This document shows, in pieces, positions 1-45,795 of a stretch of 45,795 bases of DNA. Position numbers and translations under genes: made by a program. The DNA comes from Candidatus Auribacterota bacterium (GTDB taxonomy: Bacteria; Auribacterota; Ancaeobacteria; Ancaeobacterales; Ancaeobacteraceae): NCBI GenBank assembly GCA_022711655.1, contig JAKLEM010000014.1:1-45795 (forward strand). The letters run 5' to 3'. Within the stretch, counting starts at the first letter, position 1, and every line of letters starts with the position of its first letter. Under the pieces are notes generated by a model that saw nothing but the letters and a program-made list of their open reading frames with translations, was not told the DNA's origin and made no database searches.

Positions 1-1
1 C

Positions 2-3000
2 AAAGAAAAAGAAGAGGACGTCATCGTCAAGGGTTTGACCGGCAGCGGCGCCAATTTCGGGCGCGCCGTCGTGATAGACACGGACGCCATCGAGAAGGAT
101 GCGCTGCAAAAAGCCGGCAAGGAGCTCAAAGACATGACGCCGGAAGAGAAGGCCGCCTACCAGGACGCGAAATCGCAGCTCCTCGCGCAGAAGCTCAACG
201 ACGTCAGGCACGGCGACATCATCGTCACCCAGATGACGACGCCCGATATGGTCCCCGCGATGCGCCGCGCGGCAGGGATAGTCGCCGATATCGGCGGATC
301 GACGTCGCACGCGGCGATCGTCTCCCGCGAGATGGGGCTGCCCGCCGTCATTGGGACCGGGAGCGCGACAAAGTCCATTCAAACAGGCATGATCGTCACC
401 CTCGACGCCGATCGCGGCAAGGTTTTCAAAGGAAGGCTGAGGATAGCCAAAGAGGGCGAGGATATCGACATTACCAAGCTGCCCAGGACAAACACAAAGA
501 TCGGCCTCCTCCTCGCGCAACCCGAGAAGGCGCGCGAGATCGCGGCGTTCCGCAAGGCGCCGTGCCATTTCGGCGTCGGGCTGATCCGGGCGGAATTCGC
601 ACTCGCCGACATAGGCATCCACCCGAGGCTGCTCGAGGCGTATGATTATTATGTCGCCGTCGAGAAGGCCGGTATCAAGAATTACAAGTCAAAGCAATTC
701 AACGAGCTGGTCCCCGACAAATATATCCGTCACGCGATCATCGAGGTCAGGGACAACGCCGCGCTCCGGGAAAAGGTGGAGAGGATGATCTCGGGATATC
801 CGTCGGGCAAAGAGTTTTTCGTGCAAAAGCTCGCCATGACGATCGCTGCGATCGCAGCGACGACGATGTCCGGCCAGAAAGTGATCTACCGCCTCACCGA
901 CCTCCGGGCGAACGAATTCGAAAAGCTCGTCGGCGGCGAGCTGTTCGAGGCGACCGGCGAGAAGAAAGAGCTGAACCCGATGATGGGCGAACGCGGCACG
1001 CCGCGCCTCATCGCCCCGAAGAACCGCGAGACGTTCGGCTGGGAGATCGAGGCGATCAAGCGCGCCCGGGAGATGGGATACAGGAACGTCGCGGCGATGT
1101 TCCCGATGGTCCGTACGCCGGAAGACCTCAAGAAAGGGCTCGAGATCTTCGCCGAACACGGCCTCGAGAGGGGCAAAGACGGATTCAGGGCCGGGATCAT
1201 GATCGAGGTCCCCTCGAACGTCTTTCAGATCGACGACTTCCTCGACGAGGGGATCGACTTTGTCTCGTTCGGGACCAACGACCTCACGCAGTTCATGCTC
1301 AGCGCGGAGCGCGACAACGAGCGGATGAACAAGATCTACGACGACACCAGCCCGGCGATCATACGCAGTATCATGTACGTGTCGCGGCGCTGCCGCGAGC
1401 GCAACGTCGAGGTGGGGCTTTGCGGCATGATGCTGGCGAACAACCCGAAAATGGCCCAGAAAGTCGTGCCGTTCCTCGACTCGGTCGGCGTCACACCGGA
1501 CAGATACGCCGCGGCCGCCCTCGCCGTCAAAGAGGCCGAAGACAAGCTTGCCCAGAGCGAGCCGCCGAAAGCAATACCGCTGGTGCCGATGAAGACGGCC
1601 AGGCCGGACCTCATCTCGGTCTTCGAAATCAGCGGCAACCGCCTCTTCCTGAACGAGATCAAGAACCACCCGCTGATGTTCAACGAGCAGAACAAGGAGT
1701 CGTACCAGCGGGCGATCACCGACTATATCAAGAAGAACTTCCAGGAGCTGCTGCGGCAGCGCGACAGCAAGGAAACGCGGGCCAACGACATGATCGCCTA
1801 CTCGACGACCGACCTCTCCACCGACGCATACATGACGCTCGCGGGCGGCGAAGAGTTCGAGAAACTCGACCAGAACCCGCTGATGGGTTTCCGCGGGATG
1901 ACGCGCCACCTGACCGAAGACTTCGAGAACATCTTCAGGCTTGAGCTCGCCGGCGTCCGGGACGCCCGCAGGCAGGGCGTAAACGTCGGCATACTGTTGA
2001 AGTCGGTCAGGACCGCACCCGAGCTCGACCGCGCGCTGGAGATCATCAAAGAAGAGGGACTTGAAGATGCCCCGGTCGGGATCGATATCTCGATCCCCTC
2101 GTTCCTGGCGCGTATCGACGACATCATGACACGCAAGATCAACTTCGTCACCGTCAACCGGTTCACGCTCGCCCAGCACGTCATCGCCGCCGACATCAAG
2201 AACCCCGCGAACCAGCTCAGCTTCGCGAAGGCCGACAAGGTCCTCATCAAGCCGCTCAAGATCATCTCCCAGGGATGCGTCCGCAACAATATCAAGCTCG
2301 GCTACCTGTATGGCGAGACGGTCGCCGGGGCGTACAACGTGATCAGCGGCTGGCAGATCCTTGCCGATAAAGACGCGGCCCGGCTCGAGAGCAAGGTCGC
2401 CGAGCTCAAGGACGCCGATGCGCCTGACGCCGCCGAGCAGGTCGCGGTGATGAAAAAGGAGATCAAAGCGATACGCGGCTTCATGTCGGGCATTCAGGTT
2501 AAGCGCGAAACGATCCCGATAGAGGATTTCATACCGACGCAAGAAAGCGTCTACAGCGACGAGATGAAGGTCCGCAAAGACGAAATGGAGATCGGCCTCT
2601 TCAGCCCGATACTCGCCCTCCGCTACGGCCCTAAGACAAAGAAGGTCTTCATACTCGACGGCCACACCCGCTCGAAGCTTCTCTTTACCGAAGGGAAGAA
2701 AGAGATCGAGGCGCTGGTGATCGAGGTGCCGGCAAAGATCGAAGACGTCCCCGAGACATTTCCGCGGCAGTACCTCGAGACAGCAGAGAGATCCGGTCTC
2801 AAGACCATCGCCGATATCAGGATCGAGCAGGGGGCGACGCCGCTGTCGCGGCTCGAAGGGTACGCGGCGACCCAGCCGGAACAGGAAGAGGAGGAAGAGG
2901 AAAAACCGGAGATACTGCTCAACGACGACGGCATCCCGACCTTCATCGCCGAAAAACACCCGGGCGCCCTCATAGGGCCGATCATGAGCGAGATTGCGCT

Positions 3001-4102
3001 GGGCCGCCAGATCGAGCGCGAGCCGAACGCAAAGATATATCTCTACGAAGAATTAGGAGAACCGAAGGTGCTCAAAGGCAGCGACAACCAATACCTCATC
3101 TGGAGCAAAGGGTTCGTATTTTACCGGTGGAGCGACCATCTCGTCATGATCTCGCAGTGGCTCATCGACCAGGGGAAGAAGACGTCTGAATACCCTGCGC
3201 GGATGCAGCCGGCTGTGATGACCCCGCTGACTGAGCTCGCCGGCGGCAGGTTCGCGCTCGACGGGTCGATACGCCTGAAGGGCGACGGCAGGTTCGAGAA
3301 GGCGCTGAACCGCGCGTCAGAAAAGCTCACAAAGATGTTCGGCAGCGGCATAACGCTGCTGGTAAACAACGTCAGGATCATGGACAATCTCGGCGACGGC
3401 GACGCCGCAGACCCGGTCGGCTACACGGCGCGGCGCACCAACAGGGACATCGAGATCGACAGCAGGGCGCTCAGACATAACGACACCTTCCTGACCGACG
3501 TCCTGGTCGACGAGTGCATGGATGTCGTCGGGACCTGGACCGAGCCCGATGCGGGGATCCGCGAGCTCGCGGTCCTGCTGACGCACGGGTACTCGTCGAT
3601 GGACCTCAAAACAGCCGCCGACATCGTATCGGTCCTCGAGCAGAAAGAGTTCGATCCGGGAAAACAGTTCCTCGCCCTGCTCTATAAGCTCTGGACGGCG
3701 TCCGAGCGCCACGACACCGACAGCGAGATCAGGAAACTCGTGATGTTCGTCTATAACGCGCCGAAATACCGGCAGGTCAGACAGCTCCTGGATACGCGCT
3801 ACCCCGGCATCGCGTCGGAAGCCGATGTCCCGCAGGAGCTGATCAGCGAAGTGAAGCGCTCGCAGGAAAGAATGATGGAGGGTATCGCCTGCCTGAACGA
3901 ACTGGCCGCTTACGCCGGCACCTTGACCGCCGGCCTCAAAGCGCAGGGTGTCGCCGACGACGAGATCCGCTCCTCACTCGAGAAGGCCGGCTTCCCGTCA
4001 CGCGGCGACCTCTTCCCGCCTTACGAGGCGGTCAGACGGGCCCTCGACATGTTCCGGATCATGAACGACGACCGCGGCCGCATCCTGGACTCTGCAGCTT
4101 AG
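2..4102 (+). CDS. PEP-synthase/PPDK-like protein with a second degenerate barrel and a ParB-like domain (5' end missing)
   Basis: The reading frame is open to the left edge, so the protein starts outside the window; the TTG at 35 is probably not the real start. Counting from that TTG, residues 60-140 are the swivelling phosphohistidine domain (GGSTSHAAIVS, His92). Residues 175-480 are a PEP-utilising TIM barrel with LIRAEF, GERG (319), FGTNDLTQ (412) and the catalytic-type GLCG Cys463. Residues 520-760 repeat the barrel in decayed form: GERG is GFRG and the Cys loop is gone. Residues 820-900 resemble a ParB/Srx fold (ILDGHTRSK). The last 450 residues are not recognised. The family transfers phosphate between ATP, PEP and pyruvate; an ATP-grasp domain would be expected upstream. 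Whether this is a true PEP synthase or a derived signalling protein is open. Confidence 0.8.
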   Translation, partial: KEKEEDVIVKGLTGSGANFGRAVVIDTDAIEKDALQKAGKELKDMTPEEKAAYQDAKSQLLAQKLNDVRHGDIIVTQMTTPDMVPAMRRAAGIVADIGGSTSHAAIVSREMGLPAVIGTGSATKSIQTGMIVTLDADRGKVFKGRLRIAKEGEDIDITKLPRTNTKIGLLLAQPEKAREIAAFRKAPCHFGVGLIRAEFALADIGIHPRLLEAYDYYVAVEKAGIKNYKSKQFNELVPDKYIRHAIIEVRDNAALREKVERMISGYPSGKEFFVQKLAMTIAAIAATTMSGQKVIYRLTDLRANEFEKLVGGELFEATGEKKELNPMMGERGTPRLIAPKNRETFGWEIEAIKRAREMGYRNVAAMFPMVRTPEDLKKGLEIFAEHGLERGKDGFRAGIMIEVPSNVFQIDDFLDEGIDFVSFGTNDLTQFMLSAERDNERMNKIYDDTSPAIIRSIMYVSRRCRERNVEVGLCGMMLANNPKMAQKVVPFLDSVGVTPDRYAAAALAVKEAEDKLAQSEPPKAIPLVPMKTARPDLISVFEISGNRLFLNEIKNHPLMFNEQNKESYQRAITDYIKKNFQELLRQRDSKETRANDMIAYSTTDLSTDAYMTLAGGEEFEKLDQNPLMGFRGMTRHLTEDFENIFRLELAGVRDARRQGVNVGILLKSVRTAPELDRALEIIKEEGLEDAPVGIDISIPSFLARIDDIMTRKINFVTVNRFTLAQHVIAADIKNPANQLSFAKADKVLIKPLKIISQGCVRNNIKLGYLYGETVAGAYNVISGWQILADKDAARLESKVAELKDADAPDAAEQVAVMKKEIKAIRGFMSGIQVKRETIPIEDFIPTQESVYSDEMKVRKDEMEIGLFSPILALRYGPKTKKVFILDGHTRSKLLFTEGKKEIEALVIEVPAKIEDVPETFPRQYLETAERSGLKTIADIRIEQGATPLSRLEGYAATQPEQEEEEEEKPEILLNDDGIPTFIAEKHPGALIGPIMSEIALGRQIEREPNAKIYLYEELGEPKVLKGSDNQYLIWSKGFVFYRWSDHLVMISQWLIDQGKKTSEYPARMQPAVMTPLTELAGGRFALDGSIRLKGDGRFEKALNRASEKLTKMFGSGITLLVNNVRIMDNLGDGDAADPVGYTARRTNRDIEIDSRALRHNDTFLTDVLVDECMDVVGTWTEPDAGIRELAVLLTHGYSSMDLKTAADIVSVLEQKEFDPGKQFLALLYKLWTASERHDTDSEIRKLVMFVYNAPKYRQVRQLLDTRYPGIASEADVPQELISEVKRSQERMMEGIACLNELAAYAGTLTAGLKAQGVADDEIRSSLEKAGFPSRGDLFPPYEAVRRALDMFRIMNDDRGRILDSAA

Positions 4103-4112
4103 TCACCGCCTG

Positions 4113-4556
4113 TTATTCCCCGTCCGCGATCACGATCCGGTCGACGCCGTTGCGCTCGAATTCATCGTAATACTTGTCGATCAGCGGATGCTCGGCCTCC
4201 GTGCGTTCGTCGAAACTCATACGCTCGACCTTCTCCATGCCGTATTCCTTGACCAGGTCGCGCTCGGCGAGGCGGCCGGCGAGCTCGTCCCAGAACGTCT
4301 CGTTGTTGTAGTCCTCGATATAGTCGTGCAGCTCCTCCTCGAGCTTCTCCGACGGAAAATACTTCTCGAGCTGCTTGTCGTACTCGACGTACCGGTCGTG
4401 CCCCATCCCCTTCGCGTGCGACAGGACGTGCCCGAGGAGCTCGTCGAACGCCGTCTCGGTATCATCGATCCTGACCGAATTGATCATCCATTCCCCGAGA
4501 TAGGCCAGCTTGATGAGGTTCTCGTACTGCTCTTTGGTGAACGGTATCGTTTGCAT
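4113..4556 (-). CDS. conserved hypothetical protein, acidic, 147 aa
   Basis: The ATG at 4556 follows a GGAG ribosome site (ggagatccatg). The 147-residue product is strongly acidic and mostly helical, without a signal peptide or membrane segment. It contains the stretches YLGEWMINSVR and EHPLIDKYYDEFERNG. I recall similar small proteins in diverse bacteria and thermophiles, always uncharacterised, so no function is assigned. It converges on the end of the giant PEP-enzyme gene with a 10-base gap and lies downstream of uppP on the same strand, 62 bases away, so it could be the last gene of that unit. Confidence 0.75.
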   Translation of the reverse strand: MQTIPFTKEQYENLIKLAYLGEWMINSVRIDDTETAFDELLGHVLSHAKGMGHDRYVEYDKQLEKYFPSEKLEEELHDYIEDYNNETFWDELAGRLAERDLVKEYGMEKVERMSFDERTEAEHPLIDKYYDEFERNGVDRIVIADGE

Positions 4557-4618
4557 GGATCTCCTTTCTCTTGCGGAAATTCAGTTATTATTTGCAGCAG
4601 CCGAGCCGAGCAGGCCGG

Positions 4619-5455
4619 TCAGTGCGCGCGAATGAACGATATCGCCAGGACCGCGGCCCCGACGGCCCAGCAGTAGAATGAAAAATAGTAGAGGCGGAAC
4701 TGTTTCACCATCCGCGTCAGGAACGCCAGCGAGATATACCCGAACAGGCACGCGGCGACGAAGCCCAAGGCGAAATACGGAAGATCTCCTGACGGTACGC
4801 CGGAGAGTTTTTTCGCTTCGACTGCCGCCGCGCCGAGGATGGCGGGGATCGAGAGCAGGAACGAAAAACGCGCCGCCGTGAAAGGGTCCAGCCTGCGGAA
4901 GATGCCTGCCGATATCGTGCTGCCCGAGCGGGAAATGCCGGGGCAGATCGCGCACCCCTGCGCGATGCCGATCAGGAGGGCGTCGGCAAACGAGATCTTC
5001 TTAACCGCGCTCACGCGCACGTACTTCGTCGCGAACAGGAGCGCTCCGGTGACCAGCAATGCGCAGGCGACAAGCTGCACCGAGCCGAACAGGCTTTCGA
5101 TCCGGTCTTTCAGCAAAACGCCCATGAGAGCGGTGGGTACGGTCGCCGCCACAAGCAGGACGGCGAACGCAAAGTCGTCGTTGCCGGCAAAAGGACTTTT
5201 TCCCGAAAGCATCGCAACGACGCCGCGCCAGGCGCCTGAAATCAGCCTGAGAATGTCTCTCCAGAGAAAAAGAACGACGGCCGCCAGCGTCCCCAGATGC
5301 AGGATGACGTCGTGGAGAAGCTGCGGTTCCGTGACGCCGAAGAAATGATGCGCGAACACAAGATGAGCGGAGCTGGAAACCGGCAGGAACTCGGTCAGCC
5401 CCTGCACCGCGCCGAGAATGAAATGATAGACTATCGCATGCAGCATAATGGTCAT
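4619..5455 (-). CDS. uppP: undecaprenyl-diphosphate phosphatase UppP/BacA
   Basis: This integral membrane phosphatase recycles undecaprenyl diphosphate to the monophosphate carrier used for peptidoglycan and other envelope polymers, and is linked to bacitracin resistance. Both family signatures are present: QGLTEFLPVSSSAHL near the N-terminus and GIAQGCAICPGISRSGSTI mid-protein, with the conserved glutamate, serine and arginine. The length of 278 aa is typical. Several hydrophobic segments follow to the C-terminus. An in-frame ATG at 5446 is an alternative start; the one at 5455 has AGGT just upstream. Its neighbours on the same strand have no evident cell-wall role. Confidence 0.95.
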   Translation of the reverse strand: MTIMLHAIVYHFILGAVQGLTEFLPVSSSAHLVFAHHFFGVTEPQLLHDVILHLGTLAAVVLFLWRDILRLISGAWRGVVAMLSGKSPFAGNDDFAFAVLLVAATVPTALMGVLLKDRIESLFGSVQLVACALLVTGALLFATKYVRVSAVKKISFADALLIGIAQGCAICPGISRSGSTISAGIFRRLDPFTAARFSFLLSIPAILGAAAVEAKKLSGVPSGDLPYFALGFVAACLFGYISLAFLTRMVKQFRLYYFSFYCWAVGAAVLAISFIRAH

Positions 5456-5528
5456 TATACCTGCCTGTGTTCTACAGGCAAAACAAATCTTGTCACCGGG
5501 CGCGGCCGGCAGGCGCTCGCGCTCGGCT

Positions 5529-7808
5529 CTACCGCTCTTCGAGGAATGAACGGAACGTACGCCCGTTATTGTTGTTCTCCGGCCGCTCTTTCACCCGCAA
5601 GACACGCCGCCCAAGCTTTGCGTAGATTTGGACCGACATCTGCTCGAGAAGAGGCATGTCGAGCGTATTCAGCTCGCCCTCCTCCGCCCCCCCCCGCATA
5701 ATGTCCACGACAAATATGCGATAGAGCCCGTCCATCGTCTGGAGCGCCGGCCGGATCCGGTCATGCTCCTCGCGTTTACGGCGGTCCCACACTCCCTTAT
5801 CGAAAACAGGTCCCGGAGCGCCCCGCTTCCGTCCGATGAAAGCGGCTATGTGCTGCGCCGGGTAGTACTGGACAACGATGCACACCGCGGCATCAAAAAC
5901 GTCGTTGAACGTTCGACCGACCATCTCCACCGACTCCATTGAGAACTGATAGATCGGTATCCAGAGACAGAATATGCCGCCGTCCGACAGACGGCTGTAG
6001 ATATTGCGAAAATGCTCGCTGGTGTAGAGCCGGGCGGCGCCCTGCTGCCAGGGAAAGAAGAGATCGCTGATGATCACATCGTATATCCTGTCGGTCGTCG
6101 CGAAATAATTAACGCCATCGGCAGGGTAGATCGATACGCGCGGGTCCCTGTCAAAATTACCCACGATCGGCGCGCAGTATTCCCTGCACATGCGGATGAT
6201 CAGCGGGCTTATCTCCGCGATATCGATCGACCCCACCGCATTATGCAGGACAGAACCGCTCGCAGTAAAACCGGTCGCAAGGCCGATATAACCAACCCGC
6301 GCGGGCCGTGGATGCATGAGGAGCGGTATGTGGGACATGAGCTGGTTGAAGAGGGCGTTGGCGCCGGCAGACAGGACAAAATGGTTATTGAATCTAAAGA
6401 CGATCGTTTTCTGGGGGGTCGACTGGACGCCGACGACGCCTTCGACCCCGGATGCGACAGCCAGCTGGCCGTAACTGCGCGAGACAGACATAAGCGGTAT
6501 TTGTTGTACGGCGGCAAGCCCGACCGCGCCGACGACGGCTGCCGCAAACAGGGAAAAAAGCCGATCAGCCGGCCGCGCGAACCGCTCGCGATACGCGAAG
6601 ATCCATACTGACAGCCCGATAACCCCGAGCGTAACCGACGCTTTCCAGACTCCCAGCAGCGGGATCAGCACCATACCGGCGACCAGAGCCCCGGCAAGCG
6701 CGCCGCACGCGTTGACGGCAAACAGAGATCCGACCAGCCGCGCGTTCCCTCCTGCCCGCATGAGGATCAGCGGGAACAGGAAACCTGCGGCAAAGAGAAA
6801 GGGGCCGGCGGTCCGCAGCCCCGTCCAAATAGATCCGACGACATAGGCTGTAATGCTGTCCTGTACCTGAAAGAAATCCGACAGTCCGGCGGTCTGGCAA
6901 TAGAACATGAACGGGAACATGACCAGCAACACGATGATGAGTCCCAAACCATACCTGATAGCTATATCGGTCAAACTGCGCAAAAAGGCGGCGAGCAACG
7001 CCGCGGCGCCGAGCAATCCGATCACCAGCATCAGCATGATCCCGAAAGACCAGGAGCTGTTGTCGTTTACCAGCGCCGAAGCGTGCAGGAAGATGATCTC
7101 AAATCCAAGAATCAGCGCGCCGCTCAGGCCCGCCCAGAGGTGGAGGAGGGCCGTGCCCTGCAGCGGCACAGCTGCCGCGGGCAGACCGGCGGCGGGGACA
7201 GCAGCAAAGCGACGGAAGAAAAACTGGCACGCCGAGGCTACGGCGGCAAGGGTCATCGTGATCCTGACTAAACCGCCTATAGATTCATGTATGCCCACGA
7301 TATAGATGAGATGGAACGTGACCGCGTAGATGCCGAGCAGTCCGCCGACGGTATTCACGCCGTACAGGACCGCCGCAAACGAACGTCCGAAGCGGTCTTT
7401 GGTCGCCTCGATGAGCGGCAGAAGCGTCCCGCCCATGCAAAATGCAGGAGGGCCGACGATCAGCGCTATCATCGCCGTGTCGATACATCCTTTGATAAAC
7501 CCGCAGGGCATGCCGTATCCGGGAAACCAGGTCATTCCGGAAACGAAATATGACGGAAGCGACATGATGCCGATGCCGAACTGCAGCGCGCCGAACGCGA
7601 GCCACGGCCGCGTCGTGACGGTTTTCCAGATGCGGAAGAGGATGGCCCCCGCGGACAACGCGACAAAGAATACGACAAGGACAACCGTCGAATTGAAGAT
7701 CGTGTCGCCGAGGATGTTCCCGCACACGCGGTTCCAAAGCACTTCATACGCCAGCGCGACCGCGCCCGAAATGAACGCGAGCGCGACGGCCGTCAGGCAT
7801 CTCATCAT
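5529..7808 (-). CDS. membrane-embedded spermidine-synthase-like (aminopropyltransferase-fold) protein
   Basis: The product is 759 aa. Roughly residues 1-430 carry about a dozen hydrophobic helices, with EVLWNR in the first one, as in fused membrane forms of spermidine synthase. The C-terminal 300 residues resemble the SpeE fold: a Rossmann start (VGYIGLATGF), an acidic residue after the next strand (IDIAEIS), ADGVNYF, and the catalytic-type aspartate in YDVIISDLFFP. The glycine motif is atypical (GLATG rather than GGGDG), so the real substrate may not be putrescine. Genes of this type are common and mostly unstudied. The ATG pair at 7808/7805 has only a weak ribosome site. The upstream gene ends 26 bases away, so co-transcription is likely. 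Confidence 0.8.
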   Translation of the reverse strand: MMRCLTAVALAFISGAVALAYEVLWNRVCGNILGDTIFNSTVVLVVFFVALSAGAILFRIWKTVTTRPWLAFGALQFGIGIMSLPSYFVSGMTWFPGYGMPCGFIKGCIDTAMIALIVGPPAFCMGGTLLPLIEATKDRFGRSFAAVLYGVNTVGGLLGIYAVTFHLIYIVGIHESIGGLVRITMTLAAVASACQFFFRRFAAVPAAGLPAAAVPLQGTALLHLWAGLSGALILGFEIIFLHASALVNDNSSWSFGIMLMLVIGLLGAAALLAAFLRSLTDIAIRYGLGLIIVLLVMFPFMFYCQTAGLSDFFQVQDSITAYVVGSIWTGLRTAGPFLFAAGFLFPLILMRAGGNARLVGSLFAVNACGALAGALVAGMVLIPLLGVWKASVTLGVIGLSVWIFAYRERFARPADRLFSLFAAAVVGAVGLAAVQQIPLMSVSRSYGQLAVASGVEGVVGVQSTPQKTIVFRFNNHFVLSAGANALFNQLMSHIPLLMHPRPARVGYIGLATGFTASGSVLHNAVGSIDIAEISPLIIRMCREYCAPIVGNFDRDPRVSIYPADGVNYFATTDRIYDVIISDLFFPWQQGAARLYTSEHFRNIYSRLSDGGIFCLWIPIYQFSMESVEMVGRTFNDVFDAAVCIVVQYYPAQHIAAFIGRKRGAPGPVFDKGVWDRRKREEHDRIRPALQTMDGLYRIFVVDIMRGGAEEGELNTLDMPLLEQMSVQIYAKLGRRVLRVKERPENNNNGRTFRSFLEER

Positions 7809-7834
7809 GATTGCTCTTTCGGCATGACTTCGGA

Positions 7835-8437
7835 TCAGACTTCCGTATCGATCAGGTCATGCTTTTTCTGCTGCCCTTTTGCGGCCTGGACCAGCCCTTC
7901 GATGTAGTGGATCAGCTCGATATACGACTTCACATATTCCCGGCCCGCCTCAACGCTCATGTTCCTCTTTGCCCTCTTCTCGAAAGCGTCGGCAAACCGG
8001 TTCTTGATGCCGAGCGCAGCCTGGTCGGAGACCTGCCGGACCAGGTTATCGGCGTTGCCGCGTTCCAGCGCATTATCGGCCTCGCGCACAGCCGGGTCGA
8101 TCGGAGTGCCCGGGGGCTTGATGCCGGTGTACGGCGCTTTTTGAGCGGCGCGGTGCAGACGAACGACCGTCTCGAAAAAGTACCTGTCCGCAACCTCTTT
8201 CGTCTGGGGACTGATCCCCCGAACGCCCAGCGCCTTGTTGAACGCATCCTGGACCTCGGGTTCGGCTTCAAGCGAAACCCACTTCAATACCGGCGTCACA
8301 TCGCCGTTTTCCAGCGCCGCCTGCGCCTCCTTGACGACCGGGCCGTCATACGTGTCGCAGTAGGCATAAACGCGTACGGGCGCAGAGCACAACACCGCCC
8401 CCACAAGCGTAACTATCGCGATGATCACTCTCTTCAC
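7835..8437 (-). CDS. exported protein, DUF6448-like
   Basis: I chose the GTG at 8437 because AAAGGAGG lies five bases upstream; the GTG at 8443 overlaps that site. The protein is 200 aa with a signal peptide (KRVIIAIVTLVGAVLC followed by APVRVYA). The mature N-terminus reads YCDTYDGPVVKEAQAAL, typical of a small exported family (DUF6448) that begins with a Cys-Asp-Thr-x-Asp-Gly-Pro-Val motif. The rest is helical and charged and ends KKHDLIDTEV. No catalytic motif is seen and the function is unknown. It starts 12 bases after the cupin gene stop and is probably co-transcribed with it. Confidence 0.75.
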   Translation of the reverse strand: MKRVIIAIVTLVGAVLCSAPVRVYAYCDTYDGPVVKEAQAALENGDVTPVLKWVSLEAEPEVQDAFNKALGVRGISPQTKEVADRYFFETVVRLHRAAQKAPYTGIKPPGTPIDPAVREADNALERGNADNLVRQVSDQAALGIKNRFADAFEKRAKRNMSVEAGREYVKSYIELIHYIEGLVQAAKGQQKKHDLIDTEV

Positions 8438-8448
8438 AGGCACCTCCT

Positions 8449-8796
8449 TTATCCCCTGATCATTATCAGCAGCATTTTGAACCGCCGGCGCGCCATGAGC
8501 GCGTGCGGCTTATTCGCGGGCATGACGACCATGCCGCCTTTCTTCACAACGGACACCGCGCCGTCGATGGTAATAACCGCCTCTCCGTCGACGATACAGA
8601 CCGTCGCATCGAAAGGCGCCGTATGCTCGCTCAACCCCTGCCCTTTATCGAACGCGAATACTGTCAGCGTCCCCGCGCCGTTGCGGACGATCTCCCTGCT
8701 CACGACCGCGCCCGGCTGGTACGCGATCGCGTCTTTCAGGACGAACGGTTTTCCGGCGAGACCGGACACTTTGCCTTGTTGCTGTATCTTTGACAT
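8449..8796 (-). CDS. small cupin-domain protein
   Basis: The ATG at 8796 follows GGGAGG at good spacing, giving a 115-aa protein rather than a longer upstream reading. It shows a single cupin barrel: GQGLSEHTAPFDATVCIVDG for motif 1 (His at the metal position) and GGMVVMPANKPHAL for motif 2 (with His). Small cupins of this kind bind a metal or small ligand, and many are sensors or isomerases of unknown substrate. No helix-turn-helix is fused. It is followed 12 bases later by the DUF6448-like gene. Confidence 0.85.
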   Translation of the reverse strand: MSKIQQQGKVSGLAGKPFVLKDAIAYQPGAVVSREIVRNGAGTLTVFAFDKGQGLSEHTAPFDATVCIVDGEAVITIDGAVSVVKKGGMVVMPANKPHALMARRRFKMLLIMIRG

Positions 8797-8823
8797 ATTT
8801 GCCCCTCCCTTACTTCCGGCTGA

Positions 8824-8912
8824 TGAAGAGCATCCATGGCGGCATGTTGACGATCCGAGCGGGATTTTCCTCGCCGGGTAAAATCCCGCAATGCCGACAG
8901 GGATGCTCTTCA
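8824..8912. repeat. nested inverted repeat between permease and cupin genes
   Basis: The outer arms 8824-8845 and 8891-8912 are complementary at 19 of 22 positions. They enclose a perfect 10-bp hairpin (GCGGGATTTT at 8859-8868, AAAATCCCGC at 8880-8889). The structure fills the gap between the last efflux permease gene and the cupin gene, both on the minus strand. It could end the efflux transcript or stabilise an mRNA end; it has no classical T-tract. Confidence 0.6.
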
Positions 8913-8917
8913 CCCGA

Positions 8918-10048
8918 TTATCCCAGCCGCTTATGGAACCGCAGCGAGCTGACGGTAAATACGACGACGCCGATTATAAAGAGAATCGCGATCTCCTTCC
9001 AGAGAATTTCGATCCCGACCCCTTTCAAAAAGACGCCGCGCAGAATGACGAGGTAGTACCTGAGCGGGTTCAGAAAGGTCATGTACTGGATCACCGGCGG
9101 CATATTCTGGATCGGGAACATGAATCCCGACAGCAGGTTTGCCGGCATAAAGAAAAGGAATGTCGCCATGACCGCCTCCTGCTGTGTCTCCGAGATCGTC
9201 GAAATGAACAGGCCGATGCCGAGGCTCGTCAGCAGATAGACGACCGTCGCGCCGGTCAGCAGGAGGATGCTCCCTCGGAACGGCACGCGGAAAAAGATCT
9301 CCGCCACGAGCGTTATGATCACCATATTGACGACCGCCAGGATACCGAACGGGACCAGCTTCCCGACGATAAGCTCGTACGGCCTGATCGGGCTGACGAT
9401 CAGCTGCTCGATGGTCCCGATCTCCTTCTCGCGGACGATCGACAGCGCGCTCAGCATGAGGGTCGTGACCGTGACCATCAGCGCGATGACTCCCGGCAGG
9501 TAATAAAATTTCGACTCAAGGTTCTCGTTGAACCAAGTGCGGCTGTGCACGGCCACGTTCGGGAACAGGACTTCCCCGCCGAACGCGACGCGGGCGCGCT
9601 CCGCGAGGATCTCAGACGAGTACCGTTCGACGATGCGCCCGGCATATCCGAGCGCGATCTGCGCCGTGTTCGAATCGGTGCCGTCGGCGATCAGCTGGAA
9701 AGCAGCTGTCTTCCCGCCGGCCAGGTCGCGCCCGAAACCCCGGTCGAAGCGCAGCGCCACGGTCGCATCGGAATGGTCTATCAGCTTTTCGAGGGCGGCA
9801 TCGTCATTCACGATTGACCGAACGGAAAAATATCCCGAATAGGAGAACGCTCGCAGGAGTTCTCTGCTCTGAGGCGTATTATCGAGGTCATAGAGCGCCG
9901 TTGCGACGTCCCGCACGTCCGTCCGCGCCGCGTTACCGAAGATCAGGACCTGCACGATCGGTATGACGAACAGCAAACCCCTCATCTTGGGATCCCGCAT
10001 GATCTGCAGGAATTCTTTGACCAGTATGGCGCCCGCCCGCTCGAACAT
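8918..10048 (-). CDS. ABC-2 type permease, YbhR-like
   Basis: I chose the start at MFERAGAILVKEF (10048), directly after the previous permease gene stop at 10050. The 376-aa protein has one N-terminal helix (GLLFVIPIVQVLIFG), a large extracytoplasmic loop of about 150 residues and five further helices. It carries the ABC-2 hallmark REKEIGTIEQLIVSPIRPYELIVGK. It pairs with the next permease to form the channel of a tripartite exporter with the ATPases, the HlyD-type adaptor and TolC. The substrate is unknown; E. coli YbhFSR has been linked to drug and cation export. Confidence 0.9.
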   Translation of the reverse strand: MFERAGAILVKEFLQIMRDPKMRGLLFVIPIVQVLIFGNAARTDVRDVATALYDLDNTPQSRELLRAFSYSGYFSVRSIVNDDAALEKLIDHSDATVALRFDRGFGRDLAGGKTAAFQLIADGTDSNTAQIALGYAGRIVERYSSEILAERARVAFGGEVLFPNVAVHSRTWFNENLESKFYYLPGVIALMVTVTTLMLSALSIVREKEIGTIEQLIVSPIRPYELIVGKLVPFGILAVVNMVIITLVAEIFFRVPFRGSILLLTGATVVYLLTSLGIGLFISTISETQQEAVMATFLFFMPANLLSGFMFPIQNMPPVIQYMTFLNPLRYYLVILRGVFLKGVGIEILWKEIAILFIIGVVVFTVSSLRFHKRLG

Positions 10049-10049
10049 C

Positions 10050-11180
10050 CTATGCCACCTTTTTTGTGAATCTCTTATTCGCAACCACGACCACGAAACA
10101 GGCAAAGATCGAAAGGAAGATAACCTCTGCGGCCAGCGCATGCATCCCGACCCCTTTCAGATAGATGCCGCGAAGTATCCTGATAAAATACCGCGCCGGG
10201 ACGATATAGGTGATGACCTGTATCGGCTTCGGCATCGCCGCGATCGAGTACATATAGCCCGAGAGGAGGAACGCCGGCAGGAACGACACCATGATAGCGA
10301 ACTGGCTGGCGACAAGCTGGTTCCGGGTCGTCACCGAGATCAGGATGCCCATCATCATCGCGCCGGTGAGGAAGACGCCGCTCAGCGCGAACAGCAGCGC
10401 AAGGCTCCCGCGGAACGGTACATGGAAAACGTATTCTCCCAGGACGACGGAGACCGCCAGATCTATGATCCCGATCAGGAAATAAGGCACGAACTTGCCG
10501 AGGATCAGCTCGCCCGAGGTCACCGGCGTGGCGATCAGCTGCTCCATCGTGCCCCGCTCCCATTCGCGGGAGAAGGTCACCGACGTCAGGAGCGCCGATA
10601 TGATCATCATGATCACCGCGATCAGCCCCGGGATGACAAAGTTCCTGCTGCGGAGGTCCTGGTTGAACCAGACGCGCAGACGCATGTCGAGCGGCCGGGT
10701 GTTCGTGGCGCCGGCCTTGCGGAGCGCTGCGGTGACGAAAGCGGCGTTGTAGCGCTGGATCAGCGACTCGACGTACGACACCGCGATCTGCGCCGTATTG
10801 CTGTCGCTGCCGTCGACGATGACTTGCACGGGCGCCGTCCGGCCGCTGCCGAGCTTCTTCGAGAAGTCCTTCGGGACCACCATCGCCATCAGGACCGTCC
10901 CCTCGTCGATCAGCCGCTCAAGCCGGTCATACCGGTCGTAATAGCCGGTGATGTCAAAATACCGCGACTGCCTGAAGTCCAGGAGAAAATCCCGGGATGC
11001 CTGCGAACCGTCCTGGTCCCAGACCGCGACGCGGACGTGATCGACGTCTAGAGTGAGCGCGTAGCTGAACAGGAGCAGCAGCACCACCGGAATGATGAAC
11101 GCCAGGATGAGGCTCCGTATGTCGCGGACGACCTGGATGAATTCCTTTCGCGCTATCGCCTTTACCCGCACGTAATTCAT
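10050..11180 (-). CDS. ABC-2 type permease, YbhS-like
   Basis: The 376-aa protein begins MNYVRVKAIARKEFIQVVRD and has an N-terminal helix, a long periplasmic loop and five C-terminal helices. It carries REWERGTMEQLIATPVTSGELILGK, the ABC-2 permease signature. It overlaps the upstream ATPase gene by four bases (ATGA), and the next permease starts right behind it, so translation is coupled. It is paralogous to its partner: same length and similar motifs (DSNTAQIA in both). Confidence 0.9.
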   Translation of the reverse strand: MNYVRVKAIARKEFIQVVRDIRSLILAFIIPVVLLLLFSYALTLDVDHVRVAVWDQDGSQASRDFLLDFRQSRYFDITGYYDRYDRLERLIDEGTVLMAMVVPKDFSKKLGSGRTAPVQVIVDGSDSNTAQIAVSYVESLIQRYNAAFVTAALRKAGATNTRPLDMRLRVWFNQDLRSRNFVIPGLIAVIMMIISALLTSVTFSREWERGTMEQLIATPVTSGELILGKFVPYFLIGIIDLAVSVVLGEYVFHVPFRGSLALLFALSGVFLTGAMMMGILISVTTRNQLVASQFAIMVSFLPAFLLSGYMYSIAAMPKPIQVITYIVPARYFIRILRGIYLKGVGMHALAAEVIFLSIFACFVVVVANKRFTKKVA

Positions 11181-12145
11181 GGCCTTGCCGCTCCCGCAGC
11201 CTGATCCCGGTCATATTCCTCGATAAGAGACACGAACACGTCCTCAAGCGACGGTTCGATCTGCTCGACGGCGTAGTCGGTCACCGATGCGTTCGCGAAC
11301 ATGTTTTTAATACCCGCGACGGCCGCGGCGGCATCGGCCGCGACGGCGTGGACCGAGGCGCCGAAAAGCGCCGTCTCTTTCACGCCGTCGACGGCGGACA
11401 GACGCTCGTTCCATTCCTCGGGGCGCGCAATGTCTATCCTGAGGACCGCATGTCGCATGAATGCGGTCTTCATCTCGCGCGGGGTCCCGACGGCGATAAG
11501 CGACCCGCGGTAGATCAGCGCGAGCCGCCCGCAGTTCTCTGCCTCGTCCATGTAGTGCGTCGTGACGAAGACAGTCACGCCGCCCGCGGCCAGCTCCTTG
11601 ATCAGCTTCCAGAAATTCGCACGGGTTATGGGGTCGACGCCGGACGTCGGCTCGTCGAGAAAGATGATCTTCGGGTCGTGGATGAGCGCGCAGCCGAGGG
11701 CGAGGCGCTGCTTCCATCCGCCGGAAAGCGTCTTCGTGATATTCTTTCGGAGCCCTTCGAGCCCCGCCATCCGGACGATCCATTCGATGCGGTCTTTCCG
11801 CTGCGCCCGCGGTATACTGTAAATGCCGCTGTAGAAGTTGATGTTCTCCTCGACGGTCAGGTCTTCGTAAAGCGAGAAGCGCTGGGACATGTAGCCGATC
11901 GACTGCTTGATCTGTTCCTGCTGCGTCAGGATATCGAAGCCGCCGACGCGCCCAGACCCCGACGTCGGCGCGATGATCCCGCAGAGCATCCTGATCGTCG
12001 TCGATTTTCCCGCGCCGTTGGGCCCCAGGAACCCGAAAATCTCCCCTTTCCCCACTTGGAAAGAGATCCGGTCGACGGCGGTGAACGCGCCGAACTTCTT
12101 CTCGAGATTCTCGACTACAACTGCGTTTGCGCTGGCAACAGACAT
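11177..12145 (-). CDS. ABC transporter ATP-binding protein (second YbhF-type ATPase)
   Basis: The ATG at 12145 has GGGAG upstream and gives 322 aa. It shows Walker A GPNGAGKST, a Q-loop region (YMSQRFSLYEDLTVEENI), the signature LSGGWKQRLALG, Walker B IIFLDEPTSGVDP and the switch His in VTTHYMDEAE. The C-terminal 90 residues are a small regulatory domain ending in EPSLEDVFVSLIEE. The signature reads LSGGW instead of LSGGQ. The neighbouring ATPase is homologous; in E. coli the two are one polypeptide, YbhF. A folded repeat lies in the gap before this gene. Confidence 0.93.
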   Translation of the reverse strand: MSVASANAVVVENLEKKFGAFTAVDRISFQVGKGEIFGFLGPNGAGKSTTIRMLCGIIAPTSGSGRVGGFDILTQQEQIKQSIGYMSQRFSLYEDLTVEENINFYSGIYSIPRAQRKDRIEWIVRMAGLEGLRKNITKTLSGGWKQRLALGCALIHDPKIIFLDEPTSGVDPITRANFWKLIKELAAGGVTVFVTTHYMDEAENCGRLALIYRGSLIAVGTPREMKTAFMRHAVLRIDIARPEEWNERLSAVDGVKETALFGASVHAVAADAAAAVAGIKNMFANASVTDYAVEQIEPSLEDVFVSLIEEYDRDQAAGAARP

Positions 12146-12185
12146 ACATGCTCCCACAATAGTGAATGAGCTATTCAGCGGGTCC

Positions 12186-12325
12186 TGACAGGGCAGCACT
12201 CTTTCAGCATCGCTCGGGCCCCTCCAGCGGGGCCCCTCGCTCGGCGAGAATTTCTGCGCGCCGACGTTCCGTCGGCGACCCAGCCGCAGAAATTCTCAAC
12301 GTGCTGAAAGAATACTGCCCTGTCA
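12186..12325 (+). repeat. folded repeat element, copy A
   Basis: The outer arms 12186-12209 and 12302-12325 pair at 22 of 24 positions. Inside are hairpin P2 (GGGCCCC 12216-12222, loop TCCAGC, GGGGCCC 12229-12235) and a long arm P3 (13 perfect pairs, 12246-12258 with 12285-12297) topped by GCCGAC/GTCGGC. The core from 12208 to 12304 aligns end to end with copy B at 25804-25901. Loops and junctions are conserved while the paired bases differ and still pair. The element lies between the two ATPase genes, antisense to their transcription. Confidence 0.85.
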
Positions 12326-12406
12326 CCCGCTGTAATTGTCAAACCTCTATTTCAATCCCGCTCGCATTTTCAACATACTGACAGACACACTCCAAACCAA
12401 TCCTTC

Positions 12407-13126
12407 TCATGACTGTTCCTCAATGATCGACACGAACGCCTCCTCCAGCGTCGCGGCGTTCCGTTCGCGTTTGATCGCCGCCGGGGTGTCGCAGCGAAGA
12501 AGCTTTCCCTTATAGAGGAGTCCGATCCGCCGGCAGCGCTCCGCCTCGTCGAGATAGGAGGTCGAGAAGAAGATCGTCACGTTCTCTCTCAGGAGCTGAT
12601 AGAGGATCTGCCAGAAATCGCGGCGTGAGACCGGGTCTACGCCGTTGGTCGGCTCGTCGAGGAACAGGACCTTCGGCGTGTGGATCAGCGAGCAGGTCAG
12701 GCCGAGCTTCTGCTTCATCCCGCCGGAGAGGTTCTTGGCGAGGCGCTTCTGGAACGGCGCCAGGCCGCTGAATTCGAGCAGCCGCTCGACCTTGGGGACG
12801 CGCTCTTTCTTCGATACGCCGTAGATGTCGGCGTAGAAATTGATATTCTCGATGACGGTGAGGTCTTCGTAGAGGCCGAAACGCTGTGACATGTAGGCGA
12901 TGTCGCGCTTGATCAGCTCCGCCTCTTTCACGATATCCCGGCCGCAGACCGTCCCGCCGCCGGAGGTGGGGTCGAGAATGCCGGTCAGCAGGCGCATCGT
13001 GGTCGTCTTCCCAGCCCCGTCGGGGCCAACGAGGCCGAATATCTCGCCTTTCTTGATATCGAGCGTGAGGCCGTCGACCGCAGCAAGGGCGCCGAATTTC
13101 CTGGTCAGGTTTGACGTGGCGATCAT
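12407..13126 (-). CDS. ABC transporter ATP-binding protein (first YbhF-type ATPase)
   Basis: The 239-aa protein is a single nucleotide-binding domain: Walker A GPDGAGKTT, YMSQRFGLYEDLT after the Q-loop, signature LSGGMKQKLGL, Walker B VLFLDEPTNGVDP, and FFSTSYLDEAER at the switch region, where Ser replaces the usual His (E. coli YbhF-type domains often vary here). It ends ATLEEAFVSIIEEQS, like the C-terminus of its partner. It follows the HlyD-type gene by 57 bases. The Ser suggests one of the two ATP sites may hydrolyse poorly. Confidence 0.92.
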   Translation of the reverse strand: MIATSNLTRKFGALAAVDGLTLDIKKGEIFGLVGPDGAGKTTTMRLLTGILDPTSGGGTVCGRDIVKEAELIKRDIAYMSQRFGLYEDLTVIENINFYADIYGVSKKERVPKVERLLEFSGLAPFQKRLAKNLSGGMKQKLGLTCSLIHTPKVLFLDEPTNGVDPVSRRDFWQILYQLLRENVTIFFSTSYLDEAERCRRIGLLYKGKLLRCDTPAAIKRERNAATLEEAFVSIIEEQS

Positions 13127-13183
13127 GCGGCTCGCTCTACAGGTTTTGTCAGGGTATCCGGGCGATGCGTCGCGCGCGCAGGT

Positions 13184-14023
13184 TCAGTCCGCCGTCCGGA
13201 TATACCCGTCGGCGGGCATCCCCGGTTTCAGTTCCCGGCTCGCGTTGTCGACCCTGATCTTGACGCGATAGACCAGCTTGACGCGCTCTTCGGTGGTCTG
13301 GATATATTTCGGCGTGAACTCGGCCTCCTGCGATATGAACGATACCCGCCCGTCGTAGCGCTTCCCCGGGTAGGTGTCGGTCGTCACATACGCTTTCCGG
13401 TTCAGCGCGACACGCGCGAGGTCAGTCTCGTTTATATAGCCGGTCAGCCAGAGGCTGTTCAGGTCGATCGCGGTAAAAATGGTCGCGGCGGGCTGGATAA
13501 CCTCCCCCTGCTCTGCGCTCTTGGTGATGATATATCCGTCAAGCGGCGAGGCGAGCCGCGCGAACCCGAGACGCGTCTCCGCCAGCTCCAGAGAGGCCTT
13601 CAGCGACGCGACATTCGCGGCCGTGCTGTCGGCCTTGGTCTTCGCCTCGTCGCGCTTCTGTGCGGAGATCGAGCCGGCTCTAAAAAGGTTCTCGGCGCGG
13701 ACATAGTCGTCCTGTGCCAGCAGCTGCCGGTACTCCTCCGCCTTCAGCGCCGCCTCCGCGTTGGCCTTGATCTTAGACAGCTCGTCGGTATTGAGCTCGG
13801 CGACGACCTGCCCGGCGCGGACAGGGTCGCCTTCGTCGGCAAGGAGCTTCTCGATCTGCCCGCCGGTACGGAACGATATCCTGACCTCGTCCCCTTCGAT
13901 CGTGCCGGAAACCTTGATCGTCCCGCCGCTGCCGGCGATCTGTTTCGTGTAATAGGAATAACCGAAATAGCCGCCCGCAGAGAGCAGGATCAGAACGACC
14001 AGCATACGCGCGATCTTTTTCAT
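13184..14023 (-). CDS. HlyD/YbhG-type membrane fusion protein
   Basis: The start is the ATG at 14023 (MKKIARMLVVLILL), which overlaps the tolC stop as ATGA, so the long upstream reading is spurious. The protein is 279 aa with an N-terminal membrane anchor, a biotinyl-lipoyl half-motif (GTIEGDEVRISFRTGGQI), a coiled-coil hairpin around residues 90-150 and a beta-barrel region (LWLTGYINETDLARV). It bridges the inner-membrane ABC complex to TolC. The gene order TolC, adaptor, ATPases, permeases supports a complete exporter. Confidence 0.92.
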   Translation of the reverse strand: MKKIARMLVVLILLSAGGYFGYSYYTKQIAGSGGTIKVSGTIEGDEVRISFRTGGQIEKLLADEGDPVRAGQVVAELNTDELSKIKANAEAALKAEEYRQLLAQDDYVRAENLFRAGSISAQKRDEAKTKADSTAANVASLKASLELAETRLGFARLASPLDGYIITKSAEQGEVIQPAATIFTAIDLNSLWLTGYINETDLARVALNRKAYVTTDTYPGKRYDGRVSFISQEAEFTPKYIQTTEERVKLVYRVKIRVDNASRELKPGMPADGYIRTAD

Positions 14024-15444
14024 TGCGCCGTCCTCTCTTCGCCGGCCGCGCCTTCCGGCACGGCGGCCGCCGAGACCACAGGCGCCTGAGGCGCCGCCTC
14101 GGGAGGATCGAACATCCCAACCCCCATCGTCCTCTCGAGGAACGCCTTCGCCATCAGGTAATCGTAGATCGCCTCGCAGAGCGCCTTCTCGATCTGGCTC
14201 AGCGATGTCTGCGCGTCGAGCACGTCGAGGTTCGTGCCGACGCCGTTGGTATAGCTGATCTCCGCGATCCGGAGCGCCTCTTTCGCCTCGGCGACGCTGT
14301 CCCGCTGTGAGTCGATGATCGACTGGGCCTTGGCGAGGTCGAGGCATGCGCGGCGTATATCGACGGCGGTCTGGTCGGCGACATCTTCCTTGCCGAGCGC
14401 GGCCTCCGCGTACTTCGCCTGCGCGGCGTCGACCCTCGCCTTGGTCGACCAGCCGTCGAAGATCGGCACGCTCGCCGTCACGCCGACGTTCCAGTTGGAG
14501 TGCTTGCTGTTGAACATGTCGCCGACGTTGTCGGACCTGAAATTCAGCCCCCCGTTCGCGGCGATCTGCGGACGGAACCCGGACTTCGCCATCTCGATAT
14601 TCCACCAGCCGAGGTCGATGCCGAGGAGCTTCAGGACCATCTCCGGTTTCTTCTCGCAGGCCGTCTTGAAAAAGCCGTCCTCGTTGACCTCGAGCGGCTC
14701 ATGCTCCAGCGTCCCCTCCACGCGCAGCTCGTCTTTCAGCTTCACGCCGAGGAGCTTCTTGAGATCGGCCATCGTGACATCGACGTCGTTTTTCGCCTTC
14801 ACCAGCACCGGTATCTGTTTGGAGACGTAGACCTTCGACTGGAGCAGGTCGAAGCGCGACGACATCCCCTGCTCGAACCTGTTCCTGACATCCTCATAGT
14901 GGGCCTGCGCCTGCACGACGAGGTCGCGCGATATCCGCTCGACCTCGAACGCGAGCAGCAGGCCGTAATAGAGCCGCCTGGTCTCGAACTCGACGTCGAG
15001 CCTGCAGGCCCGCAGCGTCTGCTCCTGCACCTTGAACATGATCCGCGACCTGTTGAGCTGCGCGACGCTCGAGCCGCCGTTGTAGATCGTCTGGCCGGCC
15101 GTCACGCCGAGCTGCATGTCGTTCTTGTACCCCATGAAGATCCCGAGGTCCTTCTTCTGCTCGACGCCCGGGCCCGATCCGAACTGGGGAACCCAGTCGT
15201 TGTGCGTATACCCGGTCTGCAGGTTGACCTTCGGCAGGAAGTCGCTGCGCGCGAGCTCGACATCAGCCCTCGCCGCATCTATCTCTTTCTCCTGGATCTG
15301 GATCGCCTTGTTGTTGCGGAACGCCATCTTCGCCGCGTCCTGAAGCGATATCCCCGGCGCCTCGGCGGCCGCGCCATAAGTGATGAACGAGGCGGCCGCC
15401 AGCGCGGCAATTAAAACACTTCTATTGATGCTGCGTCTTTTCAT
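14020..15444 (-). CDS. TolC-family outer-membrane efflux protein
   Basis: The 474-aa protein has a signal peptide (SVLIAALAAASFITYGAAAEA) and two outer-membrane efflux repeats with long helices. Typical features are LARSDFLPKVNLQTGY, the strand GQTIYNGGSS and VPIFDGWSTKARVDAA in the second half. The C-terminal 30 residues are Ala/Pro-rich with no helix and look like an unstructured tail. It is the first gene of the exporter operon, and a good promoter lies 48-76 bases upstream of its ATG. Confidence 0.93.
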   Translation of the reverse strand: MKRRSINRSVLIAALAAASFITYGAAAEAPGISLQDAAKMAFRNNKAIQIQEKEIDAARADVELARSDFLPKVNLQTGYTHNDWVPQFGSGPGVEQKKDLGIFMGYKNDMQLGVTAGQTIYNGGSSVAQLNRSRIMFKVQEQTLRACRLDVEFETRRLYYGLLLAFEVERISRDLVVQAQAHYEDVRNRFEQGMSSRFDLLQSKVYVSKQIPVLVKAKNDVDVTMADLKKLLGVKLKDELRVEGTLEHEPLEVNEDGFFKTACEKKPEMVLKLLGIDLGWWNIEMAKSGFRPQIAANGGLNFRSDNVGDMFNSKHSNWNVGVTASVPIFDGWSTKARVDAAQAKYAEAALGKEDVADQTAVDIRRACLDLAKAQSIIDSQRDSVAEAKEALRIAEISYTNGVGTNLDVLDAQTSLSQIEKALCEAIYDYLMAKAFLERTMGVGMFDPPEAAPQAPVVSAAAVPEGAAGEERTAQ

Positions 15445-15491
15445 CTGACCATCTCGCGGAAAATGCTGATTAAATCCTTCATTTGCGAGAT

Positions 15492-15520
15492 ATTGTAACG
15501 AGCGAACATGCTTTTTGCAA
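15492..15520 (-). promoter_or_regulatory. sigma70-type promoter of the tolC-hlyD-ABC operon
   Basis: On the minus strand TTGCAA (15515-15520) and TACAAT (15492-15497) are separated by exactly 17 bases. The implied transcript starts about 40 bases before the tolC ATG. Confidence 0.65.
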
Positions 15521-15559
15521 GTTGAAACTATGAGGGCTCAGCTCGTGCGCATTATTCGC

Positions 15560-15588
15560 TTGCTTCTCAAGTATACTGGATATATATT
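15560..15588 (+). promoter_or_regulatory. candidate promoter with the -10 box abutting a start codon
   Basis: TTGCTT (15560-15565) and TATATT (15583-15588) are separated by 17 bases. The ATG at 15595 begins six bases after the -10 box, so the mRNA would be nearly leaderless. A second possible -10, TATACT at 15572, would leave a short leader. Confidence 0.4.
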
Positions 15589-15594
15589 CAGCGT

Positions 15595-15897
15595 ATGCAT
15601 AGAAATAGACATACGGCGCTATTGTTGAACATAAGCAAAATATTATTAGTGCTGGTCCTGGGCGTTGCCGTGATGATCTTCTTTGCGAGCGCCTTCGACT
15701 CGGATGAATCGATCATCGACGCATTCCATGTCAGCTGCGTCACCGTTGATACTTTCACCCTCACGCCTCATACGGCCATACTGCCGTTGCCTCCCATCCA
15801 GGATTATGACATGATCCCGTGCGAAGAGCTTCTATCGTTCCTGGGGCAAAAAGAAAAAGCGCCGCCTTTTTCCCCTGCCGGCACATTCCCATTCTAG
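15595..15897 (+). CDS. small membrane-anchored hypothetical protein
   Basis: The 100-aa frame starts at 15595 without a ribosome site. Residues 8-32 form a hydrophobic segment (ILLVLVLGVAVMIFFA) that could be an anchor or signal peptide. The rest is proline-rich with two cysteines (HVSCVTVD, MIPCEEL). It is not recognised. Support comes from its promoter-like upstream region and plausible protein composition; it could still be spurious. Confidence 0.5.
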   Translation: MHRNRHTALLLNISKILLVLVLGVAVMIFFASAFDSDESIIDAFHVSCVTVDTFTLTPHTAILPLPPIQDYDMIPCEELLSFLGQKEKAPPFSPAGTFPF

Positions 15898-15940
15898 CAT
15901 CAATCATTTTCATAACATCACACACACAAGGAGATATTCC

Positions 15941-16084
15941 ATGAAGAAATTACTCGTTATTCTCGTCCTGACAGCGTTCGCCGGCTCATGCGCCATTGCG
16001 GCAGATACGTCCGTTCCGGCGCCGGCGAAAGTAAAGAGCTTCAAGAAGGAGACAAAGGTAAAGAAAACGAAGAAGAATCTCTAA
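15941..16084 (+). CDS. 47-aa exported lysine-rich peptide
   Basis: ATG at 15941 follows AAGGAGA at good spacing and the frame ends with TAA at 16082. The product begins MKKLLVILVLTAFAGS with an AIAA cleavage site, so a signal peptide is clear. The mature part is about 25 residues, with 11 lysines and proline-alanine repeats. A strong terminator follows 18 bases later, so this is a compact real transcription unit. The function is unknown. It could bind the envelope or nucleic acid, or be a lipoprotein-like peptide (Cys17, weak lipobox). Confidence 0.7.
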   Translation: MKKLLVILVLTAFAGSCAIAADTSVPAPAKVKSFKKETKVKKTKKNL

Positions 16085-16102
16085 TTCTCCGCTCACAAAA
16101 AA

Positions 16103-16136
16103 ACGGGCGGGCACAGTCGTGCCTGCCCGTTTTTTT
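16103..16136 (+). terminator. Rho-independent terminator
   Basis: The arms ACGGGCGGGCAC (16103-16114) and GTGCCTGCCCGT (16119-16130) pair with one G-U and a four-base loop. T's follow directly (16130-16136), and A's precede the stem. Confidence 0.85.
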
Positions 16137-16184
16137 CATTTCTGCCTTTTTATATCCGACGCGTATGATAGAATACGTACCATC

Positions 16185-16892
16185 ATGTTACCGATAACGC
16201 GCCAGATCATTATTATCGCCGCCTGTGTCAGTTTTTGCGTTGCGGTCGCTCATACCTGCCATGGCCAGCCCTCGCTGTCCAAACAGGAAAAAGAACAGCT
16301 CAAGAAAGGCGAGATCGTCCTCAAGGAAGCAAAGCCACACTATTTGAAGCAATACTCGAACTCGCCGTGGATCGCGATCTCCTATTTCAACCAGACGCCG
16401 ACAGAGCTGGCCGGGTATATCCTAGATTTCCAGCAATACACGAACATGTTCCCGAAGGTTAAGGACCTCGTCATCACGCCGCTCGGCGACTCGCGCTACC
16501 GGCTGAAATACACGGTCGCATCGGGCCTTTTCACGTTCAGGTATACGATCATCATGACCTATGTCCCGGCTGACAACATGATCTGGTGGGACCTTGACCC
16601 CGAACACCCCGGGGATTTCTCGGCGTATAAAGGGTACTGGAAGTTCATCCCCGAAGGGAACAAAACGATGGCGGTCTATTCCATCTCACCGATCGCGAAA
16701 CTGCCTGTCCCCGATTTCATGCAACAGGACGGCGCGAAGAACGAGATGCCGGTAACGGTCAAAGAGGTAAAAGACTGGATACGGGAAGCTACGAAGCCGA
16801 TCGAGAAGAGAAAGAAAAAGACGTCGGACGAGTGGGCCGACGACAACAAGCCCCGGCAGGAAGAGAACAGCCTCCTCAAGTTGAAGCGGTGA
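16185..16892 (+). CDS. exported SRPBCC/START-like protein
   Basis: I chose the start MLPITRQIIIIAACVSFC (16185) because the residues ahead of it in the longer frame look non-coding. The 235-aa protein has a signal peptide ending near HTCHGQ and a helix-grip domain: the stretches YFNQTPTELAGYILDFQQYTN and MFPKVKDLVITPL, then YRLKYTVASGLFTFRYTI. This fold binds hydrophobic ligands (polyketide cyclase/START family). The C-terminus is basic and charged (PIEKRKKKTSDEW). It overlaps the convergent radical SAM gene by 17 bases. Confidence 0.75.
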   Translation: MLPITRQIIIIAACVSFCVAVAHTCHGQPSLSKQEKEQLKKGEIVLKEAKPHYLKQYSNSPWIAISYFNQTPTELAGYILDFQQYTNMFPKVKDLVITPLGDSRYRLKYTVASGLFTFRYTIIMTYVPADNMIWWDLDPEHPGDFSAYKGYWKFIPEGNKTMAVYSISPIAKLPVPDFMQQDGAKNEMPVTVKEVKDWIREATKPIEKRKKKTSDEWADDNKPRQEENSLLKLKR

Positions 16893-18369
16893 CCGGCCCC
16901 GCCCCCTCTTTCGCGGGGACCCTCCGGTTGCCCTTCATGAACGGCTTGAAGATCAGATAGACGATATCCCCGAACGCCATGTAGCGCGTCAAACGCACGA
17001 CCAGCCGCAGCGTCTGGATCGGATAATGCGTCAGCTTGTAGGCGAATATCCGCGAAAAACCGTTCTTCCGCTCCCGATTGATCACCGGTCCCGGGAGACA
17101 TGTCGGATCTATGTCCGAACACTTGAAATACTTGTCCCAGTCCGCCGCGTCGTCGATCAACCCCCGCTTGACATACTCGTCCCAAAGCGGCGTGGTGCGA
17201 TAGACGCACAGGCGGTTGAAGGCGTAGGTGTCCAGACGAATCTTCGCCGCGAAATCGAACGTCGCCCGTATATCCTCGATGCGTTCATCGGGGGTCCCCA
17301 CGACGAAAAAGCCGTGCACCAGAGCGATCCCCGCGCCCTTGGCGTCGTTGACGGCCCTCCGGATCTGCTCGAGGGTCTGTCTTTTGTTCAGCCGGTCAAG
17401 CACCCGTTGCGAGCCGCTCTCGATCCCGAACATCAGCGACCGGCAATGAGCGCGGGACATGATCGGAAAAAGATGCTGGGCCACCGAGTCGACACGCCCC
17501 TCACACCCCCACTCGATGGTGATATTCCTCTCTTTGATCCCCTGGCAGATCTCTTCGATCCGCTTGGGCTGCAGCAGAAAATTATCGTCAGAGAAATAGA
17601 CCACGCCGTAACCGAGCTTCTGCAAGTGAGCCAGTTCGTCCAGGACGTGCTGCGCGCTGCGGGAGCGCCACTTCCGCTGCCCGAACTTCGGGATATTGCA
17701 GTACGAACACGTGTTGGGGCACCCGCGGGAAGTCTGCATGACCGTGAACCGCTTCTTTGACATGATGACCGGAACGTCGAGCGGCATCGACTCGACATAC
17801 TCCAGCGGCAGGCTCTCGCGGTCGGGGAACGGCCACTGATCGAGGTTGAAGTTCAGCGGCCGGTCGGGGTTGTGCATGACCCGGCCGTCCTGCGACCAGG
17901 TAAGCCCCGCGACCTTCGCGGGATCGTCGAGGTGGGACAGGAGGTCGAGGATAAGCTCCTCCCCGTCGCCGCGGCATACAAAGGTAACGGCCGGGCACTG
18001 CTTCATGATCAGAGGTGCGTTGAGCGACGCGTAGACGCCGCCGAAGGCCAGCCGCACATCCTTATTGGCGGCGCGGATCTCATTGACGAGCTTCTTCGCG
18101 TAGGGGTAGCTGGTCGTGCTCAGGAAGCTGATACCGACAAGGTCCGGCTTCTGCCGGGCAATCTCCTGTATGATAACGGCATTCGGCGTTTCCGGGTTTG
18201 CCTGGTCGAACATCGTGCAATGGTGACCGGCGCGTTTGAGGACAGCGGAAAGCGACATGATGCCGATAGGCGGCATACCGACGATCTTGATCTTCGTCCC
18301 GGGAACCAGCGGCTCGCGCGAGACCGAGAAGAACTGGGGGTCACGAATATAGATAAGAAATACGTTCAT
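16876..18369 (-). CDS. B12-binding-domain radical SAM enzyme
   Basis: The 497-aa protein has an N-terminal cobalamin-binding-type Rossmann domain (IGIMSLSAVLKRAGH to FGGVYASLN). A radical SAM barrel follows with the cluster motif SRGCPNTCSYCN (CxxxCxxC) and MFGIESGSQRVLDRLNK. About 100 C-terminal residues include possible amphipathic helices near the end. Proteins of this architecture methylate or rearrange lipids and natural products; the substrate is not predictable here. The canonical DxHxxG motif of cobalamin-ligating domains is not seen, so B12 may bind without a His ligand or not at all. Confidence 0.85.
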   Translation of the reverse strand: MNVFLIYIRDPQFFSVSREPLVPGTKIKIVGMPPIGIMSLSAVLKRAGHHCTMFDQANPETPNAVIIQEIARQKPDLVGISFLSTTSYPYAKKLVNEIRAANKDVRLAFGGVYASLNAPLIMKQCPAVTFVCRGDGEELILDLLSHLDDPAKVAGLTWSQDGRVMHNPDRPLNFNLDQWPFPDRESLPLEYVESMPLDVPVIMSKKRFTVMQTSRGCPNTCSYCNIPKFGQRKWRSRSAQHVLDELAHLQKLGYGVVYFSDDNFLLQPKRIEEICQGIKERNITIEWGCEGRVDSVAQHLFPIMSRAHCRSLMFGIESGSQRVLDRLNKRQTLEQIRRAVNDAKGAGIALVHGFFVVGTPDERIEDIRATFDFAAKIRLDTYAFNRLCVYRTTPLWDEYVKRGLIDDAADWDKYFKCSDIDPTCLPGPVINRERKNGFSRIFAYKLTHYPIQTLRLVVRLTRYMAFGDIVYLIFKPFMKGNRRVPAKEGAGPVTAST

Positions 18370-18464
18370 AAGGGTCCGATTGTTTCACATACCGGGATAA
18401 AGAGCAAACTATACCGGCACCGTTAGGCAATATTTTTCCGTATTGCGTTCGGAAGGCTGCAGGG

Positions 18465-21400
18465 TCAGGCAGCTGTCGAGCGCCTCAAAAAGACCCTCTT
18501 AAACCATGCACTGAGGTCATCAAACAGCGAGTAGCAGACCGGCGTCACCAAGAGCGTGATGAGCAGGCAGAGCAACTGGCCGCCAACGATCACGATACCC
18601 ATCGACGAACGCGTCCCCGAACCGGCCCCCTTGCCGAAAACAACGGGCAACATCGCCGCGACCAGCACGATCGTCGTCATGAGGATCGGCCGCAGACGGG
18701 CGTGGCTTGCCTCGATGATCGCCTCGTCGCGCGCCATCCCCTGCTTCCGCAGCGTGTTCGTGTAATCGACCTGCAGGATCGAGTTCTTTTTCACGACACC
18801 GAAGAGCATGAAGATGCCCAGGATACTCATGATATGGAGCGTCTGCCCCGTCAAGACCAGCGACAGGATCGCGAACGGGATCGCCAGCGGCAGCGAAAGC
18901 AGGATCGTGATCGGGTGCAGGAAGCTCTCGAACTGCGACGCAAGGATCATGTACATGAATATGAAACTGAGCAGGAACGCCAGCCCGAAGTTCCGGTATG
19001 TCTCCCCCTGCCGCTTCGCCTTGCCGCCGAAATCGGTCACATAGGTGGGCGGGAGGTTCATCTTCTTGACCAGCGAGTTCAACGTATCCATCGCGTACCC
19101 CAGCGGCTTCTTATCGAGGTTAGCAACCACCGTGATCTGACGCTGGCGGTCCTGCCGGTCGATACGCGCGGGACCAGTCCCTTCGATGAGATCGACCACG
19201 TTATCGAGCCGGACCTCGCCGGATTTCAGCGACGGCACGAACAGCCCGGCGACGTTCTTAGCGCTGTCGCGGAACACCTTGTCAACCCGCAAACGCACTT
19301 CATAGAGGTCGTCCCCTTCCTTGTACTTGGTGATGTCTTCTTCGCCACCGACCATCGTCCGCAACGCGAATGCGATATCGGACACCCCCACGCCGAGCGC
19401 CGCCGCCTTGTCGCGGTTGATATGCAGGTCGATCTCCGGCTTCCCCGCATCGTATGACGAATCAATATCGACGAGCCCGGGGACCTTCCTAGCCTCAGCC
19501 ATGATCTGGGCGACGTACTCCTGCAGGGCGCTCAGGTCGGGCCCGCGGACATTGAAATTGACATCCGCCTGGCTGAACCCGCGCGACCCGATCATGGAGA
19601 CATTGACGACGCTCGTCCGCAACCCCGGATAGCGCTTCAAGAGCTTGCGCACATCGTTCATGACATCGAACTGCGAGAATTTCCGTTCCTTCATATCGAT
19701 CAACTTCACGTAGATCTGCCCCTGATTGACGTTCCTTCCCTCGCCCCCGCCGATCGACGTCAGGAGCGACTTCACGCCGCGCAGCCGTTTGACGTCATCC
19801 TCGATCAGCTTGAGCGTCTCATCCATCGCATGGATCGACGTCCCCTCCGGCGCCTTGATATCGACCTGGAACTCATTCTGATCGTCCGCCGGCATAAAAT
19901 CCTTCCCGACCACCTTCATCAACGGAACGGTGGACAGGATCGTGACGATCGCCAGCATCACCATCAGGAAACGGTGCCTCATCGCAAACCGGAGCATCCA
20001 TCCGTACCCCTTATCTATAGCGCCATAGAACGCGGAATCCTTCGAGCTCTTCTTGGCGTGGCCTTCGGCCTTCTTCTTAAAGAGTTTCGCGCACAGCATC
20101 GGCGTCAGCGTGAACGAAACCAAAAGGGAAACCATGATCGAGAACGCCATCGTCAACCCGAAACTCTTCATAAACCTGCCGATGATCCCCTGCATGTACG
20201 CGAGCGGCAGGAAGATGATGACCAGCGACAGGGTCGTCGCCATCACGGCCAGCGCGATCTCCGACGTCGCCTTCTTCGACGCGGCAACCGGGTCTTCCCC
20301 GTGCTCTTCCACGTGCCGGAAGATGTTCTCCAGGACGACGATCGCGTCGTCGATCACGATACCGACCGCCAGCGTCAATCCCAGCAGCGTCATATTATTC
20401 AGCGTAAATCCCATCCACTGGATGAGCGTAAACGTCGCGATGATCGACGTGGGGATAGCGAGCGCCGCGATGATCGTCGCAAAGAAATTCCCCATAAAGA
20501 GAAGGACGACGACGCTCGCCAGAATGGCGCCCATCTTCAGGTGGCTCATCACCTCATCAACCGATGCCTGAATAAAAAAAGACTGGTCGCTCACGACCTC
20601 CACGCGGAAATCCTTCGGCAGGAGCTTTTTGATGTCCTCAAGCTTGCCCTTGACCCCATTGATGACCGCGACGGTGTTCGTCCCCGACTGTTTTTTGACC
20701 ACGACCGATACGCACCGCGCCCCGTCATACCGGGCAAGCGAGCGCTGCTCTTCCTCTGTGTCGAGCACATGGCCGATATCGGATATCTTGACAGAGACGC
20801 CGTTGATATTCTTGACGATGATCTTCTCGAAATCGGCCGGTTTCGTGATACGCCCCAGCGTCCGGACAACCAGTTCCTTCTTACCGGCATCGATCCGGCC
20901 GCCGGGCACCTCGATATTCTGCGATTGGATGGCCCCCTTCACCTCGTTGACCGATATCTGGTATGCCTTGAGCTTATCCGGGTTCAAAACGACATGAATT
21001 TCGCGTTCCGCTCCGCCAACGATCGTCACCGACCCGACGCCGTTCTGGGTCTCGAGCGGTTCCTTGATCTTCTTCTTCGTCAGGTAGGTGATGTCCCGCG
21101 GGTCACGGTATGTCGACGAGACCGCGATGTTCAGGATGGGAGACGCATCGGGATCTATCTTCTCGATGATCGACGGATCGGTACCTTCCGGAAACTGCGA
21201 GACGATGGTAGCCACCTTGTCGCGAACCTCCTGCGCGCCGACATCGGTGTTCTTCTCAAGGACGAAGGTCACCACCACCTGCGACAAACCCTCGTAACTC
21301 ACCGAACGGAGTTCGTCGATACCGCCGATCGTGTTTACCGCCTCTTCGATCGGTTTGGTAACCGATGTCTCAACCTCCTCAGGACTTGCCCCCTTCAATG

Positions 21401-21548
21401 TCGTGCGGATCGTCACCATCGGGAAATCAACCTTGGGAAACAGATCGATACCCAGACTGATAAACGAGAAATAACCGAGCACCACCAGCGACATGACCAG
21501 CATGATGGTAAAAACAGGGCGTTCAATACAGATTTCGTGCAGTTTCAT
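18465..21548 (-). CDS. RND efflux pump, HAE1/AcrB family
   Basis: The 1027-aa inner-membrane transporter has the usual twelve-helix layout with two large periplasmic loops. Diagnostic stretches are CIERPVFTIMLVMSLVVLG at the N-terminus, ASPEEVETSVTKPIEEAV, TLAVGIVIDDAIVVLENI in helix 4 (with the two aspartates of the proton relay) and GVVKKNSILQVDYTN near helix 10. It exports small hydrophobic compounds by proton antiport. It lies last in a tetR-tolC-adaptor-pump operon. The ATG at 21548 follows AAGGTG. A 115-base gap with a repeat separates it from the adaptor gene. Confidence 0.95.
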   Translation of the reverse strand: MKLHEICIERPVFTIMLVMSLVVLGYFSFISLGIDLFPKVDFPMVTIRTTLKGASPEEVETSVTKPIEEAVNTIGGIDELRSVSYEGLSQVVVTFVLEKNTDVGAQEVRDKVATIVSQFPEGTDPSIIEKIDPDASPILNIAVSSTYRDPRDITYLTKKKIKEPLETQNGVGSVTIVGGAEREIHVVLNPDKLKAYQISVNEVKGAIQSQNIEVPGGRIDAGKKELVVRTLGRITKPADFEKIIVKNINGVSVKISDIGHVLDTEEEQRSLARYDGARCVSVVVKKQSGTNTVAVINGVKGKLEDIKKLLPKDFRVEVVSDQSFFIQASVDEVMSHLKMGAILASVVVLLFMGNFFATIIAALAIPTSIIATFTLIQWMGFTLNNMTLLGLTLAVGIVIDDAIVVLENIFRHVEEHGEDPVAASKKATSEIALAVMATTLSLVIIFLPLAYMQGIIGRFMKSFGLTMAFSIMVSLLVSFTLTPMLCAKLFKKKAEGHAKKSSKDSAFYGAIDKGYGWMLRFAMRHRFLMVMLAIVTILSTVPLMKVVGKDFMPADDQNEFQVDIKAPEGTSIHAMDETLKLIEDDVKRLRGVKSLLTSIGGGEGRNVNQGQIYVKLIDMKERKFSQFDVMNDVRKLLKRYPGLRTSVVNVSMIGSRGFSQADVNFNVRGPDLSALQEYVAQIMAEARKVPGLVDIDSSYDAGKPEIDLHINRDKAAALGVGVSDIAFALRTMVGGEEDITKYKEGDDLYEVRLRVDKVFRDSAKNVAGLFVPSLKSGEVRLDNVVDLIEGTGPARIDRQDRQRQITVVANLDKKPLGYAMDTLNSLVKKMNLPPTYVTDFGGKAKRQGETYRNFGLAFLLSFIFMYMILASQFESFLHPITILLSLPLAIPFAILSLVLTGQTLHIMSILGIFMLFGVVKKNSILQVDYTNTLRKQGMARDEAIIEASHARLRPILMTTIVLVAAMLPVVFGKGAGSGTRSSMGIVIVGGQLLCLLITLLVTPVCYSLFDDLSAWFKRVFLRRSTAA

Positions 21549-21563
21549 AATAACACCTTGTCA

Positions 21564-21658
21564 TTGTCATTCCGAGTCCGAGCGAAGCGAAGGGCGAAAA
21601 ACCTCCTGTCTTCCCCGTTACGCCTATAAGGTCCTTCGCGAGCGCTCAGGATGACAGA
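21564..21658. repeat. inverted-repeat element with TGTCAT/ATGACA ends
   Basis: This stretch fills the gap between adaptor and pump genes. It begins TTGTCATTCCGAG and ends CTCAGGATGACAG. The ends are imperfect inverted repeats, each followed inward by GCGAAGCGAAGGG or its partial complement. Elements opening with TGTCATTCCGAG are common in many bacterial genomes as short intergenic repeats. It may form an mRNA hairpin that changes pump expression relative to the adaptor. Confidence 0.6.
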
Positions 21659-21664
21659 TTAATT

Positions 21665-22537
21665 TTACTTCTTGATCTCCACATCCTGCTCATTTTCAAG
21701 CCCATGCTGTCCCCACACAACGATCTGACGCCCAGACTCAACGCCATCGGCGATCTCAATATAATCGCCTTCGCGCACACCGCAATGCACCTTCGTCTTC
21801 CGCACGCGACCGCCGTCGACCACAAACAGGTAATCGACGTCTCCCTCGCGCACCACCGCCTCCGCAGGGACCGCACAGACGTCCTTATGTTCCCGGGTTA
21901 TCAGCTTGATCTTCGCGAACATCCCGGAAAGCAGGCTCCTATCCTGGTTCGGTATCGTGATCTCGACGGCCGCGGTCCGCGACTGCAGGTCGACGACCGG
22001 GCTGACCTTGGTAACCGTCCCTTCAAAATTCTTCCCCGGAAACGCATCAACGTGCACAAACGCCTTCTGACCTTCGGATATCTGCGGGACATACCGCTCA
22101 ACGACGTCGAGATGTACCTCGACAGCACTCATGTCGACCACAAAGGCGACGGGTGTCACCATGAGAACATTGGCGCCCTTGTCGAGAAAAACACGGCCGA
22201 CGGTTCCCGAGAGCGGCGAGTCAACCGGCGACGGCTCGAACTTGAACCCGGTCTCGTCGCGATCGATCATCGCGATGACATCGCCCTTCTTGACCTGGTC
22301 GCCTTCCTTGACCTTATTCTCGATCAGCTTGCCGGTCACCTTCGAAAAGACCGTCGCCTCGTCCTGCGCCTTGACGTCGCCGACGAAGAAAAGCGTCTCG
22401 TTGAGGTTTCGCAGCTGCGCATCAACGACCTTAACGACCGGAACGATCTTCTCCTGAACAGCTTCTTTCTTCTTACCGCAGCCGGCAACAATAAGACATG
22501 CTGCGATCACCAATAAACATGTTAAATATTTTTTCAT
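21665..22537 (-). CDS. RND periplasmic adaptor, lipoprotein
   Basis: I chose the start MKKYLTCLLVIAACL (22537), preceded by GGAG. A lipobox, LIVAGC, puts the lipidated Cys at residue 19. The 290-aa protein has the lipoyl half-motifs (DVKAQDEATVFSKVTGKLI and GDVIAMIDRDET), a short hairpin and a beta-barrel domain (AVEVHLDVVERYVPQI). The helical hairpin is very short compared with AcrA, so contact with TolC may be different. It links the RND pump and the outer-membrane channel encoded on either side. Confidence 0.92.
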   Translation of the reverse strand: MKKYLTCLLVIAACLIVAGCGKKKEAVQEKIVPVVKVVDAQLRNLNETLFFVGDVKAQDEATVFSKVTGKLIENKVKEGDQVKKGDVIAMIDRDETGFKFEPSPVDSPLSGTVGRVFLDKGANVLMVTPVAFVVDMSAVEVHLDVVERYVPQISEGQKAFVHVDAFPGKNFEGTVTKVSPVVDLQSRTAAVEITIPNQDRSLLSGMFAKIKLITREHKDVCAVPAEAVVREGDVDYLFVVDGGRVRKTKVHCGVREGDYIEIADGVESGRQIVVWGQHGLENEQDVEIKK

Positions 22538-22583
22538 AGACACTCCGCGTAAGTTGAGCAACCGTTCCATCGTCACCGTCCGC

Positions 22584-23897
22584 TTATTGCGCGTACGCCC
22601 CCACCGCCTGCTTGTACCGCGCGCGAGAGACGAGCTGGGCGAAAACCGCCTGCACATAGTTGACCTTGGCCTGCGACAACGCCACCTGCGCATCCAACAG
22701 GTCAAGCTGCGTCGCTTTGCCGACCGCATATCGTTTACGGATGATGTCATACCCCTCCTGCGCGCGCTCGACGTTCTTTGCCTGCGACAATACCAACTCG
22801 CGGGCAGAACGCATGTCCAGTATGGCGTTGATCACCTCGAGCTTCACGTTATCGATGATCTTGTCTTTTCTCGTACGGATCTGCTTGAGCCGGGCGCTCT
22901 CTTCGTCGGCCAGCGACTTGATCCTGAACCCGTCGAAGATCGGCACGGTAACGTTCACCGATGCGATCCAGTAGTCCGACCACGGCGCCCTGCCGATCGA
23001 GAACGGCTGCTCTTTGGCGTTGAAGTTCGACACGCCGACGGTCATCTGCGGCAGGTACTGGACCCACGTCGCGTAGAGTTCCGACTGCTTTTTCTTCTCG
23101 AGGTTCTCTATCTCGCTGATCTCCGGCCGCTTCGCGAGGCCTTCCCTGATCGATGCGTCCATGTCGGCGTCTTCCATGATCTCCTCGAAGCTCCCCTTGA
23201 GCTCGAGCTCGGTCTCGATGTCCATACCCATGATGAACTTGAGCAGGTTCTTCACCGTCTGCGACTGGTTCTGCGCCTTGATGAGCTGCGGCTTGATGTT
23301 CGCCACGTTCACCTCTTCGCGCAGCACGTCGTAATCGGACGTCTCGCCGGCTTTGTAGCGCTCCTGCGCGACGCGCAGCTGCTCCTCGGCGAGCTCCAGC
23401 GTCTCGCCCGCGATCCGCACCAGCTCGCGCGCAAACAGCACGTTGTAGAAGGCGTCCTCGACCCTGAAGCGAACGTCCTGCCGCGTCTGCGACACCCGGT
23501 CTTCGGCCGCCTTCGCGCCGAGGCGAGCCGCCTTGATGTCGTTGAGCGCCTTGCCCCACGCAAAAACCAGCTGCTGCGCGTTCATGGCGTAATCGTAATT
23601 CTGCGGGAACGCAATATACGGATGGTTATCGTACCGGTTATAGTGCCCCTGGAAATTCGCGTTGGGAAGCACCTCCGCGAACACCTCGCCGATCTTCGCC
23701 TTGAACTCCTCGAGCTCCTCTTTCCTGATCAATAAGTCAGGGTTGTGCTTGATGGTGTAGTCGATGCACTGCCCGAGGTCCATGTAGACCATTATCTTAT
23801 GCTGACGCGCTTCCGCAGCCGGCACCACGATCTCCTCCGCGAACGCAGAGGCTGCAAACGCAAGCATACAAAAAACGATAAAAGCCGATCTCCTCAT
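22584..23897 (-). CDS. TolC-family outer-membrane efflux protein (RND operon)
   Basis: I start it at MRRSAFIVFCMLAF (23897), which gives a clean signal peptide ending at SAFA; the extra 17 residues in the longer frame overlap the small upstream ORF. The 437-aa protein carries two efflux repeats: MDLGQCIDYTIKHNPDLLIRK then, in the second half, VTVPIFDGFRIKSLADEES. Long heptad-rich helices form the periplasmic tunnel. It is not a close copy of the other TolC at 14020-15444, so each exporter probably has its own channel. Confidence 0.92.
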   Translation of the reverse strand: MRRSAFIVFCMLAFAASAFAEEIVVPAAEARQHKIMVYMDLGQCIDYTIKHNPDLLIRKEELEEFKAKIGEVFAEVLPNANFQGHYNRYDNHPYIAFPQNYDYAMNAQQLVFAWGKALNDIKAARLGAKAAEDRVSQTRQDVRFRVEDAFYNVLFARELVRIAGETLELAEEQLRVAQERYKAGETSDYDVLREEVNVANIKPQLIKAQNQSQTVKNLLKFIMGMDIETELELKGSFEEIMEDADMDASIREGLAKRPEISEIENLEKKKQSELYATWVQYLPQMTVGVSNFNAKEQPFSIGRAPWSDYWIASVNVTVPIFDGFRIKSLADEESARLKQIRTRKDKIIDNVKLEVINAILDMRSARELVLSQAKNVERAQEGYDIIRKRYAVGKATQLDLLDAQVALSQAKVNYVQAVFAQLVSRARYKQAVGAYAQ

Positions 23898-23898
23898 A

Positions 23899-24006
23899 TC
23901 AGTACCGATCCTCTCTTGATACCAGCCTCTGTTTCGACAAAAGCGCATCCATCAGCAAAAAAATCGTAAAGACAGCGAGAACAACGCTTCCGGCTATCCG
24001 TTTCAT
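23899..24006 (-). CDS. candidate 35-aa single-helix membrane peptide
   Basis: ATG at 24006 overlaps the tetR stop as ATGA, and its TGA stop ends two bases before the TolC start. The peptide, MKRIAGSVVLAVFTIF continued by LLMDALLSKQRLVSRE, has one hydrophobic helix with positive ends. The double overlap suggests translational coupling from tetR to tolC. It may be a real small protein, a coupling leader, or chance. Confidence 0.4.
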   Translation of the reverse strand: MKRIAGSVVLAVFTIFLLMDALLSKQRLVSREDRY

Positions 24007-24635
24007 ACCTGTGTCTTCCCGTCAACTTTCCGGCATCCGTTGAGGAAAATGTCCATCACCAGATCGGTCTTGCGCTCGATCGATCCGCCGCTCCCATCGA
24101 ATACCATCTTCATCATAAGATAATTTGACAGCCCGCCGAACATGAAGGCCAGCTCTTTCGGGTCCGCCGGCTTGAACATTCCGGCGTCGATCCCTTCCTG
24201 AAAGATCGCCGCTCCGATCGCGAAGATCCGCATGTGCCGGTCCATACACTCCTGCTCGCGTTCGCTCGAGAATGCGCTCTGAAGCGAGTTGTTTTCCACG
24301 ATATAGAGCTTGAAAAAGTCCTTGTGCGCCTCGAAAAAGCGGAATTTTTCGGCAAGAAAACACTTCAGCTTCTCCACCGGATCGGTCAAACTGAGCGTCC
24401 GCTCCTGAACACTGGCAAAAAAATCGTCCAGGCCCTTGAGGATCAGCGCCCGGTAGATATCCTCTTTGTCCTTGAAATAGAGGTAGACCGTGCCGGTCCC
24501 GTACTGCGCCTCCTTCGCGATCTCGCTCACGTTGGCATTGTGAAAACCGCGCGCGGCAAAGACTTTCTCCGCGGCGACGAGAATATCGTTCCTGCGTATC
24601 TGCTTATCGCGCTCTTTACGATCGACTATCGACAT
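24003..24635 (-). CDS. TetR-family repressor of the RND operon
   Basis: The 210-aa protein has an N-terminal TetR helix-turn-helix: ILVAAEKVFAARGFHNANVS, then EIAKEAQYGTGTVYLYFKDK. The C-terminal ligand domain is all-helical and resembles the TetR_C regulators that control efflux. It is the first gene of tetR-tolC-adaptor-pump. A palindrome in its own promoter suggests autoregulation and control of the whole operon, with release by a pump substrate. Confidence 0.93.
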   Translation of the reverse strand: MSIVDRKERDKQIRRNDILVAAEKVFAARGFHNANVSEIAKEAQYGTGTVYLYFKDKEDIYRALILKGLDDFFASVQERTLSLTDPVEKLKCFLAEKFRFFEAHKDFFKLYIVENNSLQSAFSSEREQECMDRHMRIFAIGAAIFQEGIDAGMFKPADPKELAFMFGGLSNYLMMKMVFDGSGGSIERKTDLVMDIFLNGCRKVDGKTQV

Positions 24636-24655
24636 ATGATTATTAATTCTATTTA

Positions 24656-24669
24656 TGAATCGTTATTCA
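24656..24669 (-). promoter_or_regulatory. candidate TetR operator
   Basis: TGAAT-CGTT-ATTCA is a perfect spaced palindrome of 14 bases. It lies about 3 to 16 bases downstream of the predicted tetR transcription start, a position where a bound repressor would block transcription. Confidence 0.45.
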
Positions 24670-24678
24670 ATTTCGCAA

Positions 24679-24708
24679 ATACTAATTCATCGTTGCTTTT
24701 CCTGTCAA
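24679..24708 (-). promoter_or_regulatory. tetR operon promoter
   Basis: On the minus strand a consensus TTGACA (24703-24708) and TAGTAT (24679-24684) are separated by 18 bases. The region (24636-24916) is very AT-rich compared with its neighbours. Confidence 0.6.
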
Positions 24709-24856
24709 GTGAAAATATGACAATTTTTTTCGACACTACGATCTATGTGTGTAATTCTGTCTCATTATTTTACATAGATAACAAGTATTTTCTTATACTT
24801 ATGTTTATACATTACAGATACTTACAAATTGTTTAGTGATTTTGGCATTTGTTTTG

Positions 24857-24877
24857 CTTTCCCACGAAACGTGAAAG
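24857..24877 (+). other. hairpin in the hsp20 leader
   Basis: CTTT-CC-CACG, loop AAA, CGTG-AAAG forms an eight-pair stem with a two-base bulge, 40 bases before the first hsp20 ATG. The ribosome site itself (AGGAGG) is outside the stem, so this is not an obvious thermosensor. No CIRCE box or sigma32 promoter was seen. TTACAT-N18-TATACT upstream is a possible promoter. Confidence 0.3.
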
Positions 24878-24916
24878 GGCAACAACATAATAACCTATTA
24901 AAAGGAGGTGATGGTC

Positions 24917-25372
24917 ATGACGCTACCTATAAAGTACTGGCATGCACCATTCGATGTAGTCGGTCTCAAAGATCAGATTGACAGGCTGTTCGATGGCTTT
25001 CCGGGCCTCCTCGGCGACAGGGATCCCGGTATAATGGAAGGGATCTGGAGCCCCGCGATAGACATCTACGACAGCAAGGACAGCCTGTTGATCAGGGCGG
25101 ATGTGCCGGGCATGGCTAAGGATGACATCGACGTGACCGTGCACAACAACGTACTCACCGTTCGCGGCGAGAAGAAGAAAGAGACCGAGACGAAAGGCAA
25201 GTGTTTCATCCGGCAGGAGCGCTTCAGCGGGAGCTTCAACCGGTCGGTATCGCTCCCATCCGACGTCGACGCATCGAAGGTAAGCGCGGCATACAAGGAC
25301 GGGGTGCTCGAGATCGTGCTGCCGAAGCGCGAGGAAGCGAAACCGAAACAGATCAAGATCGATATCAAGTAA
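24917..25372 (+). CDS. Hsp20 small heat-shock protein 1
   Basis: I chose the ATG at 24917, eight bases after AGGAGG; GTG 24908 and ATG 24911 overlap or crowd that site. The 151-aa protein has a short N-arm, an alpha-crystallin domain from residue 40 (WSPAIDIYDSKDSLLIRADV, then PGMAKDDIDVTVHNNVLTVR) and the closing motif AAYKDGVLEIVLPKRE. It holds unfolding proteins as an ATP-independent chaperone in the cytoplasm. It starts a cluster of three hsp20 genes. Confidence 0.93.
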   Translation: MTLPIKYWHAPFDVVGLKDQIDRLFDGFPGLLGDRDPGIMEGIWSPAIDIYDSKDSLLIRADVPGMAKDDIDVTVHNNVLTVRGEKKKETETKGKCFIRQERFSGSFNRSVSLPSDVDASKVSAAYKDGVLEIVLPKREEAKPKQIKIDIK

Positions 25373-25400
25373 CCCTTTCCCTCAGAAAGGAGGTGGCCCT

Positions 25401-25763
25401 ATGTTGCAGCAGCCGCAAAAACAGAAAGAGCAGGCAGCGGTCGTCATACCGCCGGTCAACATACACGAGACCGACAGGGAGGTAACGCTCGAGGCGGAGA
25501 TGGCCGGCGTACTGAAAGACGACATCTCGATCGAGCTCAAGAACGACGAACTGGTCATCTCTGCGCACCGCAGGGAGCCGGAGATACCGAAAGAGTACCG
25601 CGTCGTTCACCGCGAGCGGTATCCGGTGGAGTACCACCGGGCGTTCGTGCTGGGAGCCGAGGCAAGCAAAGAAACGATCTCGGCCGACTACAAGAACGGC
25701 ATCCTGACGGTCCGGATACCGAAGTCTGAGGAGACGAAGCCGAGGAAGATCGCGATAAGTTAA
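25401..25763 (+). CDS. Hsp20 small heat-shock protein 2, short form
   Basis: The ATG at 25401 follows AAAGGAGG. The 120-aa protein is almost only the alpha-crystallin domain: VNIHETDREVTLEAEMAGV, KDDISIELKNDELVIS, and DYKNGILTVRIPKSEE at the end. The N-arm is short and Gln/Lys-rich. It starts 28 bases after hsp20 number 1. Short forms often form small oligomers or mix with longer partners, which fits their adjacency. Confidence 0.92.
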   Translation: MLQQPQKQKEQAAVVIPPVNIHETDREVTLEAEMAGVLKDDISIELKNDELVISAHRREPEIPKEYRVVHRERYPVEYHRAFVLGAEASKETISADYKNGILTVRIPKSEETKPRKIAIS

Positions 25764-25773
25764 CAACGACCGC

Positions 25774-25931
25774 TGGAGGGGGAGACGGGGTTGCACACGT
25801 TCCGCATCGTTCGGTGCGCTCCAGCGGCGCACCTCACTCAGCAAACATGTCTGCGCCCCGGCCTACGGCCGGAGACCGAGCCGCAGACATGTTCAATGTG
25901 CGGACCGTGTGCAACCCCATCTCCCCCTCCA
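25774..25931 (+). repeat. folded repeat element, copy B
   Basis: The outer arms 25774-25806 and 25899-25931 pair at 31 of 33 positions. They enclose hairpin P2 (GTGCGC 25814-25819, loop TCCAGCG, GCGCAC 25827-25832) and arm P3 (12 perfect pairs, 25844-25855 with 25882-25893), topped by CCGGCC-TAC-GGCCGG (25858-25872). Core 25804-25901 aligns with copy A at 12208-12304. Here the element is in the sense direction, between hsp20 genes 2 and 3, 10 bases after a stop codon. Confidence 0.85.
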
Positions 25932-25977
25932 TGAAACATATAACAAATATATTTCAGGAGAATGAAAGGAGGACCAG

Positions 25978-26595
25978 ATGAACATACAGAAGAAAATAAT
26001 CAGCTTCCTGCTCTTCTCGGCCATGGTCGCGAGCGGCATACCGGCAGCTACGCACGCGGCGGGAGCCGAAAAGAAGAACGAAGCGGCCGCACCGGCCGGC
26101 AAGACCGCGCCGGGGATCGATGAAGAAGAGTACTATTCCCCGGACGATCCGTTCATCGGCATGCGCCACATGCAGCGGGTGATGAACCGGATGTTCGACC
26201 GGATGACGCACGAGAACTGGCCGCTGGGGACGGCGGGAGCCGCGGCAACGGAAGGCTTCTACGCACCTGACCTCGACACGTACGAAACGGCTGCGGCGTT
26301 CGTCGTCGAGTGCGACCTCCCCGGCATGGAGAAAGACAAGATCGACGTCAGCGTCGACCGGAACGTCCTGACGATCTCGGGCATCCGCGAGAAGAAGGCG
26401 CAGCATGAAGAGAAAAAGGAGGGATACGTCTCGTACCGGGAGTCGGTCTCGTACGGCCAGTTCAGCAGGTCTGTGCGGCTCCCCGACTACATCGACCCGG
26501 CGAACTACAGCGCGTCGTTCACCAACGGAGTCCTGAAGATCGAGTTCCCGAAGAAGCAGGCGGAGAGCAAGAAGGTGAAAATCAACATCAAGTAA
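25978..26595 (+). CDS. exported Hsp20-family protein
   Basis: ATG at 25978 follows AAAGGAGG. The 205-aa product opens with a signal peptide (IISFLLFSAMVASGIPAATH, then AAGA), so the chaperone domain should be outside the cytoplasm. An acidic, proline- and alanine-rich linker follows, then FIGMRHMQRVMNRMFDRM. The alpha-crystallin domain starts near 98 (DLDTYETAAAFVVECDLPGM) and ends SFTNGVLKIEFPKKQ. Most Hsp20 proteins are cytosolic. It is closely related in sequence to the neighbouring hsp20 genes and may have arisen by duplication plus gain of a signal peptide. Confidence 0.9.
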   Translation: MNIQKKIISFLLFSAMVASGIPAATHAAGAEKKNEAAAPAGKTAPGIDEEEYYSPDDPFIGMRHMQRVMNRMFDRMTHENWPLGTAGAAATEGFYAPDLDTYETAAAFVVECDLPGMEKDKIDVSVDRNVLTISGIREKKAQHEEKKEGYVSYRESVSYGQFSRSVRLPDYIDPANYSASFTNGVLKIEFPKKQAESKKVKINIK

Positions 26596-26638
26596 GCGCT
26601 ACGCGGCAAGAAGGCGGCGACGGGGCATGCGCGCAGCG

Positions 26639-27145
26639 TTATATCTTCCTGCTGTCGTACGCCCAGTCCAGCAGCGCCTGCCGCTGCCGCGGGCGGCAGC
26701 TCACGTCTCTCCGCCGGCAGTGCTTCCTGACCTGGGCGACGTGCCGCTTCATCGCCTTCCATCTCTTGACCTGCCGCTCGTCATCGGGGCATCTCCTGCC
26801 CATGTAGTACCTGCAGTACCACTGGAACCAGCCCCGGGGGTCGTCGGGATAGATCCAGCCTTTCTCTCTCCACACGTCCAGCGGCTGGGAGGCGTTGACG
26901 CCGAAATAGTTCAGCTCCGGGTCATGCCGCTCGTGGCACAGCTTCGCCTTCCTGAACCAGCTCGGGGGGAACTCCTTCCTGCAATCGGTCATGTATTTAC
27001 CCCCGAAGACCCCCATCTCCAGCATCTGCATCGGCGTCAGCTGCGGCCTGAAATCGGGGTGGAAGTTCTTCCCGGCCGGCTCCGTACGGTAGTAGACGTA
27101 CCCCTTCTGCATTATGTCGTTCACTATCACTTTTTGCCGGCTCAT
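26639..27145 (-). CDS. conserved hypothetical protein, aromatic-rich
   Basis: I chose the ATG at 27145 (MSRQKVIVND), which follows GGGAGG, giving 168 aa. It is rich in Trp, Tyr and Arg, with long characteristic stretches such as TPMQMLEMGVFGGKYMTDCR, LNYFGVNASQPLDVWR, GWFQWYCRYYMGRR and CRPRQRQALLDWAYDSRKI. I recall very similar proteins in many bacteria and some eukaryotes, still without a known function. No signal peptide or membrane segment is seen. Confidence 0.8.
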   Translation of the reverse strand: MSRQKVIVNDIMQKGYVYYRTEPAGKNFHPDFRPQLTPMQMLEMGVFGGKYMTDCRKEFPPSWFRKAKLCHERHDPELNYFGVNASQPLDVWREKGWIYPDDPRGWFQWYCRYYMGRRCPDDERQVKRWKAMKRHVAQVRKHCRRRDVSCRPRQRQALLDWAYDSRKI

Positions 27146-27217
27146 TACCGTCCCTCCCGTGTTACAGATCCCGCATATCCTCAAGTACCGGAGGTTCCCG
27201 CGGGCCGCCCGCGTAAA

Positions 27218-27253
27218 GCGAAAAGGCGCCGGAAAAAACCGGCGCCTTTTCGC
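27218..27253 (-). terminator. bidirectional hairpin terminator
   Basis: Two perfect 15-base arms (27218-27232 and 27239-27253) enclose a six-A loop. The outer part of the stem is GCGAAAAGG paired with CCTTTTCGC. It lies 14 bases after the peroxiredoxin stop and ends the sulfur operon. Confidence 0.8.
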
Positions 27254-27266
27254 GTCTCCGCACGTA

Positions 27267-28052
27267 TTACTTTGTGTCCGTTTTCCCCGCCGCGGTTTCT
27301 TCTTTAGGCAGCTTCTTAAGGCACATAAACCAGTCGAGGCAGTAATAGTCCTTGCCCGCCTTCTCCACGCGGTCCTTCGCGGCGCCGCACGACCCCGGAG
27401 GCGGAACGATCACGTCGTCGCCCGGCCGCCAGTCTGCCGGCGTCGCGATATTCTGCGCGTCGGATGTCTGCATCGCGACCAGGAGGCGCTTGATCTCGTC
27501 GAAATTACGGCCGTTCGACAGCGGATAATAGACCATCGCCCTGATCTTCCCCTTCGGGTCGACGAAGAAGACGGCGCGGACAGCCTTGGTATTGCTCGCG
27601 CTCGGCTGGAGCATGCCGTACTTCTTCGATACCTCCATCGTCAGATCGGCGATCACCGGGAACATCACCTCGACGTTCTCCATCCCCTTGTACTTGATCT
27701 TTTCCTTGATCGTCCGGAGCCAGGCGATGTGGCTGTAGGTGCTGTCGATCGAGAGGCCGATCAGCTCGCAGTTCAGCGCCTTGAACTCAGGCGCCATCGT
27801 GGCGAAGGTCATGAACTCGGTGGTACAGACCGGCGTGAAATCGGCCGGGTGGCTGAACAGGATCACCCACTTCCCCTTATAATCCGAAGGGAAATTGACC
27901 TCACCCTGCGTCGTCTCCGCCTTGAACGCCGGCGCATCCTCGCCGATCAAAGGCAGATGACCCGCCGCCTGCTCCGCGCAGATACCCGCGCGGGCGCCCG
28001 CCATGACCAGCAACGCCGCTGCCGCAGACAACCAAAACCTCTGATGCTTCAT
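27267..28052 (-). CDS. exported peroxiredoxin, Prx6/AhpC type
   Basis: The ATG at 28052 follows AAAGGAGG (261 aa). The N-terminus is a signal peptide (FWLSAAAALLVMAGARA), so this thiol peroxidase should act in the periplasm. The peroxidatic Cys76 is in HPADFTPVCTTEF. The length and later motifs (VADLTMEVSKKYGM changed to IADLTMEVSKKYGM, AVFFVDPKGKIRAM) fit the Prx6 class. Extra C-terminal cysteines (GSCG, YYCLDWFMC) could resolve the disulfide. It reduces peroxides and possibly persulfides. It is the last gene of the rhodanese/YeeE operon. Confidence 0.9.
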   Translation of the reverse strand: MKHQRFWLSAAAALLVMAGARAGICAEQAAGHLPLIGEDAPAFKAETTQGEVNFPSDYKGKWVILFSHPADFTPVCTTEFMTFATMAPEFKALNCELIGLSIDSTYSHIAWLRTIKEKIKYKGMENVEVMFPVIADLTMEVSKKYGMLQPSASNTKAVRAVFFVDPKGKIRAMVYYPLSNGRNFDEIKRLLVAMQTSDAQNIATPADWRPGDDVIVPPPGSCGAAKDRVEKAGKDYYCLDWFMCLKKLPKEETAAGKTDTK

Positions 28053-28084
28053 ACGACACCTCCTTTTTGTTGTGTGTTTGCGGT

Positions 28085-29248
28085 TCACTTCCCGGAAAAA
28101 TATTCGCGCCATGCCCGTATCTTCGAGACTTCCTCGTCGGTGACGGGAGCCGCGCGCAGCGACGCCGGCTTCAGGCAGCGCTCGACGAAACCGTCGAGGC
28201 CGTCGGTGAGGATATATACGTTCCGGTATCCCTGCCGGTGGAGGGCGTCGCGGACCTGCGCGGGGTGCGTCATTCCGTTGGAATAGAGCACGATCATCCC
28301 GGCGTTCTTCTTTTCGCGGAGCAGCTGCAATATACCGGCCGGCTCGATGTTGACCGCCCCGCGGATATGAAAGGCGTCGTACTCCGCCTTCGGCCGGATA
28401 TCGACGAGAGTGAGGAGCCGGTCGCCCATCATGAGGCGGTCGGCGAGGTCCTCAGGCTCTATATGGTCGCGCCCTTCCTGCATCACCTCCATGATCATCT
28501 GCTCTGTGCGGCCGGGCATCAGCGGCTGTGTCAGCGCGGCGTTGATTTCGCGCAGCGCTTCCCTGTTTTCAGCCGGGGCGTCCGCAGCGGCCAGAAGACC
28601 GCCCGCTGCCGCGATGAAGACGATGCTGAACGCCCAGAGGAACGGCGAATTCAGGTAATAGCCCGTCTTGCTGATCTTTTTCTCCACCCATTCCGCCATC
28701 CAAAAACTCCCTATAGCGACCGCCGTAAAAATAAACGCAAAAAGAACGCGCGTCACGCCGAGCGACGCGTAGACGAACTGCACGCCCGATTCGCCCCAAC
28801 TATACAACGGTTTGACGACCCCGTACAGCTCGTTGAAGAGTATCGAGCCGGCTGCCGCGCCCGCCAAAAAAAGGAACGCATCGGCCTTCCCCGACGCGCA
28901 GCCGACCGCCGCCGTCCCAGGGCACCAGCCCCCCATGACGAAACCGATGCCGAAGAGGATCCCCGCAACGGCCTGGGCGCCGTAAACGGTCGGCATCAGG
29001 TACAGCGAGTCGAAACCGATAAGACCGAACGCCGCCGAATACAGGATGAGCAGCATCGCCGTGATCACGGCCGTGAACATCACCTTGAGGACGGTCATGT
29101 CGGTCCCGTAGAAGATACCGGAGAGCTTGCGTGAACTCCCGAACCCCGCGCGCTCCAGGGCGACGCCGAACGACACGCCGATAAGGAGCGATACCAGAAA
29201 AGCCGCATGTGTGCCAAGCGCATCCGCGCCGAAGAATGTCTCAATCAT
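28085..29248 (-). CDS. YeeE/YedE sulfur transporter fused to a rhodanese-like domain
   Basis: The start MIETFFGADALG (29248) overlaps the previous YeeE gene by eight bases. Residues 1-235 are a membrane domain with the family cysteine motifs GGWCPGTAAVGCASGK, typical of thiosulfate-type uptake (TsuA-like). Residues 265-387 are a rhodanese fold (LVDIRPKAEYDAFHIRGAVN). The active-loop cysteine is replaced by serine (VLYSNGMTHPAQV), so sulfurtransfer by this domain is unlikely and it may dock a partner. The full YeeE fold in one protein is larger; the neighbouring half-size gene may supply the rest. Confidence 0.88.
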   Translation of the reverse strand: MIETFFGADALGTHAAFLVSLLIGVSFGVALERAGFGSSRKLSGIFYGTDMTVLKVMFTAVITAMLLILYSAAFGLIGFDSLYLMPTVYGAQAVAGILFGIGFVMGGWCPGTAAVGCASGKADAFLFLAGAAAGSILFNELYGVVKPLYSWGESGVQFVYASLGVTRVLFAFIFTAVAIGSFWMAEWVEKKISKTGYYLNSPFLWAFSIVFIAAAGGLLAAADAPAENREALREINAALTQPLMPGRTEQMIMEVMQEGRDHIEPEDLADRLMMGDRLLTLVDIRPKAEYDAFHIRGAVNIEPAGILQLLREKKNAGMIVLYSNGMTHPAQVRDALHRQGYRNVYILTDGLDGFVERCLKPASLRAAPVTDEEVSKIRAWREYFSGK

Positions 29249-29741
29249 GCCATTGCCTCCTGACGATGTACGCGAACGCATATCCGCCCGCAAAGATGCA
29301 CATCATGAAAACGAGGCTCCCGGTGAGGAGAAGCGCCCCGCCCGACAGCGCCTGCCCCGAGGTACATCCCTGGCCGAGGCGGCTGGCGAAGCCGACGATC
29401 GCTCCGCCGGTGAGGGCGAGCGCGGCGCGCTTCCACGCGGAGAACCGTTTCCCTTTCTCGAGAACGACCCCGGCGCGTCCCCCCGCAACAGCCGAGATAA
29501 GGCCGCCGATCGCGGTCCCCGCGAACATAAAGACCAGGTAATAGCTCAGGGGGTTCTTCCCCCACGCGCCGAAATACTCCGACGCCTGCGTATGGAGCGG
29601 CGCGACGCACCCCTCGATGCAGGCCGCGATCCGCGCAAGCCCCGCAGACGCGCCGAGGCCGGAGCCGAGAACGAGATACGACACGAAAAGCGTGACACCC
29701 AGCATAATTCCCGCGAGATACGGGTTCATGTACCTGTTCAT
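29241..29741 (-). CDS. YeeE/YedE family membrane protein, half-size
   Basis: The ATG at 29741 starts two bases after the stop of the upstream beta-lactamase/rhodanese gene. It encodes 166 aa with about four to five helices and the motif ASRLGQGCTSGQALSGGAL, which contains the conserved transport cysteine, plus CIEGCVAPLHT near residue 40. It would pair with the next gene product to form a complete transporter of thiosulfate or a related sulfur species. The longer reading upstream (Arg-rich) is a shadow of the rhodanese gene. Confidence 0.85.
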   Translation of the reverse strand: MNRYMNPYLAGIMLGVTLFVSYLVLGSGLGASAGLARIAACIEGCVAPLHTQASEYFGAWGKNPLSYYLVFMFAGTAIGGLISAVAGGRAGVVLEKGKRFSAWKRAALALTGGAIVGFASRLGQGCTSGQALSGGALLLTGSLVFMMCIFAGGYAFAYIVRRQWHD

Positions 29742-29742
29742 G

Positions 29743-31719
29743 TCAGCACCCCGCACTCTTTCTTTTCGCCGGCGCTTGCATCTGCGGCGCCGCAGCCGGA
29801 GCCGGCGAGACCGCCGGGACCGAACCCGCGCCTGACGGCGCCCTCGCGCCGCTCGCCTTCCAGAACGCCTCGACGCCGCCGTAGAGGACCTTGATCTCCC
29901 GCTTGGTCTTTTGCGACAGGACGCCGCCGACCGCCATCGCCACGGAGCCGTCACGGTCGACGATCACCAGCGGCACGCTACCCGCCAGGTACGACGGGTC
30001 CTTCATCACCTCGGCGATATCGGCGTTGCGCGAGCCCGGTATCGCGTAGTCGGCGAAATGGGCCGCCGGCCGGATGTCGACGATCTCCAGCGTCCCCGGC
30101 AGATCGCTCAGCGACCTGGCGAGCGCCGCCGCGTCGATCTGCTCGGGCAGGCCGAGAGAACGTAACGGGACCGGCGCCGCAGCTGCCGCCGCCGGCTTCG
30201 CGCCTATCACCGGGAGGCCCGCCGCGGTCCACGCCTCGGCGCCGCCGGCAAGGCTCATCGCCTTCGAGAAGCCGCGCCGCTCGAGGACGCCCACTGCCAT
30301 GCTGGACCGGTAGGCCGAATTGCAGACGGCAACCGCCGGCTGGGCGGGGTCGAGCTTCGACGACAGCTCGTCGAGATGGTTGAGCGGCAGGTTGACGACC
30401 GTCCCGATCCGCGATGCCATCCACTCGTTCGGCAATCGGACGTCGACGATGATCGGGGCGTCCCCCTTCTGCATCCGATCATACAGTACCCGCGGCGTGA
30501 TCATGTCGTTCTTTTTCACCGGCATGCCTGCGTTCTTCCATGCGTCGAACGTTATGTAGCGGACATCGTCGTACCCGATCCGGCGCAGGCGCTTCAGCGC
30601 CTCGGTCACCTCGGGGACGCTGCCGCAGACGACCAGCGGCGATCCCCACGGGACCATGATGCCGGTCCACGTCTCGAGGCGGCCGCGCAGGCCGATGTTC
30701 ACCGCGTTCGGTATGTGGGCCTCGGCATATGCCGCCGGCTCCCTGATGTCGGAAAGATATGCCGCCGCCGGATCGGATAGCTTGCTGCCGGGCTCTTCCT
30801 CTTTCGGTAGCGGCGCGATCCAGTCGACCGGCGCCGGCCCTTTCTTGTTCATCGCCGCGTTGTGCTTGAAATACTGCGGCGCCTCGGGGAGCCCGTCCAG
30901 CACCGCCGCGACGAACTCGCCGCGCGACCTGTGTTTCATATACGGGTTTGCGGCCTTCTCCTCGCCGATCGTCGAGACCGGCCTGTCGCTCAGATGCGCT
31001 CCGCACAGCGAGCCGGCGCCGTGCGCGGGAAATATCTTCACCGGATCGGCGAGTTTGGAGAGCTTGTTGTGCCACGTGTCGTAGCTCATCGAGGCGAGCG
31101 CCGCCGCGCTGATCGTCCCGCCCATCAGGTCGGGCCTGCCGATGCTGCCGATGAAGAGGGTGTCGCCGGTGAAGACGCACTCGGGGTCTTTCTTATCGGC
31201 GGCGCTGAATACCATGCCGCACATCCCGTCGGGGGTATGCCCCGGCGTGGCAAGAAAGCGGACGACCGCCGTTCCGACCTTCAGATCGGACGCCTCGGTG
31301 AGCGGCTCGTGCGCGTACTCGGCGCCCGCCGCTTTGTTGATGTACACCGGACAGCCAACCTGCTTCGCGAACTCGGTGTGCCCGGCGACGAAATCGGCGT
31401 GCGAATGGGTCAGGAAGACGCCCACGATCCTGACGCCGTCCTTCTTAGCCGTCTCAAGGTAGGTGTCGATATCGCGCCCCGGGTCGACCACCAGCGCCTC
31501 GCCGCCGCTTTCGAGCATATACGAATAATGAGACAGGACGCCGAGATTGAACTGCTTGACCGTTAACCCGGGGAAGGCGTAGGTGTCGACCACCTGGTAG
31601 GTCGCCGCGGAATCGTCATGCGACGCCGATTCCCCGTCCTTGACGGCCCCCGCCCGCGCTGTACCGCTGAGAGCAATCGCGAGCACACACAAAAACACGA
31701 CCAGACTTCGTCTCTTCAT
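29743..31719 (-). CDS. exported beta-lactamase-fold (persulfide dioxygenase-like) protein with three rhodanese domains
   Basis: 658 aa with signal peptide (LVVFLCVLAIALSGTARA). Residues 38-270 form a metallo-beta-lactamase fold like ETHE1/Blh: THSHADFVAGH, TPGHTPDG, VFTGDTLFIG, FPAHGAGS. Three rhodanese-like domains follow. The first and second keep the loop cysteine (PLVVCGSVPE, VAVCNSAYRSSMA); the third has Asp (LVIVDRDGSVAMA) and is probably inactive. A Pro/Ala linker and a terminal Cys end the protein. Persulfide dioxygenases oxidise persulfide to sulfite. With the YeeE genes and a peroxiredoxin downstream this looks like a periplasmic sulfane-sulfur module. Most such proteins are cytosolic. 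Confidence 0.88.
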   Translation of the reverse strand: MKRRSLVVFLCVLAIALSGTARAGAVKDGESASHDDSAATYQVVDTYAFPGLTVKQFNLGVLSHYSYMLESGGEALVVDPGRDIDTYLETAKKDGVRIVGVFLTHSHADFVAGHTEFAKQVGCPVYINKAAGAEYAHEPLTEASDLKVGTAVVRFLATPGHTPDGMCGMVFSAADKKDPECVFTGDTLFIGSIGRPDLMGGTISAAALASMSYDTWHNKLSKLADPVKIFPAHGAGSLCGAHLSDRPVSTIGEEKAANPYMKHRSRGEFVAAVLDGLPEAPQYFKHNAAMNKKGPAPVDWIAPLPKEEEPGSKLSDPAAAYLSDIREPAAYAEAHIPNAVNIGLRGRLETWTGIMVPWGSPLVVCGSVPEVTEALKRLRRIGYDDVRYITFDAWKNAGMPVKKNDMITPRVLYDRMQKGDAPIIVDVRLPNEWMASRIGTVVNLPLNHLDELSSKLDPAQPAVAVCNSAYRSSMAVGVLERRGFSKAMSLAGGAEAWTAAGLPVIGAKPAAAAAAPVPLRSLGLPEQIDAAALARSLSDLPGTLEIVDIRPAAHFADYAIPGSRNADIAEVMKDPSYLAGSVPLVIVDRDGSVAMAVGGVLSQKTKREIKVLYGGVEAFWKASGARAPSGAGSVPAVSPAPAAAPQMQAPAKRKSAGC

Positions 31720-31766
31720 CGTTCCCCCTGTGTCTGATAATTGCCCTAACCCTCTATGCTAATCCG

Positions 31767-31792
31767 TAAGGGTCAGGCATGCCTGGCCCCTA
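31767..31792. repeat. short palindromic repeat, CAGGCATGCCTG core
   Basis: Pairs outward from AGGCATGCCT through GGG/CCC, with one G-T and one unpaired position. It lies between the sulfur operon and the methyltransferase gene. The same 12-base core occurs at 40593-40604. Confidence 0.6.
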
Positions 31793-31808
31793 CACCGCAT
31801 TCAATCTA

Positions 31809-32582
31809 TCACGTGCTTTTGCGCATTATCAGAACATCCTGATGCGCACCCTGGCGGCGTGACGCCGAACAGCCCTGCAATGCGCCGGCGTGCGCCGCCG
31901 CTTCCGTGACGGTCGCCCCGAGGCGCGGGTGCGTTTTCCCTTCAGCGACATGCATCTTTTCGACCGCCGCGAAGCCCGTCTCGTCGAGGTCGCTCACGAT
32001 CAGCACGCCGCCGGGCCGCAACAGCCGCCACAGCTCATCAATGACCTCATACGGCTTCTCGAAATGGTGGAGCGCATTGTAGCTGATGATCGAGGCGAAC
32101 GACGCGGGCGCGAACCCCATCGCATCTGCCGGCCGCTTCCTAAACACGATCTTATCAACGACCCCATAGTGCTCGGCGAAAAGCTTCGCCTTGCCGATCT
32201 GAGCGCCGTCGGTATCGATGGTCATCAGCGAGTGTCCCAGCTTTGCGATCGCAACGGCGCAATGTCCGGCGCCGGTGCCCACATCGAGTATCGGCCCTTC
32301 GAGATACCCGGCGCTTCCCGTCACGAACCGCACCGCTGCTTCCTGGTCATACCCGAGCTTGAGCAGCGCCTCGCGGCGCGATGCGCAATGCTCGAAATTC
32401 GCCCGCACCGACTCCCGGCGCCTGCGGTCGTACGCCCAGCAGAACGGACAAACACGTTCGAGGACGCGCATGAAGCGCCCGTAAATGGAATCGGGAAAAA
32501 GCCTGCGGACAATGCACAGGGGGCAGATCCAACATACGGATGCAAGAAGCTGCAAGAATAGATCTTTTATCAACGTACGCAT
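31809..32582 (-). CDS. class I SAM-dependent methyltransferase
   Basis: I chose the ATG at 32582 (MRTLIKDLFLQLLAS) because the earlier in-frame start overlaps the promoter. The 257-aa protein has a cysteine-rich N-terminus (CWICPLC and CPFCWAY) that may bind metal, then a Rossmann domain with ILDVGTGAGHCAVAIA, an acidic residue after the next strand (LMTIDTD), and NALHHFEKPYEVIDE with RPGGVLIVSDLD. A small-molecule methylase role is likely; the substrate is unknown. It is divergent from hemA, so the two could share control. Confidence 0.85.
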   Translation of the reverse strand: MRTLIKDLFLQLLASVCWICPLCIVRRLFPDSIYGRFMRVLERVCPFCWAYDRRRRESVRANFEHCASRREALLKLGYDQEAAVRFVTGSAGYLEGPILDVGTGAGHCAVAIAKLGHSLMTIDTDGAQIGKAKLFAEHYGVVDKIVFRKRPADAMGFAPASFASIISYNALHHFEKPYEVIDELWRLLRPGGVLIVSDLDETGFAAVEKMHVAEGKTHPRLGATVTEAAAHAGALQGCSASRRQGAHQDVLIMRKST

Positions 32583-32637
32583 TTTATGCCCCGGTATAGT
32601 GGTGCCGCCGAAACCGTATTTCGCACACACGGTACAT

Positions 32638-32666
32638 ATTATATCAGCATCATTGTTTTCAGCAAA
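32638..32666 (-). promoter_or_regulatory. candidate methyltransferase promoter
   Basis: On the minus strand TATAAT (32638-32643) is a perfect -10 box, preceded after 17 bases by a weak TTTGCT (32661-32666). The transcript would have a leader of about 50 bases. Confidence 0.4.
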
Positions 32667-32812
32667 CATTCGCGGCCATTAGTTTCTTTATTATCTGCGC
32701 GGCAGCGTGATATTATATGAGGCGTATGGCATAGCTTCGGATAATTCGCCCCCCGCGGGCAGATCGCTCCCGCATGCCGCCGCGCGGGATCCCGGCCGCC
32801 AAAGGATCGCAG

Positions 32813-33874
32813 ATGCACATAACCGTCATCGGTGTCAGCCATAAGACAGCGCCCATCGAGGTTCGGGAACGGTTCTACCTGAAACCGCTCGAGCGCGAAC
32901 TGCTGTTGAGCACCCTGCGCAACAGCCCCGCGGTATACGAGGCCCTGGTCCTCTCCACCTGCAACCGTACCGAGATCTACGCCTGCTCGTCCGATGGCAG
33001 CGGACGCGAGCTGTGTGACGCCCTCTACAGGGTTAAGGGGATGCCGCGCGCCGTGCGGACGGAGACGCATTTCTTTACGCTCTGCGGGCAGGCTGCGGTC
33101 AGGCACCTTTTCGAGGTCGCCTGCGGCCTCGACTCCCTGGTCCTCGGCGAAAAACAGGTCCTCGGCCAGCTCAAAGAGTCCGTCGACCTGTCACGCCGGA
33201 TGGGGATGCTGGCAAAACCGTTCAACATCCTCACCCAGATCGCCGTCAGGACGGGCAAAAAGGCCCGCAGCGAAACGCAGATCGACGCGGGAGGCTCCTC
33301 CGTCAGCTGGGCGGCGGCCGTCAAGGCGGAGAGAGAGCTTGGAACGCTCGAAGGCAGGTCGATCCTCATCATCGGCGCCGGCAAGATGGGAAAGATCGCC
33401 ATCCGGCACCTGCAAACGAGAGGCGCCGCGCAGATATATGTCACCAACCGGAGGCTGGAGACGGCCGCGGCGCTGGCCGCCGAATGTGGCGGCGCCGCCG
33501 TCTCTTTCGGCGAGATCGGCAGTATCCTCCCCCGCATCGACGCCTGCATCTGTTCGGCCTGCGCGCCGCACTACCTGATCGAAAAAGAGATCGTCGAGAA
33601 GACCATGAAGGGACGGCCGGACAGGCAACTGGTGTGCGTGGATATCTCGGTTCCCAGGAACATCAGCCCCGACACCGGTTCCGTTCCGAACGTGTCGCTC
33701 ATTACCATCGACGGCCTGGACGAGGTATTAACGGGGACGACAGAGACGCGCCGCAGGTCCATCGACGCCGTCAACGCGATCATAGGAGAGAAGATCGAGG
33801 TCTTCTATGACACGCTGAATAAAAGCGCTGAAGGGCGGTCCTCCGGCAGAGCGGCGCAGGAACTCCCCGTATGA
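32813..33874 (+). CDS. hemA: glutamyl-tRNA reductase HemA, shortened
   Basis: It reduces glutamyl-tRNA to glutamate-1-semialdehyde, the first committed step of the C5 heme route. The ATG at 32813 follows AAAGGA; the earlier ATG lacks a site. Signatures are MHITVIGVSHKTAPIEVRER and the catalytic Cys50 in STCNRTEIY, with LVLGEKQVLGQ, and the NADPH fold IIGAGKMGKIA. The protein is 353 aa, against about 410-430 in the family; most of the C-terminal dimerisation domain is missing after DTLNKSAEG. It overlaps ahbC by four bases and heads the plus-strand heme operon. Confidence 0.93.
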   Translation: MHITVIGVSHKTAPIEVRERFYLKPLERELLLSTLRNSPAVYEALVLSTCNRTEIYACSSDGSGRELCDALYRVKGMPRAVRTETHFFTLCGQAAVRHLFEVACGLDSLVLGEKQVLGQLKESVDLSRRMGMLAKPFNILTQIAVRTGKKARSETQIDAGGSSVSWAAAVKAERELGTLEGRSILIIGAGKMGKIAIRHLQTRGAAQIYVTNRRLETAAALAAECGGAAVSFGEIGSILPRIDACICSACAPHYLIEKEIVEKTMKGRPDRQLVCVDISVPRNISPDTGSVPNVSLITIDGLDEVLTGTTETRRRSIDAVNAIIGEKIEVFYDTLNKSAEGRSSGRAAQELPV

Positions 33875-35022
33875 TCTCGTGGACAAAGCTGCTCTTTGAT
33901 CAAAGTTCGTGGGGAGACCGGCTGCGCTACCGGAAGGTGAAGAGCGCGGACGGCGTCAGGCCGATCGTCGTCTGGAATATAACGCCCTCCTGCAACCTCG
34001 CCTGTTCGCACTGTTATCTCGACGCGGCACGGGGACTTGCCGGGGACCGGTTCACCGAGGAAAAAGCCGGAAAGGTCATCGACGACCTGGCAGGATACGG
34101 CGCCCCCGTCCTCCTCTTCTCCGGCGGAGAGCCCTTGATGCGCGAAGACATCTTCCGCCTGGCGCGCTACGCAAGCAAAGCGGGGCTCCGTCCGGTCCTC
34201 TCGACGAACGGCACCATGATCACCCCCGCCGTCGCCGCGAAGATCAAAAAGGCCGGTTTCAAATACGTGGGGGTGAGCATCGACGGTTCGCCGAAAACGC
34301 ACGACAGGCTGCGCGGCGCCCGGGGAAGCTTCGCGCTGGCGCTGAAAGGGATACGGAACTGCAGGGCGGCCGGCGTCAAGGCGGGGGTCCGGTTCACCCT
34401 GATGAAACAGAATGTCCGCGACCTCGAATACGTATTGAGGCTCGTCGGTCGTGAAAAGATAGAGCGCCTCTGCGTCTACCACCTCGTCTATTCGGGCAGG
34501 GCGACGCAGAAGAACGACCTTTCGCACGCGCAGACCCGTCGGGCTCTTGAGACGGTCTGGAAATACACGCTCTTATATCACCGCAAGAGGCTGCAGACGG
34601 AGGTCCTGACGGTCGACAACCATGCCGACGCGATCTGGATCTACAAGAAGCTCCTGCAGACGGACACAGAGGCCGCAGGCAGGGCCCTGGAACTGCTCGC
34701 GGCGAACGGCGGGAACCGTTCGGGGATCGCGATCTCGTGCATCGACTACGAAGGGAACGTATTCGCCGACCAGTTTTTCAGGGCTCACCCGCTCGGCAAC
34801 GTGTTCGAAAAAAGATTTTCGGATATCTGGACCGATGCAAACAACCCGCTGCTCGAAAAGTTGAGGGACAGGAAAGGGTTGATCAAAGGAAAGTGCGCGC
34901 GCTGCCTCTATGTTGACCTCTGCAACGGCAACATGCGGGTCCGGGCCGAGGCGGCCTCGGGCGACCTCTGGCAGGAAGACCCCGCCTGTTTTCTCACCCC
35001 ACGAGAGATACGCATACGATGA
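33871..35022 (+). CDS. ahbC: AhbC, 12,18-didecarboxysiroheme deacetylase (radical SAM)
   Basis: 383 aa. The radical SAM motif CNLACSHCY (Cys 41, 45, 48) is preceded by RPIVVWNITPS, typical of the AhbC/NirJ group. LLFSGGEPLMREDIF and VGVSIDGSPKTHDRLRGARG are also characteristic. A C-terminal SPASM-type cluster follows (Cys342, 345, 351 and 373 in GKCARCLYVDLC and DPACF). It removes two acetate groups of didecarboxysiroheme to give iron-coproporphyrin III. It overlaps hemA and ahbD by ATGA, so translation is coupled. NirJ of heme d1 synthesis is a close relative, but ahbD next door favours AhbC. Confidence 0.9.
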   Translation: MISWTKLLFDQSSWGDRLRYRKVKSADGVRPIVVWNITPSCNLACSHCYLDAARGLAGDRFTEEKAGKVIDDLAGYGAPVLLFSGGEPLMREDIFRLARYASKAGLRPVLSTNGTMITPAVAAKIKKAGFKYVGVSIDGSPKTHDRLRGARGSFALALKGIRNCRAAGVKAGVRFTLMKQNVRDLEYVLRLVGREKIERLCVYHLVYSGRATQKNDLSHAQTRRALETVWKYTLLYHRKRLQTEVLTVDNHADAIWIYKKLLQTDTEAAGRALELLAANGGNRSGIAISCIDYEGNVFADQFFRAHPLGNVFEKRFSDIWTDANNPLLEKLRDRKGLIKGKCARCLYVDLCNGNMRVRAEAASGDLWQEDPACFLTPREIRIR

Positions 35023-36029
35023 ATCTCCGGCTGATCTTCTACGAAACGACACGCGCCTGCAACATGGGGTGCCCCCATTGCAGGGCGTCGGCGGAAAGCG
35101 CCCGATCCCCCGAAGAGCTCTCCGCCGAAGAGGTGCGGCGGTTCATCGACAGCGCAGCGTCGTTCTCGCGACCGGTCCTCGTCTTCTCGGGCGGCGAGCC
35201 GCTGCTCAGGCCCGACATCTTCGATCTGGTGAGCTATGCGAAAGACGCGGGCCTGAAGCCGGCGATCGCGACCAACGCCGCCCTGATCGGCGCCGCCGAG
35301 GCGCGCGAGCTGAAGAGCCGCGGCCTCATCGCCGCCGCGGTCTCGCTCTACGGCCCCGACGGCCTCTCCCACGACGACTTCTGCGGCCAGCCGGGTGCCT
35401 TCGAAGCGACGCTCGCCGGGATCGCGCGCCTGAAGGGCGAAAGCATACCGGTCCAGATCAATACGACGGTGACCAAAAAGAATCTGCCCGCGATAGAGGA
35501 AATCGGGAATACCGCGCAGGCCCTCGGAGCGGAAAGCTTTCATATCTTCTTCCTGGTGCCGACCGGCAAGGGCCGGGCGATGACGGGCGACGAAATCACC
35601 CCCGAAGAGTACGAAGCGGCCTTTGCCAGGCTGTTCGAGTATCAGTCGCGGTCGCCGCTGAAGGTCAAGGTCACCTGCGCACCCCATTATTACCGGATCG
35701 CCGCCCAGCGGGGCGCGCGCGGCGGTTTCACCAGGGGGTGCCTCGCCGGCAGGGGCGTCTGCTTCATCTCCTGCAAAGGCGAGGTGTTCGGATGCGGGTA
35801 TCTCCCCGTGAGCGCCGGCAGCGTCCGCGAGCAGGACCTCCGGACGATCTGGCACGACAGCGGGCTGTTCAAGGCGTTGCGCGACGACGGCGGCCTGCTG
35901 GGGAGATGCGGGGCCTGCGAATTCAAAACGGTCTGCGGCGGCTGCAGGGCGCGCGCCTACGCCGCGACCGGGAACTATCAGGAGGAGGAGCCGAAATGCG
36001 TCTATCAGCCGTTGAAAAGAAGGTCCTGA
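35019..36029 (+). CDS. ahbD: AhbD, heme synthase (radical SAM)
   Basis: 336 aa with the motif CNMGCPHC (Cys 14, 18, 21) at the very N-terminus, as in AhbD. LVFSGGEPLLRPDIF follows, then a C-terminal auxiliary cluster (Cys297, 300, 306, 309, 327: CGACEFKTVCGGC and EEPKC). AhbD converts the two propionates of iron-coproporphyrin III to vinyls, yielding heme b. GCLAGRGVCFISCKGEVFGC adds further cysteines. It ends 34 bases inside the next gene. Other small SPASM proteins look alike, but the order hemA-ahbC-ahbD-ahbA/B makes the call firm. Confidence 0.9.
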   Translation: MNLRLIFYETTRACNMGCPHCRASAESARSPEELSAEEVRRFIDSAASFSRPVLVFSGGEPLLRPDIFDLVSYAKDAGLKPAIATNAALIGAAEARELKSRGLIAAAVSLYGPDGLSHDDFCGQPGAFEATLAGIARLKGESIPVQINTTVTKKNLPAIEEIGNTAQALGAESFHIFFLVPTGKGRAMTGDEITPEEYEAAFARLFEYQSRSPLKVKVTCAPHYYRIAAQRGARGGFTRGCLAGRGVCFISCKGEVFGCGYLPVSAGSVREQDLRTIWHDSGLFKALRDDGGLLGRCGACEFKTVCGGCRARAYAATGNYQEEEPKCVYQPLKRRS

Positions 36030-36445
36030 ACGCCATCCAGGAAAACATCCCGATCGTCGAGGGGCATTTCGGCGCGATGGCGGAGAGGCTGGGGATCACC
36101 GAAAAAAAGCTGGTCGATACGATACGGGAGCTCCGCGAAAAGAAGCTCATCAGGGATTACTCGGCGCGCCTGAACCACGGCGCCCTGGGCTTCAAGAGCA
36201 CGCTGTTCGGTTTCAAGGTGCCGGAGGAGAAGGTCGCGGAGGTCGTGAGCGCCATCGTCCCGTTCGACGAAGTGACGCACTGTTTTCAGCGGCAGGGCGA
36301 GTATAACATCTGGGTCGCCTTTATTTTCAAAGGTAATAGAGACAAGGTATTCCTGGAAACGATCACCAAGATCATCGGTAAAGGAAATATCCTGAATCTG
36401 AAGACGGTGAAGAAATTCAAGCTGAAGACGAGGCTGAAAGTATAA
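35996..36445 (+). CDS. AhbA/AhbB-type siroheme decarboxylase subunit (Lrp-like)
   Basis: The ATG at 35996 follows GGAGGAGG. The 149-aa protein has a winged helix (EGHFGAMAERLGITEKKLVD) and an Asn/Lrp-like ligand domain (VTHCFQRQGEYNIWVAFIF). These are the features of siroheme decarboxylases, which remove two carboxyls from siroheme. Known systems mostly need two paralogues, AhbA and AhbB; only one is here. It could be a homodimer, or its partner is elsewhere. The frame also matches NirD/L/G/H of heme d1 synthesis. It lies 8 bases from the end of convergent hemL. Confidence 0.85.
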   Translation: MRLSAVEKKVLNAIQENIPIVEGHFGAMAERLGITEKKLVDTIRELREKKLIRDYSARLNHGALGFKSTLFGFKVPEEKVAEVVSAIVPFDEVTHCFQRQGEYNIWVAFIFKGNRDKVFLETITKIIGKGNILNLKTVKKFKLKTRLKV

Positions 36446-36453
36446 CCTGCCTC

Positions 36454-37704
36454 TCAGCGGCGGCGTGCGCTCCTGAGGATGCCTTCGAGGTCGGCGGCGC
36501 CGTGGCGCACGGAGATGAAGGATGTCTCGCAGGTGGCGGGCGGGAGATAGATGCCGGCGCCGAGACAGCGGCGGTAGTGGGCCCGGAACGCTTTCTTGTC
36601 CTGCGCGCACGCGCCGCCGTAATTGCTGACCGGACGGTCAGTGTAAAATATCGAGAACATCGAGGCTGCGCAGTTGACGGTGAAGGGCGAGGCCGCGCGC
36701 CACTCACGGGCAAAATCGGCGACGAGCTTTTCCATCCGCGCATAGGCCTGCCGGTTCGCGATCAGCCCCCGTATCACCGCGATCCCCGCCGCCATCGTCA
36801 GCGGGTTGCCTGACAGGGTTCCCGCCTGATAGACGTTCCCCTCGGGAGCCAGGCGGTCCATGATCTCCTTCCGCCCCCCGAACGCGCCGACGGGAAGACC
36901 GCCGCCGATGATCTTACCCAGCGTCGTCAGGTCCGGCGTGACGCCGAAGAACCCCTGCGCGCCGCCAAGGCCCATCCGGAACCCGGTGATCACCTCGTCG
37001 AAGATGAGGACGATGCCGTGGCGCGAGGTCAGCTCACGCACTTTTTCCAGAAATCCCGGGCGCGGCAGGACTAGCCCCATGTTGGCGGGGACCGGCTCGA
37101 TGAGGACGCAGGCAACCTTCCCGCGCAGCCGCCTGATCGTTCGCTCGAGCGCCTCCGGGTCGTTGTACGGGAGAGAGATCGTCTTCCTCACCACATCGTC
37201 CGGCACACCACTGGAACTCGACCTTTTCAGCCCGGCAACTCCAGAGCCGGCGCTCGCCAGAAGCCCGTCCGAGTGCCCGTGATAACAGCCGTCGAATTTC
37301 ACGACGGCGTCCCTGCCGGTGAACCCGCGCGCGAGCCGCACGGCGGACATCACCGCTTCGGTCCCGGAATTGACGAACCGGACCCGCTCGATCGAAGGGA
37401 CGCATGCGCTGACCAGTTTTGCCAGCTCCGTCTCGTTCCGCGTCGGGGCGCCGAACGAGGTGCCGTTCCCCGCAGCCGCCTGCACGGCGCGGCGGACCGC
37501 GGGGTCGTTGTGCCCCAGGATCAGCGCCCCCCACGACAGGCAGAAATCGGTGAACCTTCGCCTGTCTTCGGCGTAGATATATTTGCCGTTCCCCTTCTTC
37601 ATGAAGACCGGGGGCTGGCCGACGGCCTTGAAGGCGCGAACGGGGGAATCGACCCCGCCGGCCAGGTATCGCTTCGCTTCGCGGAACAGGTCATTTCTTT
37701 TCAT
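36454..37704 (-). CDS. hemL: glutamate-1-semialdehyde 2,1-aminomutase HemL
   Basis: This PLP enzyme turns glutamate-1-semialdehyde into 5-aminolevulinate. The 416-aa length is standard. Motifs are DFCLSWGALILGHNDPAV, RFVNSGTEAVMSAVRLARGF, FDGCYHGHSDGLL, and the PLP lysine in TLGKIIGGGLPVGAFGG. The ATG at 37704 overlaps the end of hemB by 14 bases. It ends the minus-strand half of the heme locus and sits tail to tail with ahbA/B. Confidence 0.96.
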   Translation of the reverse strand: MKRNDLFREAKRYLAGGVDSPVRAFKAVGQPPVFMKKGNGKYIYAEDRRRFTDFCLSWGALILGHNDPAVRRAVQAAAGNGTSFGAPTRNETELAKLVSACVPSIERVRFVNSGTEAVMSAVRLARGFTGRDAVVKFDGCYHGHSDGLLASAGSGVAGLKRSSSSGVPDDVVRKTISLPYNDPEALERTIRRLRGKVACVLIEPVPANMGLVLPRPGFLEKVRELTSRHGIVLIFDEVITGFRMGLGGAQGFFGVTPDLTTLGKIIGGGLPVGAFGGRKEIMDRLAPEGNVYQAGTLSGNPLTMAAGIAVIRGLIANRQAYARMEKLVADFAREWRAASPFTVNCAASMFSIFYTDRPVSNYGGACAQDKKAFRAHYRRCLGAGIYLPPATCETSFISVRHGAADLEGILRSARRR

Positions 37705-38644
37705 TGAGCATCTCCAGCGCCGCCGGCGCGAAATAGGTTATGATCCTGTCAGCTCCGGCGCGTTTTATCGATACGAGCGTCTCTTCCATCAGCGGAACGC
37801 TTTCCCTGAGCCCGCCCGACAGCGCGAGGACCATGGCGTATTCGCCGGACACGTTATAGGCGATCACCGGGCACGGAAAGGCCCGCTTCGCCTGATAGAT
37901 GACGTCGAGGTACGGCAGGGCGGGCTTGACGATGACGCTGTCGGCGCCTTCCTCGAGGTCGGCCCGTATCTCCTCCATCGCCTCTTCCCTGTTCGCCGGG
38001 TCCATCTGATAGCTCTTCCGGTCGCCGCTTTTCGGCGCGCATTCGGCGGCGTCGCGGAACGGCCCGTAAAAGCCCGAGGCGTATTTCGCCGCGTACGACA
38101 TGATCCGCACGCGGCCCAGGCGGTTCTCGCGCAGGCGCCTTTTGATATGCAGCACCCTGCCGTCCATCATGTCCGACGGCGCGACGCAATCAGCGCCGGC
38201 CTCGGCATGGCTCAAGGCGACCTCCGCGAGGAGCTCGCACGTCCTGTCGTTGTCCCCGATGTGACAGTGGCCGGTCGGCGTGTACGAGCAGACGCAGACG
38301 TCCGAGATGATCTCGAGAGCGGGAAACCTTTCCTTTACCGCCCGTATCGACCGCTGGACGATGCCGTCGCGGCGGTACGCCTGCTCGACGCCCTTCTTTT
38401 TCGGGACGCCGAAGAGGATCACCGACCGCAGGCCTTTGCGCACCAGCTTCTCCAGCTCTTTCAGCGCCCTATCGGCGGAATACCTGCAGACGCCCGGCAT
38501 AGACGGGACCGCCTGCCGTATCCCCATGCCTTCGACGAGGAACACAGGCCAGATAAAATCGGCCGCCGAGAGGAACGTCTCGCGGTGTTTCAGCCGCGCC
38601 GCCTCATCGGCCCTGCGGCATCTGAACCGTTTGAACTCTGTCAC
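37691..38644 (-). CDS. hemB: porphobilinogen synthase HemB
   Basis: It condenses two 5-aminolevulinates into porphobilinogen. I chose the GTG at 38644 (VTEFKRFRCRRADEAARL), preceded by AAGAGG; the longer reading runs into hemD. It has 317 aa. Metal-site cysteines occur in VCVCSYTPTGHC, suggesting a zinc form. The active-site region FYGPFRDAAECAPKSGDRKSYQ is followed by the Schiff-base lysine in SVIVKPALPYLDVI. The gene overlaps the end of the hemD frame by 41 bases, an unusually long overlap. Confidence 0.95.
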   Translation of the reverse strand: MTEFKRFRCRRADEAARLKHRETFLSAADFIWPVFLVEGMGIRQAVPSMPGVCRYSADRALKELEKLVRKGLRSVILFGVPKKKGVEQAYRRDGIVQRSIRAVKERFPALEIISDVCVCSYTPTGHCHIGDNDRTCELLAEVALSHAEAGADCVAPSDMMDGRVLHIKRRLRENRLGRVRIMSYAAKYASGFYGPFRDAAECAPKSGDRKSYQMDPANREEAMEEIRADLEEGADSVIVKPALPYLDVIYQAKRAFPCPVIAYNVSGEYAMVLALSGGLRESVPLMEETLVSIKRAGADRIITYFAPAALEMLNEKK

Positions 38645-38894
38645 CGTAACCTCTTGCGGCGATTTCGCGCGCGGTATGCTTGCCAAAGACGTAGAGCGTG
38701 AGATGCCCCGGCACCTCCGCGTACATATCGAGAAAGGCACGCGCCGTCGACGGGCTGGTGAGCATCACCCCGCTGTACCCGGCCAGATCGACCGGCGGCT
38801 GCGGGCGCGTCACCGTCCGGTATACCGCCAGCGGCTCGACGTTCGGCATCTCGTGCAGTCTGTTCTTTGAGATATCGGAGCAGGGATAGAGGAA
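38604..38894 (-). pseudogene. hemD: second half of HemD, cut off by an in-frame stop
   Basis: The frame directly behind the fusion gene's TAA (38895-38897) stays open to 38604. It encodes FLYPCSDISKNRL, VEPLAVYRTV, YSGVMLTSPSTARAFL and YVFGKHTAREIAARGYG: the second HemD lobe with the normal motif order. The first lobe ends ERLGFK just before the stop, so a single codon change would join them. The first ATG (38849) would lose the first strand, and no ribosome site is evident before it. It is either a nonsense mutation, a sequence error, or a read-through arrangement. Confidence 0.85.
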
Positions 38895-40568
38895 TTATTT
38901 GAAGCCGAGCCTCTCAACGAGGGCGGCGACGTCGTCGGAATCGGGCGTGTCCGGCATGTGATCGACGCGCCACCCCCGGCGCTCCAGCTCGCGCTTCGTC
39001 ACCGGGCCGATCGCGACCGTCTTCGTCTCCGCCCGCGGCGGGCAGCGGTCGCAGAAGTACCGCGCCGACATCTTGCTGGTAAAGATGACCGCGTCATACC
39101 CTGCGAGGTCCGCGGCGAACGGGAGCGGCTGGACGGCGATCAGCGGGTAATTGACGATCTGCCCTTTGACTGGGCAATTGACAGGGTCCAATCCGGTGAA
39201 AAGGATCCTGTTTCGCGGGAGAGCCGTATTGACGACATCTCCCGCGATGACGATGACGGGAGACTTCGCGTCCCCCTCCTTCAGTTCCGCAAGCGGTTTC
39301 ACCGTGACCATCTCCGCCGGCAGGCCGGCGCTTTCCACGAGCGCGACCGGCGTACCGGGCCGCTTCCCGTACGCGGCGAGCTGCGCCTTGATCTCTTCGA
39401 TCCTTGTCGCCCCCATGTAGAATACGATCGTCCCGTCCTCGAGCACCTGGCGGCCCGGGGTGATCTCTTCCGAAGGATGAGCCGAAAGGAACGATACCGA
39501 CCCGCTCACGCCGCGCAACGTGAGCGGTATCCGGGCAGACGCCGCCGCGCACTGCGCCGCGCTGATGCCGGGAATGACCTCGACGTCGACCAGCCGCTCG
39601 GCGAGATACCGCAGCTCTTCGCCGCCGCGGCCGAATATGAACGGGTCGCCGCCTTTCAGCCGGGCGACACACGCGCCGGCGGCGGCGTCGCGGTAGATCA
39701 TCTCGCAGATCTCGTCCTGCGGAAAGGCGTGGTCCCCTTTCCGTTTCCCCACATACACCTTCCGCGCTGGATACGCGTTGACGGCCTCTTCGCCGATCAG
39801 GTCGTCGTAATAGATCACATCGGCCCGCTCGAGGACCCTGGCGGCCTTCACGGTGATCAGCTCGGGATCGCCCGGACCGCCGCCCACGAGATAGACCTTT
39901 CCGTAGCCCTTCAGGATGTCGTGTTCGCGGAAAAGCTCCCTGAGATCGGGCCGGCCGCTCCTGGCGACCACCGCGATGCTCCCCTGCAGCGGGTGAGACG
40001 CGAACGGCAATATTTCGGCGATCCGCTGCCCGAGGCCGAGCCTCTTGAGTGCGCATGCGGCGACGATCAGCGCGTCTATCTCCCCGCGGTCGACGAGCCC
40101 GAGCCGCTCGTCGATCGTCCCGCGGACCGGGACGATCGTCAGGCCGGGGCGCGCGGCCTTCAGCTGGTCACGGCGGGACGGCGAGCTTGTCCCGACACGC
40201 GCGCCGTGAGGGAGATCGGCAAAACGGACGCCGTCCCTGCTCACCAGCGCGTCGGACGGATCGGGCGACGCCGTCAGGGCGATGATCTCCAGCCCGGCGC
40301 GCAGAGGCACGGGCAGGTCTTTTGCCGAGTGGACGGCTATGTCGGCCTTCCCCTCGAGGAGTGCCTGGTCGAGTTCGCGCGTGAAGATGTCCGAGGGGGC
40401 GTTCCCGTCGATGAGCGGGATATCCTTGCGGGTGTCGCCGAAACTGTCGACGGGGACAAGGCGGTACGCCAGCCCGGGATAGAGCGCAAACAGCTCTTTC
40501 ACCTGGGCGAGCGACAATCGCGACGGCCGCGCCGCGACGGTGAGCTCTTTGTGAACGGGAGTATTCAT
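38895..40568 (-). CDS. hemC-cobA-hemD: fusion: HemC (domains 1-2 only) - CobA/SUMT - HemD first lobe
   Basis: 557 aa. Residues 1-217 are hydroxymethylbilane synthase: AARPSRLSL, the catalytic HSAKD (Asp84), GTSSPSRRDQL and VRGTIDERL. Domain 3, with the cofactor-holding cysteine, is missing. Residues 222-450 are uroporphyrinogen-III methyltransferase: VGGGPGDPELITVKAARVL, VARLKGGDPFIFGRGGEE, IPGISAAQ. Residues 453-557 are the first lobe of uroporphyrinogen-III synthase, ending at TAA. It should build the tetrapyrrole, cyclise it and methylate it to precorrin-2. CobA looks intact; HemC and HemD are incomplete, so activity of those steps is uncertain. sirC precedes and hemB follows. Confidence 0.92.
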   Translation of the reverse strand: MNTPVHKELTVAARPSRLSLAQVKELFALYPGLAYRLVPVDSFGDTRKDIPLIDGNAPSDIFTRELDQALLEGKADIAVHSAKDLPVPLRAGLEIIALTASPDPSDALVSRDGVRFADLPHGARVGTSSPSRRDQLKAARPGLTIVPVRGTIDERLGLVDRGEIDALIVAACALKRLGLGQRIAEILPFASHPLQGSIAVVARSGRPDLRELFREHDILKGYGKVYLVGGGPGDPELITVKAARVLERADVIYYDDLIGEEAVNAYPARKVYVGKRKGDHAFPQDEICEMIYRDAAAGACVARLKGGDPFIFGRGGEELRYLAERLVDVEVIPGISAAQCAAASARIPLTLRGVSGSVSFLSAHPSEEITPGRQVLEDGTIVFYMGATRIEEIKAQLAAYGKRPGTPVALVESAGLPAEMVTVKPLAELKEGDAKSPVIVIAGDVVNTALPRNRILFTGLDPVNCPVKGQIVNYPLIAVQPLPFAADLAGYDAVIFTSKMSARYFCDRCPPRAETKTVAIGPVTKRELERRGWRVDHMPDTPDSDDVAALVERLGFK

Positions 40569-40584
40569 CGAATAATGCCCTTAC

Positions 40585-40612
40585 GCAGGGTACAGGCATG
40601 CCTGTACCCTGC
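40585..40612. repeat. perfect 28-base palindrome, CAGGCATGCCTG core
   Basis: Every base from 40585 to 40612 pairs with its mirror around TGCAGG-type centre CATG, giving a 14-bp stem without loss. It lies between sirC and the hemC fusion, both on the minus strand. A related, less perfect copy is at 31767-31792. Confidence 0.75.
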
Positions 40613-40614
40613 AA

Positions 40615-41082
40615 CTATTCCGGCGTATTGCCGTTCTCGAAATACTCTTTAATGGCGTTTCGCCACCTCACCGCGCGTTTGACGTCGAGGCCGTTCGACG
40701 TCACCGCCACGGCCATATGCCCTGCGCGGTAGATGGCGGGAGATACGAAATCGCTCATCGCCGGGTTGTCCACGACATTGACCAGCACGCCGGCCGCACG
40801 CGCGTCGCGCCTGATCCGCCGGTTAAGCGCCGCACTGCCGGTGCAGGCGTAAACGATCCCCTTGCCGCGCAGATCGCCGCTCCGATACTCCCGGACGATG
40901 CGCTTCACGCCGCTTTTCCTTACGGCATCGGATATCTCGGGCGCGACGACCGTGATCCGGCGGGTAAACCTGAGGAGAGACGCAATCTTCTGCCCGGCGA
41001 CGTTACCGCCGCCGACGATGAGGACATCCCGGCCCTTCATCCCGATGGCGACAGGCATGAATTCGTTCACTTTTCTTTTCAT
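40615..41082 (-). CDS. sirC: precorrin-2 dehydrogenase (SirC/Met8-like)
   Basis: This 155-aa enzyme oxidises precorrin-2 to sirohydrochlorin with NAD+ and, in Met8-like forms, may insert iron to give siroheme. The Rossmann motif VLIVGGGNVAGQKIASLL is at residues 20-37, and the catalytic aspartate sits in NVVDNPAMSDFVSPA. It lacks the C-terminal dimerisation/chelatase extension of the longest forms. No separate chelatase (SirB/CbiX) is seen here, so iron insertion must be done by this protein or elsewhere. It is first in the minus-strand heme operon. Confidence 0.92.
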   Translation of the reverse strand: MKRKVNEFMPVAIGMKGRDVLIVGGGNVAGQKIASLLRFTRRITVVAPEISDAVRKSGVKRIVREYRSGDLRGKGIVYACTGSAALNRRIRRDARAAGVLVNVVDNPAMSDFVSPAIYRAGHMAVAVTSNGLDVKRAVRWRNAIKEYFENGNTPE

Positions 41083-41290
41083 GAGAATGCACCCTTACTG
41101 ACATGTCGAATGCGGTGATGTCCCGAGCAAACAGGGGCACAATTGTTTATAATACATCCTCACCATGTTTATATCCACTCAACATTTGCTCATGATCGGC
41201 ATGAACCCCGTCCCGTCTTACGCACCTCATTACCTATCTTCATCAGCAACTTCAGCGCCAGGCCTTGAGACAAAATCGTGTCCGGCGCAG

Positions 41291-41689
41291 TCAGGCTCGC
41301 CTGTGAACGCGGCGGGTGCGGGGAGATGCGGTGGCACAGGTCTTTATCATGAGGATGTGTGCGGTCACGGCGGCGGCAACCGCGAGCAGAACAAGGCGCA
41401 TCCACCACAGCGTCGCCATGCCGTATACGGCCATGCCTATCGTCAGCCACAGCAGGGCAACGGCGAGAACCTTGTGCGTCAGGAGAATGCCCCTCCCCTC
41501 CCGGTAATTGCGGATATACTCGCCGCACCAGCGGTTGGTCACGAGCCAGCTATAGAACCGGGCGGAACTCCGTGCGTAGCACGCGGCGGCGAGAAGCAGG
41601 AACGGGGTCGTTGGGAGGATCGGAAGGAATATCCCGATCACGCCAAGCGCCACGCACAGGGTGCCGCACGCGATAAGGATGTTGCGCAT
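41291..41689 (-). CDS. DUF454/YbaN-family inner-membrane protein
   Basis: The 132-aa protein shows the DUF454 pattern: GVIGIFLPILPTTPFLLLAA, CYARSSARFYSWL and GEYIRNYREGRGI, with two to three helices. The start MRNILIACG (41689) matches the family's N-terminus. ATG 41713 is an alternative, and the earlier ATG at 41743 lies inside the katG terminator. The function is unknown; E. coli YbaN has no clear role. It is transcribed in the same direction as katG and sirC. Confidence 0.8.
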   Translation of the reverse strand: MRNILIACGTLCVALGVIGIFLPILPTTPFLLLAAACYARSSARFYSWLVTNRWCGEYIRNYREGRGILLTHKVLAVALLWLTIGMAVYGMATLWWMRLVLLAVAAAVTAHILMIKTCATASPRTRRVHRRA

Positions 41690-41738
41690 AAAAGGTTTCA
41701 CGGGCGCGAGCATTGTAACGACAGGTCCCTGTGCGTTA

Positions 41739-41778
41739 ACCAAAAACGCCGCGGCGTTTGGGCCGCGGCGTTTTTGGT
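41739..41778 (-). terminator. strong bidirectional terminator after katG
   Basis: Two perfect 17-base arms (41739-41755 and 41762-41778) enclose a six-base loop. The ends are AAAAACGCCGCGGC and its complement, so the T-run follows the G/C core on either strand. It lies 64 bases beyond the katG stop. Confidence 0.9.
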
Positions 41779-41841
41779 CCTGGTTAGAACTCCCGCAACA
41801 CGTTTGTAGCCATGCGAAGCGGGCATACCGTCCGCCATAGC

Positions 41842-44073
<2,232 letters not shown>

Positions 44074-44197
44074 TTATACGGGCTCGCGCCCGTCACTCCC
44101 CTCCTTTCCGGCGATCGGCGTCTTACCCGGACCGTGAAGATCCTGGGGACCGCCAACGGCCACCGTTCACAGCTCAAACCGATACGGACTGCTCAAT

Positions 44198-44701
44198 CTA
44201 TTTCTTGAACATCAGATTGATATCTTCCCTGATGTTCTCCAGGTCCTCTTCGTGCATGATCTCGTCCTCGATGATCTTGAGGGCCATGTCGCAGGTGACC
44301 GGGTCCTTGTCTTTCGTGTAATCGATGATCTTCTTATAGACGCTTATGGCGCACTGCTCGCCCTTGATGTTCTGGTCGAGCAGGACACGCACGTCGGGGT
44401 TCGAGGGTTTCTCGTAACCGCAGTTGGTGTTGTCATACCATTCCTTCGGCTCGAGCAGGATCGTCCCGCCGAGCTGGATGATCCGATCTGCCACCATCCC
44501 GGCGTGCCTGAGCTCGTCGGCAGCGTGCTGCGTCAGCTCCGCGACGACCGCTTCGCGCGGTATGCCCACGGCGACCTTCGCGCCGACCCAGTACTGATAA
44601 TACGCCAGCCACTCATCGGCATACGCCTTGTTGAGCATGGCGATCAGTTCCGGTAGTTTCACGCCCAGCGACTCCAATATCTGACGTCCTTTTGTACCCA
44701 T
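44198..44701 (-). CDS. ferritin-like diiron protein (Dps-like/bacterioferritin group)
   Basis: ATG at 44701 follows AGGAGG, so the longer start is rejected. The 167-aa four-helix bundle carries the diiron ligands: Glu30 in EWLAYYQYW, Glu63 and His66 in DELRHAGM, Glu115 in KGEQCAISVY, Glu146 and His150 in IEDEIMHEEDL. It should oxidise and store iron and remove peroxide. Cys117 and Cys137 are the pair found in thioferritin-type (Dps-like) members, which use peroxide as the oxidant. This fits beside katG. Confidence 0.85.
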   Translation of the reverse strand: MGTKGRQILESLGVKLPELIAMLNKAYADEWLAYYQYWVGAKVAVGIPREAVVAELTQHAADELRHAGMVADRIIQLGGTILLEPKEWYDNTNCGYEKPSNPDVRVLLDQNIKGEQCAISVYKKIIDYTKDKDPVTCDMALKIIEDEIMHEEDLENIREDINLMFKK

Positions 44702-44727
44702 ACACACCTCCTCCTTTTAGGTATCAT

Positions 44728-44758
44728 ATTATACAATACGCACCGGTACATCGGTCAA
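44728..44758 (-). promoter_or_regulatory. candidate promoter of the ferritin-like gene
   Basis: On the minus strand a perfect TATAAT (44728-44733) follows TTGACC (44753-44758) after 19 bases, which is longer than ideal. The start codon is 26 bases downstream, with AGGAGG between. Confidence 0.5.
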
Positions 44759-44789
44759 TGCCATTCGGCTTGCCGACTCCGGCCGGAAT

Positions 44790-45500
44790 TCACAGTTCGA
44801 TACTTCCGCCCTCCGCAAGGCCGACGTACCCGTCGCCGAAACAGCGCCTGAACAGCCCGCAGGCGGCCTCGCCGGTGCAATGCAGCGGCGCCACCTGCTG
44901 CACGCCCATGCGGCGCAGCTCCTGCACGGCGCGTTCGTTCGTCACATCGTCGCTGTCTTTCATATGGAACCCGCCGCACACCGCATACGGGGCCTTGCCG
45001 AACCAGCCCGCGGCGCGCTTCACGATAGGGACGATACCCGGATGCGCGCACCCGGTGAGCACGCTCAATCCTTTTTCGGTCGAAACAGCGACCGCCTGCT
45101 CGATCACGTCGCCGTGCGCCGTATGCGCGGGCATACTGCCCATCGTCCATATACCCGGCGAGATCTCGCGGGCGCCCCCGACGAGAGACACGGCGGCGCC
45201 AGCATCCCGGGATGACCGCTCCAGCGCCCGGGCGCCCCCCCTGCAGAGATACACGCGCGCGTGCGGCGCATTCGACAGGAGATACCCGAGGCCCGCGACA
45301 TGATCCCAGTCGTCGTGCGATATGACAACGTGCCGCACCCGGGTGATATCGATGCCGTACCGCTCCACATTTTCGCGGAAGACGTCTTCCCTGCCGAACG
45401 TGTCGAACACCGTCTCCCCGCCGATCAGGAATGACACGCCCCACCGCTTCTCCTGTCGCTCGGCCGGAGACGATCCCTGCGCTATCAGCGTCAGCTTCAT
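44790..45500 (-). CDS. metallo-beta-lactamase-fold protein (DHPS-like group)
   Basis: The start MKLTLIAQGSS (45500) overlaps the upstream ATPase stop as ATGA. The 236-aa protein has the metal motif ISHDDWDHVAGL, later histidines in SMPAHTAHGD, VLTGCAHPGIV and GGFHMKDSDD, and ends GLAEGGSIEL. This matches the branch with dihydropteroate-type synthases and many uncharacterised hydrolases. It is likely metal-dependent. The substrate is unknown. Coupling to a MinD-type ATPase suggests a shared unit. Confidence 0.85.
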   Translation of the reverse strand: MKLTLIAQGSSPAERQEKRWGVSFLIGGETVFDTFGREDVFRENVERYGIDITRVRHVVISHDDWDHVAGLGYLLSNAPHARVYLCRGGARALERSSRDAGAAVSLVGGAREISPGIWTMGSMPAHTAHGDVIEQAVAVSTEKGLSVLTGCAHPGIVPIVKRAAGWFGKAPYAVCGGFHMKDSDDVTNERAVQELRRMGVQQVAPLHCTGEAACGLFRRCFGDGYVGLAEGGSIEL

Positions 45501-45795
45501 CTCATCACCGTTCCATTCGACGCAGCGATAATTCCCTCCCAGACAGCATGGATCGCTTTTTCGGTACCGTCCTTGCAAAACAGCACCGGGGGTATCCCGG
45601 CGACGATCGACCGGCTCACCGAGGGGGAGAAAGGTATCCTCCCGAAGACGGCGATCTGTCCAGCAGCGCACGTCTCTTCGATCGAACGGGCGTTCTCCTC
45701 GTTCAGGTCGTATTTGTTTACGACCGCACCGCAGGGTATCCTAAAATGACCCGCCAGCTCCGCGAAACGCGTGAGGTCGTGGATGCCCGACACCG
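45497..45795 (-). CDS. MinD/CooC-type P-loop ATPase, C-terminal part
   Basis: The frame is open to the right edge. The 98 visible residues include VSGIHDLTRFAELAGHF, VVNKYDLN and FGRIPFSPSVSRSIVAGIPP, typical of the nucleotide-binding iron-sulfur ATPases (MinD superfamily with ferredoxin insert). The N-terminus and Walker motifs lie outside the window. The GTG at 45793 is internal, not a start. Confidence 0.8.
   Translation of the reverse strand, partial: VSGIHDLTRFAELAGHFRIPCGAVVNKYDLNEENARSIEETCAAGQIAVFGRIPFSPSVSRSIVAGIPPVLFCKDGTEKAIHAVWEGIIAASNGTVMR

Follow-up and report, generated by a model that had tools for sequence, protein, structure and literature searches.

A dispersed gene-free element of Auribacterota and other candidate phyla with a conserved three-way-junction fold and covarying loops

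Intergenic DNA of an Auribacterota bacterium and of genomes from other candidate phyla carries copies of a short element (about 130-190 bp, without an ORF) with a common architecture: a three-way junction composed of a long closing stem P1 (often about 30 bp), a hairpin P2 and a longer hairpin P3 with a conserved internal loop. The two sides of the stems change together, as do one position in each of two loops, and G.U pairs far outnumber A.C mismatches on one strand. We think it probable that one strand of this dispersed, gene-free element specifies a nucleic acid molecule of conserved fold, in the simplest case an RNA, with putative transcription, recognition by a protein and mobilization in trans. 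The element was recognized in the window, i.e., the whole stretch of 45,795 nucleotides analyzed here, and a covariance model retrieves about 40 full copies from the 1.62 Mb genome (75% complete) to which the window belongs.

The original prediction described two folded copies in the window, A (12186-12325) and B (25774-25931), and both are present at these coordinates. In A as in B, each of the two strands has a far more stable predicted fold than its dinucleotide-shuffled versions (z about -11, reached by 0/200 shuffles). Aligning A with B recovers the common core as described, including the exchanged P2 stem, which is GGGCCCC/GGGGCCC in A and GTGCGC/GCGCAC in B. The outer arms had been called unrelated, yet roughly 60% of the letters in their inner 24 base pairs are common to A and B. 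The two copies are members of a single family (family I), which has the TIR-like consensus ends TGCAGCGGG...CCCGCTGCA. At both sites the minus strand is favored by a lower folding energy and by the G.U/A.C bias. Judged on this strand, the predicted orientations (A antisense, B sense to its operon) are reversed: A is sense to the flanking minus-strand genes, whereas B is antisense to the plus-strand HSP20 genes. A and B are only two among about 40 copies in the genome, and the window contains a relic in addition.

The whole footprint of A, including outer P1, spans 12176-12332 on the minus strand, with a covariance model match at 12193-12318. In the orientation of the presumed RNA strand, the P1 5' arm (12302-12325) pairs with the 3' arm (12186-12209). 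They enclose the P3 hairpin (12241-12301), with the 5'-side internal loop GCGGCTGGGTCGCC and the junction strands CGTTGA/TCGCCG, and the P2 hairpin (12216-12235), with the stem given above and the minus-strand tip CGCTGGAG. Element B (25774-25931, minus strand; model match 25790-25915) sits between two HSP20 genes and is a diverged member of family I. Its P1 5' arm (25899-25931) pairs with the 3' arm at 25774-25806, while P3 occupies 25840-25898 and P2 25813-25833 (GGTGCGC/GCGCACC), all on the minus strand. The third, degenerate copy (8828-8908, plus strand) has kept P1 and P2 and lost most of P3; it is matched with an E-value of 1.7e-7 by model R1 and of 1.3e-9 by model R2, both introduced below.

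Across the genome, a pattern of the P3 stem yields nine genuine-looking matches, A and B included, and a consensus query adds more. A second family (family II), found by a pattern of the core, has the same junction as family I, CAGCACRTTGA-P3-TCGCYGAGCG-P2-CGATGCTG, but different P1, P2 and P3 stems. Folds computed for each of the 43 matches in this genome show the three-way junction in most of them.

Covariance model R1 was built from 14 copies, and model R2 is R1 extended with further copies, two of them from genome G004. In a search of related genomes, as the original prediction proposed, R1 detects the fold in further families of Auribacterota. With R2, matches occur in 8/44 genomes of the phylum (43 in the window's own genome, 11 in G004, four each in G011, G006 and G003, three in G022, and two each in G018 and G026), while G001, from the same family as the window's genome, gives no match to R1 or R2. 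R1 has no match in 15 genomes of other phyla. When GTDB genomes were scanned for the P3-loop motif, at least 110 stretches matched, and at least 79 elements in the fetched stretches are confirmed by R2 at E up to 0.001. Among the matches listed, these are mostly from Omnitrophota and Patescibacteria, the latter including Parcubacteria, Sungbacteria, Portnoybacteria, Uhrbacteria, Berkelbacteria, Azambacteria and others, with 1-20 copies per genome in 36 of the bearers listed. Phages and plasmids give no match to the element. Two viral contigs with motif matches have no covariance model match and are probably chance hits; Actinobacterial and Methylobacterium motif matches without a model match are likewise treated as chance.

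The covariation seen between A and B is upheld by the larger sets. In 25 copies, compensatory changes occur at 39/51 pairs and 93% of cells are paired, a count that overstates the independent events because copies within a genome share ancestry. The covariation score of these copies is 0.489, against 0.168 for shuffled and at most 0.13 for slid controls. The 79 copies from other genomes have 87.6% of cells paired and a score of 0.699 (0.161 shuffled, at most 0.12 slid), and all these figures are to be read with the leaning of a covariance model alignment toward the structure. A U.G wobble next to the junction is retained in 24/25 copies. When the families are compared, junction and loops prove conserved, and P1 is one of the parts that vary most. 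In the 79 copies the stems are nearly devoid of sequence consensus and the loops are strongly consensual, with P3-loop conservation partly imposed since the scan required that motif; it made no demand on the P2 tip or on most positions of the stems.

A second layer of covariation connects the two hairpins. The P3 internal loop contains the motif GAGCGG-S-CA, in which S is G or C, and the P2 tip reads C[T/A]CG-s-YGG. In 65/68 scorable copies s is C where S is G, and G where S is C. Counted once per genome, 35 G-C and 18 C-G combinations stand against one exception (53/54; Fisher p about 1e-14), and one genome carries both types, each matched. The model leaves both positions unpaired, and the search pattern did not include s; by inspection, families I and II obey the rule too. 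These joint swaps imply a tertiary contact, and no other single observation argues as strongly for a molecule that is folded and docked. Together, stem and tertiary covariation strongly support the original proposal of a structured RNA or single-stranded DNA hairpin recognized by its shape. The object under selection is a folded single strand, most simply an RNA.

The two strands are not equivalent. When the P1 arms are read outward and ungapped in 41 copies, one strand has 76 G.U pairs and 7 A.C mismatches; for A and B this is the minus strand. The corresponding numbers are 28 and 10 when each position and type is counted once over the whole structure, and 142 and 47 in a wider set; shared ancestry weakens the bias but does not remove it. 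Since a palindrome in double-stranded DNA has no reason for such a bias, it argues that one strand is what selection acts on, and it speaks against the earlier suggestion of a shape working on both strands. We therefore regard it as quite improbable that the element is an ordinary MITE, i.e., a double-stranded element whose P1 arms are the terminal inverted repeats for a DDE transposase, with arms kept complementary by quasi-palindrome correction or gene conversion and a fold that is not selected. The multiple copies, the similar ends within family I and the presence or absence at orthologous sites described below would suit a MITE. Correction by template switching, however, cannot create covariation between two loops and yields no 76:7 strand bias, and the part kept across phyla is the core with the loops, not the ends, contrary to the pattern of MITEs. 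Target-site duplications, which had been suggested as a sign to look for, are not clear either: visual inspection of the sequences flanking about 40 copies, with uncertain element boundaries, shows none that is consistent.

Copies are intergenic and lie in both orientations relative to their neighbor genes, which are assorted, unrelated housekeeping genes. Scanning 129 neighbors with Pfam reveals no recurrent gene, as at most four share a family (ABC transporter). Three genomes of one genus (G003, G018 and G026) were compared at orthologous sites. At a first site, the element is present in G003, decayed in G026 and absent in G018. At a second site, beside tRNA genes and with flanks that are 83-96% identical, it has opposite orientations in G003 (C34:8109, L114) and G026 (C22:12082, L117), by either an inversion through P1 or two insertions. 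At a third site, the orientation is the same in G003 and G018, and the element has compensatory changes, surrounded by spacers that cannot be aligned. That orthologous sites differ in the presence and in the orientation of the element suggests that it is mobile and non-autonomous, and taken together the comparisons point to mobility plus local maintenance.

The vertical persistence at some orthologous sites, with its compensatory changes, also fits a resident functional RNA. Such an RNA could be a cis-acting element of 3' untranslated regions (a terminator, processing or stability element) which has spread by recombination and not by transposition. The position of the copies lends this some credit: a convergent gene has its 3' end no more than 60 bp from the element's own 3' end in 41 cases, against 22 for the mirror case, a mild excess. 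Nevertheless, the mixed orientation to neighbors, the inversion between two relatives at one site and the absence from the same-family genome G001 all weigh against it, and we hold this explanation to be very unlikely.

An adjacent hairpin-recognizing transposase, which the original prediction had in mind, is not seen beside the copies, and no promoter, protein partner or autonomous copy of the element was found. Several candidates were rejected by their distribution over the eight bearing Auribacterota genomes. The reverse transcriptase domain RVT_1, as expected for a derivative of a retron or group II intron, is absent from seven of them, including the window's own; TnpB (PF07282) has no match in any; and the IVP family (PF05635) is missing from three, namely the window's genome, G003 and G011. 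Nor is a Y1/RAYT transposase a consistent partner, as its presence does not track the element: Y1_Tnp genes occur in seven of the eight bearers and in 26/36 non-bearing genomes, and none is matched in the window's genome, which is the richest in copies (75% complete).

The Y1 counts bear directly on a folded single-stranded DNA element, of which one strand would fold during replication or transfer and be moved in trans by a strand-specific HUH/Y1-like transposase, as in REP/RAYT or IS200/IS605 systems. Strand polarity, free orientation to genes and the Y1_Tnp genes in most bearers are in line with it. Against it stand the missing match in the copy-richest genome, the frequency of these genes among non-bearers and the hairpin itself: no conserved short tag was noticed at its foot, and to our knowledge a closing helix of roughly 30 bp combined with a loop-loop contact is unlike known Y1 hairpins. 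We consider this alternative unlikely. The loop-loop contact, the tolerance for G-U pairs and the long closing helix make us prefer RNA, which is a judgment since single-stranded DNA also folds with G.T pairs.

In agreement with the earlier statement that the element is not a named family, Rfam 15 gives no match in the window. Over eight representative loci, at gathering and relaxed thresholds, only a neighboring tRNA passes and the rest are sub-threshold chance matches. Within the limits of our literature search, no description of the element was found. It resembles the REP/BIME and REPIN repeats with their RAYT (Y1) enzymes as short, gene-free, multi-copy intergenic hairpins with strand polarity that are mobilized in trans, which for our element is a presumption. 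Yet it has a three-way junction with a loop-loop contact, a length of about 130-190 bp, a fold kept across phyla and no RAYT match in its richest genome; REPs typically are single bulged hairpins with a short, conserved tag at the base, and no such tag was noticed in the folds. With MITEs and the ERIC/RU-type enterobacterial repeats it shares the imperfect palindrome of 100-200 bp, the intergenic location, the many copies and the lack of an ORF, but here the core is conserved and the ends are variable (the reverse holds there), and covariation, strand bias and tertiary contact are further differences. HEARO/IscB RNAs, the omega RNAs of TnpB and the IS110 bridge RNA are also structured RNAs associated with mobile elements, sometimes in ORF-less copies; unlike these, our element has no Rfam match, no TnpB match in the bearing Auribacterota genomes, and loops that are conserved instead of being variable guides. 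The 23S rRNA intervening-sequence (IVP, PF05635) elements have a similarly long closing inverted repeat and intergenic sites in the same phylum, but carry an ORF and simple-sequence arms and are absent from the window's genome, G003 and G011.

For the preferred reading, a folded and probably RNA molecule specified by one strand, we propose the following organization. P1 would clamp the ends of the element and the three-way junction would place P2 beside P3, allowing the P2 tip C[T/A]CG-s-YGGGG to dock into the large P3 internal loop, GAGCGG-S-CA-N-GG / CGAGCGAG, in which tandem G.A pairs are possible. The element strand is presumably transcribed. A trans-acting protein may then recognize the junction and the docked loops, and this or another protein could copy the element into intergenic sites, giving a non-autonomous mobile element. 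A bolder version, which we put forward only tentatively and regard as doubtful, is a SINE-like class of bacterial mobile elements: a transcribed gene-free RNA with a docked three-way-junction fold, copied within and between candidate-phylum genomes by a novel enzyme. If the preferred reading is true, Omnitrophota, Patescibacteria and Auribacterota share an abundant, previously unrecognized structured RNA element, a new RNA family with strong covariation in which the sequence is almost free while fold and tertiary contact are kept. Its covariance model can be used to find and annotate copies in metagenomes, and its spread without genes raises a testable question: what copies it.

Some further observations concern the surroundings and variants of the element. 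At the first of the three same-genus sites, G018 instead holds an IVP gene (PF05635; C86:12395-12811; L294:196-612) that encodes a four-helix bundle and has inverted simple repeats on either side. Genes of this kind, with inverted repeats particular to a lineage, are common in Auribacterota. The motif GAGAGCGGAGCGAGCGA, seemingly shared near the G018 gene, does not recur at 29 other IVP loci and is treated as chance.

In the window's own genome, pairs of one family I and one family II copy lie in opposite orientation within about 100 bases of each other (C4:15961/16144, C11:9346/9535 and C45:43265/43477). The ORFs around the inverted copy pair in L138 are either without a Pfam match or housekeeping. 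At least six copies (C45:43477, C54:33462, C1:114173, C44:3731, C29:8010 and C4:45615) contain, within the P3 internal loop or the P2 loop, a second hairpin pair of roughly 46 bases, AAGCCGGCAAATC-GTAA-GATTTGCGGACCAGCCCCCGCATGGGGGC or a diverged version of it, which gives the impression that hairpin loops take up small hairpins. In one family II copy (C11:26291-26451, L102), the P2 loop carries an inserted stem-loop of another kind, TATGTGTCG...CGACATATC. Finally, a near-perfect palindrome at C37:2132-2200 (L110), with P1 fused to P2 and without P3, is apparently a deletion derivative of the element.
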